64,000 nucleotides of DNA from Sordariomycetes sp. S80-01Y (Eukaryota; Ascomycota; Sordariomycetes): the NCBI GenBank assembly GCA_037042185.1, contig JAXQJY010000026.1, positions 682,001 through 746,000 of the forward strand. The letters are read 5' to 3'. The notes below the pieces were generated by a model. That model was not told the origin of the DNA. It was given only the letters and a program-made list of their open reading frames with translations, and did no database searches. Both the position numbers and the translations under genes were made by a program. Shown in pieces: positions 1 to 64,000 of the stretch (the stretch's first letter is position 1; each line of letters opens with the position of its first letter).

Positions 1-385
1 TCATGAAGCTGCAGATCAGGGTCGACCCGGAGACGAACAAGATCAGCGACGTCAAGTTCAAGACCTTCGGATGCGGCAGCGCCATTGCCAGCTCAAGTTA
101 CTTGACGACGCTGGTGCAGGGCATGAGCCTGGACGATGCCGGCCAGGTCAAGAACACAGAGATCGCCAAGGAGCTGTGCTTACCGCCCGTTAAGCGTACG
201 TTTCCCTCAAATGCCACACAGCAACAATATACTAACCAAGAACAGTGCACTGCTCCATGTTGGCAGAGGATGCGATTAAGTCGGCTATCTCGGACTACTA
301 CACCAAGAACCCCAAGACCAAGACGACGAACCTTGCCGGTACGGAGAGCAAGATGCCCACCGGCGAGGCTGCTGCCGCCGCTTAA
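1..385 (+). CDS. ISU1: Iron-sulfur cluster scaffold protein ISU1/IscU, 3' part
   Basis: Coding parts are <1..195 and 246..385, with an intron at 196-245 (GTACGT donor, AACAG acceptor). The protein is the mitochondrial scaffold on which Fe-S clusters are assembled from cysteine-desulfurase sulfur and iron before transfer by Hsp70 and glutaredoxin. The visible part holds the IscU signature: KFKTFGCGSAIASSS with its cluster-ligand cysteine, then NTEIAKEL and, across the splice, LPPVKLHCSMLAEDAIKSAI with the last conserved cysteine. The ATG at position 3 is an internal methionine: yeast Isu1 has a GDVMKLQ-type stretch here, and bases 1-2 (tc) fit the preceding Val codon. The 5' part, including targeting peptide and first conserved cysteine, lies outside the window. 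It ends convergent with the P450 gene at 813. Confidence 0.95.
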
Positions 386-812
386 GTCTGAGCTCGTACA
401 GCCGAGGTTGTGATATTAGGGGACGCTGGTTATGAAAATCGAAGGACGACATAGGCAACGGGGGGGCCGAGCGAGGATGATACCAAGAGGAGACGCGACC
501 GGTGTCGAGAACTTTTCCTTTGTCACATTTGATGATTAGGACGGGACTCGTGGTTCTAGTTCTTTGAATTTCGGCGCAGGCGGTGTGAATTGAGACGGTG
601 AAAGTCGCTTGTTTGAGACTGGAAAATTCATGTACCTATATGATGAGTAGTTGCTCACTTGTTCGCAATGGGCATCGTTTGAACACAGCGTTTCGTTGAT
701 CCCGTACATCAACTTTCGAGTGACACTAATGTCTCCCTCTGCGCAGCACTTGGTCAGCTCCCTGCTCCTTAACGTTGCCCAAACATCAGCCTTCAGAACA
801 CCGCACGCGCCC
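386..812. other. Convergent intergenic region
   Basis: This is the shared 3' region between ISU1 (plus) and the P450 gene (minus). I see no coding signal or repeat. It must hold both 3' untranslated regions. Confidence 0.6.
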
Positions 813-2656
813 TCAAACCGGCCCCGCCGACTCGCTCCTAGGCTTCAGCACCAGCGGCAAGGGCGGCAAGCTGGCCGTGAACGTATCGCTGATACCCTCC
901 TCCCAGCCCTCCCCATCCCATCCTGCGGGGAATTCCAGCTCGTAGCCCAGCGCCATCTTGCTCAGCACGATTCTCATCTCCATCAGGGCCAGGTTCCTCC
1001 CCGGGCAGGAGAACTGGCCCCTGCTGAAGGCCACGAAGGCCGACCCCCCTTCGGTCGACATGGACTCCCACCGCTCGGGCCGGAACTGCAGCGGGTCGTT
1101 CCAGTACCGCGGGTCGCGCTGGATGGTGTAGCAGGGCACGCTGACGACCGTGTCCCCGGGGATGAAGCGCTCGTCGATGGTGAGGCCCTCGGGCGGCGTC
1201 AGCCTTTGCAGCCCCACGGGCACGGAGGGCCGCAGGCGCAAGGTCTCGGTGATGATGTGGTTGAGGTACGGCAGGTCTTTGATGTTGCTGTAGCTCCAGT
1301 CTTTGCGGCCGTTTGGCAGGACGGTTCGCATGGACTGCTGGAGCTTGCGGTAGGTGGCCGGGTGTTTTGCCAGGAGGTAGACGGCGCTGGCCAGGGCGCC
1401 GCTCGTCGTATCACTACCGGTGATGATCAGGAGTCGCGAATCCTCCGCGAGGGCAAGTTCTCCAGGCGGAGCTGAGCGATCATTCTCCTCTCTGGCCTTG
1501 ATCAGCCAGGAGATGACGTCCCGGGGCTCGCTCCCTCTGTCCTCGGACAGCTCCTGCGGCACGTCAGTCTAAGCTGTAGAGGAATGGGGAATAAATCTCG
1601 CACCTTCTTCCTCGCCTCGAGTTGCTGCGAGCACCAACTAGTGAAGCGGTCGTATCCTCCAGTCGCCCCTGGTATCCTGCTCAGTGCCGAGAGAAGCCAG
1701 GGCATGGCTCCCACAACCGCGATGGCCGTCATGCTTTCGTGCAGGCCCGTCATGGCGGGATGCTCGCGTCCGGACTCCAGCATGTGGAAGTCCTTGGAGA
1801 AGCCTTGTTTAGCGGAGTGAGCAAGAAGATCTAGTTCCCTGGTTTGCAACGCCGGGGCTTACCGATGTCTCCCATGATGTCGAAGGCCAGGAACTCACTG
1901 TACTCTGTGACATCCACCGGCTTCCCCGTCCCGATTCTCGACAGGAACAGGTCAATCTTCTCAATCATTCGACTCTCATACGTGGCCAAAGCTATGAGAT
2001 GATCAGTCCGAAGTCTAGCCCTGCCAATTTCGGGACAGACCTTTGAAGCCCATGCCCCTTTCCCAGGCCCTCCTCCTCCGCCGGTGAATCTCAAAGTCCC
2101 TCGTGGAGTTCAACCCAATCTTCGTAACATCATCACTAACCTGGCTATACCAAGGTCCCTTTTTACACCCGGCAGGGGGGCCGTATATCTTCTGAATGGC
2201 AGAGACGCGGTTGATGGAAACCTCCCGCGGACCGGTTCTCACGAAGTCACCGTACCGGGCGTGCAGTTGCTGGACGTGCAGGTTGTTCTGCAGCGTTGCG
2301 GCGGCGATGCGCATGTGGTAAAGCTTTGAGAAGCGCGCAAGAAAGGGCCCGGGAATTTGGCGCAGTCTGTGGAGGAAGCCTCGGTAGAGGAGGATTGAGC
2401 ACGTTAGACCAAGTATGAAAGAGGCGCCGACGAGGGACGTCTGGATTAGGGCAGCTGGTATGGCTAGATCAGCCAGACACTTGTAGCTGACAAGAAGTGC
2501 TAGCAGGGCCGAATGGTAAGCGAATATTAGCGTCCATGCTCGATTGTCAATTTCGAATGGGCGGATGGTGAGATGGAAGAGGACACCGAGGAGTGCCGCC
2601 CCGGCTACAGTCGCGGACGGCGAAGCGAGCAGTGCATTTGGTAGCATGATAGTCAC
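813..2656 (-). CDS. Cytochrome P450 with multi-pass N-terminus
   Basis: Exons on the minus strand are 2656-2041, 1991-1863, 1803-1604 and 1553-813, giving 561 aa. Introns are 1992-2040, 1804-1862 and 1554-1603; the middle acceptor was chosen because it yields MGDIGFSKDF, the usual P450 context. It is a heme-thiolate monooxygenase, expected in the ER with a reductase partner. Motifs: about three hydrophobic segments in residues 1-110, proline hinge RQIPGPF, I-helix ITGSDTT (358-365), ExxR at E418/R421, FRPERW (472-477) and heme loop FSRGQFSCPGRNLA with ligand Cys498. The N-terminal layout and RDFEIHRRRRRAWERG block resemble fungal P450s annotated as tryprostatin B 6-hydroxylase-like; this is a similarity from memory, not a substrate call. 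Met4 is an alternative start. A TATA-like box lies 65 bp upstream. The carotenoid oxygenase follows in the same orientation. Confidence 0.9.
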
Positions 2657-3166
2657 ACCAAAGAAGCCTCAAAGCACTGGGTGGAAGGGAACGCACTGAA
2701 CATTTATGCAGGATAGCCGCTTATATAGACGCAGCTCGGTTGGTGCAGCTGTTACCACCATATGTGCCGTACCATGTTAAAGGGGCCCGTCGCGGCGCTC
2801 CGCTACAGCTTTGGCCCCTGTGTGTTTGAGGAGCTGCGAGTATGCCGGCCCAATCGGGGACCTGTCTACGGATGAAAGGCTGCAGGAAACCCTGCTTTTG
2901 AATATCCTGTCAGTTGATACTGGTGCAGAAACTGTTGCTGATGTAGGCGAATGGCCGTCGCATTGGAACCCCGCTGCCGGGACAGGCGACGTGCAGTGGC
3001 CCGCATGTACAGGCCTGCTGCCCCGAGAGATGAGGGAAGAGACAACATGTGGCAGATAGATGACTTTCATTGATAAAGAGTGGAAAGAATCACGGTGTCA
3101 ACGGGGCAGCTCGAATTGAGATGATGCAATGCTACTTCTCGAGTAGGGTGGACGCCTGTACACGCA
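2657..3166. other. Spacer between P450 and carotenoid oxygenase genes
   Basis: Upstream region of the P450 and 3' region of the carotenoid oxygenase, both on the minus strand. Apart from the TATA-like box at 2721-2727, the short ORFs here have no family features and I call nothing in it. Confidence 0.5.
2721..2727 (-). promoter_or_regulatory. TATA-like box of the P450 gene
   Basis: TATATAA read on the minus strand, 65 bp upstream of the ATG at 2656. Position and orientation suit a core promoter; the call is by motif only. Confidence 0.5.
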
Positions 3167-4935
3167 TCAAGCAGTGACCTGAGGTGTATGGATACCGTGA
3201 AATCCAACCCCTACAGCAAATTCACACTCGGCCCTGCCAACCTCCTCCAGCGTCCGCGCATCCAGCACAAGCAGGTAGCTCCTCCTCGCGCTCCCATCGA
3301 GCACGACGCTCAGCAACACGCCATCATCCTCCCCCTCGCCGTCTGGGTTGCCGACGTACACGGCCTCACCCGGCGTGTGACCCCGCGGGGCTCCCCAAAC
3401 CAGGACCTCCCCCGTGTCGAGATCGGTCTTGATGATGGAGTCGATCAGAGTCGAAAGACCTCGGTTGCCATTTGTGTAGACGTAGCGGTAGGGCTGGGTG
3501 GCGTGGGCGGGGTTGATGGTTGGCAGTTCGCCGATGTGAGGCGATGGGATGTCGAGCACAAGCTCTCCCTCCGGCAGCTCTCCTTTTTGCGTTTGAGCCT
3601 CTTCGGGGATGTTGAAGCGGTATCGATGGAAATGTGGGCGACAGGACCTGTATCCCTCGTTGTCAAGCCAGTGCTTCCGGGCAGCATCTTTTCGGTCGAG
3701 GATAACGTCGAAGTAGAAACTGGAAATGATGTCCATATTCTCGTACCAGACAACATCGCAGCTGATGGCCGTCCCTTCGGCCGTCGACTCCTCAAATGCG
3801 TTGATTGAGTGGAAGAAGAAGCCTGCCGGCGTGGTGAACTGCTGCACAACCCCCTTATCTGTCTTCCTGTCCACGAAGATCCATTGCATCTTCCTCACCT
3901 CGTCGAATGGCTCGAGGGCGTCTACTATGTTGCCCTCCCAGGGTATTTTCATCCCTGCCCAGGCGTAATGACTGCTGGGTACGCAGAGTACCACATAGCT
4001 CTCGGTGAGAAACAGACTGTGGATGTAGGCCGGTTTTACTGCGGGTGGGGTAAGGGTGGCCAGGATGTCCGCGGTACCGTTGGCAGCATTGACGCGGTAG
4101 ATGCGGTAGATGGGCTTGGGGACGAAAGCAAGGTTGAAGTTGAAAAGATCGCCTGTCTGGGGATCTCGTTGGGAGTGAGCGGAACCCAAGGGGCCCGAGA
4201 GGTCTGGGTGGAGGATCTTGGCCGTTTGATGTTGCACAGGCTTGAGAGTGTCGGGGTGGATTTCTTGAATAGAGCTGCTGTCCGTGTACAGCCAGATGTT
4301 TTCGGCCTTTGTGCGATGGCCCGACTCGCCCTTGGGTGTCTTTGACACCCGGCTAGGAAGGTTTGGCTCAACGACGACACTGCAATTTGCCTCGAGCGGA
4401 CGGAACGTAGCCGTCACTTTCGAAAAGATACCGATACAAGGATCCGCCTTTTGAGCAAACGAGAAGCTGCTCCGCCAACCTCGCTTCTTGATGCCCTCTA
4501 CGAGAGCCTTGGCTTGTACGCAGCTGGAGTACCTCACCGACGCGGACTGAGAGGGGTCAGAGGAGGGTATGATGTCGAATTTGTGCGTCTGGCCGAACCC
4601 ATCGAACCAGTGGGAGATGTAATGTGTGCCGCGTGAGTCAGTAGGTACCTCGCTGCCGCCGGGGCCGGTGCGGTAGAGAGCACCAGCAGCCCAGGATGGG
4701 ATATGGCCTGTGACACTGAGGGAAACGGGGTCGTTTGTCTCCTGCAGACCGATGAACTGCACTGTGTTAGCCGCCAGATTGCAGGAAAAGAGCTTTTTGA
4801 TTATTGGAAGCTTACACCCGCCTCGTTGGGCCACGTCTTCCAGGATTCGGCATGCATGTTGGCGACCTGCTGGGCTCTGTCCTGCTCGAGCCCCTGGGCC
4901 GTGCGCCGAAAGGGACCTGTGGCGTTGACGGCCAT
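3167..4935 (-). CDS. Carotenoid cleavage oxygenase (CCD/RPE65 family)
   Basis: Exons on the minus strand are 4935-4816 and 4756-3167, giving 569 aa, with an intron at 4757-4815 (GTAAGC donor). The ATG at 4935 gives MAVNATGPFRRTAQG and joins ESWKTWPNEAG to FIGLQETNDPVSL, as expected for fungal members; the longer ORF reaching 5056 is an intron read-through frame. The family cleaves C=C bonds of carotenoids, apocarotenoids or stilbenes with a non-heme Fe(II) held by four histidines in a seven-bladed propeller. All four are visible: His234 (SAHSQRD), His286 (YIHSLFL), His356 (FFHSINAF) and His560 (VGFHGIHTP). GALYRTGPG follows the N-terminal region. No signal peptide is evident, so it is probably cytosolic. 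Substrate is unresolved (torulene/apocarotenoid or stilbene). The flanking P450s suggest that a cleavage product could be oxidised further. Confidence 0.92.
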
Positions 4936-6299
4936 AATGCCTCGCCTGCGTGGTGCGAACGGGGAGTTGGATGTTTGTGAAGGCAGAAGCAAGGTGAGTT
5001 GAGCAGTGAATCGTCAGTGCCGGTGCCAGGGCCAGGGCCAGTGCAGTGAAGTTCAAAGTGGGACCCCGTAAACCTGAAGCCGATGGTGATTCATGACCCG
5101 GTCCTGCATCTCACCTCTCGACGATCTTCCAACCAGTCTCAGCGCGGACGAAGCTATACTTATAGTAATGGGGGAAAACCCCATGCCCTTTGCGCTTCAC
5201 AGCTCAGGTGGTAGTGTTTGTGCTGAGGTTCGACCTGGGCCGGGCATGATGTGACACGGGCACCACGGGCGCGCCCCGGATGCGAATGCGAGCCACGCGC
5301 AATGGGCCGGGCAGCCGCTCGCTCGCTCGTGGCGCGTTCCAGACGGCGCTGAAGAGGAGTGGTCGTTGAGCAGCGCATGGGCTGGGGTCTGTTTGTCGTT
5401 TGTCTGCAGGGCGCGAATAGGCGACGGATTCGGTTTGTAGAGGTGCTGCAGGGCGTCCACGTCGGCGTCGGCGTCCAGTGAGTCGGGTCGGGTCTGTGAG
5501 AGGGCGGAATGGGCGCGCGCGGATTGGGCCTGAGACGGGAAGGTGTCGAGCGACCCCGGCAGCTGCCAGTGGCCCACTCGCATCTCAGTGGAGGGTTGCT
5601 TAGGCGAATGCGATGTTAGGCCGTGGTGAATTCCGCACTGGCTGTCTAGGTGCTCTTCATTTCAGATCAGATGTTAGATATCCTGGGATCAACTGTGCTT
5701 ATCTCAAGTTGCGGCGGTGGTCGCTGGGTTAGGTCCTTCAGTCGGTGGCCCTCATCCCTAATACTGTACTGCACCGAATCCGTGTAAGTGACCCCTGGAA
5801 ATGCTGACCCGAGCCCCATCCAGCATCAACTCTGCCTCAGAACCTCTACAAACAAACAAAATACAATACGTGATGCTCTTACAACCAATCAAAAATACAT
5901 CATTAGTTATCTCCTGTCCCATCTCTCTCCCTTCCCCAACCCAACCCCAGACCTGGCGCGCTCTGTCTGATTCAGGGATCCTCCAACCCCCCAGATCTCA
6001 CGACTCAAACGTGCCCCTCCTCCAGGCGGAAATCGACATCCGCCCGCTGTCTGCCCCCGAGCCTCACCACAATCCGTGGGGTTTCCCAACGTCACTGGGG
6101 TTTCTAATTGCGGGGGAGGGCAGCGGAAGGTCGGCCTTGACTCTTTGTTGATCTGGAGCTGGGTGTGCTGACGGCCGGGGCTTCCTAAACCCCAGGTCAG
6201 CACACCCGCACTATATCACCGCGATCGCGGGGTGGGAACCATGGATCTGAACTCTTTCCTTTCCGCACCAGACCACTTCTTTATTTTCAAGTGCACAAG
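4936..6299. promoter_or_regulatory. Divergent intergenic region, carotenoid oxygenase / second P450
   Basis: About 1.36 kb separates the divergently transcribed carotenoid oxygenase (minus, ATG at 4935) and the second P450 (plus, ATG at 6300), so a shared control region is plausible. It holds a TATA-like CTATAAGTATAG at 5153-5164 on the minus strand and a striking inverted repeat at 6161-6207, listed separately. An upstream ATG at 6241 opens a short frame that ends before the P450 start. The 128-aa minus ORF at 5197-5583 shows no family feature. Confidence 0.55.
6161..6207. repeat. 12-bp perfect inverted repeat with inner G4/C4 pair
   Basis: Left arm GGGTGTGCTGAC (6161-6172) and right arm GTCAGCACACCC (6196-6207) are exact reverse complements, separated by 23 bases. 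Inside, GGGG (6177-6180) and CCCC (6190-6193) can pair around a 9-base loop, extending the hairpin. It lies about 93-139 bp upstream of the second P450 ATG and may be a dimer-binding operator or a leader hairpin. Confidence 0.8.
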
Positions 6300-8064
6300 A
6301 TGGGTGCTGTTGAATTTCTTTTGAGCAACGCGCAGGCTGTTGCCCTCGGAGGCGTAGCAGTTGTAGGTCCCCTTGTTCCTTGATGGCGCTGAGAGGGTAT
6401 GGCTTTCGTTAACATAGCTGACCACGCGTAGTTTGCTGTCTACCTGTTTGGCGTGGTAATCTACAATCTCTACTTCCACCCATTGGCCAAGTATCCCGGC
6501 CCCTTGTGGGCTCGCATCTCACCTGTACGTTACCCTGTTTGCTTGGGTCAACTACCTCTGCTCATGCTTGACGCCCCTCCCCTCTCCTTGAACAACGTGT
6601 TGACGATACCAGGTCTACTCCATCTGGGGTCTCTTCCGTGGACGATGGCCCTTCGACGTCCACCAGCTGCACCTCCAATACGGTCCGGTTCTGAGGACCA
6701 TGCCCAACGAGCTCACCTTCACTGATCCGCAGGCATGGAGGGACATTTACGGCCACCGGCAGGGCCACCAGCAGTTCCATAAGGACCCGATCCACGTGGG
6801 CTCCGTCCAGGACATCCCGGGCTCGACAACCCTTACCATGGCCGACGACGACAACCACTCCCGTCAGCGCCGCACTCTCGCCCACGCCTTCTCGCAAAAG
6901 GCCCTCCTAGAGCAAGAATCCATCATCCGCGGTTACGTCGACCTTTTTGTCGAGAAGCTCCGGCCCTTTGCCGAGTCGGGCGATGATATCAACATGTGTG
7001 ATTGGTTCAGTGAGTCCTCTCCCCCAAGCTCCTTCCAGTCAGCAACATGCCGCTGACGCAGAAAAGACTTTACCACTTTTGACATCATCGGCGACATGGC
7101 TTTCGGGGAGCCCTTCGGCTGTCTCAGAGACGGTGTCTTCCACTCCTGGGTCTCGCTGATTACGCAGACCATCAAGGCCGGCGCCTACGAGCAGGCCACG
7201 AGGCGCATGTTCATGTCCGGAAGCCCTATGCAGAAGTTCCTCTGCAAGTTCATTCCGAGCGAATTGCGGTTGAAGCGGGTTCAGCACCTCGAGCTGAGCA
7301 AGGAGAAGTGCCTCAAGAGGATCGACGAGGGTCTGAGGAGGGAACACAACGACTTCCTCTATTACATCCTCCGGCAGAACCAGAAAGGCGGCGTCTCTCA
7401 GGACGAGATTATCCTGAATTCCGCCCTCTTCATCGTTGCTGGGTCTGAGACGACCGCATCTCTCCTCTCCGGACTGCTCATGTGGATTCTGAGAACGCCG
7501 CATGCGTACAAGAAATTGACGGATGAAGTGCGACAGAGCTTCGACACGGCAGACAACATGGACTTCCTCAAGCTTCAGGAACTGCCGTACATGAACGCCT
7601 GCATCGACGAAGCCCTGCGCATCTTCCCTCCCGTCCCAACGGGATTGACCCGCACAGTCCCCAAGGGAGGCGATACAGTTGCAGGAGAATGGCTCCCCGG
7701 TGGTGTTACTGTGTCCTGCCACTCTTGGTCCGCAACTCATTCCCCGCTGAACTTCCATCAGCCCGACGACTTCATCCCTGAGCGCTGGCTGGACAAGAGC
7801 GGGGCGTACTCCAAGGACCAAGCCGAGGCCAGCCAACCCTTCAGCCTGGGTCCAAGGGGCTGTATCGGGAAGCATCTGTCGTATTTGGAATTGAGGCTGA
7901 TCTTGGGAAATCTGCTGTGGCATTATGACATTGAGAGGTCAGACTTGGACGGACCAGATGCGAAGGATATCTGGGACCCGAGTGGTGATCTTCACAACGT
8001 GAAGGCCTTCAACACATGGAACAAGCCGCCGCTGATGTGCCGCTTGAAGCCGGTCGCGAGATGA
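6300..8064 (+). CDS. Cytochrome P450, trichothecene C-15 hydroxylase-like class
   Basis: Exons are 6300-6362, 6432-6524, 6613-7009 and 7067-8064, giving 516 aa. Introns are 6363-6431 (GTAGGT donor), 6525-6612 and 7010-7066; the last acceptor (AAAAG) gives [16 protein letters not shown], the expected P450 text. The ATG at 6300 was chosen because the upstream ATG at 6241 runs into a stop. Motifs: one N-terminal membrane helix ([20 protein letters not shown] across the first splice), hinge [13 protein letters not shown]-helix AGSETTA (309-315), ExxR in [14 protein letters not shown], and [12 protein letters not shown] with heme ligand Cys450. The overall pattern resembles the large fungal group that includes isotrichodermin C-15 hydroxylase; the substrate cannot be read from sequence. 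It is divergent from the carotenoid oxygenase and converges with FTA4, 92 bp away. Confidence 0.92.
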
Positions 8065-8156
8065 GAAGGCTACCGCCTGTCGGTATCGATAGTTCAGTGA
8101 GAAGCATATGCAGATATGAAGCAATAGAAGCTCGTCATTACCATCTTACACCATGC

Positions 8157-8906
8157 TCACTTTGTCGTAAAGACCTTGTCGTTGCTGAGGAAGTCGTCGA
8201 TATTTCGCTTCCTTATTTCACTGAGGGGCTTGACTTCGTCTTCCTCTTTCTTCACCCCAGCTGCCTCTGGTAGGGTGCCCACACGCCCGGCGACGCGGAC
8301 AAGCAGCGTGCGCATCTTGTCCAGCTCCTTTTCGAGCTCGCCGTTGCGCGTGATGAGGTTCTCCTGTATCCCGACTCCTCCTTCCTTGGTTTGCAGAGGC
8401 TCGATCGTAGTCTTTACTCGCCGCAGGCGCTCAACCCGTTGCTTCACCTCATTTCGTTCTTCGTTGAGGGTCTTGAGGCGGTCAGTCGCTTCGGCGAAGC
8501 GCTTCGCCTCCATAGGATGGTTCGTAACATCCTTTTCAACCGGCCAGACCGCAGGCAAGTTCTCAATCGTCCTCGGGTCGACCAAGTCAACCTCCTTTCC
8601 GATCCCTTCCCCTCCTTCTGCGTCCCTTTCGAGCTTCCTCTCCGCCTCGAGATTGTAACCCTCGTTGATCTGCTCCGCCAAAGCGCGATTTGCCTGTGGG
8701 GCGTATGTTCTTCTGCAATGATCCTGCACGAGCTGTTCGACAACTTGCGTTACGACGGCGAGAACGCGTGGGTCGAGTGGTGAGTCGGACTGTTCGTTGG
8801 AGGCGCGGAAGGTTGACGAAGGGTGCGGGGGCCGGGCGAGGAGGGTCGTCTGGGCACTTATGAAGCGCTCTTTGAGTTGGGTGACCGTTGGTGGCCCGGA
8901 AGACAT
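8157..8906 (-). CDS. FTA4: Kinetochore Sim4-complex subunit Fta4
   Basis: A single-exon gene of 249 aa. Its start, TVTQLKERFISAQTTLL then PSSTFRASNE, and the following segment ending in APQANRALAEQINEGY match my memory of the fungal Fta4 family. Fta4 is a subunit of the Sim4/COMA-type (CCAN) inner kinetochore, the complex that links CENP-A chromatin to outer kinetochore proteins. The central and C-terminal parts (about residues 130-215) are rich in charged heptad-like helices (RLKTLNEERNEVKQRVERL), consistent with coiled-coil assembly. It ends in an acidic/basic tail, RKRNIDDFLSNDKVF. The gene is probably a constitutive housekeeping locus unrelated in function to the neighbouring P450. The family call rests on recall and not on a search. 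Confidence 0.75.
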   Translation of the reverse strand: MSSGPPTVTQLKERFISAQTTLLARPPHPSSTFRASNEQSDSPLDPRVLAVVTQVVEQLVQDHCRRTYAPQANRALAEQINEGYNLEAERKLERDAEGGEGIGKEVDLVDPRTIENLPAVWPVEKDVTNHPMEAKRFAEATDRLKTLNEERNEVKQRVERLRRVKTTIEPLQTKEGGVGIQENLITRNGELEKELDKMRTLLVRVAGRVGTLPEAAGVKKEEDEVKPLSEIRKRNIDDFLSNDKVFTTK

Positions 8907-9860
8907 TCTGGCGAGATTGGAAAGCTGTGGCGGTGGAGGATTGGTGAGGTGAGGTTGGTGTTTGCACAGACGCGTTCGGGGCGCGTTTGCCGGTCGTGGG
9001 GTTGATGGCAGCGTCCTCCAGAGGGCTCACTCCCTAGCGGGGGGTGATGTCAGTACCACCTCAGCTCCACTTGGCTCTTGTAAACAGATGTCCTCGCTCT
9101 GTTAATCCACAAAAAGCCTGCACAAAAGTCTGATCGAATTATTTCTCATGGTCTTGTTGGCTGGCTATGATCCTCTACTAGACGCCGTGACGTTGAGCCT
9201 GGCAAGTGTTTCGCAATTGGCTGGGGTTTCTCCCATACACTCCGTCACTCCATCCCAGAGTTGGATGGGTGCTTGCCCGGTTGATGGAGCGTTGGTTATG
9301 CAGCAAAACGCCTGCTCCAGCTGCTCTGATTGACTTCTCGTCTGGAGCTGCGCCGTGATGGAAGCGGGCGCGGAGTGGGTAAGAATCTGCAGCAGATCTC
9401 CGGGTCGAGTGGACGGAACACACCAAAGAAAGAGAGCTGAGCAATCGTGGCAGGCCAAACAGGGTTTCAACAGCCAAGAGAAGACGAATCAGTACTAAAA
9501 AGCCGGATCGAGCAAAACGTGGCTATGAAGAAACTAATCGAAGCGGGAGCGGCTGGGCGCGCGTCGAGTCTCAGACTAGGGCCCGGCCTGCCCCGACCTG
9601 CATGCCGTTTGTGAAACCATGGAGATTCGGATAACATAAATGACCTTGAGTGGAGGCTAAGGCGGCCATGCGCTAATGTCATTGAAATACAGCGGCTACT
9701 GTCATATTTGAAGGGGCGTGAACTGACCAGCAAAATGTGTTCTGGGCAAGCACTTGGGCAAGGAAGGGCATGAAGCAGACTTCAAAACTACTGCGACAGC
9801 ATGGAGGGCTGTATGGAGTGACAAGAGCTGTTTCATTAAACAAGAAGACATATGATGATC
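8907..9860. other. Intergenic region upstream of FTA4
   Basis: About 950 bp between the FTA4 start and the 3' end of the next minus-strand gene. ORFs here are short (at most about 100 aa) and overlap on both strands. No motif or repeat stands out; it should hold the FTA4 promoter. Confidence 0.5.
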
Positions 9861-10784
9861 TCAGTTCTTGGTAACCTCGCCCTGTGTAAAATCTACCAAG
9901 TACTTTCCAACAGTCTTATCGATGAGCGGCACCGCGATGCCCTGCGTCACGGCCTGGCAGGCCAGCATCGACCCTGCGACAGCAATGAAATTGCTTATTC
10001 CCCAGTTGTCACCAGCGGACATATTGCCAGCGCTAACATTGCTTACGCCGTTAAGCGCGTTCATGAGCGCGCCCTGGGGAACGACCTGGGCCATCTCAAA
10101 GCGTTTCTAATACCGGTATTAGCGTTGTCACTTGCTCTGCCATGGGAGGGCGATGAATTACAGTAAACGGGGTACGGGACTTGGGGTGGTAGACGATGAA
10201 TCTCTCCGAGGATGGCTTCTTCTTGTCGTCTAAATTGTTATTCAGTACGCCGTATTGCCAATCCGGGTTGACCCTTATCCAGGGCGGCTTGATATCAACT
10301 AAATAACGCGTGTAAGCTTGTTTGCGCTTTACATGTTCTAGCATCGGATATCTCCTCGGTACATACTATTTGTGTTGGCGCGGTTCTGCACCGTTTTGGA
10401 TTGACTATTCGCCTCCTCGAGACACGCTTCGTCCTTACGAGTTGCAGAGCCCAAATGCAGCGGCACACGGCCACTCAAGCTGGGCAGCACTAGCTCTGCG
10501 GCAATGTAGACGAGAACCTCTGGGTTACTGGTCGCACTCAAGTTAAACCCGTAACCGCGCACGTACTCAGCCGTGCGGGGCGAGCTGTCCTGAGTCCAGC
10601 CGATGGTGACGCGCGCGCAATCAGTCAAAGCTGGTAGCACAATATAGTCGCCCATCTTGACGTTGATGTTTGGGAGGTTGGGATTCAACACTTGCCCGGT
10701 AGCATTCTGGGCAAGTACATTTGGGTTAGCCATAAAGCTGGGTGAGACTTTGGTAGTTTGGCTGGCATTTTGGCCTGATGACAT
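9861..10784 (-). CDS. Unrecognised small-protein family, member A (266 aa)
   Basis: Exons on the minus strand are 10784-10367, 10298-10162 and 10106-9861. The intron at 10107-10161 is firm. The one at 10299-10366 (GTATGT donor, TTTAG acceptor, CTTAC branch) is my preferred choice; a GTAAGG donor at about 10437 with a CTAG acceptor is an alternative. I do not recognise the family. It aligns by eye with the neighbouring members B and C: an N-terminal half with ARVTIGWTQDSS, then NPEVLVYIAAE, a middle VNPDWQYG, the core SSERFIVYHPKSRTPF and, just after a phase-0 intron, KRFEMA. Its C-terminal tail is longer and more hydrophobic (ISNFIAVAGSMLACQAVTQ) than in B and C. There is no signal peptide. 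A TATA-like element lies about 135 bp upstream. Confidence 0.7.
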
Positions 10785-11675
10785 GATGGGCGATGTAGAA
10801 TGAGAAACTTTGGCGTGTAAAAGGTAAAGTTGCCGGTTGAAACTTGATGGATGCAAATAATTGATATTATGGCATCGTGCTATCAAGAGATCCGGTACCT
10901 GCTGTCTCCCGCCAAAGATATATAACAAATTCAACATATCTCAGCCCATCAATAAAACTACTACCATACATTCCAGCTACCCCGCCCAATGACACTCTGA
11001 CAATCAGTTCTAGACCCTTGTATTCAGCTGACCAAAGTAAATAGTCTCGGTATCGCCGAATCGGGGCTGCTGGTCTCGCAATGAATCAACGTTTATAGAC
11101 TGTTGTTGGTGGGGACGGAGGTGTGACGCGTAGTTGGCTTAAGCCAAAAGGACCTCGTGTACATGTTCTTCCCCATTGAGTCACAGCACCCCTTTGACCC
11201 ATGCCGCTGATTGCTTGCGTTATGCTAGTTTTGTGCCAGGCTGAATCACGCTCATTAATAGTAGGTGCCCTCGAACCAATATTAGATACAAAGATGTAGT
11301 GGCTAACGCCAACCGTGGCGAATGGGCTCGTCTTTAGCGCCGCAGATGTGACAGGAGTGCGGGGGTATAGAGATCTCGGGAACACCCGCACCGCTGAGGA
11401 ACTAGAGGGAGTCCCCCATACGTACACACTCCCCCTTACACTGGTTCGCAATAGAGTACATTCATCGTTCTCCGAAGTATTTTCGTGCTTACATTTTTAC
11501 AGCTTCAGTTGCTCGCCTGTTACCAGCAAATATCATTGTTTTGACTTGTTTAACGATACCACGAGTGGTACCTGGCTCTAATTCAGAACTATGGATATAT
11601 ACAAACCAGCGTCTCACACCACGCTGGATGTGAAAGTTAATATGACCGTCAGTCTAGGCAGACAGGCCTGAACGG
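10785..11675. other. Intergenic region between members A and B
   Basis: Upstream region of member A and 3' flank of member B, both minus. A TATATAT read on the minus strand at 10918-10924 may serve member A. A 121-aa minus ORF at 11086-11451 and an opposing 88-aa ORF lack any family features and are not called. Confidence 0.5.
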
Positions 11676-12324
11676 CTAGAACTTCTTCAACTCATCACCG
11701 AACTTGGAAGTAATGAGGCCAGCTACCACCTTAAACTCTTCCTTACCCCGGCTAGCCGCGCCAGTAACTATGTCGCCAGCCTTGTTTGCAACCTGGATCT
11801 TCTTGTTTGACGCAAAGCGGTGCTACAATGTTTCATCAGCTTTGACTTTCAGTGAATTCAGATTTTGGAGACAAGGCCTACCTGGAAGATGTTGTTGGAG
11901 GGGTCATGCAGGACAAGGAACCGGTTCTTGCCTTCGGCGTCCTGACCATACCTGAACTTATCGTTCACCTTGAACGAGTACACGCTGCCATCGTCGACTA
12001 GCTGCGAGGCTGATTTGAAAACATCCACATATTTGCTGGCAATAAAAAGCCGTCCAGGGTCGTTGTCTAAATTTGTGCATTGTATCAGCTGCTATGAAAA
12101 CGTTCCACTCCATCGCGTGGTAGAAGTAGCTTACTCCTCGTGGCGTTGCTGAAGGTCACGGCGTAGTATGTATCGGTCTTCTTAGTGCCCCAGTTCTGCG
12201 ACCACTCCACGAGCACAGGCTCCAGTGTGAGAGTTGCAGCAGTGACGCGAAGGTCGTCGTTTAGCTCTACCGGGACAGTGGAAGCAGGCATAGGAACATC
12301 GGCAGGACGCTTTGGGGTAGCCAT
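11676..12324 (-). CDS. Unrecognised small-protein family, member B (173 aa)
   Basis: Exons on the minus strand are 12324-12135, 12066-11882 and 11822-11676, with introns at 12067-12134 (phase 1) and 11823-11881 (phase 0), all with good donors and acceptors. This is the cleanest copy of the family. An N-terminal proline-rich leader is followed by a strand-rich domain (VTAATLTLEPVLVEWSQNWG, then TYYAVTFSNAT), then DPGRLFIASKYVDVFKSASQ, RYGQDAEGKNRFLVLHDPSN, NIFQ, and after the last intron HRFASNKK, ending GDELKKF. Member C shares DVFKS, YGQ..EGK.RFLVLHD, QHRF and GDEL.. F, and both introns at matching places. No signal peptide, membrane helix or catalytic motif is apparent; it is probably cytosolic. 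Function unknown. Confidence 0.85.
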
Positions 12325-13258
12325 GATTTCAAATCAGGAGATGGTGCGCTGGACGTCAGAATGGTTTGTAGTTGATATGGGAGTTGAAGTGGTGATCGCT
12401 TGGTATGGGGGCAGGCGGGAGTTTAAATACTGGATAAATGTTTGAAGACAACAAGTCTTTTCGTTTGTACTTGACATTCGACCTCGGTTTCCATCTTCAT
12501 GTTGCCTCGGCGGCCCCCGACAATGCCAACAGCGGCTGAGTAACAGCACCCACCCCGATGGAGAGCTTCAGCTCGATTCTAACGGTAAAGTGTCCGGGAT
12601 CGTTCAATAGTCTAGTGAAAGTCCATCGAAACGTTGAATACACAAAAGAGGACCGAGTTCTGGGCCCACCCAACGTGGCATTTATTACTAGTAGCAAGCC
12701 ATGCATGCGCGCCAAGCGCTACCGAATCAATAGTGGTTCAGCCCTGTTTGGCCACAGTGCAGTGCACCCTTGTATAACTTATAACTCTACACTCACGGCG
12801 TGGTAATGGGGATACTCGGTCACTACTATTTCGCATCGGAAACCCGCCTAACATTGCCTCGATAATGTAGAAGATAACTGTAGGAACTGTTCAGATTTTG
12901 TCAAAACTTTCGCGTATATTTTTCTCGCCTTTTCTTTGCGTGAGGATTGACGGTTAGACGTATATTATGGGGTACAGTGGCACAGGAAGTAGAGGGCCCC
13001 GAGTCTAGAACCATCAAGGGGTGCATCGACCTGGCATGAGGTGCGCGCCGAATACATCACGCTGCGTGTGAATAGGCTCGGCCCGCTGCTGCGGCTGGGA
13101 ACCGTATAGGGACAATCCCGTATGAGAACAACGTGGCGCTCTAGGTACTGCTGGCGGTTTCCTTTTTAGGCACATGGTGAATCAATCCTATTTGAAAACC
13201 TCTTGCGCAAGTTTGCTCGCATTGCAAGACGTGCAACACCTCCTCTCCAAGCTTCAAG
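12325..13258. promoter_or_regulatory. Divergent promoter region of members B and C
   Basis: 934 bp between the ATGs of two paralogues transcribed away from each other, so shared regulation is likely. A TATTTAAA on the minus strand (12422-12429) sits about 100 bp upstream of B. The 82-aa plus ORF at 12558-12806 and the 72-aa minus ORF opposite it look accidental. Confidence 0.5.
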
Positions 13259-14016
13259 ATGAATGTAAGAGTTCCTTTCCCTCCAGGAAACCCGTTTGAT
13301 ATTGATATACTTACCGCTATGTTCAGCCCGTAAAAGAATCCGATATCTGCGAATTCCCAGCGTGGGCCCTGGGGCCAAAGGCGAGGGTGCTGGACATTGT
13401 TTGGCAGCAAGACATGGAATCATGCAAAGAGCCCTACACTTTGATTCTTGTCGACTACCTAGTTCTAGGTATGAACCCCCTCTGAATTCCAATGTTGCAA
13501 TACTATTCGCAGTCAACTAAAATGAATTCGCCCGTTCAAGGGTCTGGCACCGAAACCAAAAATGGGAGAGCTCGGCTCTTCGTTGCACAAGATAGGCTGG
13601 ACGTATTCAAATCAACGCTGTCAAGTAGCACCGCCGACGGCATCGAAACGCGCAAATTTACAGTTACCCAAGACTTTCTCTACGGACAGGCAAATCCCGA
13701 AGGCAAGGACCGCTTCCTCGTTCTCCATGACAAGGAGCGCAACCCATACCAGGTATGTGCAAACCCGAGCAGAGTAATGAGCTCACAGCGGGTCACTGAT
13801 CTATTCTCTCCTTGACAGCATCGCTTCGTACCCTCACAGTACGTCAAGTTTGGCGAAGGATCGCTGAAGAAATTGAAGAAGGCTGGCTTCGGCTCCGAAA
13901 CACTTGATTTGGTCGGCGAGCACGCAAAGGCTGTTGTTGGTGATGAGCTGAGGGACTTTTCCGGCAAAGCTCGACCGTCCGCCGGACTTTCAGGGCTACT
14001 AGAGCTGTTTGATTAA
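13259..14016 (+). CDS. Unrecognised small-protein family, member C (185 aa)
   Basis: Proposed exons are 13259-13264, 13327-13468, 13541-13752 and 13819-14016. The last two are firm. The first two rest on splice signals (GTAAGA donor with CTTAC branch; GTATGA donor with CAAG acceptor) and on homology: the second exon encodes ARVLDIVWQQDMESCKEPYT, which matches VLVEWSQNWG in member B. The first coding exon would be only ATG AAT; a simpler alternative begins at the ATG at 13522 and lacks the N-terminal domain. Shared blocks with B are RARLFVAQDRLDVFKS, LYGQANPEGKDRFLVLHD, YQ|HRF (phase-0 intron at |) and GDELRDF near the end. No signal peptide or known catalytic motif. Function unknown. It is divergent from B and lies about 1 kb upstream of the giant gene on the same strand. 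Confidence 0.7.
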
Positions 14017-14986
14017 TCACAGAATCCAATAAATTGATCCTTGTATCGTAAACATGGAGGTAGATTGCTCACGATCTGCCGCATGTTGCAGGGTTTCCAT
14101 GATGCGACTCGATGCATGCTACAACGTAAAGTCCGTGCGATAAACGTGTAGAGACGCTTTCCATGCCTAGTTTGTACTGGAATATCGACCGCGAGGTCTC
14201 TACTGTTCTCGGCCTTTCGTCAGTCTCGTTCCGGAAATGCCGAATTGTTTCTGGACGAACTCGTCTTCTGGCGCCTGCTGATCAGCTGTCTGTGCGTCCC
14301 ATATTGGATCGAGAACGCAAGATTGCAGGGGCCGCCTCCAACTGAATGGTAAATAAAGGCTTTGGTCGGACAGAGCGGCACCTGATCAACCGCGCCACCG
14401 CTAGCTGGGGTCGGTAGAGCGTAAGTAACTCGACTGGCCGACCCCGCGCTGCTGAGGAGCGGCCCGCCATGGCAGCATCCTTTGGACTATCTTGCATATG
14501 GTACGAGGTGTGTCTTTAATAGAACGCTTTACTTATGCAGCCGTCTACCGCTGTCATTTCCTTTTCGGCTCTCAAGCTGCATGGTATTTCTAGCCAGGCT
14601 CTTGGCAGCTGAATCGCACGCTTTGAGACGCGGTGGCTGGCTGAAGTGACGGTCTATTCCACCTTATATCAATGGTTCAGAGCTTAATGTTGATGTTTGC
14701 TTCGAGCTGCAGGATATCACACATTGCCCATCATGGTTGGGGCCTGGGGTTGAGCAAAGGCAACAAATGGTAGCTGAGTTGTTAGAATCATGCACCGTCT
14801 GCTCTAGACCTTGCGAGAAGCGGTAGTACGCTCGCCACAGCATGCAGTATTGGTCCTTGTCTAGATATCATACTAGTATGATAAGTACCACAGTCTTTGG
14901 AATCCACAATAGCAGGATTCCGTCGTTATTAAGCATCATCCGTTACCTTTTTACATGGTATTGACGTTTCGTCTATTGACCTCGCC
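14017..14986. other. Intergenic region before the giant gene
   Basis: 970 bp holding the 3' flank of member C and the upstream region of the 1546-aa gene. I see no clear TATA box, repeat or supported ORF. Confidence 0.5.
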
Positions 14987-17900
14987 ATGACCTCCACTTT
15001 ACCCAGGAGCGTCCCCGAGGAAGATCCATGGGACGCCTTGGAGAAGAAACTAGATCGTCTTCTTGACGGGAAAACCCCAGATTCAGAAAGTCTGGTCAAG
15101 GTCCAGGCTGTGCCGAGACCGACATCAAAGAAAGTACAAGGATTCACTCCTTGGAAAGATGAACAGACTTACTTCAATGACCCGCTGTTCGTGGGTGTTG
15201 GCCCTGTTGTCGAAGAGCCAGAATTCGTGGAGCTAAAGATCCAAGACAAGATCTCCATGGTCGACTTCTTTCCCGAATTCAAGAATGGAGCCTTTCAGGA
15301 CTTGGCTTTGGAGAACTTCCTGCTGCAATGGTACGACAAGAAGATTGGCCAGGAGGAGCCAGGCCTGTATCTTCGCATGGATATCAGGTTGGGAGGAATA
15401 CTCAATAGCGTCCTGGAGATCTTTGAGTCGTTCATCTCCGAATCTGATATCCTAATCCGCCTGTCTGCTCACGTTGGGTTCACTCTCGACGCTGCGGACG
15501 GCTTCAAGTTTAAGCAATTGACTTTCGCGGGCGCTCTCGAGGGCGTCGTCGTTTGCTATCCAGTTGGGATTCCAGTCCTCACGATATATTCTGCTGGTGT
15601 GCGCGTGGCATTTAAGAATCTCAAGGCAGACGTCGCAGAAGGTCAGTCCACACCGGGTTCCCAGGCCAGTTCGGGATCAAACCCGAACAAAAGGTGGACA
15701 GAGGAAATGGCCAAGTCAACAACTCTCTTGGACAAGGGCACCGGAAGCTTGGATAACCCCGCCGGCCCAATTACAAATCAGGCCAACGCAACGCCTGCTG
15801 CTGTGAAAGATACTTCGCAGAGCGCGTTCCGCGCGGAGGTCTTTGGCGATGTGAAGCTTAGTCTTCCGGGAGATATCCTTCCGCTTTCTCTACAGTATAC
15901 AGCTTCAATCTCGGGAGATTTGATTCACCTAGATATGGTCTTGCGGCGTGGAGAAGTATGGATTTGTCCACTTGGGGTGGAGGGTGTTACGTTGATGGAT
16001 CTACTCATCACAGCGGACATCTCAACCACCAAGACCGACAAGGGCAAGACGCAAATGACGAAGGGCGGAGACTTGGACGAAGGCTTTGGGTGCAAGTTCA
16101 GTGGATCTTGGGCCTATCATACTCGACGCATCATTCTCGGCGGAGAACTATATTCCGCTGCGCAGACGCAAAAGGTGTCCTTCATCGAGGGAACCATGGA
16201 GAAGGTTACGTTTGAAGACATTAAGGAACTCGCCAAATCGGTGCACAAGCATGAGATTCAGAAGCCAGAACGGAACATGGAGTTTGAAACAATGACGCTT
16301 CGCATCGAGGCCGGCAAGCTTTCGGTCATCGGTGCGATGAAACTCGACGGTGCATGGGCACAAGTGAATATATGGGTCAGCAAAGAGGGACTCAGAGTAA
16401 CCGGCTCTATGTTACAATGGCCACTTGACAATGGCATCGTCATTAAGGCAGTCAGTCTCGACTTCGTCATCGGCAAAAGAAAGAAGGGAGATGTTTCAGA
16501 TCCTTTCGGAGGCCCTGCTAAGCTCGAGGGCGGGAAGGACCTGGAAGGAGAAGATAGCGAGCCCAAGAAGAGCGAAGGTAACAAGGATCAAGATAAAAAG
16601 ACTTCAGATGGCAAGTCGACTCAACCGCCAAAGCCCAGAGCCAGCACGGATCCAGGTTTCGATGCGTCGGCCAAGGCGGAAGCCAAGGCAAACGAAGCCA
16701 GAGCCGCAGTTCCTGCCAAAGAAGCAGCCAGAGATACAGACGAAAGTCCAGTTGCCAAAAAGGAACCACCTCCAGGTGAAGTCACATGGTTTATCGGATT
16801 GCGAGTGTATGGAGACGTGGTTGTTCCGATTGGCGAGAAGGAGTCGACGGCTCCTGATGCAGACTACAAGCTGCGGATTCGCGTCACAGCGTCCTTCACC
16901 TACACGGACAAGGGTGAATGGGAGCTCTTAGCGGCAGGGAAAGCTCGTACGACTGTCTCGCTCAGGGACTTCTTCCCAAACGCCATCGAGAAAGGTGGCT
17001 TCTTCGATGCTCAGTTGTCGGATTTTACTATATTCGGCACAAATATGGCTGAAGCGTATTTGCCTCCAGATATTTTCCGCCACAAGATCACTAAGGGCTA
17101 GTCTTCAGTTTCACCCTTTTGACTACAAGCATACTGACTCCTGCTAGGTTTCTACATCTCTGCCATCTTAGATCGAGTGCCGGGCTTGGAAGACGGCAAG
17201 ACTGAGCCCAAGGCTCTCAAGAAAGCCACCGCGGCGGATCGCGCGTACCTAAAAATAGGCTACAATGCTGGGCAGAAGATCCCCAAAGTTGCCGTCTTTC
17301 TCCCTCCCAGCTTCAAGGTAAGGCTTAGTTCAAAATTGTGCCGATACTTGTCTGACTGACACCCTTCAGATTGACTTTGGCGAGCGCTTCTATACGGGCG
17401 CAATTTATCTAGAGATCGACCCAGAGAGCAAGCCTATCCTCAAATTCTTTGGAGAATTGTACATGCGGATGGAGGAAGGCCGTGAAGAGCCGTTGAAACT
17501 CACCCTTGAGCTTGGGGTAGATGCCGTCACGGGGAGTCTAGGCTTGCTTATGGAGAAAGCCGATGGCATCCGTAACCCCTTAGGCCTCGGCAACAGTGTC
17601 AAGCTCTACCGTCTTGGAGGTTCCATCTCAGTCAAATGGCCTGTATTCCTTTCGTCAGGCACCATAGATACTTTTGGTATCACGGTGTCTATCGGAATCA
17701 ACCAAGACAGGTACGACGCGACGCTCGTCATGGGTCCTAACCCAGCCAACACGCTGATTCAATTTGTCGCACCGAAGCTGGACATGGGGCAAATTGCTGG
17801 TTTCATCGTCTCAGCTCTAGACAAGGAGTTTGATGCTCCGAAGGGCAACGTTATTAGTTTCCATGGGGTTGACATCTACAGCAGCGCTGGAATAACGTAT

Positions 17901-19835
17901 CTGGGCGTCTTCTATCCGAGAGGAATCCGGTTCAAAGGAGAAGTCCGCATCTTCGAGTGGTCCGCTGCCATGGACGCCGAGCTCTCAACAATGGGATTTA
18001 CATTCAAGTCTAAAATGAAGAACTTCAGGCTCGGGCCTCTTGTTGTCCGCGGCGCAAACCCCGAGGAAGAGGGAGCTGTGCTGGACGTGGAGCTGACTCT
18101 CGTGCGTCAAATGTTTCGCTTGAGCGGGATGATTCAGATTTTCGACTCATGGGTACTGGCAGACATTCACTGCCAGTTGATGCCGAAGAAGATATTCTAC
18201 TTCAACTTCGAGCTCTTCTGGTCTGCTGGTTTGTACATTAAAGTCAAGGCCGAGATGATCTCGGCCAACACGGCTGATGACCCCAAGGCGGCAGACTGGA
18301 GACTGGAGGCCACGATCCAGCAGACCATTGTGGCGCAGGTCAAAGAGGCAATAATAAAGACCATCGATGTGACGCATGAGGCTATGAAGAAAGGCATTGG
18401 CGCCGCTATCAAGGCCGTGGACGACGCCGAAGCTGAATACAAGCGCCAGTGCGAGGCCGCAAAAGCCGCGGTGGACAATCTGATCAAAGAGAACGACGTC
18501 AAGGTTCAAGCGCTGCAGAAATCGATTGCGGAGGCCATTGTAAACCTGGAGCGCGTCAAGTCTGACAATGGGAGACAAAGATCGGCGGCAGACGTCAACT
18601 TCAACTCTGAGATCAGCAATGCAGAGAAGGAGCGGGCTCTAAAGCTGGAGCCGTATAATTCAAATCACCAGAGGGCTTCTAGGGACATGAATCAAGCCAA
18701 CTCTGAGCAGCCGTGGAATGTGGAGGAGGCCAGGAGGAAACGCGACGAAGCGCGCGGAGAGTTCATGAGGGTGTTTGGAGATGCAGAGCGGAAGCTTCAG
18801 AGTGCTATCGATGACGTTGCGGGAGCACAGCGTACGTATTCTGTACAGGACCTGCGAATACCCTTCACTAATGTGTTGCACAGGTGTGGTGGATAGCCTT
18901 GATGGCGAAGTCGCAAACTACGATTCCCGATGCTCCAGCGAGTGGTGGCGTGCTGATCTGGTAAGCACTCACCTACAGAACAACATTGTCCCGGGCTTAG
19001 CTAACAATTCCAGCACGCCGTTCGTGGCATTCTCCGCGGCGAGCTGGCCATTGCCAAGTTGGCTCTAATGGGCGTCGAAGCCCTTCTCCGCGGAGCCCGA
19101 GACACCCTTCAATCTGATGCTTTCAGAACGCTGAAGCAAGCTATGAATTCAGCAGCGGAGTCCCTCACTTCCATTATTGATGGCTTCAAAGCGCGTATCG
19201 CATCCCTCCAGTACATGATCGACCAAACCTTCAAAGAACTGCAGGCGGCCGTGCAGGATGGCAATCTCCAGTTCGACCGCCTGAAACAGGCGGCGCAGAA
19301 TGTCCGCGACAAGATAAACGAAGAGCTTGCACGGCAGGAACGAGAGTCGCAGGCTCGCTCCGACCTGTTGAGCCTTCAGCTCAAGGAGACGGGCGTTTTC
19401 TTCCAGTCAAGTGCATACATGACCGCCAAGACCGGCCTCGACTTTGCTCAGAACAACAACTTCGCCCTCATCGCCGCCAAAAAAACGCTTGAGGGCTTCC
19501 AGAAGGTTGATGAGGCGGCGTACCAAGCTGTCCGCGGTTTCGTCGTCGATGCGCTTGACTCTCTGGTGGATGTCCAACTGATCCATTTCAGGGGCGAGAT
19601 CAAGGCCAACAAGGATGACCAAAAGCCACTTACGCTCATCATTGGAGGGACAATGGGCAAGGACCAGAGGTTTTTGTTTGCTGTGCAGTGGATGCCCGGC
19701 CAAACGGTAGCTTTGCTTGCCGAACTGGGGAAGCGCGCTGTGGGAGTCATCACAGGTACGTATTCGGCAAGTTCGCTAGAGGAGGCGTTGAAGCTTGAGT
19801 TCAAAGATTTCAAGCCGATGGCTGTGAAGCAGTAG
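14987..19835 (+). CDS. Giant unrecognised protein, beta-rich with C-terminal coiled coils (1546 aa)
   Basis: Exons are 14987-17096, 17148-17317, 17370-18831, 18884-18960 and 19014-19835; the reading frame is continuous across all joins. The first intron (17097-17147) needs a GC donor (AAGG|GCTAGT) and gives KITKGFYISAILDRV. I recognise no family. Residues 1-500 and 600-1080 are long runs of alternating hydrophobic strands, for example MRIDIRL-type and KLSVIGAMKLDGAWAQVNIW, as in extended beta-sheet or groove-forming proteins. They are divided by a charged, low-complexity linker (about 497-598, rich in K, E, D, A). About 1090-1247 and 1274-1402 are helical and highly charged (AEYKRQCEAAKAAVDN, NEELARQERESQARSD), probable coiled coils. 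A compact tail (1403-1546) follows. There is no signal peptide or catalytic motif. It sits next to the three-member small family, suggesting but not proving a shared role. Confidence 0.85.
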
Positions 19836-21713
19836 TAAACCGGGTGCTCTAGCGTCAGCAAATCCCCAGCATAGGCAAAATCTTAGAAAATATAGCAGAG
19901 AACATCTCCTCCTTGCCTTGGACAGTCGCCACGCATACATATCTGTTGATCGTGGCGCGAGTCGAACGTCAGAAGGCTTCACCCTCATTCCCAGCTGCTC
20001 GTCTAATCTTATCAGCTTGTCTCCTGAATTCGCGCTTGGCTCAACTTACTACTGTGCTGCGCGAGCACCTTACGACACGCGTCTCGCTTTCGGCATTGTG
20101 CAATGGTGCTCTGGCGAATTTTATTCATTGTGAATCCTTAGAATTAAGCAGTGAGGATCCGTGACGCTCACGCTTAGCCTAAATATTATCTCTTGATGCC
20201 ACAGTACTCAGTCGTTTAGAGTATGACTATTGGGAAACCCTAGTTCCTTAACTTGGGTCTGCAGGTGCCACCCCGTAGGACGCATTCGCTGCTCGTGCAC
20301 AGCGGGCCTAGCTCGCCACTGGTCAATACATGTCTGTTTCGATGAGGACGGGAACTTGGGTACTGGTGGAAACTGGTTGGATGCCTCATGCCTGGAACCC
20401 GGCGACGAACCCAACTGCTAGCACACGGTGTGCAGTCTATATCAGCAACTGTGTAGGCGGGTGGTCCCTGCCCAGGTTCCCGAACGGCGCTAAGATCAGC
20501 TCAGGCTTCGATCCCCCGTGCTCACCCTCCAGATCACCCTTGGCTCAGGATAAAGCAGACACAGCTCAGGCTCCACACCAGAAATTGATTTGAAAGGCAA
20601 GGTTTGCCGGGTTGGACTATTGAGGTATTACCTACTGGGCAATCTCGTCAACCGTGAAAGTGAACTTGGTTGAGAGGCATCCCGAATTGGCTTAGCCCGT
20701 GAATCGATTGGAGAAGGAAGCACGGACGCGGGCGCATTCGGCTCTTGGACTGTGCCGGGAGATATTCGCACTAACTGTTAGTGCAGGATTTGAAGTGGAA
20801 GACGGCGGGATCCAGTAGGTGCGCAGTCATCCTTCGGGTGAGCAGCTTCAGCCATAGTGAGGCTGATTTACAACGACACTCAAATGCGCGAGCAAATGGC
20901 TCCAGAATTCGTCTGCTGTCGCATCTTCAGTAACCCGTCCAGGCCCCTCGAAGAGTCCTTGACACTGTCTGGGTGGAGATCAGCACCACCTCAGGCGGGG
21001 ACGCCCGGTAGCTTAAGCCCACTAAGACCGCGACCCGACGTCAGGACTCGCTGGTGAGAGGTGTCCTCGGCGGCAGAGCCCAAGCGGCACTTCTCTGTAC
21101 TGCGCAAGGGCCGGTGCTCCGTACGAGTACCTGGATACAGACACATGCTGATGGGGACGTCGGTCACTGCTCGGCCGCCTCGAGTCCGGTGAGTCCAGCC
21201 CAGTCCAGCCCAGTCGGCGTCCCCTCTCTCCTCACCTGCGACTCCGAGTCGACATGTGAGCATTGCTCGCCTGTATTCCCCAAACTGACTGACTCGCCTC
21301 GTCTCGCCGCACAGACCAACCGTTCAACCCCCGAAAGCTTGCATACGAGGGCGACGACTTCTGGAGCGGTGATAGCGTAGCGACCTGCTAAAGCTTGTAC
21401 AGTAGGCTGCACGACATTCGGCCGCGCTGAGCTGGGGTTCCCGGGGCCACCAGGAAGCCTTCCAGAGCTTCGCGCGAAAGCCATCGGAGGCCCAGCACGG
21501 CGCCATCCGCCCACTCCTACGGCCACGGCCACGGCCTCCGGAGCTCCATCAACGACCAACAGAGCTCCGAAAGCCGACTTCACATACAGGCACCGCGTCC
21601 GCCCCGAATCTCAGCTCCGGCTCCGACTCTGAACGGCTGGGTCGGGCCTCAGCGCGACAAAGACCGCCCGCGCTGGTGTGACGCGCAGTGTGCGTGCCCT
21701 CAGTCACGAGACC
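19836..21713. other. Intergenic region upstream of the Zn2Cys6 gene
   Basis: 1.9 kb without a supported gene. It contains a short direct repeat (AGTCCAGCCC, two and a half copies, about 21192-21215) and many short overlapping ORFs in all frames. The 3' end should hold the promoter of the Zn2Cys6 regulator; no TATA box is clear. Confidence 0.5.
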
Positions 21714-24242
21714 ATGTCCGACAACCTGCAGACGGGGCAGCAGGGGTCCTCTTCGTCTGCCACGCGAGCTCAGCAGCGCCGCAACGACCGACAGTCGTCT
21801 TCTTGCACTGAGTGCCGGAGACGAAAGCAAAAGGTGAGCACTCAATTGGTCTTCTGCGTTCCACTTTGCACCCGGTCGCGTTGGCGTTAGCTGTTGGGGC
21901 CGTCAGACGTGCGCTAGCTCTCGGCAACCATGACATACCATGCGCCGGCTCCAACGTGGCTTGCGGTCTCCAGGAAGAAAGATCTCTCCTCCTCGTCAAT
22001 CATGATCTCTTTTCCCGCTTGGCTGACATATCTCCGTTAGTGCTCCCAGGGCAACCCGTGCACCAATTGCGCTCGTCGCTTCCCGCAGCCGATATGTGAC
22101 TACGGCCCTCGCATCAAGACGTACGTTTCTCTCGACATGTTCTTGACCTCGTCTAACACCCCCAAGGAAACGCACCGGATCCAAGTCCGACGGTACAGCC
22201 GCCAGGGTCGTCTCTCAGGAGGGACCGTACCCACATCTGAACCTCGCCGGCGTGCAGGAGGCCATCTTGCAGCTCGAATCCACCCAGACAGGCCTTGGGG
22301 CTGGTACTACCAAAGCAGCAGACGAGTTCGCCCCTTTGACGTCGGCGTCAGATCTTACTGGCTACTACGATGCATCGCACTACGCGCTTGGGGATCACTT
22401 CTCTGGTCATCTGCGCAACTGGCTGCCGTTTCGCCTCAATGTTCGGAAGCAGAGCGGTCATGTTGACAGCCGACAGTCAATACTCGGCGCCTTGAGGGCC
22501 ATTCTGGAGCGTCACAACGACGCAAATACCAGACTGACAGCCGAGGAGGAGTGGATGGTAGATGCAGCCCGACTAATTTGGTCAGCGCAAGGCTCACAGT
22601 CGCCTACGTCTTCATTGCAGCAGATGGACCAGGAGCTGAGGCACTTGCCCATGACGCCGACGAAACTCAACAAAGAGCTTGTCCGTACTCGTAAGTAGAT
22701 ACCCATTCGTTAGACGGCAGATGCGCTGACGGATGTCCCAGACTTGCGGCTGTTGTCTCGCTTCAAGGCGAACATAAGCGGCGTGCCCAACCCCGACAAC
22801 CCCTTTATGAAACACTGGGTGCCATACCTCATCCAAGATCCCCTCCTCATGAACATTGTTCTCTTTACCTCGGCATGCTTTCTCAACGAAACGGGCCATC
22901 TGCCCAAGTCGGTGGTCGCTGCGTTGAGGGGCATCGTCTACCAGTCGCTCAATGAGAATCTTCGCAACTCCAAGGCGCAGACCACCGATGCTGCCATCTT
23001 GGCTGTCGCTGAGATGGTCCTCGACGAGTGGTACTGGGGCGCCACCCAGGACTTGCATGCCCACATGAAGGGCCTGCGAACGATGATCAGTATGAGAGGC
23101 GGCTTGCAGGACCTCGGTATGCATGGCCTGATCAGCAAGATGGTCCTTACGTAAGTTGCCGATGCGTTTCTGGTTGTTCGGTTTTACTGATGTCGAATCA
23201 TAGTCACGATATTTGCATGGCCCTCTCTCATGAGGCGCAACCCGATATTTACGGCCGCCCGGGCTTCGAGTTCACCGACCCAATCATGGTGCCCTTCCAG
23301 ATGTCTCTTAATTCACCTTTGACAACTGGGTGGCCATCTTTCACCAGCTGTTCCTCCTCGCTCCGCCTTCACCCCTGCACAGCTGTGATTCTGGACGACG
23401 TTCGCACCATGGTGGAGGCGGTCCTTGCCCTTCCACCTGACGCGTCTACAGAGCAAATACAGCACGTTTCCTCGGTGGCTTCGTGGGTCTACGGTCGCAT
23501 CGGCGAGCTCCCAGAGAATGTTCCCATGTACCAGCTTCAACAAGCAAGGGGATCGCCGCAGGAAGCCTCCTCATCGGATACTTCCTCGCCGCCGAACACG
23601 ACGGAGAGCAACGTATCTCCTCAAGGGGGGTCGTCCAAGTTCAGAAGCCCACAAAGCACTACTGCACGAAGGGTATCCGTGGCTACCAGTAACAAGACGC
23701 AGGGTCTTAGCCCTGCAAGGACGGAGATGATTGATCGGGGCTCACCGCCGACCGACGTCCCAGACCCTGTCTATCGAATGGTTCGCATGGTCGCTACCAT
23801 CTACTGCCGCGCCATTCTGAGCCGAGCACCCACAAGCATGGTCTGCAGTGCCGGCGAGCTTTTGCAGATCTGGGGTCTTTCGTGGCGAATTCCGATGGCA
23901 TCCCGGACTTCTATCCTGGGCATCTACCTCTGGACCATGCTTTCAATTGCCCCGAGCTGCCACTCTTCCGCGCCGGCACGCTTTATCAAGACGCTCTTTG
24001 TCAACGGCTTCCTCACCGCAGCCGTGGAAAACTGGCACGTCGCCATTGCCATGGCAGACTCGGCGCTCAAACTTCAGAGGTGGCTCAAGGGCTCCGCCAC
24101 GTCGAGAAGTCTGGTCTTCGGCGGCGAAGGCGCGATCGAGAAACACGGCTTCGCGGTCAAGGAGGTTCTGCAAAACATCGCTTCGGTTCACAAAGGTGAT
24201 GGGCCGCAGGATGACGAGGAAGATAATGATGTTACCATGTGA
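21714..24242 (+). CDS. Zn2Cys6 binuclear-cluster transcription factor
   Basis: Exons are 21714-21833, 22041-22120, 22167-22690, 22742-23150 and 23204-24242, giving 723 aa; the first intron is 207 bp, the others 46-53 bp. The DNA-binding cluster is complete only after splicing: cysteines 31, 34, 41, 47, 50 and 59 (CTECRRRKQK, CSQGNPCTNCARRFPQPIC), with spacing CX2CX6CX5CX2CX8C. A second part (about residues 240-460) resembles the fungal-specific regulatory region seen in this class (FMKHWVPYLIQDPLLMNIV, HMKGLRTMISMRGG, VPFQMSLNSPL). A Ser/Thr/Pro-rich stretch (about 480-560) precedes a C-terminal helical part and an acidic tail (DEEDND). It is nuclear by expectation. The FAD oxidase starts 243 bp downstream on the same strand and is a natural candidate target. 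Confidence 0.9.
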
Positions 24243-24485
24243 TGATCGTTCGGACTGGTCAGGTATACAATGCAAATGGCTTGCTGGAATTCCAAAATGG
24301 CTAAGACAAACATCAAAAATTGGTATAACGCAGCCGTGTGTAACACTTCGCCACAGCCGTCTGCCATCCCCTCATTTGCGGGGTTTGATGAGACAGGAAT
24401 GAGTGGCATATAATTGAGACAAATTCGCGGACTCATCATCATCATCATCCACTTCCAAGCCTTCCGCTTGAATGCCATCGCCAAT

Positions 24486-25892
24486 ATGACCGACTTGACG
24501 CAACTACGCTCCATGATACGGAAGGGCGCTGTCCTTGTTCCTGGGGACAATGGCTACGAGGACAGCATCAAGCGTTGGAGTGCCGCCGTGGAGAAGAGAG
24601 CCGCTGTAGTAGTCAAAGCCGCTAACCAGCATGAAGTCGCATCAGCCATCAAGTTCGCGGTCGCCAACGCCATTCCCCTCACAGCTTGTGGTGGAGGCCA
24701 CGCATCAAGTGGAACATCGTCGAGCGAGGGCATGGTCATCGATCTAAGCATGATGCGCTCCGTCGCTGTCAATGAGGAGGAAATGACGATATCCTTCGAA
24801 GGCGGGTGTCTATGGAAAGATGTTGAGAGTGCCCTCGATCCACTTGGTCTGGCTACCGTGGGAGGAGTCGTCAACCACACCGGCGTGGGCGGTCTCATCG
24901 TCGGCGGCGGACATGGCTACCTCACAGCGCAACACGGTCTGACCATCGACAATCTCATCACGGTTCAAGTCGTGACAGCAGATGGGTCAGTCCTCGAGGC
25001 CAATGACAGGGAAAATGCAGATCTGTTTTGGGCCATCCGCGGTGCAGGCGCACAGTTCGGCATCGTCACACGCTTCGTGTCCAGAGTCCACAAACAAGGA
25101 CCGGTCTGGAGCGGCAGTCTCACCTTCACAGCCGAAAAGTTCTCTCAGATCGTCGACGCGGCCAACGACTTCCACGATGCCGACAATCGCGAAGGACATT
25201 GCATGGTCATCGGCATCGGCTACGCTCCAGATGGGAGTCACTCACTAACCGTCTCGCCATTCTACAACGGTCCAGAGGCGGAAGGTCGGCGGTTCTTCCA
25301 CAAGATCCTCGAGATCAAAGCCATCGGTGCCAAGACGAGCATGATGACGATGGGTCAAGTCAACCAACTGCTCAACCCTCTGTCCTACCACGGGATCCGC
25401 CGCCTCATGGGATCGGGCAACGTCGTCATGCCGCTCTCGGCGACCGACCTGCGCGCAACGGCCGAGAGGTTCTGGGCCTTTTGCGAAGCGCATCCCGAAG
25501 TGGGCGTCCAATCTGCCATCGCCATCGAGCTCTTCCCAACCCACAGGATCCGGGAAGTCCCGCTGGAGGCGACCGCCTACACCAACCGAGGGGACTACTA
25601 CGACGCCGTCACAATGTGGGGTTGGGAAGACGCATCCCTGGACGGGGAGGTTAGGGCAGCGAACAGGAGTCTGGTTTCGCACATTCGCGACACCCTGGGC
25701 TACAAGTACGACCCGAAAAAGGATGAGAAGCAAGACGCTCCGGTGGGACGATATATCAACCTCGAGACGGACCCCGTGAGACCGGAAGATGCGTACGGGG
25801 TCAACCTGGGGCGCTTAAGGGGGCTGAAGGCGAAGTACGATCCTGGAAATGTATTTCACAAGTGGCACGGTATCAATCTCCAGGTTGACTAG
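24486..25892 (+). CDS. FAD-linked oxidase, berberine bridge enzyme-like
   Basis: A single-exon gene of 468 aa. It belongs to the FAD-binding type-4 / berberine-bridge (BBE) group, which oxidises alcohols, amines or sugars with O2 and often tailors secondary metabolites. Visible features: the flavin-linking segment CGGGHASSG with His72, the FAD loop VGGVVNHTGVGGLIVGGGHG, DLFWAIRGAGAQFGIVT, and the C-terminal BBE block NLGRLRGLKAKYDPGNVFH. The second covalent attachment site of bicovalent members (Cys in GGHC) is replaced here by GGGHGY, so one covalent link is expected. No signal peptide is evident, unlike many secreted members, so it is probably intracellular. The ATG at 24486 was chosen because upstream in-frame codons are non-ATG. 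A (ATC)n run lies in the leader at about 24436-24450. Confidence 0.92.
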   Translation: MTDLTQLRSMIRKGAVLVPGDNGYEDSIKRWSAAVEKRAAVVVKAANQHEVASAIKFAVANAIPLTACGGGHASSGTSSSEGMVIDLSMMRSVAVNEEEMTISFEGGCLWKDVESALDPLGLATVGGVVNHTGVGGLIVGGGHGYLTAQHGLTIDNLITVQVVTADGSVLEANDRENADLFWAIRGAGAQFGIVTRFVSRVHKQGPVWSGSLTFTAEKFSQIVDAANDFHDADNREGHCMVIGIGYAPDGSHSLTVSPFYNGPEAEGRRFFHKILEIKAIGAKTSMMTMGQVNQLLNPLSYHGIRRLMGSGNVVMPLSATDLRATAERFWAFCEAHPEVGVQSAIAIELFPTHRIREVPLEATAYTNRGDYYDAVTMWGWEDASLDGEVRAANRSLVSHIRDTLGYKYDPKKDEKQDAPVGRYINLETDPVRPEDAYGVNLGRLRGLKAKYDPGNVFHKWHGINLQVD

Positions 25893-28800
25893 GAGGAGAC
25901 TGAGACGGGCACAGCATACACAGTATCAGTAGACCATGACTTAGTACCAGGTTGTTGGTTTTCTAGCTTGCATGTCCACACCCAATTGCAACTTGCCAGC
26001 GAAGGGCGCACACCCTCTTCTTCCGTTAACAAATTGAACTGTCCATTGAGGGCAGAGGCGCCTCCCCCGCTTCATTTAGGAAGTTGTTTGTTCGTTCGCC
26101 GAGGGGGAGATGATGTGCATGGAAGTGAGGGGCGCCTGTATGCATTGCCACGTCGCAAATCTGATGGCGTGCAGATTGGGGCGATTGGCCAACCATGAGT
26201 CAACGTGGATGAATTGAAAAGTATATCTCGGACGGGCGTCGTCGGAACAAGTGCCCATGCGTTAACGATACAGCATTTCGTCGACATCGAGCGTTTGAAA
26301 CCCCCATCTTGACCTCCTCTCAGAGTGCAGCAGCACACGCAGAGAGCCGTCAATTGAGCCCATCGATTATTCCAAGACCGGACACTCCGTCAACAATGGC
26401 CGCAGCGAAGAGCGCTTCGATCCGCACCCACGGCGAATCGACCCGCCGCCTCCGTCAGTCCACCGAATGCGGCGGCGAAGAGAACGACGTGCAGGGCGAG
26501 AGGTTCCCCGGGGGGCAGAAGCTTCGACGGTCTCGCGATCCCGCGACGTCGAGACACAGGAACGGGCGCATCGTTCGATGGAGGAGCAAGGGGCTGAGCA
26601 GGACTTGCGTCGAGCAGCTGTACCGGTATGAGGAGCAGGCTTGGGAGGGCAATCATGCGCGATGAGCTGTTTCTCTTCACGTCGCGTTATGTCTCCGGAG
26701 GGGCTGCTGCCTCGCGTTGGCCTGTGGCGGGTATGAGGAGATTTGTTGCTGCGTGGACAACGTTGGTCAAAAAGGGGGGGGAGGGGGGGGATCGCGACGT
26801 CCCATGAGGGTTTCGAGCTGCGAAATGTACGCCTGCCTCTACCGATTACGGTTTTGTGATCAGGCAGTTATCGAGATAAGGGCCGAAGCGACGCAAAAGG
26901 GACTGGGCTAGCAGAACACCAACCACTTCAGTTGCTCGAGACTCGCCACTGGCGAAGCCCTCCCGTCTTCTGCTTGGTGTCTGGTTGCTTGTCAGGATTG
27001 GTTCATCTCGACCGTAGTCCGCCTGCAAAGGTCTCTTCGAGTACTTGGAGGCCATCCTGGGAACCTATTAGCTATTTCACGATTTCGGGCACTGTCTGAA
27101 AGCTTGCGGTCTATTCGCTAGACTACAACATTGCACTCGCAGTGCTCATGGGCCGCCCTTCCTGCATCATCGAGCCCAGCTGAGGGAGAGGTCCATCCTA
27201 CCGTCTCTCGGTCCCTTGACGCGTCAGGTATCACGTCCGCGTTTCATGACCAAAACCAGACATCGGGCCATCAGGCAGAAGAGCTGGCATGGTATAACGT
27301 ACGGAGGGTCGGGACGGAGGGTCGGGACGGAGGTTCGGAAGAAAGGGGGCTCGGACTGGAAAGGCGGGAAGATCACCCAAAAGGTCCCGCGTCCACCGAG
27401 CAGGCTGATCCTTACGGCTGCCGCACGTCTCTGATTCAGTGTACCTCCAGATATGTAAGGTATTCGTGGAGCTTGTTTTCCCCGGGCCTCTTGCGTTGCG
27501 GACAACGCTGGGACCGTAGCTTTGGTATTTTGGTGCCGCGAGGCATTGGCCACTCTCCAACATGGAAGCTGATCGCACCCAGAACCCATGATTCGTAGGC
27601 AGCAGTTGTTTGAAGTGCGCGGTTCGAGCCCTCTGTGGGAATATATACGAGATCTGCGTTGCAAGTGATTCGTCCAGATGCGTGCCGTCGTCCTTCTCCA
27701 GTTATCAGAAGCTCGGCCGAGTCCGCTTCTGATGTGATACTCAACCATGGCAAAGTACATCACGCTGCATGATGGCTCTCATGCGAAAGGTCCGTGAGCA
27801 AATCCTTAAGATAAGCCACGATTTGTGACAAGTCCATCCGTGAACATGTACTTCCTGATACCTGGCGTTCTGTTGGCCCTCGTCAGCCGCGTCTTCCAGC
27901 GTAGATCAAGATTTGCCTGGCGAAGGTCCCCCTTCCCCCCTTGTTTGTTGACATGCTCACCCTGTTCCGCAGATCCATCTCAGCTGAAAGGTCTACACAG
28001 AGTCAGGCCTTACCTTAGTCCCCTTACCCAACCCCGGAATATCGTGCGCCCTCCAGGGGTTTATCCATCGGGAGGCCAGCAGACCCGACGATGGTCAACA
28101 TGGCCGGGACTCTAGCTCCATGCAACCAGCCCAGCTGCTGCAGCCAGCGCCGTAGAAGTGCCGGGTTTGAGAGCGAGGATCACGAAGATGGTTTGGCTTG
28201 CAGTGTGCAGAAGAGCCAAGGCCAGGGCTGGAAGATAGGGGGGAGGGGTGCCCGTTTTCTCGTGGGAAGCAGGGGATGCTGGTCGGCGATGAGGGCAAGT
28301 CGATGTACTTGGGCTTTCCCCAGCCATCAACGATGTCGTTGACTGACGGAGGGGAAGCCATCTCAAACAACGAGGATCTTGGCAACCCCGGGTACATCAG
28401 GATCTGCACTTGGAGACATGTCCCTTGTCCAAACCCTGGCATTCTCTATTCTATTTTAGGGGCTCTCGAGATGAGCGGCTGCTCCTGTCAACGTCCGAGG
28501 GTACGCATTGGCAGAAACCCCGGGTTCAAACGCGTGGCCGACTGAGGATACCCCTCAACAGCCAATGCCTTCCCCGGAAGCCGTGCTGTCATCGTCGTGC
28601 TACGACTGGCGGGTTGCTAACTAAGTGTAGACGACCTTCAGCCTCGTGGGCCGACGACAGGGGCCGGCCGACGACGCCTATCCTGCGTCCGGTGTCTCCC
28701 GGTATGCTCAACTCCCGGCACTAGTGTGGACGAATCCGTACGTTCAACTAAAATTCCGACCCGTCGTCTGGAGAACGTCGACATCCGGAGCGAGCACCGG

Positions 28801-30513
28801 TCAGCAGCGCGTCAAACTGTCGTGGGATCTTCGGTCAAATTCGGACCCGTGCGGCCCAGGCTGGCTTGGCCTCCGAGGTGGCTTGCCGCGCGGGACGGCA
28901 CCGGGTGTCGCTATTCGTAAGACCTAAGCAATAGCTCGTCGGTGATGCCGCAGCGGTGGCTGTTCGGCCAGATTGTGTGTTTTGGTGTGACGTGCGCCGG
29001 CTGTGGTGTGGCACTCAGGCCAGGCCGTGGTTTGGGCGGAATGACATAGACGTGTCTGGGATGTTGTTCTTCTTGTTCGGGAGCTGTTCAGGGCGCACCT
29101 CATTTCTCGGCACCAGGATGGTTGAAGCAGCCCTGGATTTGTCATTGAGCCTAACATATAGAGCATCTGACAGCGCGCTGTGACCAGGAGTAAGTGGTCA
29201 GCACTGGGGTCAGGCCGGTCTGCTGCTGCCTGCTTGGTATGAGCCTTTCCATCGAACAGACCACTGGCAGTAGCACGAGGTGCATCATCAGACCAGGCTA
29301 ACCGAACGTAGCAAACAATCAGGATTTCCAGGAGTCATCATGCATGTGGGCGGAATGATTGGGGCTTAGTTGCGGGATGCCACGCGACGAACCAAGGAAA
29401 AAAAGAAGCGTCGTGCACGCGGCTCTACGCTGGCAAACCCGCGATGTCACCCTCAGGCAGGCTTGGTATCTCGGAAGATAGCGATACCTACATACAGTCC
29501 CTTGCCTTACGCCTCACTTGCGCACAAGCGAGAACCGGTGACTTGGGTGGTGCAACGTGAAATCCCACGCGGTCGGTCGCTTTGATTCCCGCGACGGCCG
29601 GGAGCTGAAGGAAGCCCCAGAAAACAGCGGACTCAGCGGCTTGGCCCCTGCGACCTCAACGGTCTGAAACCCCCACGACGCGGCTGAGATGACCAGAGAT
29701 AGCGAAGCTGTCAAGTATGCTTTTTCCTGTTGGAAACTGACAGTGAAAGCAGCGATGGCCGACAGATGGTGGCCTCCCCCTTACCTTGTGCGCGGTGATC
29801 CCTCGTCGGCAGCGGCCAGGGGTCACCCCGGATCGCCCACTGATCCTTCTATCCAGGAACCTGGAAACGCAGCCGCGGACTCGAGCCAATGGTCCACGAT
29901 GCATGGGGTCGAGTTGAAACCGCAACAACACAACGCATGCGAAGGTCTGATAGGGAAAACGGGGGGGGTTCTTCCTTCGCAGTGGTCGCGGGTGTTGTGC
30001 ATTGGGCGGACGTGATCTGTCAGAAGGGGGCCTGGAAGGTGTCAGACGATGTCCTCGATTCGGACGGGATCTTTTGAAAAGTGCAGCCCTTTTTGGAGCG
30101 TTGGAGCGGCTCCTGGCGGATCTGGTCGTCGACGCTGTTGTAGGAACAAGAGGTCTGGGGATGTCTCCTGTTGGGGGTGGACGACACGCAAGACACAAGA
30201 TCGTGAAAAATGGTGCTTCACTTACACAAACTTGACGTAGCCTCGTCTAGAAAGAGTGGTGTACTTACTCCATACCACCCGGAGCTATGTATATTCGTAT
30301 TGATCGCAGCGGGTGCGGGGCTGCGGACAGCGTACACCCCGCTTCGTCAAATCTCTGCCCCTTGCGGACTGACTTCAATGTGAATCTTGTATCATATTTG
30401 ACTGAGCCTCTAGACTCGGACTATTGCAGCAGCCCTTGCCTTGGTCCTTCCAACTGGGCATTCTGCGCGAGCATAGAACCCCCAGCTCGCAACCCCTTGC
30501 GTCTTATCCCAAA
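25893..30513. other. Gene-poor region, 4.6 kb
   Basis: No supported gene. ORFs are short, overlap on both strands and show no family motif. Simple features: a G8-A-G8 run at 26774-26790, a 13-bp tandem repeat at 27301-27338, and an 11-base GGTTCGAGCCC at 27617-27627 that resembles a tRNA B box but lacks a pairing T stem. I find no terminal repeats or transposase/reverse-transcriptase fragments that would mark a mobile element. Confidence 0.5.
27301..27338. repeat. 13-bp tandem repeat, three copies
   Basis: The unit GACGGAGGGTCGG occurs almost three times in a row; the first copy lacks its first base and the third has a single G-to-T difference. It lies in a non-coding region. Confidence 0.85.
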
Positions 30514-31606
30514 ATGGCTCCCATCGGCGTCGCCATCATTGGCGGTGGCATCTTTGTCAAGGAGCAGCACCTGGTCAGTCCCCGGCCTTGCCAGTGACTG
30601 CTCTATCTTCTAACAGCACCAGCCTGCCGTTGCCAAGTGTGACCTGCTTGAGCTCAAGGCCATCTACTCGCGATCCCTGAAATCCGCTCAGGAGACCGCA
30701 GCCCTCGTCAAGTCTGGGTCCAGCCTGGATCTCTACTCTGCCGACTCGGGTGTTGGCAAGACGCACCACGACCTGCTCCTCCGCGAGGACGTCCAGGCCG
30801 TCATCATTGCTCTCCCCATCGTCAGCCAGCCAGAGTACATCGAGGCCGCCCTCGCCGCCGGCAAGCACGTGCTGGCCGAGAAGCCCATCGCCGCCGACGT
30901 GGCCAAGGGCAAGAAGCTGATCGACTACTACAAGGGTGTCGCGGCTGAGAAGTCAGCCACCCTCGCCATCGCAGAAAACTTCCGCTTCTTCCCCAGCTTC
31001 ACATATGCAAAGGAGCAGGGGGCCCAGCTGGGCAGGGTTCTGCACTTTAGCATCAAGGTCTTTGGGCTGATGGCTGCTGACAACAAGTACTACAATACGT
31101 CGTGGCGCAAGACCCCCGAGTACCAGGGCGGCTTCCTGCTCGACGGCGGCGTCCATCATGCCGCTGCTGCGCGCCTGTTCCTCGCCGGGAGCTCTGCGGC
31201 CGAGACCGTCCAGGCATACACACATCAGGCGCAAGAACACCTGCCGCCCATCGACAGTGTCGATGCCATTGTCAAGACCAAGTCGGGCGCCAGCGGCACG
31301 TTCCAAATCTCGTCCGGCTCCAACATCAAGGCGTTTGAGTGGGATATTGGCTATGAGAAGGGTAGCGTCAAGGTCTCGGGCGACAGAGTTACCGTGGTCC
31401 CTGCGAGCGGTGAGCAGACTGTAAAGGACTTTGAGAAGACGTCGGCTGTGACGGACGAGGTGGCTGCATGGGCCAAGAGCATTGCCGACGGCAAACCCAA
31501 CCCTCTGCAGTTGCCAGAAGAGGCCTTGGCCGATCTCGAGTTCTTGGAGAAGATGTTTAGGAGCGGCGAGCAGAACGGGGCGCAGCAAAAGTATGAGCTT
31601 CAGTAA
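30514..31606 (+). CDS. Gfo/Idh/MocA-family oxidoreductase
   Basis: Exons are 30514-30573 and 30617-31606, giving 349 aa, with a 43-bp intron. The family moves hydride between NAD(P) and sugars, diols or related alcohols. The N-terminus IGVAIIGGGIFVKEQHL carries the Rossmann dinucleotide loop; IIALPIVSQPEYIEAALAAG leads to LAEKPIA with the conserved Glu-Lys-Pro. The C-terminal half has the alpha/beta substrate domain, including the GGFLLDGGVHHAAAARL segment where the family's catalytic His usually sits. There is no signal peptide, so it is probably cytosolic. The exact substrate cannot be inferred. It converges with the thioesterase gene, 43 bp apart. Confidence 0.9.
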
Positions 31607-31649
31607 GCCAGCTGGATTAATAACAACGCTCTGAACGTTGAGGCACCAC

Positions 31650-32391
31650 TCATAGCTTGCTGTCTCCCCTTGGCGGCACGTAAATCGCCTCCAGCCCCTT
31701 TCTCAGCCTGTCGCTCATGCCTGTGGCGGCAGGCTTCTGCGTAGACCTTTGTACCCATACATGGACAAACTCGCCAACAGCCTTGACCCCGGGCACGTCC
31801 TTCTCGAACAGACCAATCTCGTAGGTGACGCTCGACTTCCCGAGCTTGTTAACGCGCAGGCCCAGCTCCGCCACTGCCGGGTACGCAATGGAGGCGAAGA
31901 AGTCCGTGTGCAGGTGCGCTGCCAGAGGGTGCTCGTCGGAGGTCGGCGGATGCAGACCGCAGTGCTTCATTACATAGTCGTTGACTATTGAGTCAAAGCT
32001 GAGAAGCGGGTACGTGAGCTCGGGACCAGAGGGCGTGTGGGATAGAAGAGCCGGAGAAGGCCCAGCGGGTGGCGGCAGGGCAGGCCAATGAGTCTTACAG
32101 AAAGTTGTACACGGCGTTGTTCATGTGGTCATACATGTCGTTGTCATTCCTACGGACAGCAGACGTCATCAGCAACATTGCGCGGTCACAAGAGCTGAAA
32201 ATGGCGACACTTCCCGGCACTTGGCTCCCAACAATCTGGTTCTGTGAGGCACGGGACCATGTGTTGAAGGTTTGGAGCGCCGGGGGCTGTGGCGTGCCCG
32301 AGAGGAGTCTCGCTCACCATCGTGTTCGGTACTCGAGTCGGTAAGGATAGTCTTCGCGCCGTCGCGCTTTGAGATCGGCTTTGGTGCTCAT
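31650..32391 (-). CDS. Hotdog-fold acyl-CoA thioesterase
   Basis: Exons on the minus strand are 32391-32318, 32149-32099 and 31998-31650, giving 157 aa. Introns are 168 and 100 bp, longer than most in this window. Joining them gives YRTRWNDNDMYDHMNNAVYNFLFDSIV, the 4-hydroxybenzoyl-CoA-thioesterase-like signature with W-x-D-x-D and H-x-NN. It then continues through TDFFASIAYPAVAELGLRV and KSSVTYEIGLFEKD to a basic C-terminus. The family hydrolyses acyl-CoA thioesters as a dimer or tetramer of hotdog folds. Substrate chain is unknown. It has no obvious targeting peptide. It shares a 509-bp divergent upstream region with the pseudouridine synthase gene. Confidence 0.85.
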
Positions 32392-32900
32392 AACGGCGGG
32401 ACCGAATGGTGGAGATGAGTAATTGAGAGTCTCGGGGGGCCAAGGATTGGAAATAGAAACAGCTCGATTGAAATAAACTTCCCCTTGCATATCTCGACCG
32501 CGATCCCGAGGTTCAATGGTGGGAGGCCATGGAGTTGTAGTCAAAACGGGTTAGCCCGAGCCGAGGTTGGCCGTCAGCCACTCAAAGCACCCCACATGTC
32601 AGCCACGCCTCAATGTGGCTCATGAAGTCTAATGTCCAAACGCGGACCGGAACGATGGATCCGCTAAAAATTCTGCCACCTTACCCCGCCAAAATTATGC
32701 AGCCTCAGCTTCGGCGACGCGGCTGGCAGCGAGTAGCCCTGAACCAAACGACAGCGCTCGAGCCTCGTGACAGCCTCTCGGACAAGACGACGCGTCAAAA
32801 ACGCCACCTCGATCTATCGGCCGGTTCAGCTCCAAATTACGCCGGGTGTACACTGTGAATGCTCAGCGAATCGTGAACGGCGCTTGCGGAGTGCCTGTCG
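32392..32900. promoter_or_regulatory. Divergent upstream region, thioesterase / pseudouridine synthase
   Basis: 509 bp between two divergent ATGs. No TATA box is clear on either side, as is common for housekeeping genes. No other element is called. Confidence 0.5.
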
Positions 32901-34544
32901 ATGCCCCTCAGTCCAAGCATTACGAGACACGCCCTGCGCGCCATCCCTCGCGTATTCAGCCAGCCAAGGACCTACGCGACCATGACGATCGACGCCGATG
33001 CGCTGCCGGGCGCCGCAGATGCAGACATGGCGGATATCATGGAGACTGTTTCGATCAAGGGTGCCCCCAGGAACGACAAGCCCCGTGCCTACCCGAAGAA
33101 GGCTGTCAATCATCAGAAGAAGCCAAGAGAGCAGAAGCGAGAAGCTCGGAAAGCGGGAAATGGCAAGAGCATAGACAGTCCTGTTGAGAATTCGGAGCCC
33201 GGAGCGGTGTCGGGGCGACCACCGTACATCTTCGATGAGGAGCTGCAGCTGAGGCGCGTCGCGCCCTACTTTTTCACATACAACACCTGGTGCAAGGAGA
33301 GGTGGCGAGGACGCACGCTGATAGACATTTTTGGATCTGAGTTCCGGGATCGGCCAGAAGAGTACTACAGAGATGCCATGATCAAGGGAAAGATCACAAT
33401 CGACGGCCAGAAGGTCGGCCCAGACCACGTGGTCAAGAACGGTGAAAAGATACAGCATACCCAGCATCGACATGAACCCCCTGTCACCATTGAGCCGATA
33501 CAAGCTCTCTATGAGGATGAGGACATGATTGTCCTCAACAAGCCTGCTGGCGTGCCAGTGCACCCAGCAGGGCGGTACAATTTCAACTCTGTCACTGAGA
33601 TTCTGCTCGCGGAGAGGGGTCCTGAGTTCTGGCCCTTCCCTTGCAACAGGCTCGATCGGCTGACCAGCGGAATTATGTTCATCGCAAAGAACCCCAATGC
33701 GGCTGAGGCGCTGGGCATCCAGATCAAAGGCCGCACTGTGAGAAAGGAGTACATTGCACGTGTCATCGGCAAGTTCCCCGATGGAGAGGTCGTCTGTGAT
33801 CAACCCATCCTCAACATCTCGCCCAAGCTGGGTCTGAACCGTATCCGCGCTAATGGCAAGTCTGCCCGGACCGTTTTCAAGCGGCTCGCCTACTACCCAC
33901 CAAGAGATGGGGAAGGGGCTGAACAAGGAGAGGAGCCCAAGACGGAAGAGGAGGCGGAGCGCCGCAGGGGCAGGCCATGGGTCAAAAAGGAGGGCTACTC
34001 GGTCGTCCGCTGCTTGCCAGTGACAGGCCGTACCCATCAGCTGCGAGTACACCTTCAGCACCTGGGTCATCCCATCCAGAATGACCCCATCTATGCGAAT
34101 CAGCGAGTCTGGGGCACGGATCTGGGTGAAGCAGACGGTGAAGCCTCCAAAATGTCGGACGAAGATATCATCGCTCGTCTGTCACGGATGGGCAAGGAAG
34201 ACGTTGCCGAGGCGGTGGCGTACTACGATGAGATGGTCGAGGACTACGAGAAGAAGCGCGCCGAGAAGATGACGGGCGAGCTCTGCGACGTCTGCGACAC
34301 TCCCCTTTACTCAGACCCCGGATCACACGAACTAGCCTTGTGGCTTCACAGCCTGCGGTACGAAGACGCCAACGGCGCGTGGTCTTACAAGAGCCCCTTG
34401 CCCAAGTGGGCTCTCCCGCCAAGGGGCATGAGCGGCCCGACAACAGTTGGCGGAATGGAGGAATTGGTGGATGCTGTCAAGACTGAGAATCCGGAGCTGG
34501 CGGAGCACGGCGAGGTCGTCAAAGACGGCGTGGAGCTATCATGA
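32901..34544 (+). CDS. RluA-family tRNA pseudouridine synthase (Pus9/Rib2 type)
   Basis: An intron-free gene of 547 aa. It isomerises uridine to pseudouridine, by family expectation U32 of tRNA anticodon stem-loops. Order: a basic leader (MPLSPSITRHALRAIPRVFSQ) typical of mitochondrial import, a Lys-rich linker, an S4-like segment (GRTLIDIFGSEF to NGEKIQHTQHRHE), then the catalytic domain with VLNKPAGVPVHPAGRYN, CNRLDRLTSG containing catalytic Asp252, and RCLPVTGRTHQLRVHLQHLGHPI. The position before the RLD motif is Asn249; many relatives have His there. A second in-frame ATG at 32982 (MTIDAD) would skip the leader, giving a cytosolic form from one gene. A C-terminal extension holds a CDVCDTPLY pair of cysteines. 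Confidence 0.9.
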   Translation: MPLSPSITRHALRAIPRVFSQPRTYATMTIDADALPGAADADMADIMETVSIKGAPRNDKPRAYPKKAVNHQKKPREQKREARKAGNGKSIDSPVENSEPGAVSGRPPYIFDEELQLRRVAPYFFTYNTWCKERWRGRTLIDIFGSEFRDRPEEYYRDAMIKGKITIDGQKVGPDHVVKNGEKIQHTQHRHEPPVTIEPIQALYEDEDMIVLNKPAGVPVHPAGRYNFNSVTEILLAERGPEFWPFPCNRLDRLTSGIMFIAKNPNAAEALGIQIKGRTVRKEYIARVIGKFPDGEVVCDQPILNISPKLGLNRIRANGKSARTVFKRLAYYPPRDGEGAEQGEEPKTEEEAERRRGRPWVKKEGYSVVRCLPVTGRTHQLRVHLQHLGHPIQNDPIYANQRVWGTDLGEADGEASKMSDEDIIARLSRMGKEDVAEAVAYYDEMVEDYEKKRAEKMTGELCDVCDTPLYSDPGSHELALWLHSLRYEDANGAWSYKSPLPKWALPPRGMSGPTTVGGMEELVDAVKTENPELAEHGEVVKDGVELS

Positions 34545-37140
34545 TGAGATCCCAATATGATCATGACCCAAGATTCACAACCACATGGCAACCTCCCCAG
34601 CTGCCCTGTACGCATATTTGCCGACTCTCAATCGGCTCATAAGATCCCATGGCCCTCGTGATGCGTCTAATTTCAGCCCAGCAAAACATCAACGGTGAGC
34701 TGGAGCAGCTAAAGCTCGCAGTGCTGCAGCAACGGGGAGATTCTACCCTGGCACACCCATGCAGCAGCCGTCTCAGACAGCATCGGCGGCGCCGCCTAGC
34801 CTCTGATTCGCCCAGCCGCGCGTATGCAGACATTGCGATGAGCAGCATCTCGTGCCTGAGACACTGTCCCAACCCAGCATCAAAGCTTTTAAGTGCGGTG
34901 CGGAATAAGCATGACCAACAAGCGCTATCCGTCAATAAGGGCGAGCTTGCGACCTTGCTCGAGTAGAACCAGCCTGGTGACTGGACCGGCACCGCCGTAG
35001 GCGTTGGCCGCCCCCAAATAGAGCCGCATACCTCCAACGCTCTGCAATTCTGAGGATCTGCGGTGCAGGGCGTTGGTGCAGTACGAGCCTGCCAGCGCAG
35101 GCGCAGCTCCAAGTCCATGCCTACGCGCAATCACCATGCTGCTGCGACATAGCCATCGGTGGCTGGGCATCGCCCGCATCTCATCTTAGCACTGGCTGGC
35201 GCACGTTGACGTTTTGGGGGAAATCTCCAAGCTGTGGCGTTTGTAATTATGACGAGCGAGACATGGCTTGCGCTCGAGCCCGTGGACTTACACCGTGGTG
35301 GTGTCTGGGGAGTTTATGCCGCACATCTACGCCCATGTAGGGGTTGGCCAACGCTCGGCGCTCAGGATTGCTTCAGGCTGCAACAGACAGACCGAAATGT
35401 TCGGCTGCTTTTGGCAGCTGGCGAGCATCGGCAATCACGGCCATCAACGCTGCGTATGAGTCCGTGCGACCGTATGGGCGAGGTCTCTGGTCAGCGTCGA
35501 ACCGGCTCGGGATACGATTACCGGATGGGCCCGAGTCTCAATCCCGGCCCCCCGACGGTCCGCCGAGGTGAACAGTGGCACGTTCTTGAAGGAAGCTTTC
35601 GGCTGATGTGCAGGTAAGCGATCCGTTCAGAGTTAACAGCAGAGCATGCTGGTCTCCAAGGCTTCGTCGGGGGGGTTCAGCAGACGGCGAGACTGCGGTG
35701 GGATTGCGGCCGAAGCCCTTCCACGCGGCACCCGTATGATCAGGCTGGGCAGCTGATAGTTTACGAGCCGTTGGCCAACGACATCTGTCCGGAAAATGGA
35801 CCGTCTTGTCGGGATCATGGTCAATAAACGATCATTGGACAACGTCCTAAACCCCTCTTTCTCAAGAGAGGGCTTGACGCCACAAAAAGCATCCGCACGT
35901 CGAGGCATCGAGGACCTAACACAGGGAGCCCGATAATCTGGTTCAGCGGTGTTGATCCCTGGTCAGCGCCGAGCCACACCACCTTCAGCTCCCTGCGACG
36001 TCATAGCTGCAGGTGCAAGCATTGTGTCGATTTGAAGATTTTTTCTTTGCTTCTCTTGGTTTCAGCATCTCATCTCGTGGGAAAACGTTGAAGCCTAGCG
36101 TCGGGAGCTGCTTCGGTTGCTGCGGACCTGACGGCCTCGTTGCTTTTCTTTCGGGCGAGGGACCAACAAGCAGCAAGGGCGGTGACGAACCGGGGGGGGC
36201 CATGAATTAGAAACAGGACTACCGGTCAGCACTGCGGGACGACACGTGCTGCAGAAGCAATACATGCCTGAGCCCGCGTCGCTCGCCCACAGCGCCAGCA
36301 ACGGCACGGCAGAGGAATGGGCGAACTGCGACTCTGGGTCTTGGCGAGAAAGATTGCTCTGTGACGTCCGGGCGGTGTACTGGACTGTACCGAGTACGTG
36401 CATACATACATCTGCTCGACTGCTGAATCTGCGCCTTGCCAAGTTGCGTCTAGCATCTCTGTACGACCGAGGAGCTGCAGGCTTGCACCCATCACAGCTC
36501 GCTGTGTTCAGAAAACCACGCGGACGCAATGTCACCCTCGGACACGGCCTGGCGTTTCATTTAGTTGAAGGCTTCTCTGTGCATGTACCAGAAGCCATCA
36601 CGGCACGCACACACACAGCGCCGGCCATCGTCCGAAGACATGTCCAGAAACGGCAACAGGCACGGCCATGATGAGCAGCCTTGGGGTCGTTGGAGTCAAT
36701 CTACAGGGAGGAGGTGTGCCAGCCGCAGGACGAGGAGACTGCCCTCTTCATAAGATCTTGACATGACATCGGCCTGCTTTAGTTATCAACAGTAGCCAAG
36801 TCTGTAGGCTGCATTGCCAGCGCTACCCTGTGACGGACGAATGGCTGGTGGAATGTCGGCTTTGTGTGCGATGCTGACGGCGTTACCATGGCCTCTCACC
36901 GCCCGTCTTTCTAGAAGCAACCTTGGAGGTCGACGATTAGCTTTGCATCTCGCGGGCATACGGGTGATTTGAAAACTTCATACGGAAACGAGTACGCGGT
37001 GCAAGTGTCCTGCATCTGTTTTTCCTTCTGCTGTCGACGGGTATCTGTCAACGGGTGGCAAGGAAGTGTCAGATCGCGGATGCAGTGATCCGAAAGCTTC
37101 TAGAAGGACGCGAAGAAGAAACGAAGACGGCTCGATTCCC

Positions 37141-37162
37141 ACACACACACAGACACACACAA
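37141..37162. repeat. CA-rich microsatellite
   Basis: An interrupted (CA)n run with a single AG interruption, in a non-coding region. Confidence 0.85.
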
Positions 37163-38580
37163 ACACTGACGCACAGACCACACTAAGCGGCATCTTCCCG
37201 ACTTCTCTCACCGATAGAGCGAGAAAGAGGGGGGGGATGGTGTGCCGTCCTACCACCCAAAGACTGTCACCGACAGTATGTCAAAAGTCTCGTGGCAGAC
37301 GGGAGAGACTCGCCACTCACCCCGACCCCACCTGACAACCAGACATCGTCTTTGCCTGGGCCAAACTTTATTCAGCGGTGCTGGCACCAGTTCTGGGTGG
37401 GTGCCGCAGGCGAGTCTCAAGCAGCGTCGGGCGACGGCAGAGTCTCTGACGGGAAGGTATAGGCGGAATGCTGCTGGAGACGGCTGCCCAGATGGCGTGC
37501 GAGGTCCCATCTGGATCTGGATGCCTTTGATCACGGGGTCTGGAAACGGGCATTGCTGCGAAGTCGCTCCCGCTGGGTTCTGGGCCAAGACTGGAATTCC
37601 GCCGCATTCCACATCCCGTCGAATCCGCACAGCTGGGACAGGCACGCCGCTGCCGGGAAGGAGGGGAAAGGGGACTGTGGGCGATGGTGATCCTCCCAGC
37701 GCCTGCGTACCTGGCGTCATCTATTGCGCCAGGCCTACGTACTGCGCACTGCACACAGTCGCATCCGCCCCGACAAGGCCTCCCCCATAGGCGAGCATCG
37801 AAGCAGAGGGCGGAAGACAAGATTTCCGCCGATCTGCTCCGTGCCACATAGTCGATAACGCCGGACTCGAGGGAAGAAGCTTCGAGCCAGTGGTAGAAGC
37901 GAATAAGCGGCCCCGGCTCCTCTGGCCAACCCCAAGAGGCGCTGTTAACGAAGAGGTGGTGGGAGCGGCAAGCCCAAGGCGAAGACTGTATTCTGGACTG
38001 CCTCGATCCCCCGGGACTAGGAAGCACACGGATTACCATACTTGACTCTGAACAATCCGCTCCGTAGATGACAAAGGGACCCCGGGGCTGTGCTTCAATG
38101 CTCTCGGAACAGCCCTTCGCAGGGTAGCCGGGTTGATGATGCCCTTGACGAAGCGCTGAGACCCCGACGTCCCGGCCACGTTGGCTGACAGATAGGCAGC
38201 GCTCAGCGGTCCGTCGGAAAGAGGTTTAATTCTTGGCCTTTGAGATTCTGTCGCATTCTGTGGCCGGCAGTTCGCAAATGAGCTCACAACCACCATTACG
38301 ACAGTATCCTGCTGGTTGGTAATCTGGCTGTTCGTTGGCATGTACCAGCGATACCGGCTGGCAAGATGCACCAGAGCAGCCCAAAGGTTGGAAGCACACA
38401 ATCGACAGACGCTGGCCTCGCCTTGTGTCCGCTGTCACTAGACCGAGTATCGACTACCAGCTCGCCGACCAAGAGTCCAGGGCCGCAAGCGGTACTCACG
38501 ACCATCCAGAGCAACGACGACGCTTTTAGTGCTTGTGGCCGACGCCGCGGGACCCGATCCGGCGATGGGCATACCCTCTG

Positions 38581-38600
38581 AGCCAGCCAGCCAGCCAGCC
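38581..38600. repeat. (AGCC)5 microsatellite
   Basis: Five exact copies of AGCC in non-coding DNA about 600 bp upstream of the bZIP gene. Confidence 0.95.
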
Positions 38601-38933
38601 AAAGCTAAAGCCTAACTTCCCCCTCCAAGCCACCCACTCGCTCCGGCGCCGCGCACGATTGAAGCCACTCTCGCGTGTGAGTCCTGCTACTGCGGCGTGG
38701 ATAGTGGACAGGGGGGATGGGGTGGCCAGTACGCAAGCACCACGCCCCCCACCCCGGACCCTACTAGCCCTACTAGTCGAGCTCACACGCCCCCTAAAGG
38801 CCAACCCAGGTACAGTACGTACCTCGACTTCCGGTCCCTGGGACGTCTCCTTGAGCCCTGCCAGTGGAAGCAGGTACGTATCCTGGGGGGCTATAGCAGA
38901 GCATGCTTTCGATGCTCTCCGGCCCCCCGTCCG

Positions 38934-38940
38934 TATATAA
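38934..38940 (+). promoter_or_regulatory. TATA-like box of the bZIP gene
   Basis: TATATAA about 270 bp upstream of the ATG at 39208. It implies a leader of some 240 bases, with CA-rich, AUG-free sequence just before the start. Confidence 0.45.
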
Positions 38941-39207
38941 CGACTTGCCCACCCACTCGAGACGACCTTGGAAAATGGAAGATCTACCATCCCCCATGCT
39001 AGATTGACGATCCTATATTGCTTCGACTTCTATATCAACCTTGGCTTCCCACCTTGGCCGACGCATCACATTCACTCAACAGTTACACCAGCCTCTCACA
39101 TCGACGTCTTACCTCATCGACCTCGACGTGACACCTGCACTTACACGGGCAACACACCCCGTCACAACACTTCACAACCCGCAACCACCACGAGACGCCC
39201 AACCAAA

Positions 39208-40235
39208 ATGGTTTCGTCTCCCCCAAATCGCCGTTCGCGGCCCACCTCAGCTCCCTCGGTCGACGATACGCCTTCCTCATCATCTAGCTCCGTCTACATG
39301 CAACGGTCGTCCTCGGCAGATGCTAACAAGGTCTCCAAGCGCAAGGGTACGTCCGCCCTCTCTTCTTGCTCTCCTCGACCCTAGGAGAGCCACCCAACCC
39401 CTTACTGACAGGTTCCCAAAGGCACCCGCAGCGTTTCTACTCTCACAGCAGCCCAGCTCGCCCGCAAGCGAGCCAACGATAGAGAGGCCCAGCGCGCCAT
39501 CCGCGCCCGTACCAAGGACCACATTGAGCGTCTCGAGGCAGAGCTAGACGAGCTGCGCTCCGTGCACTCCCGCGACCAGACCGTTCAGGAGCTGCTGCGC
39601 CGCAACAAGATGCTCGAGGAGGAGCTCAAGGCCCTCCGGGACACCATGGGCATCCCATCTTCGGCAAGCTTCCACAACTCATCGCCATACTCGACACCCG
39701 GCGCCTTGGCCTCGCCGCGAACAAGCCCATATCCCGCCGGTGACTTCACTTCGGCCTCGAGCGCGCCGCTGCCAGACTACGCCCCGGCCGCGCAGGGCTT
39801 CGTCCCCTTTGCTGGGCAGCACGCGGCCCCTCCAAGCGAGAGCTGGGCCGCCAGCGTCCCCTCAAACGTCTCTAGTCCGTGCTCCTCCGCCACAGACGAC
39901 TTCGGTGCCGGTCCAGCTTACCTGCCGACCAGCGCACCCAACCCAAATGCCATGGTCCCATCTCCCGCCACGGCAGGCCTGAGGCCCGAGGACATCAAGA
40001 TGGAGTACGAGGACGGCAACGGTAAGCTCCCCCCTTCCCAGGCCCCGTTGGTGCCAGGGTGGTGAAAGGAAGACTAAGGCTTACTCAGTGACTAGACCAT
40101 GGATTCCATCTTGAGAGGAGCAACAGCAGCGGGAGCAGCCATGTCGGCAACTCCATGGGCCAGGGCTTCATGCTGCCAACGCAGACGCCCGCCTGGCCAC
40201 CGCACAATGTGTACTATTCGATGCCGGTCTACTAG
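39208..40235 (+). CDS. bZIP-type transcription factor
   Basis: Exons are 39208-39346, 39422-40021 and 40096-40235, giving 292 aa. After a Ser-rich leader, the spliced text gives KVSKRKGTRSVSTLTAAQLA and then the basic region RKRANDREAQRAIRARTKDH, with the N-x2-A-x4-R type pattern. A leucine-rich helix follows, first ERLEAELDELRSVH and then LLRRNKMLEEELKALRDT (about residues 85-120). The basic region differs from classic Gcn4/Ap1 text but matches a fungal bZIP group in which RKRANDREAQR is typical. The C-terminal half is Ser/Pro/Ala-rich and probably disordered (activation domain), ending MPVY. Expected to be nuclear and to bind DNA as a dimer. The start was chosen as the first ATG in a good context (CCAAAATGG). 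Confidence 0.9.
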
Positions 40236-43200
40236 ATTCTTCTTCCTTTTTCGAATCTAGGCAGGCTCAGCCTCCCCTGCTTCCCGGGGCCGCCTAGGCC
40301 TTCCGGTCTGGGTCCTCCCTGAGATCCTCATATCCGCCCACCCCCGTCCAACTCTCCACAACCGCCCTGACTCTTGCTCGGCGCATCACGACTCGAGACT
40401 CCGGATCCCTCCTCCACGATCGTCGAGGGGGAGGGGCGAACACCCACGAAACCCACCTCAGCACCCACCGCCGTCCCCCAGCTTCGAGGCTGGTTCCCCA
40501 AGCAAGCTTGTGGATCGACGGCGTCTTCATGCCCAAGCCCAACAGCCCCCTGTTTTTAACCCTTCGCTTCTTCACACCTTATGTCCCCTGCCTGTGGCAA
40601 CAAAAGGCACATACTACGAGACCTCTTATATTCTATTTTTATTGCTTTGTTTGGACATCACTGCTTGGGCTGGGGTGTTGAGGGTGGCATGAAATGAAAC
40701 GTTTCTATTTTTTTTTTATCACGATAAGGGAAGGGTGTACCAATACCAACATGTTTGCACGCATACGCTTTGGCTTCAACAAGGGTTTTTTTTATTTGAT
40801 TATTTAGACATCACGGCAGAAAGGAAATTGGGCAAAAGGAGTTCGTCTCGAAAGAACACAGAATCGAGGAATTGTATCTAGGGTCATTTTTACAAATTGG
40901 GGCAGGCATTGCCATAGGAGGCGACAGAACCGCCCGGCATGGTCAATATGCAATAGCTGCTTCTATCGAAATATCACATCAAAACACATGTTGAGCTTGA
41001 CTTGACTTGCCACCACACGCTACTCTCTGTGCATTGATTATCTCCCTGATTCGAAGCATGGAAATTCAAATCGGACGGCAGGACACGACCGATGCGACCA
41101 CGCCCATCGAGATTAAGATAGTTCTATGAACTTCGAGCTTCGCCCCAAGCCTCAGGGAGATTGACCGCCGTCATCTGATCTCCAGAAGCTGCAGCCGTGC
41201 CACACCTGGGCGAGATGGTTGACGACACACCGCTGTCAGTGGAAGTGCTGTAGGAAAAGGGACTTGATGGAAGCCAGTCCAAAGAAGGAAATAATTGAGT
41301 TTTGGAGGGCGCTTGGGAATCATTGAGACTTCACTGGTGTAAGCACCCCCCAAGGCGACGCTTGACGTACGTCCGGGAGCTTGCCTCTGCTTAGCGTCTC
41401 CTTTGGCCCAGCCAGCCTAAGGGCACCTGTCTGCCTCCCAACTCGGCAGCCAGCTCGCGTAAGGTGGCCAGGAGCAAAGATACTTCGAGAAGTCCTTTTG
41501 TTCTGGTCAGTCATTGTCTCGCAGGGTCCGGGCCAAACCTTACAACGTCACGGCAGAGGGTGCAGGTCGAGTGATCTACGCAACGGTTCAACGGCATGAT
41601 GCGCGCTTCCCAAAGCCGTGGTGCCGGCGATTGGTCGAGGCGACCAGAGGAGAATGGGGATTGAATCAGGAACACGGCAGAGATGTGCAGAGGCTGAATC
41701 GGTGGCCCTCGTGCGTCGCAGTCGCCCCCAGTCTAGCTAGTGGTGTGGTTGGGCTGGGCTGGGCTGCAATCTCGGTGACATGGACCCGGGACAGCTTCAT
41801 CTTGGGCACGTACGTAACTGTTTGTTTGCACGCTTTGGAGGGGGGCACAAGGGGCGGTAAAAAAAGACCCTGGCTTGCGATGTGAGGGCGCATTCGCCCT
41901 CCACTGATATCACCTGGTTTCTGCAGCATGGACATGGGGGATTGCACATGACGAGCTTCCAGTCGAGGTGATCGTCGGTGAGCGGTACCCGTAAAGGGGG
42001 GTCTTCATCCGAAGCGGATATCTCGGTGAAGACCCCGGGATCAAGGGCTTACAAGTCGGTGAATGAGTCGAGTCCAGCAGCCGGCTGGCTGGCTTCTGGA
42101 AGACGGTTGGAAGGGGCCAGAGTGGTCAGACAGCGAAGCTAAGCTTGTCGCCCACTTGTGTTGAGCCCAACAGCCCTTTGAGACCCATCGTCCGTCTCTT
42201 CGGTCCTTCTAGTGCGGTTCAAGATCTTTCCTCGACGCGGCATTGCGGCCGTGGCCACGCCCGTCAGAGTTACATGTCCGGGTCCGCGTCGCTCGCACGA
42301 AAGGGCACGATGAATTGGAGTCGGGTCATTCGCCTTCCGGGCTGCCCAGTGTAAGGTGGAAGTCGACCGAGCCGATGAGCAAAGGCTTGCCGTAGCCGGC
42401 GATAATGTCTCAAGATGGTTGCGAGGGACGAGGCCGGCTCTTGGCAGATGGGACACTCATCGTTAGATCACATGGCTCACGGAGCTTGATCTGGGGCCCG
42501 GTGATCTGCGCCGCCTCGGACCCTGACTTTGCCTGTCCCTTCAAGACCGCGAGGCAAAATCAGGCAAGGCATTCGCTCGGGCTCCCTGACTCCCGTCTTC
42601 AAGGGATTGCTAGCCTCTTCCCCATGGAACACTCTGGACGGTAGTCTTACCTCTGGGGGCCTAATATGCACCGGTGACCTTCGTCTGGCCTCTTCTCGCC
42701 TGATCGTCCGCCGCCGAGCCCAGCGCGCGTCAAAACGACTCAAGGGCCCCGGGGGCTCCAGGGCTGCCAACGGCGCGTTCGGGGCGGGCCCGATGGGATG
42801 TGCAGCGGCTCTGCCAGGCGCTTGACAGGCGATGAGAGATGGAGTCTAGCGGCATGCGAATGAAGTGCTTACCAGTTGCAGCTGTTTCCAGGCTGATCAC
42901 TGGAGAGACACGCTGTCTTACTCCAGATTTTTGCCTTGTATCTAACTGGGCAATGGCCTCGCCGGGTCGGAGGCGTCCCGGCCGCCATATCCATTGCAAA
43001 CCAGTACCAGTACTGGTACTACTGGCATCACATACCTCATAATGATGGGTCTCGTTGGTATCGTCCGCCACGGCCACGGAGGAGATCTGTTGGTTCGGAC
43101 CGCAGCGGCTCATCGTATCGCATCATCGGGACCTGTGGATGATCCGAGTGATGCGCAATCCACTGCAGCAGAAGGGAAATATCTCCGACGGTTCCCTTTC

Positions 43201-44493
43201 CCCGGGCCCGTGGTCTCTCCATGTCTTGGACCGGCCTTCTGAGCCGATTGGCATAGCACGATGCACGTCTGCCAACAAAGAAAATTCTAACCCAGCCTTG
43301 ACCCTAACGAGTGCGAGTACTGGATATAGGCCCGTGCTCGTACTTCTACTGCCCTCGTCGAATTCCAGGGTGACTCCAGCGAGAGGGGGGGAGGGGGAGC
43401 AGGCAGGGCTTCGTTGCTTCGGCTTGGCGCAAATCTTGATTGGTGATACATCATCGAAAATCCGGTCTTCGACCCCCGGCGACGATCCCGATTTGCGTCC
43501 ACCGTTCCGTCATTTCTTTTTCCAGTCTCTTAGACACCGTAGCTGCCACACCACCTGCTGGACAAAAGCCAAGGATACAAGTATCGTTGTGTCGATCGTC
43601 TCTGAGTGACTCCAACATGTCTTGGCCAATCTTGGGGTAGCCGTGCCGCGCCTGCGGCTGTAGGCCAAATCAATTGGAGCAAAACGTTCTGCTCCAATCT
43701 CGATACGCGAATCCGGCAAAGAATTCGCGTGAGGGGCTCTCTTGCTGCAATCACCCAGCTGGTCAGCCTTTTTGCTTCGGAACTCAAACTTCTAATGTCA
43801 CATAGAGCGCTTCGGTTGGAGTGCTGCTTTGTCTGACTGCCGCAGCTCCCCTGCTCGAACACACGACTTGTTCGAGGCGGCTTCTGGACGAGCCACGGGG
43901 TCTTTCACCCTGGAGGTGGCTGCATCCCTTGCAGCAGAACTCAGGTCTGCGCCCAGAGAGATGATGACTACGCCCTCCGGCTCTAGCTGCTTGACGCTAG
44001 AAGCATGGGCGAAGGATGCCCGTTTCTCACAGACAGCCACTGCGTCCGCTTGGTGGTCCTCCATTTCGTCAACACTACTTCGACCCTACCACGGTGAGGA
44101 GATGAGCCGTGACTGCCGGCCGGCAGGAGACTGACTCGGCGCTAGAAGGTTCTGTGCACACAAATAGAGTTCTTCTAAGGGTCAATCTGACGATAGCCGT
44201 GAGCAATGCTTCCCAAGGAGCTTGCCCTCGTCTCGGCGGCAACAATCGTCACCTGGAACCATGGAGATGCTTTTCCGCAACCTTTTCCGTGCGGGCAAAC
44301 TTCACGTTGAGTTTGGAGGCGTTCTCATGGACAAGTATGAATGCTCGGCATGCCAAAAGCTGATTCGTCCATAGTGGCTTGGGGAACTTGCAGACAAATG
44401 CAATGCAGGTCTGAACTGACATGTCAGTAGGGCCATAGATAGGGAGCTTACGCCATCGAGTGCTCGGACGGGCGAGTAGGCCCTGGTCACCAA

Positions 44494-44517
44494 GGCCAGC
44501 CACCAGGCCAGCCACCA
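44494..44517. repeat. 12-bp direct repeat, two copies
   Basis: GGCCAGCCACCA occurs twice in tandem, followed by a partial AGCCAGC copy, in non-coding DNA. Confidence 0.85.
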
Positions 44518-47500
44518 AGCCAGCGGTTCACCTTTGGCTTCCTGGAGAAAGATACGGAAGCCGACCGCGAAAACGACGCCTTCGACGTGCTAGTAACGCC
44601 CGCTCAGTCTTGAGGGCCGATGTTGGGCTGCGACGGTTGGGCTGTGAGGTTGAAGAATCTTGTTTCACGACGGCGTGGCGCACCAGGGATCTGCTTGGAC
44701 CACAACACTAGGGCATCTCGTCTCGTCCGTAAGAGTCGCCAGCTTGACCAACGACGAGGGCTGAGATGCATCGTCGTTTCCGCATCGCAGCACCGTAATC
44801 TCTCATGCTGAAATTCGAAATTCGCAGACACACGGCTAGAAGTGCAGGGGGCGCTGAACTCTTCAAAACGTGGTGGCCAAGACACGGGGCGTCGGAGCCA
44901 TCGTGAGCTGACCGGGACTAAATCTTCAGCTGCGACGCCACCACTCGAATCCTGCGGTTATTCTCAGGTAGATGCTGTGCATGCGAGAGCATCCTGCGAA
45001 CGCTTGAGAGGCTGATGGTTCCGCTGGCCTGTCACACCGCCGCCGCCATAGACCTAGAGCCGCGCTTTGCGTGCGATGTGGCTTCGACAGGACCTGCAGA
45101 CGATACTACCTGCCTGAGTGCCAAGCCAGCGACTGTTCTCCCCGTCGGGGTACCCTGCGCGCCGCACATCAGCACGCAAATACCACCTCAGTGATATCAG
45201 ATGACACCTTGACGTCCTGCGGAAGACATCTCTGACATCCGTAGCCGCAAGCCATCTGCAGTCTTCCCAAAGCATCGTATTGGGCGTGGATGAGAGTCTG
45301 TTTGAGATGCGCTGAAACAGAGTTTCGAAACCCAAGACCAACGAGATGTGGCTCACCACACGTGGCTACCCAGCCCGGCGCCCCCCTCCTCCTGCCCTTG
45401 CCTGCAGAAAGGCTTGCATCTTCTGGTCCTAGCCTTTGCCGTCTTCAGCAAGCTGCATGAGGGCCCTGGTCCCGAACCCCTGTTATTGTACTGTGACTGG
45501 CTACCGACGGACGACCAAATGGGCCGCGGGAAGCTGTCCGGCGCGCTTGGTGGTCACTGGTATGGAGGCCGATACGACAGACTGGCATCGGGCTTGTCTA
45601 AGTGCATTCCTCAAGTTGTCGGCCGCAGGTGGGCATGTCATCGCCTGTGTCCCTTTCCCAGCGGATGGCAGTCCATGAATTGTTTGCCCTGCATGGGGTA
45701 GTCAAGCAGTCTAGCGCCGGTGACTGTTCTCGTTCCTGTTCTTGACCCGCAGCCGATCCCCAGACACGAGAAGCGACTTGGCCTGTGGCTGGTGGTGGCT
45801 CTGTCGGGGCGTGTCCGCAAGACTGGTCGGACATGCCATGTACCGGTACTTGTGGACGAGAACCACCTCGCTGCCGCCTACAAAACTATAATTGGCAGAT
45901 CGTCAATCAACGCATTGACGACCATTGCGATCCGGCTGCGAGCCTCTGCTCCCCGCACACACAAAGCGCTCAATAGCCGTGCAGCAGTGCGTGTCCGTCG
46001 GAAGCACGATGCCGGACGTCAGAGGGTCTGGATACAGTCCAGGTGCTGCTAAGCCTCTCGCGTGGCGTCTGACTGTCGCCGTTTAGACGCCAGCATCAGC
46101 CTTGTCCAAGGCATGGGCTGCTTTGAGGCATATGCACGATGTGATCTGGGCGGTCGAGCTTCCGGGGGTCCATCGTTAATTCTCCGCCAGATGCACTGGG
46201 CACATTGAGTAGTAGCTGCTGGATGACCAAACGACGCGACGCCAGCCAAGTCTATAGATCCAAGATACAAGACGAATGAGTTGCATGGTCCTAACTTGGC
46301 ACGAGACCCTGAATGCCCGTAGTCTACCGCGGAAGGACGTCCGATGCGGCTCTAACGATGCAACGCAAGCAGGAAGCGATCACTCTGCCCAAGGGGCTCA
46401 ACACTCTTTCGCAATGTCGCAGCAAGGCCCAACCATGAAGCTTACCAAGATCAAGGGGAGATCTGTCGGGCACCAATAGATCTACTGATCTTCACGGCGC
46501 CCCTGAGGCCCCGCCAAAGGCCGGCTTGGTGTTGTGCCCGGAGCATCACACCTTGAACATTCTGTTCAGCTTTGTACGAGCGTGTCTGTTGCCTGGCGCC
46601 TTGTGGCTTGTGCGTCTACGGAGTGCTGCGGCTTCGTGAGCTGAGACTTGAGGTCGGTCTCGTCTGGGAGCCACTAGCGCACGTCGTGCTCAAGTGGGCA
46701 TCGCGCCATCTCGCTGAAACGTGGATGACGGACGATATTTGAGATTCACCTGACGTTAGTGCTCGTTCCCAATCTCTTGTGCGGGGCGCACCGGCGTGGC
46801 AGATGGGGCTGTCAATGTCAAAATCAATATCCCTTACGATGGAATGCACCACTGGCGGAATAGTTCGTCGGCGTCCAAGTCGTTTTGAGACTGGTACGCG
46901 TCCATCACCTCTTGACCACCGGAGAGACCGAAACCGGAAGCGTCTTGTTGTGCATCTTACGGTCGTATCGGGCGCTGAAGTCTAGCGCCTGGGCAAGCAA
47001 TCTCGAAAGCGGCCGTGAACGTAACAGATGCGGGTAGCGGGGCCATACCAAAGATGAGGCTGGCGCGCGTGCGCGTGACGTTTTACTGTGCAGAGGCATA
47101 TTGTAATTGCGCCTCGCTTGAGGGTAGGTCGACAGGGACAGCGCGCGCCATCAGGGGCATTGGCCCAGCCATGTTTCGAGGGTACCTGTCGTTGGCATTT
47201 AGTGAAGCGAGCGCCGAAATCCTGCTTTCGGCGTGGTCATGGTTCAGAGCGCCAGCCCTGAGCCTAGAGGCAGTAATGAGAGCTAGCTCTCTCCAGCAGT
47301 GAGATGGACCCGCTACCGCGTGGCAAATCGGGGGTAGGTCTGGCCTTGTGGAAAGGGTCCGGCCGTGAATAGTTACAGCATCCAAGAAATTTTCGGAGCC
47401 GGGACGGTCACAGAGCCGTCTTTTGCTCCAAGGGATCTCCACGTTAGCCGCGACGATATCGATCCAGTGTCGCTCGTCGACCAGGGCTCCTGGGCGCGCC

Positions 47501-48400
47501 GCTGGATCCGTGTTGCCCTCGAGATCCTCTTGGTTTTGAGCTTTGAGCACATTGATCACGGTGCAAGTAGCAAGTAGCTTGAGCTTGGGTCTTGGTGAAA
47601 TTGAGCCCGAGGACAGTCTTTCCATGTTAGGTAGTGGCGTGGGGCTGTCGCGTCGACAGGCAGGCGAGCAGGAGGCTGCCGTATCTACCCTGCACCGCTT
47701 GGTTGGAATATAGGAGTGTTAGGACGTCGACCTATATTCGCAGTCAGGAAAGGGACAAACCTTGTCTGGCACAATCCGGAGTAGTTGGTCGTCTCTATCG
47801 TGAGATGACCGCCGAGTTGCGGTAGGAACCTTGGTGGGGTCGAACCGGTTGAATGCACTTCTCGTCGCGGGCCAGCTTGCCAGGATGAAGCTCCCAGGAA
47901 CATCCTCGACCCCTCGAATAACGGGGCGTCTCGCATTTGCCCGTGAATGTGATGATGGATTGGAGAATTGTATGGATAGCGACGTTAAATCGGCCTCGAC
48001 AATTCATAACCCCGCAGAACCCCGCGGAGAGGATGCTGTTGACACTGCAAGAGCCGGAGTCTCGCGCCGTGAGGCCGCGTTGGCGAGGATGAGAGTTGGG
48101 CGAAACGGCTCGTGATTGGCTGTTGCGGTCAGTTCTTGTCGGTTAATCCCCGGGGGTCGGCTCAGCTTCGGTTAACAGCCAGCCAGAGGACCCGCTTGCT
48201 TCAACTGCCTCCCCTCATTGGTCTCTGGTCTCAGGCCATCCCGTATCCTGTGTCTGCACGGCAGGGGATAAGCGACGATGATGCAGCAAAGTTCAGGGCA
48301 TCAGCGGCTAAAAAGATGGCTGTTCTTTCTAAAAGGCTCAGGCAAACATGATGCGACTCTTGGGACACGTTGTATCGCACAGAGCGGCCGCAGATCCAAA

Positions 48401-48408
48401 TATATATA
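48401..48408 (+). promoter_or_regulatory. TATA-like box of the GH3 gene
   Basis: TATATATA lies about 125 bp upstream of the ATG at 48531. It is followed by a CT-rich stretch at about 48423-48462, a common fungal initiator context. Confidence 0.5.
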
Positions 48409-48530
48409 CGATCGATAGCTGACCTCCTCCACCCTTCCCCTCTCCTCTTTGACCTCTTGACCACGAGACATCAGCGTCTTCGAAACATCTGTCAACAACA
48501 GCAAAGGCAGAGAACTGAAAACTCTTCAAG

Positions 48531-51079
48531 ATGGCTGATATTGATGTCGAGGCGGTGCTCAAGAAGCTCACTATGAGCGAGAAGGTCGACCTCCTGGCCG
48601 GTGCGCTTCAACCTAACTGCTGTATCTGAGTCCTCCGCTGATAATCTTAGGTATTGACTTTTGGCACACCAAGGCTCTACCTCAGCATGGCGTACCATCT
48701 CTACGTCTCACGGATGGCCCGAACGGTGTTCGGGGAACTCGCTTTTTCAACTCCATCCCAGCAGCCTGCTTCCCCTGCGGAACCGCCCTAGGCGCCACCT
48801 TCAACCAGACTCTCCTCGAGGAAGCTGGTAAGACCATGGGCGAGGAAGCACGAGCGAAGAGTGCGCATGCTATCCTTGGACCAACCATCAACATGCAGCG
48901 TTCTCCTCTTGGTGGACGTGGTTTCGAGTCCATCGGCGAAGACCCCTTTCTGGCTGGTCTCGGAGCTGCTGCCTTGATCCGCGGCATCCAGAGCACTGGC
49001 GTGCAAGCTACCATCAAGCACTTCCTCTGCAATGACCAAGAGGACAAGCGGATGGGTGTTCACAGCATCGTCACCGAGCGTGCGTTGCGCGAGATCTACG
49101 CCCTGCCGTTCCAGCTGACGGTTCGTGACTCGCGACCTGGTGCCTTCATGACAGCATACAATGGCATCAACGGCACCTTTGTCAGCGAGAACCCCAAGTA
49201 TCTCGACGAGATGTTGAGGAAGGAATGGGGCTGGGAGGGCATGATCATGAGTGACTGGTTCGGCACCTACAGCACCAACGATGCTGTCAAGGCCGGGTTG
49301 GATCTCGAGATGCCTGGTCCATCCAAGTTCCGTGGCGAGGCGCTCAAGTTCAACGTCTCGACAGGAAAGCCTTTCCACCATGTCATCGACGCAAGAGCGC
49401 GCGAGGTGCTCAAGTTCGTCAAGAAGTGCGCCGCGGCCAACGTCAAGGAGAACGGCCCCGAGGGCGGAAGAGACATCCCAGAGACCGCGGCTCTCCTCCG
49501 CAAGATCGGCGACGAGAGTATCGTCCTGCTAAAGAACGACAATAGCGTTCTGCCCCTGAAGAAGGACAAAAAGACCCTCGTCATCGGCCCCAACGCCAAA
49601 GTCGCAACATACCACGGTGGAGGCTCTGCTTCCCTCAGCGCCTACTACGCCGTCACCCCCTACGACGGCATCAGCGAGAAGCTCGGCTCACCCCCCCCTT
49701 ACACCGTCGGGGCCTATACCCATCGCTTCCTCCCCATCCTGGGCACCCAGCTCACCCAGCCCGACGGCAAGCCCGGCATGACCTGGAAGGTGTACAACGA
49801 GCCGCCCGAGGCCGAGAAGCGCGAGGTCCTCGACGAGCTCTCCTTCACCAAGACAGAGATGCACCTTGTCGACTACTACAACACGAAATTTGCCGACATG
49901 TGGTACGCTGATCTCGAGGGTACCTTCACGGCCGAAGAGGACATGACCTATGAATTCGGCCTCGTCGTGTGCGGAACCGCCAACCTCTACGTCGACGACA
50001 AGCTCATCGTCGACAACACAACCAAGCAATACCCCGGCGATGCCTTCTTTGGCGCTGCCACCCGTGAAGAGCGCGGATCTTGCGACCTAAAGAAGGGCCA
50101 AAGCTACAAGATCCGAGTCTCCTTCGTCTCCGCACCGAGCTACACACTCAAGCTGGATAGCTTCGTCCCCGGGCACGGCTCCCTTCGTGTCGGTGGCGCC
50201 AAGGTCATCGACCCGCAAGAGGAAGTTAGGAAGTCCGTCCAGCTAGCAAAGGAGCATGATCAAGTCATCATCTGCGCAGGCCTTAACGCAGACTGGGAAA
50301 CCGAAGGCACGGACCGCGCGAGCATGAAACTTCCCGGAGTTCTCGACCAGCTCATCTCGGAAGTTGCCTCGGCTAACCCCAACACCGCCGTCGTCATGCA
50401 GACGGGCACTCCAGAGGAGATGCCGTGGCTCGAAAAGACGCCGGCCGTCATTCAAGCCTGGTACGGCGGCAACGAGACAGGCAACTGCATTGCCGATGTC
50501 CTGTTCGGCGACTACAACCCTAGCGGCAAGCTGTCGCTGTCCTTCCCAAAGAGGCTGCAAGACGTGCCTGCCTTCTTGAACTTCAAGACCGAGGCGGGCA
50601 GAACGCTGTACGGCGAGGACATTTACGTAGGCTACCGCTACTACGAGTTCGCCGACAGGGAGGTCAACTTCCCTTTCGGTCACGGTCTCTCCTACACGAC
50701 CTTCTCCTTCTCCGACCTCACCGTCTCCTCATCTGACGGCAAGCTCAAGGCTACTCTGAAAATTACCAACACAGGGTCAGTCAAGGGCGCAGAGGTTGCA
50801 CAACTCTACATCCAGCCCAAGACCAAGAGCAAGGTCAACCGGCCTGTCAAGGAACTCCGCGGGTTCGCCAAGGTTGAGCTCGAGGCCGGCGAGAGCCAGA
50901 CGGTGGAGATCACGGAAGAGGAGAAGTATGCTGCGGCATACTTTGACGAGGAGAGGGAGCAGTGGTGCGTCGAGGAGGGCGAGTACGAGGTCGTGGTCAG
51001 CGACAGCAGCAAGGTTTCGGATAAGGCTGTCAAAGGATCTTTCACAGTCGAAGAATCGTACTGGTGGTCTGGACTATAG
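48531..51079 (+). CDS. GH3 beta-glucosidase with PA14 domain
   Basis: Exons are 48531-48600 and 48651-51079, giving 832 aa; the 50-bp intron splits a Gly codon (LLAG-IDFWHT). Family GH3 enzymes release glucose from the non-reducing end of beta-glucosides with retention. Domains in order: N-terminal TIM barrel with LRLTDGPNGVRG, GRGFESIGEDP, KHFLCNDQE and the nucleophile Asp225 in IMSDWFGTYST; an alpha/beta sandwich starting at LLKNDNSVLPL; an inserted PA14 domain (about 405-540, TYEFGLVVCGTANLYVDD), a sugar-binding lid known in fungal BglI/BglH types and in bacterial and yeast relatives; and a C-terminal fibronectin III-like domain (FPFGHGLSYTTFSFSDL). There is no signal peptide, so it is probably intracellular, acting on imported disaccharides or on plant or fungal glucosides. 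Confidence 0.95.
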
Positions 51080-51854
51080 GCTTGTAGATACTCTCTCTCA
51101 GACGCCTCAAAAATCTACCTGCTACTTCATTAGCTATGCTGTCTTTCGTTGGCTCTGTCATTCCCCCAACTGCATCAGTATATAGTCGAAACCCCTCCTC
51201 ATTGTCTCCTGCTACTGCACGCCCCCTATATTACCTCACTCACCACGCCTACAAGCTGATATCGCAGGCGCCCGAGAGGATCCAGTCAGTGTTTGTCGCA
51301 GAAGATACGGGATTACGGGGGAAATTAAGACTCTCGGCACGTGTGTAGCTTGAAGATGTGACTGACCGCGTGCTGAAGCTGCTGAGCCTGATATCTCGCT
51401 TGCTAGGATTCCCTACCGCTGGGCGCTGACTTGGGATGTTTCCGTAGGCCTGTCCGCATTTCCTTTGGTCTTCTTGCCTTCCTGTACCATAGGGTTAGTG
51501 CCGCAGGCCTGGTCCACACACGCTTTACAACTTGAGGTGTAGGCTTCTCGAAGCCGTTTTGAGTAATCACAAGTGTCATGAATGCGAGTAGCTGAAGCTT
51601 CACATCCTCTCATTACTACGTATATATAGGACCCGCCCTTCGCTTTCCCCTAGTCAAAATCTGCGGTACTTCGTGACATCATTTAAATCATCCAGCTGTG
51701 TGTAGCCGCCAGAAGGAATATCCTAGCGTCCCGTGGTATCAATCGACAGAGGGTCAGATAAGCATGCGTGATTTCAACACTTCAACGCCAAGTGTCACCC
51801 CATTTACAACCTTCCATCTCCCAAAGCGTCGATTTCCTAGGCTTCAGTCGCTGC
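51080..51854. other. Convergent intergenic region
   Basis: 3' flanks of the GH3 gene (plus) and the patatin-like gene (minus). No supported ORF or repeat. Confidence 0.5.
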
Positions 51855-53858
51855 TCAGCGTCGATAGGTAGGCTTCTGTGCCATGTTCACTGGTGGAGGC
51901 GCCTCATCATCAAGAGGATACGGCGGCGCATGCGATGCCGGCGGGCGACCATTGCCTCGCTGATGATCAGGCAAGGGAGTCTTTGGTGGCAAAGGTGGTG
52001 GCTCGATCCTCTGCGGGGGCCATTGGCCGTGATTCACCTGGGGCGGTGGCTTAGGATGCTCATCCGGGCTCATGATGGCGATCTTGTCCGCGCCAGAAGC
52101 TGTGCGGTATTGCGAAGGTGTCGGTGCTGTCACAACCAATTTGTCTGTGTCTTCATCTCGGCCTGGCTTTTCGCTTTCAGGTGGTGGAGGCGGTGGTCGT
52201 TGGGAAATGGGAGGTGGCGAAGGACCGGAGTGGTGGGAGCTGTGGGTATCTTGAAAGTCGTGCGACACGCGTGGGGAGTGCGCGTGCTGTGGTGAAGCCA
52301 TGTGGATGCTATCTTGTCCCGAGTCGAATGACTGACGGCTAGCAGGGCTGCGGGGAGGAAGCGGCATGGGGTAGGGATGAGTCGGTATATCCCCAGGCAG
52401 TTCTGCTGTAAACGACATCGGGTCGTAGCTGTTAGATTGTGAGGGTCGTTGCCGGACAATATCAGGCACGTCATCCCTCAGTGCCCTCTCCCATCTGATC
52501 TTGGCCTTTAGGATCTTCGCGAGCTTGGTGCTGATCCCCTGAACCATCTTTTGCTCATCCGTTCGTGCCATGTACCGCCTCGTTCCTGTACTGATTTCCC
52601 CCAGCCTGTGCCACTCGTTCATGCCGAATTCTCCAACTCCGATCTCAACGTTCAGTCGGTAGTAGTTCTCAACGTTGACATTGCGCTTGCGCAGGTGCTC
52701 CTTCAGCATATACTCGTGAATCGTCTCGCAGCCCTCAATCTTGGCGATTAATCGCCGGCGCGCCTCGGCAAACTCTCCTAGGAATCCCTCATACCATTGC
52801 TCGGTGTTCGCGCCGCTGCTCTTCGGTCTCCTTCCAGTGCCTACTGACACCAGACATCCGATCTCACGCCCTGGCCATTCGTTCATGATAGCCTCGTCTA
52901 CGGCTTCTGGGGTGGGGTTGAAAGTGCCAGCTCCATCGTCATGGAAGACTGACTGGCCTATGGTGATGGGCTTAAACGCGAGTCCAATTGCGCACGTTGC
53001 GCGCCCAGCTTGCCAGATCTTGCAGTCGAACTCGGGCGGTGGCTCCTTACGGGAATCGTAGGATCGAAGGAGGGCGGGAGGCGACCCCCGAGGCGAGCCT
53101 TTATAAACTGCGGTGACAATCCTGGTAAAATTAGCCAGACTCAGCTGCCGGTTGGGGGTGGCTTACGTCTTGGTGCGATGCTCCCGTGAGTCGTATAGCC
53201 TGGCATTGGGATCACCTCTCGAGTTCCTCGACCATACCGGGCTCGCCATCTGCGCCTGCGGGCTCTTCGCGCTGAAGCTCACCGTACTCGCATTGCTCAT
53301 ATGCCTCCTCGGCCCATTGGCGCTCGAATGCAACGCCGCGTTCAATGGACTCACTATCTCGGGCTCGCCATCATCCCTGCCCTCTGTGTCATTCTGCGTG
53401 TGTTCCCTCACAGCAGACCGTATCGCCTCCTCCAGCTTGCTCGCCTTGAATAGCGTCGATCGGTACGGTATCCCCGCGATGGTCTTGTCGGTCTGGAAGA
53501 CGATGCGCGTCATGCGCACGTACAACTCCTTGCAGGTCTCGAGGTCAAGTCGTAACCGCCCAAGCATAAGCGCAATCAAACCGCCGGTGCCCGTGCCCAC
53601 AATAAGGTCGAAGTGATCGCATGGCTTGGGGATCTCGTGCCGTCGCGGGGCGCGCCCCTCCATTTCGACGAACGTGCGGTGCATCAGCTCTTGAACGATG
53701 ATGAGCATCGAGTAGCCGCGTACGCCTCCTCCATCTGCGGGAGAGTCAGTTACGTGGCCCAAGACGGCGCGCGACGAGGGCAGCTTACCTAGTGAGAGGA
53801 CGCGCAGAGGCGGCCCTTTGGTTGTGTCCCTCCTCCTGACGCCGTACGAGTCCTCCAT
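51855..53858 (-). CDS. Patatin-like protein lacking the catalytic serine
   Basis: Exons on the minus strand are 53858-53789, 53734-53167 and 53121-51855, giving 634 aa. The first splice restores VLSLDGGGVRGYSMLI (oxyanion loop, residues 20-35). Patatins are lipid acyl hydrolases with a Ser-Asp dyad in GxSxG and DG[AG]. Here the nucleophile elbow reads LIVGTGTGGLIALMLGRL: position 72, Ser in active members, is Gly (codon GGC at 53589-53591). The Asp is kept (Asp275, HDDGAGTFNPT). Later blocks, such as ATCAIGLAFKPITIGQ and REIGCLVSVGTGRRP, are intact, so the gene is not decaying. The C-terminal 200 residues are Pro-rich and probably disordered (RPPPPPPESEKP, PPPLPPKTPLP), offering SH3-type binding sites. 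It is probably a pseudo-enzyme with a binding or scaffold role. No signal peptide. Confidence 0.88.
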
Positions 53859-56800
53859 GTCGAGGGCTGAGGCGGCGAGCGGGAGGAACTTGCAACGTGA
53901 ACCACCTCGAGTCAGCTGCTCAATGGGGTAGCTGTAGACGTATGTATGACTGGCGGGACGAGGCGAAGATGATGTTGGCGCTGCGGCAGAGTCGGGTTAG
54001 AGTTTGCGTCGGCACTCGCGCAGAGCTGGGTGGAAGTGACGAGGTTTCTCAGGAGTCACGGGTAGAGGCGAACTTGGTCTACCACAGATCAGGTAGTCGG
54101 GTGGAAGTTTGGAGGATTCTTGTGCTGTGATTTGGGCAGCCCTGCGAACCGCCTGCGCAGTTCAAGTTGGGTGCAAGGGGTCTCCCCCACTCGACAAGTA
54201 CCGCCGCTAGCAAATTTGGTAGGACGGGACCTCTGACGCAACACGCACCGACCCGCGGCGCTACCTATGACCGGGGGCTTCGGGCGAGTGCAGTGCGCTG
54301 CTGAACCGCCACCAGACTCGGAGCTCCTTCTCCAGTCAAAGCAGCTTTAGTGCAGGCTGATGTCACTTCTCAAATAAGGTCGCAGATCTCCCAGTCAAAT
54401 CCTTTCCCTACAATCAGTCACCTCTTGTTAGGACGAAGGCGAGGAGAAGTTGCGCTCTTGGGAGTCTTTGGCTGACGGGAGTTGCGCGGCGTGCTCAGTA
54501 AGGCTCCAGTGAGACACCGTCCGATGACAGCATCAGCAGCGGTGGCTGTGCAACGCAACGTACCTTCATGCTTGGCCTCGCGGAGGAGACCCGCAGCTTT
54601 TTGGACTTGAATGTACGAGCAGGCTGGGCGGTTCTCGTCGCTGACACTCCCTGGATGGCCAACCATAGTTCTGAGTCCTTTGCCATGAAACGGCTGCCTC
54701 GTATCACCCGAGCCTATGAAAGGCTGTCCACTCTCGCGAGCTGCCTTGTGTCCCCCGCCAGACAGAAGACAGCACACCCTCAATTTCATTCAAGCATGGA
54801 AGCAGAGCGTACCTTGCGTTAGGCTCGTCATCGTGACCTCGTGGTCTAATCGCTGCCGGTCATCCGCTGAGAACGTGAGCTTGCGTCAGGCACCTGGGCC
54901 ATCGAGTTCAGGGTCCTTGGCGAGACATTCTTATTTCTATTTTAGGCCAATTAGAGTTGGCCTGGGTTTCTTGACACTCGACGGCGACTCCGAGCTTCAG
55001 TCACGAGGCTCGCTATTGCGAGACTCGGCTAAGCTACCACCATGCGTTGCCGCAAATACCGATCCAATGATCTATCTAAGAGGTCAGCCTCTGGACAATC
55101 CCATCACTGCATCAAATAATTGCCGGTTTTACTCCGTAGAGAGACCCCGGTCTTGATTTGTGGCGGTGCGACGCCACACACAGCCCGCCACGTTTGGTGT
55201 ATGGCTGAGTCTCAATGCCGAGCTGATCTGCTGCCCGAGATGGTGCGACAAGCGTTCTGGTGAAGTGCCAGTCTCCAGAACCCGAGTTCGAGAACCCGAG
55301 TACGATACTGTAGAAATGATCTTCAGGAACCCATGTGGAGACACTATTTCAGTCACGGTGAGTCTCAAGATTGCTCATACCTCGCTTGGTGGCCGCAAAG
55401 CCAAACAAGGCGGGGAAGTGTGTCGATGGTGAGTTTCAAGCCGACGAGTTTCACGAGGATGGCAGGCACCGCCAAACAAGGGTTGCTAAAACAACGTGAC
55501 CGGTGTTAGCACATGGTGAAGCCGTCCGCCGACGTTACGCTGTGCAAGGGCGGATCTAGCCCGCTGGTTCCCTTGGTGTTCCGCTGAACGCTCCGCCCGT
55601 CCGCCCCGTGACTCTTTGCCCCGCTCACCGCTTGAGGGGCACTAATCAATTAGCCTGGGAACGTACCGTTCGAGGCTGGACAAGGATGACGAGGCTGATG
55701 GTCTCAGCGCAGTCACCGAGACATTGCTCTCACTAGACTTGCAGCTCCTGTGTACCGAGACATCGCTCTCGTGTCCTTCGTACCCATTGTGTCCGGTCAA
55801 GCAACGCATGCATCGGGCGTAGGGACGCAAGTGATGTTCTTTGTGCTCGCGCACCAATGCTGTGTCTAGGTGGGAGCCAGACAGTACTCGGGGCGCCAGA
55901 AGGGAAACGCTCCCCTAAGGCGGAACAAAAGGGCATGAGCCAATGGCCTGCGGGCCTCGGCAGGCTCTGGCTCTGATTGTGCGCCTGCAACAGCAACCCG
56001 TGGAGACCAAGAGCAGGATGGTGTTGACCATGGATGATGTGGCACCAGTCGAAGCCGTCTCGGAAGCAGGCGGTCAATCTGTAGCGTGCGGGGTGATAGG
56101 TGAGCTGCACCGTACGGTCGTCAAAGTCGTCAGGGCCTGGCTGGTGTTCTGCTCGACGTGAACAGCATGGAACTACTAAACGTCAATTGACCTTCAAAGA
56201 CACTGTGTATTCTATAGTCATGGCCGGGATGAAGGATGTCTTGTCAGACGTTGGCTGGTCTGGATCCGAGGCTATTCAGCCACAGGTCAGCCCTCGGTGG
56301 AGCTTGGCGTGACTGAGGGCTGAGGAGAGTGAGCAGTCCGAGATGCAACTCTGCGCCTCGTCATAAGATCGTGGCCAGCGAGCGTCCGCCAGCTGTCTCA
56401 ACGGGCCCAATCGGTGATACTGTATCTTGATGAGACGCGGCAGGGCGAGGGGTAGTGATGCCAGGACGTGACTGACACATCGTCCCAGAGTTGTCGTTGG
56501 AGCCCAATGCCTGGTGCGCAGCCTCAGCCTGGCCTTGCGATATGGTCTGGGGCAGCACACAGGGTAATTGACTCGGCCCATGGCTGTCATGCTATGCCTG
56601 TTTGTTTGTTATTCTCTGGTGACGGAGTGTCGTAAATTATTTGTCGCTGACGGCCCACGAGACCGTTCCAGTCCTTCGGTTCTAGGTTCGAGCTTGGGTA
56701 AGAGCAACCCTGACGCCCCGCCCCCCGGTTCGTTCCTGCCACTTCTGCCGCCCAACCCTCATGATTTCCGCCAACCGTCTCGGCGCCTGTGCTGCCAGCG

Positions 56801-57163
56801 AGGCACCCCTCTCTTTTTTGGCCAATCACTTCCCAGGAAACAGCCCATCTCGCACGGCCAGAGTGGGCGACAGCCTCGCTAGAGGGAAAGAGGGTCCCTA
56901 GCACCTCCCTCGTCCGCTCCCCAGCCTTACCTCGTCTGCCTCTGGGCTCTTTCTCTGCCTGCCTGTGCTTCGCCGACTCGTCTTCCCGTCCCTTAATTCC
57001 CTCTCATCGACCCATTTCCCCTTTTCTTCTCCCACGCCAATTCCACCTGTCAACCTCTTCTGTCATCTCTGCTTTCGTCCATCGTCAATCAGCGATTCGT
57101 CTCTTCCTCTGCTTCCGTTCCCTTTTATGTTGCTGTCATTGCCTCGTTCCCCGCCTTCTGTCC
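53859..57163. other. Gene-poor divergent region, 3.3 kb
   Basis: This lies between two divergent genes. No supported ORF. The last 250 bases before 57164 are strongly pyrimidine-rich (CT runs at about 56905-57130), typical of fungal promoters with long leaders. No repeat of note. Confidence 0.5.
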
Positions 57164-59972
57164 ATGGAACCGTCCACCAAAAGACGAAAGCTGGCCCCAA
57201 AGGTCGCTACGCCCACCGAATCGATCCCATCGCCTGTCCAGCACGTCCACGAGCCGGTATGTCGTTTTTCTAAAAGTTTTTCACCTCCTGGCAGCTTTGC
57301 GTTCGACTGCCATTGCGATTGACTTCGCTAACAACAGTACCTTTCAGCCGCATTACCCGGTCCTGGAACCCCCCATCGCCGAACGCCATGATTTCGAAAC
57401 CTTTGCCCGGCATCTCCAGGATGCAGCCATGCTCATACAACGACAGACGGAGCTTCCGCAATATTCTGATGTCTCCGTCCTCATGCTGCGATGGGAAGGC
57501 GACGAGTCCCAAGACGACGATTTAGTAGCACTCGACAAGCTCTTCAATACGGTATACCATTTCCACACGCAACGCTGGCAGATTCCGAATTGCGCAAATC
57601 CGAGCGTCAAGCTCGGCGTGCAGATCGCCGCTTTCCTTGACAACCCACGCCCAGACCATCTCCTGATAGTATACTACGCCGGTCACGGCTTCGTAGGACC
57701 CGACAAGCATCTATATTGGGCGAGGTGAGTAGGCCGAGTCTGAAAAGCGTCTTGCTTGCAATCTGGCCATGGGGGGCTGACTCTTCATAGCAACATGCGT
57801 GATGATTCGGCAAAGCTGAAGTGGGATGGGGTGCGATGTCTTTTTGAGGATGCTCAATCGGACATGCTTCTGTTGTTGGACACCTGCGCCATCCCTGACC
57901 CAGCTGCCTCTGGAAACAATGGCATCAAGGAAGTCATTGCGGCTTGCACCCCCGACCATTCTCGCATTCAAGGCCGCTCATTCACTTCGCAGCTGGTAGA
58001 GATTTTTCACAAGCTTAGCGGCCAGCGGTCCTTCGACACACAACGGCTGTATGATGAGATACTAGCTTTGCAGCATCATCAAATCCGACAAGGCCCACCG
58101 CCGCCGCCGACAGTCAATGGGGCACCTCACGCCAAACTACCTCTTTTCTTTCCCATCACCCCTGCAAAGAGTCAGCACCTCACCCTTGCACCGGCTACTC
58201 GACGATCACCCCTCACGCCATCACATAACGGGACAGATCTTGAGGTAAAGAAGAACCCCACTATCGAAGAGCAACTCATCGAGCCGGAAGCTGTGGCGGA
58301 GATAAAGTTCGAGGAGGCTCGCATCCTCGTGTGCACAACTTATGTAGGGGATGCGAGTGCGGATATGTCCTATTTCCATAACTGGCTGCAAAACACCCCG
58401 TCTATGGGGGCTAAAGTTACGGTCGAGGGCATGTTTTTGGGGCCTCCCACGATGCTTCTCATCTCGATGCCTCACTCGCTATGGAGGGTGATAGAGCATG
58501 ACAAGGTCTGCTGCTACCTGGGCAACATCACGTCGCACAACATGCTCCATCTCTACCAGCGACTTGTCGGGCCTTCAGGACCGAAACCATCCCCGAGGGA
58601 AGTCGAGGACGGGCGAATTCTTCTAGAAGCGAGGAGGGCCGCGGCTGTTCCTGTTCCTCCCACTCCGGTCAGCTCAGGTGGCGACCCACGAGAGTTTCCA
58701 GCTCCAGGGCGCGAGCATCCACGTGTTGACTTGCCCAAGATTCCGCCGCCCACCCCGCCAACTGGACGAGGGCCCTACATCAGTCCAAGCGCCTCTGGTC
58801 CTCTCAAGCGCGATAGGGAGCACGAGGGATCAGCGGAGATGCGAGAGGCGGCGGAACAGCTCAAGGCACTTAGTCACGTTCGACACCGAAGCGACGAGAC
58901 CGGGCAGACTGGGCGTCCGCGAACAAGCTTGCCAAACGGCATTCTTCCTGCCGATGGTCAGCGTGACGATCCCAATGGCTCGCCAAAGGCAAAGTCCCCC
59001 CCGAACCGGGTGAAGGTCCCTCGCCACGCCCTGCCGAAGAATGAGACGATTTGCAACCACTGCAGTCACACCCCTTTCCGGGACTCATCATCGCTTCGCA
59101 AGCACATTGCTGCTGCGCATACCCGACCGTTTCCTTGCGCCTTCTCTTTTGCGGGTTGCAATAGCACTTTCGGCTCAAAGAACGAGTGGAAGCGCCACAT
59201 TACCTCCCAGCATCTATGCTTGCAGTACTACCGCTGTTCCGCTTGTCCGCAAAGCGCGATCGAGGGGAAGGGGAATGAGTTCAACAGAAAGGACCTTTTC
59301 ACTCAACACCTCCGGCGGATGCATGCACCCTTCCAGATCAAGCGTCCAGCATCAAAGAACGACAGCAAGATGCAGTCCGAGTGGGAAATCCAGGTGAAGC
59401 AACTGCAGGAGTCTTGCTTAGTCACTCGTCGACAGCCACCCCAACGTGCGGCTTGCCCCAAGCCAGATTGCCAACATACATTCGAGGGACACTCCGCCTG
59501 GGATGAGTGGACTGAGCACGTTGGGCGACATATGGAGAAGGGCGAAGCTAATAACTTGCCGGTCGATCGCAACCTCATCGATTGGGCCCTTAGAGAATCC
59601 ATCATTGAGTCTAAGCAAGATGGCGAGTACCGGCTTTGCTACAACAACGGGCCTAGCGGCGGTGGCAGCAGTGGCGGCTCGAACGGACACAACGCTGGAG
59701 CAGAAGGCTCATCATTCATGGAAGTCAAAGAACCCATCTCCCGAGTGACCACGATAGCTGGTGCTCGTCCGGCTGAGCTGTCGCCTCCTTCGTCGGCCAC
59801 AGTCCCTTACGAGTCGCCGAAGAGAGATGCGGCAGTGCCGGCGACCGCAGCTGAGGCAGAATCTGAGCCAAGTGGGGAGCATTCGGTTAGAGAAGAGCCA
59901 CAGCGCGATGAGGGCAAGCCACTTCCGACTTCAGCCAAGCGGGAAACCGATGCGATGGATATCGACAAATGA
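57164..59972 (+). CDS. Caspase-like domain fused to C2H2 zinc fingers
   Basis: Exons are 57164-57256, 57348-57724 and 57791-59972, giving 883 aa. After a basic start (MEPSTKRRKLAPK, a likely nuclear signal) comes a caspase-like (peptidase C14 type) domain at about 45-260. Strand-rich DVSVLMLRWEGDES leads to LLIVYYAGHGFVG with the putative catalytic His144, and DMLLLLDTCAIPD supplies Cys189. Before the fingers, a Pro/Ser-rich linker (about 385-570) contains PKIPPPTPPTGRGP and a second KR-rich patch. C2H2 units start at Cys578 (CNHC...HIAAAH), then CAFSFAGCN...HITSQH, CSAC...HLRRMH and CPKPDCQ...HVGRH ending near 737; spacing is irregular. The tail is acidic and ends DAMDIDK. I infer a nuclear protein coupling DNA or RNA binding to protease-like activity or to a dead caspase fold. 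Which of these holds is unknown. Confidence 0.85.
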
Positions 59973-60510
59973 TCAGCACAGATCGCCTGCAGAACACGCT
60001 TGAGGGATGCCACTATCCGTCACGAAAGCCACCAATTTCTTTCCATTCGTCCTGTTTCTTATGTTTATATTACGATTTTGCTTACGACATTTACGAACGA
60101 CCTGACGACTACTCATGACACGACAGAGACAAGCGCAGCGCCTCGAGGCGGGAAAACTTGGAGCGGATATTTGAACTTTACTTGCTTTTGACTTTGTGCT
60201 GGGACCGGTGTTCGAACTAGGTTTGGCGGGGCGGGAAACGGATTTCTAGGGTTCAAGCTCAACGTAACAGGGATATTGACGCACCGCGTCCAGCCAAGTA
60301 GATAGCACACGTGAGAGCGCCACGTATCACTTGAGATATTGACACGATATGGCTCGGGTTGAGCATACAGCGGTCCCTATGAAAAGCATCATGAAGTTGT
60401 TAATGGAGTGATCGTTCCAAAGCACAACGATGCGCCCGCCGTCGATCTGAAAGGATATTGCTTCTTTACGTACGGTAGTCGCGGCTGTATTAACTAGCCC
60501 CTCAGCCCAT
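59973..60510. other. Convergent intergenic region
   Basis: 3' flanks of the caspase-like/zinc-finger gene (plus) and the GH31 gene (minus). No ORF or repeat of note. Confidence 0.5.
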
Positions 60511-63485
60511 TCAAGATGTACCAACCCTAGTCGTGCTCTTCTCATTCAGCGAGATCTCAACCTCCTGCGTCTTAACAATCTTGGTCTGAACACGCTCGCC
60601 GTCGCCGTCGCAGGCACCGCTACCGGTAAGGACAGTCACCTTGCTAACATTCACATCAACCTCGTATCCAAAGCTCCCCTCGATCATCAGCTGTCCATCC
60701 TTGAAGCTCATCTCAATCTTGGTGGCGCCGCCATTCTCCTCCGGGTCGACGCTCTCGCCATCGTCCAGGTAGAGCTGCCCGGAAGCCTCGCCGTTGGCGT
60801 CCAGGGGGATCAGGATCTCAAAGTCCTTCTTGCGGAGGGCAGTGGTCGTGTCGGCGGAGGAGGTGCGCAGGGGGAGGATGACGCCGGAGCGGATGAGGAT
60901 CGGGATGTGCGTCGTGTCGACATCGGTGAAGGTGTGCGTCGCGCCCTGCCCGCAGATGGGCTCGTGGGTGTACCAGTCGTAGAAGATGTCGTTGGGGAGG
61001 TACGTGTCTACGCTGGTGGCGCCCTCCTCCGTGACGGGAGCAACGAGGATGCCGGGGCCGTAGAAGTACGAGAGTTCGAGAGCCCAGGTGTTCTTGTCTT
61101 CGGGGTAGACATAGAACAAGGGGTAGGCTACGGGGGATCCATCCTCGGAGGCCTGTGCGAAGGCTGTGTACATGTAGTCCATGAGTCTGTAGCGAATGGC
61201 GATTGCCTTGCGGGCTGACTCGGCGACAGACTCCCAGAGGTAGAACTCCTGATCTGAGGATTCGAGCTGGTTATGGTTGCGGTAGAAGGTACTGAATGCA
61301 CCCAGAGAAGCCCAGCGGGCGCAGAGCTCCTCGGTAACATCGCCACCGAAGCCGCAGACGTCAGAGCCGACCATGGGGAACTGGAAGAGCGCGGTGTAGG
61401 CGAGTGCGGTGCGGATGCTGGTGCGGTAGTGATCCCACGTAGACAGGTTGTCACCGAGCCAGTGTCCTACCTTGCGGCCGGTGCCGGAGAAGGTGCTGCG
61501 CGTGATGATCAAGGGGCGCTTGTCCGGACGACGAGCGAGCATGGCGTCGTAGGAGGCAATGCCCATTTGGTGACCGTACAGCTGGTGAGTGTCGTACTGG
61601 ACGAGTCCGTTCTGGGAGATAACGTCGGTGAGGACAGTCTTGTTGGAGAGACCACCCTTGTCGGCTGACCAGTCGTCGCGGTAGGCGGCGGCATTGTGGA
61701 TGGAGTACTCGGGGTAGAGGTAGTCACGGTCTGGGAGGCCACTCTGGTCCCCGTCGGCCTGGCGACGCTCGGGGAGATAGAGGCTGTCGAAAGTTACGTC
61801 GCGCGGGATGGGGCCGTTGCTGCGGGCTTCAAGGGCTCGGGATCCCGGGGCTGGGTCGCAGCCGCCTTCGGAGGGTGGTTGGAACTCGCATGGGAAACCA
61901 GGGATCGGGCGAGGGTTCTCGCGGACTGGGGGAGGCACAGGGGGGAAACCAACGGCTTGCTCGTACGGGTTGTCGCAAGGGAAGACGCAGCCGAAAGACG
62001 AAGGCTCGTTCATGTCAATCCAGAGACCGTCAATGTCGATACCATCTTCCGCGTTGAAGAAGAGATCGAATTCATTGTTCCAGTAATCAGTAGCGTTCTC
62101 GGCGAACCAGTCAGGGAAGACAGTGACACCGGGCCAGACAACTCCGAGGAAGGCAGAGCCATTCTGACGGAGCAGAAGAACGTTGTCCTCAATTGCCCGG
62201 TCCAGGGGAGGATAGTTGTCTTGGTAGCCAGCGGCAGGGTCAACCATGACGATGTAGTGTTGGTCGTTCTCGTGTAGATGGGAGACGAGGGCCCGAAGCT
62301 TGTCGACGGGGTAGCGCTCCGGGTCCGTGGTGAAGATGAGGCGACGGTCCATGTAGTCGATGTCGGTCCACATGGTCTCGAGGGGGATACCAGCCTGGCT
62401 GTAGTTGTAGACTACCTCAGCCACTTCGAACGCGTCTCGATAACCGTATCTACACTGGTGGAAACCAAGTCCCCAGTACTAGGATGGTCAGCTTTCAGCT
62501 CAAGTCGCGATGTCTTGCACAGGAAAGGCGTTCTCTGGGCATAGGATAGGGCGTCACTTACTGGCTGGAAGGTCGGGAGCCCTGCAACCTGAGCGTATTG
62601 CCTGGTCACATCACTAGGGCTCGGGCCCGAGAAGAACCAAAAGTCAAAGACACCTCCGAGAGTGTTGTACTCGAGGTACTGGCCGTCCTCGTCGCTGCTG
62701 ATCATGACATCCATGCCGTTGGAGTTCAGCAAGAAGACACCATGTGAACCAGACTCACGATGCTCGAGGTAGAATGGCTGAGTACCATAAAGGTTAGCGT
62801 CATTCGGGATGCCGTAACTGTCCTGATTCCACATGGTGCGAACATAGTCCTGAGTCTTGAGACGAAGAGGATCAGAGTGCTCGCCGAGACCGTAAAGGTA
62901 GGGGTCTTGGGGCAGCTTGGTGCGGAGGCGCAGGTACTGGGATTCGAACACAAGAGATGCGGCAGAAGTATCAAAGAGAACCTCATCATTCTCCTTGCGG
63001 ATGATCTTGAATGAGAAGGGTTCCTCGGTTATTTCAAACTCAAGGTCGTTATTCTCGGCAGCGCTCTTCTCATTCGGTCGAGGAAAGACAGATTCAGGCA
63101 CCTGGAAGACCTGGTTTTCCTTGTCTTGGATTTTGACATGTATGCGTTCGTCTGCGTATCTTAGCAAAGTTCGGGCGAGATTCTCCGTGCAATATGATTT
63201 GCTTTGAAGAAGAGACAGAGGAACAATTCACTTACCACTTTCATAAGTAACCTCCAAGCTCAGGTCCTTCAAGTCCTCGCCATAGGCATTGCAGCCCCTA
63301 GCCGCAAGCTTGAGATCAGCAGTCAAGCTGTTGCTGCTTTTTTTGATGTTTGAAGCTGAATATCCGGGACAATCGGCAAGGAGGTTGTAGTCGGGGTACT
63401 GAGCAAGTAGTTCCTGACGGCGACTGACAGCCGCGGCCGAAGCCAGGCCAGCGAAGGCCAGCGCGAGACCCTTCCACTGCCTCAT
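60511..63485 (-). CDS. Secreted GH31 alpha-glucosidase
   Basis: Exons on the minus strand are 63485-63236, 63151-62562 and 62478-60511, giving 935 aa. The first 20 residues (MRQWKGLALAFAGLASAAAV) form a signal peptide, followed by SRRQ, so the enzyme is exported. Family GH31 hydrolyses alpha-linked glucose from maltose, starch fragments or similar. The joins are supported by YESDERIHVKIQD and by QPYWGLGFHQCRYGY. Catalytic residues are nucleophile Asp435 in GLWIDMNEPSSF and acid/base Asp623 in GHWLGDNLSTW. YLYGLGEHSDPLRL marks the N-terminal galactose-mutarotase-like domain, and an inserted Pro-rich loop (VGFPPVPPPVREN) is typical of fungal alpha-glucosidases. Sequons (NATDYW, NVSK) are consistent with glycosylation. 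An ATG further upstream in the same frame region is ruled out because the codon there is not a methionine. Confidence 0.95.
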
Positions 63486-64000
63486 GATTGGGTTGCTGGT
63501 AATTTTTTTTCTACAAGCCAAGTGGTAGACAGCGCGTTGCAGAAGGGGAAGTGCAACTAAGGTCCTGGGGGACACGCTTTATATCTCGCGAGCGGCGGTC
63601 AGGCAAGGCGAGGAGCGATGGCCCGGGACCCTGATCGGATGAAGAGTTGGAGAAGCAGTAAAAGAGTGGACCATGTGCAGACGAAAAAAGTGTCGATGTA
63701 ACCCAAGAGACAAGAAGATCGGGGACTGGGGTCTGGGGAGGAGGCTTGTCGTGCACCATTTGGTGGTTGCGTTGTGAGAGGACGTTCGCCCTCGCAGCGG
63801 CCGTAGAGAGGCAGGCTGGGTTGTACCCTGTCCAGGTTGTGAGTTTACTGACGTACCATGCTTCACGGATTATTCTTAGATGTATAGTATCTCCTCATCA
63901 TGGGGTCTGAGTCGTGGTGTTTTCACTGGTAAAGCCAAGACAGATGCCGAGGCGGGCACCAGCGAGCACACAAGCCGGCAGTCTTCTTGAGCAGAGACCA
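63486..64000. promoter_or_regulatory. Upstream region of the GH31 gene
   Basis: Contains a TATAAA read on the minus strand at 63578-63583, about 95 bp before the ATG at 63485. No coding feature is supported; the window ends here. Confidence 0.5.

Follow-up and report, generated by a model that had tools for sequence, protein, structure and literature searches.

Fungal immunomodulatory proteins (FIPs; PF09259, Fve) have an FNIII/Ig-like fold with an N-terminal dimerisation helix. These proteins, the LOR/Tubby-like proteins (PF04525) and the lineage-restricted, or orphan, fungal families are the described systems to which we compare the locus presented here. The window, a stretch of 64,000 nucleotides that corresponds to positions 682001-746000 of C9, one of 16 contigs that make up a 30.87-Mb genome, carries a block at 9861-14016 with three intron-bearing genes, designated A, B and C. 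Gene A (9861..10784, minus strand) encodes 266 aa in a spliced model with exons at 10784-10367, 10298-10162 and 10106-9861, separated by GT..AG introns of 68 and 55 nt in phases 1 and 0, and its GC content per codon position is 0.52/0.43/0.65. Gene B (11676..12324, minus strand) encodes 173 aa in a spliced model with exons at 12324-12135, 12066-11882 and 11822-11676, again with intron phases 1 and 0. Gene C (13259..14016, plus strand) encodes 185 aa in a spliced model of four exons, 13259-13264, 13327-13468, 13541-13752 and 13819-14016, with intron phases 0, 1 and 0. C has one intron more than A and B, after codon 2, and its most doubtful stretch is the 6-nt first exon. The seven introns of the three genes are 55-72 nt long with GT..AG ends, and five of them contain a YTRAY branch-like word.

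The sequences leave no doubt that B and C are paralogues, and their homology spans most of either protein. Compared by blastp they give E 4e-19 with 37% identity over 123 of their 173 and 185 aa, and a profile of either scores the other at 55.0 bits, where the best of 3000 shuffles reached 5.7 and 7.9. Protein B contains the motifs RLFIASKYVDVFKS, YGQDAEGKNRFLVLHD and GDELKKF, protein C contains RLFVAQDRLDVFKS, YGQANPEGKDRFLVLHD and GDELRDF, and protein A contains SSERFIVYHP. The last intron of all three genes is a phase-0, GT..AG intron immediately 5′ of the codons for [HK]RF. In A this intron lies at 10161-10107 (minus strand, 55 nt) between ...RTPFT and KRFEM..., with a CTAAT branch-like word that starts 16 nt upstream of the intron end; in B it lies at 11881-11823 (minus strand, 59 nt) between ...NNIFQ and HRFAS...; and in C at 13753-13818 (plus strand, 66 nt) between ...RNPYQ and HRFVP.... 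An earlier, sequence-only reading of this DNA had placed a phase-0 intron directly before [HK]RF in each gene, which was borne out at the same aligned site of the core, and the coordinates and motifs that it quoted for A, B and C proved exact when checked on the sequence and the spliced models. Each gene also has an upstream phase-1 intron; when B and C are aligned, their sites differ by about 6 residues, and that of A has no alignable position relative to the other two.

A six-frame protein search of the whole genome yielded no loci besides these three when A, B and C served as queries. B and C recovered each other in this search (E 5e-8 to 2e-9), A recovered neither of them and neither recovered A, so members as distant as A could escape detection. 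At the DNA level, a degenerate pattern covering peptides like RF[LI]V[LY]H[DP] occurs at eight sites in the genome: A, B and C account for three, and the remaining five have no family context. When a profile built from the A, B and C exons themselves was run on the six-frame ORFs of the window and its 50-kb flanks, it found those exons only, with the next ORF at E 1.4. The proposal that the block is an old local expansion fits the divergence of the three genes, their common phase-0 intron and the lack of copies detected elsewhere in the genome; the accompanying proposal, selection for a common fold, is conjecture.

We also searched for relatives outside the genome. None of the three proteins matched Pfam at E 10, with filters that discard most weak matches, or NCBIfam and PHROGs at E 1. 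Among PDB sequences, B gave matches at E 0.58 and 0.84 (OutS) and the A/B/C alignment gave one at E 0.24 (TnmK2), while A and C gave none; we read E values of 0.24-0.84 as chance and dropped OutS and TnmK2 as relatives. No relative was found in viral contigs with the A/B/C alignment, C or B, in prokaryote genome contigs with the alignment, in plasmids with C and B, or in phages with C; A entered the searches of the viral and genome contigs, as part of the alignment. A literature search gave no match for five peptide strings of the family. The sequence-only reading could assign no known family, and the profile, PDB-sequence and collection searches all agree.

Downstream, C adjoins a large gene (14987..19835, plus strand) of five exons and 1546 aa. 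By eye, the first two thirds of its protein look beta-rich, and residues ~1100-1450 look helical and coiled-coil-like. The exons scanned gave nothing over cut-off in Pfam or NCBIfam; the weak matches were to a tape measure protein (PF20155, E 7e-5, below its cut-off) and, in PHROGs, at E 0.0018 at best. The first intron of the model, at 17097-17147, is a non-canonical GC..AG intron, and the one GT alternative tried by hand led to a stop. Either a base error or a defect in the frame is possible at this site. Parts of the large protein found no relative in viral contigs (two parts) or plasmids (one part), and a match of one part to bacterial locus L023, in a frame that we take to be carbamoyltransferase-like, was treated as chance. 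The literature gave no match for DUF6603.

On the other side of the block, an ORF at 8157-9026 gave a match to FTA4, a kinetochore family, and two ORFs for P450s and one for an RPE65-type oxygenase are also present. The FTA4 match and the short introns of the modelled genes are in keeping with a filamentous ascomycete. We considered a biosynthetic cluster and dropped the idea because none of the eight flank ORFs scanned, a subset of those present, matched a synthase and because FTA4 lies between. Further away, upstream of the window, very large ORFs with DUF3638, DUF3645 and DUF6606, the largest of these eight, span L035:4840-9999 and L036:3-2720 (C9:about 666840-674720), and some kilobases past them an ORF at L036:6038-8176 encodes a ubiquitin carboxyl-terminal hydrolase that also carries UBA and zf-UBP domains. 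Within the window, two long ORFs (243 and 742 aa) follow each other at 56997-59972 and have no Pfam match over cut-off; the 742-aa ORF matches zf-TRAF at E 0.045 and has C2H2-zinc-finger-like spacing by eye, and the 243-aa ORF has no Pfam match at E 0.01.

Gene A is a probable, remote third member of the family that would have only the core in common with B and C. The B+C profile scored spliced A at 12.8 bits, a value reached by none of 3000 shuffles (best 7.7), the C-only profile scored it at 11.9 bits against a best shuffle of 5.8, and the core piece of A, chosen after the match had been seen, scored 16.0 bits against 6.2. By blastp, A matches C at E 3e-5 over 49 aa in a tiny search space, A adjoins the other two genes, and independent support for its membership comes from its phase-0 intron, which occupies the same aligned site. 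These observations weigh against the alternative that B and C alone are paralogues and that the core match and intron site of an unrelated A are coincidental, which we consider unlikely. That alternative draws on the remainder of A, as only a core of ~50 residues can be aligned with B and C: the N-terminal 140 residues (1.3 bits, reached by 33 of 3000 shuffles) and the C-terminal 80 residues (-2.5 bits, reached by 1878 of 3000) score at chance level, and no whole-length homology to B and C was found by this comparison. It also draws on the 1.1 bits that A obtains with the B-only profile, which 46 of 3000 shuffles equalled, and on the E of 0.02-0.03 between A and B by blastp, again in a tiny search space. 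Among 2865 six-frame ORFs in 114 kb, the B+C profile, made without A, ranked the unspliced exon-2 frame of A (E 0.34) directly below six frames of B and C and ahead of the next unrelated ORF (E 2.1); with the C-only profile, this frame (E 0.82) stood beside an unrelated ORF at E 1.1 and was not set apart. The earlier claim of three paralogues therefore stands firmly for B and C and holds with probability for A through its core and intron, but does not extend to the outer parts of A. A different objection is that the three gene models are artefacts of prediction or stand for genes in decay. The 6-nt first exon that C requires would fit this, as would a raised TpA/ApT index (0.94 in A, 0.94 in the A-B spacer and 1.07 in B, versus 0.63 for the window). 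However, the second and composite indices of repeat-induced point mutation do not reach their usual levels in any of these stretches, the spliced models have GT..AG introns and open frames of 266, 173 and 185 aa, GC at third positions is 0.58-0.66 in the genes versus 0.47-0.50 in intergenic DNA, and B and C are conserved at the protein level. Decay or artefact is thus extremely improbable.

Two other explanations concern what the block belongs to. In the first, the large gene and the block would make up a single functional module, with proteins A, B and C acting in support of the large protein. This gene lies immediately next to the block, all four genes are without a family assignment, and a 385-aa middle part of the large protein recovers only itself in the genome. 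Against such a module, the large protein is not similar to any of the three small ones (best E 0.83), and the DNA upstream of A, B/C and the large gene has no common word of 8-11 bases, a weak test given that shuffled DNA shares 0.37 words on average at 8 bases. We find the module quite unlikely, and its fullest form, a new fungal family with its own fold whose members are interchangeable small subunits of the 1546-aa protein in an undescribed four-gene module, very unlikely. The three proteins might instead belong, as strongly diverged members, to a known superfamily of small beta domains, such as the FIPs (Ig/FNIII-like) or Tubby/LOR-type barrels. The lead here is B, in which the spacing NWG..YG..DP.(S/T)NN.F looks by eye like that of what we take to be a FIP sequence. 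The word NWG is absent from A and C, however, and the Pfam search at E 10 and the PDB matches described above offer no such relative, even allowing for the weak matches that the Pfam filters remove. A PF09259 profile found nothing in the genome, though its control was silent too, and the genome's matches to LOR (PF04525) are on contig C10, away from the block. Descent from one of these superfamilies is therefore improbable in our judgment.

We favor, at about an even chance, the reading that A, B and C are a small family that arose by local duplication at this site, that has no recognized relatives in the collections searched and that consists of cytosolic binding proteins. After duplication, the partners or the expression of A, B and C would have diverged. 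Each protein would perhaps have a beta-rich core with the motif YG..(spacer)..RF[LI]V.H[DP], followed by a C-terminal part. By eye, this part of B and C has the look of a charged helix with GDEL[KR].F at its end; in an amphipathic-helix scan, the top windows of B and C lie away from this end. AlphaFold2, run on C with the translated introns kept and a 3-row alignment, gave a mean pLDDT of 33.5 with 229 of 229 residues below 50. No hydrophobic, signal-peptide-like N-terminus was found (best 19-residue hydropathy 0.18 in A, 0.68 in B and 0.83 in C), so the three proteins probably stay in the cytosol, A less surely. Residues 226-244 of A are fairly hydrophobic (hydropathy 1.55), and contact of A with a membrane through them is possible. 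We speculate that A, B and C are not enzymes but small proteins that bind a ligand or a protein partner, a role proposed from two features, their small size and the absence of an enzyme family match. The beta-rich core, the C-terminal helix, the cytosolic location and the binding role are all things that we infer, and the data point weakly to a function as small cytosolic binding proteins.

Judged from their sequences, A, B and C form what looks like a genuine family, small and local, with two certain paralogues and one probable one and with no known relatives in the collections searched. As a phenomenon the block is ordinary, one among many orphan families, and of modest interest. Its value is as a well-delimited set of three gene models with a common intron, suited to a profile search of fungal proteomes; should other fungi prove to have it, fungal annotation would gain one small unassigned family and a large unassigned neighbor. 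Compared with the FIPs, the proteins are similarly small, their N-termini are likewise not signal-peptide-like and B has the spacing described above, but none of the three matches the PF09259 profile, A and C are without NWG, and the family has a C-terminal extension relative to what we take to be the length of a FIP. The likeness to the LOR/Tubby-like proteins is an impression of the strand pattern of A, B and C; it is set against the lack of a profile match in any of the three and the position of the genome's LOR matches on another contig. A, B and C may also be compared with the orphan fungal families, for which they are a candidate, with relatives sought in viral, prokaryote, plasmid and phage collections. 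They resemble those families in consisting of a few diverged, adjoining paralogues with no Pfam domain, detected at one site in the genome by our searches.
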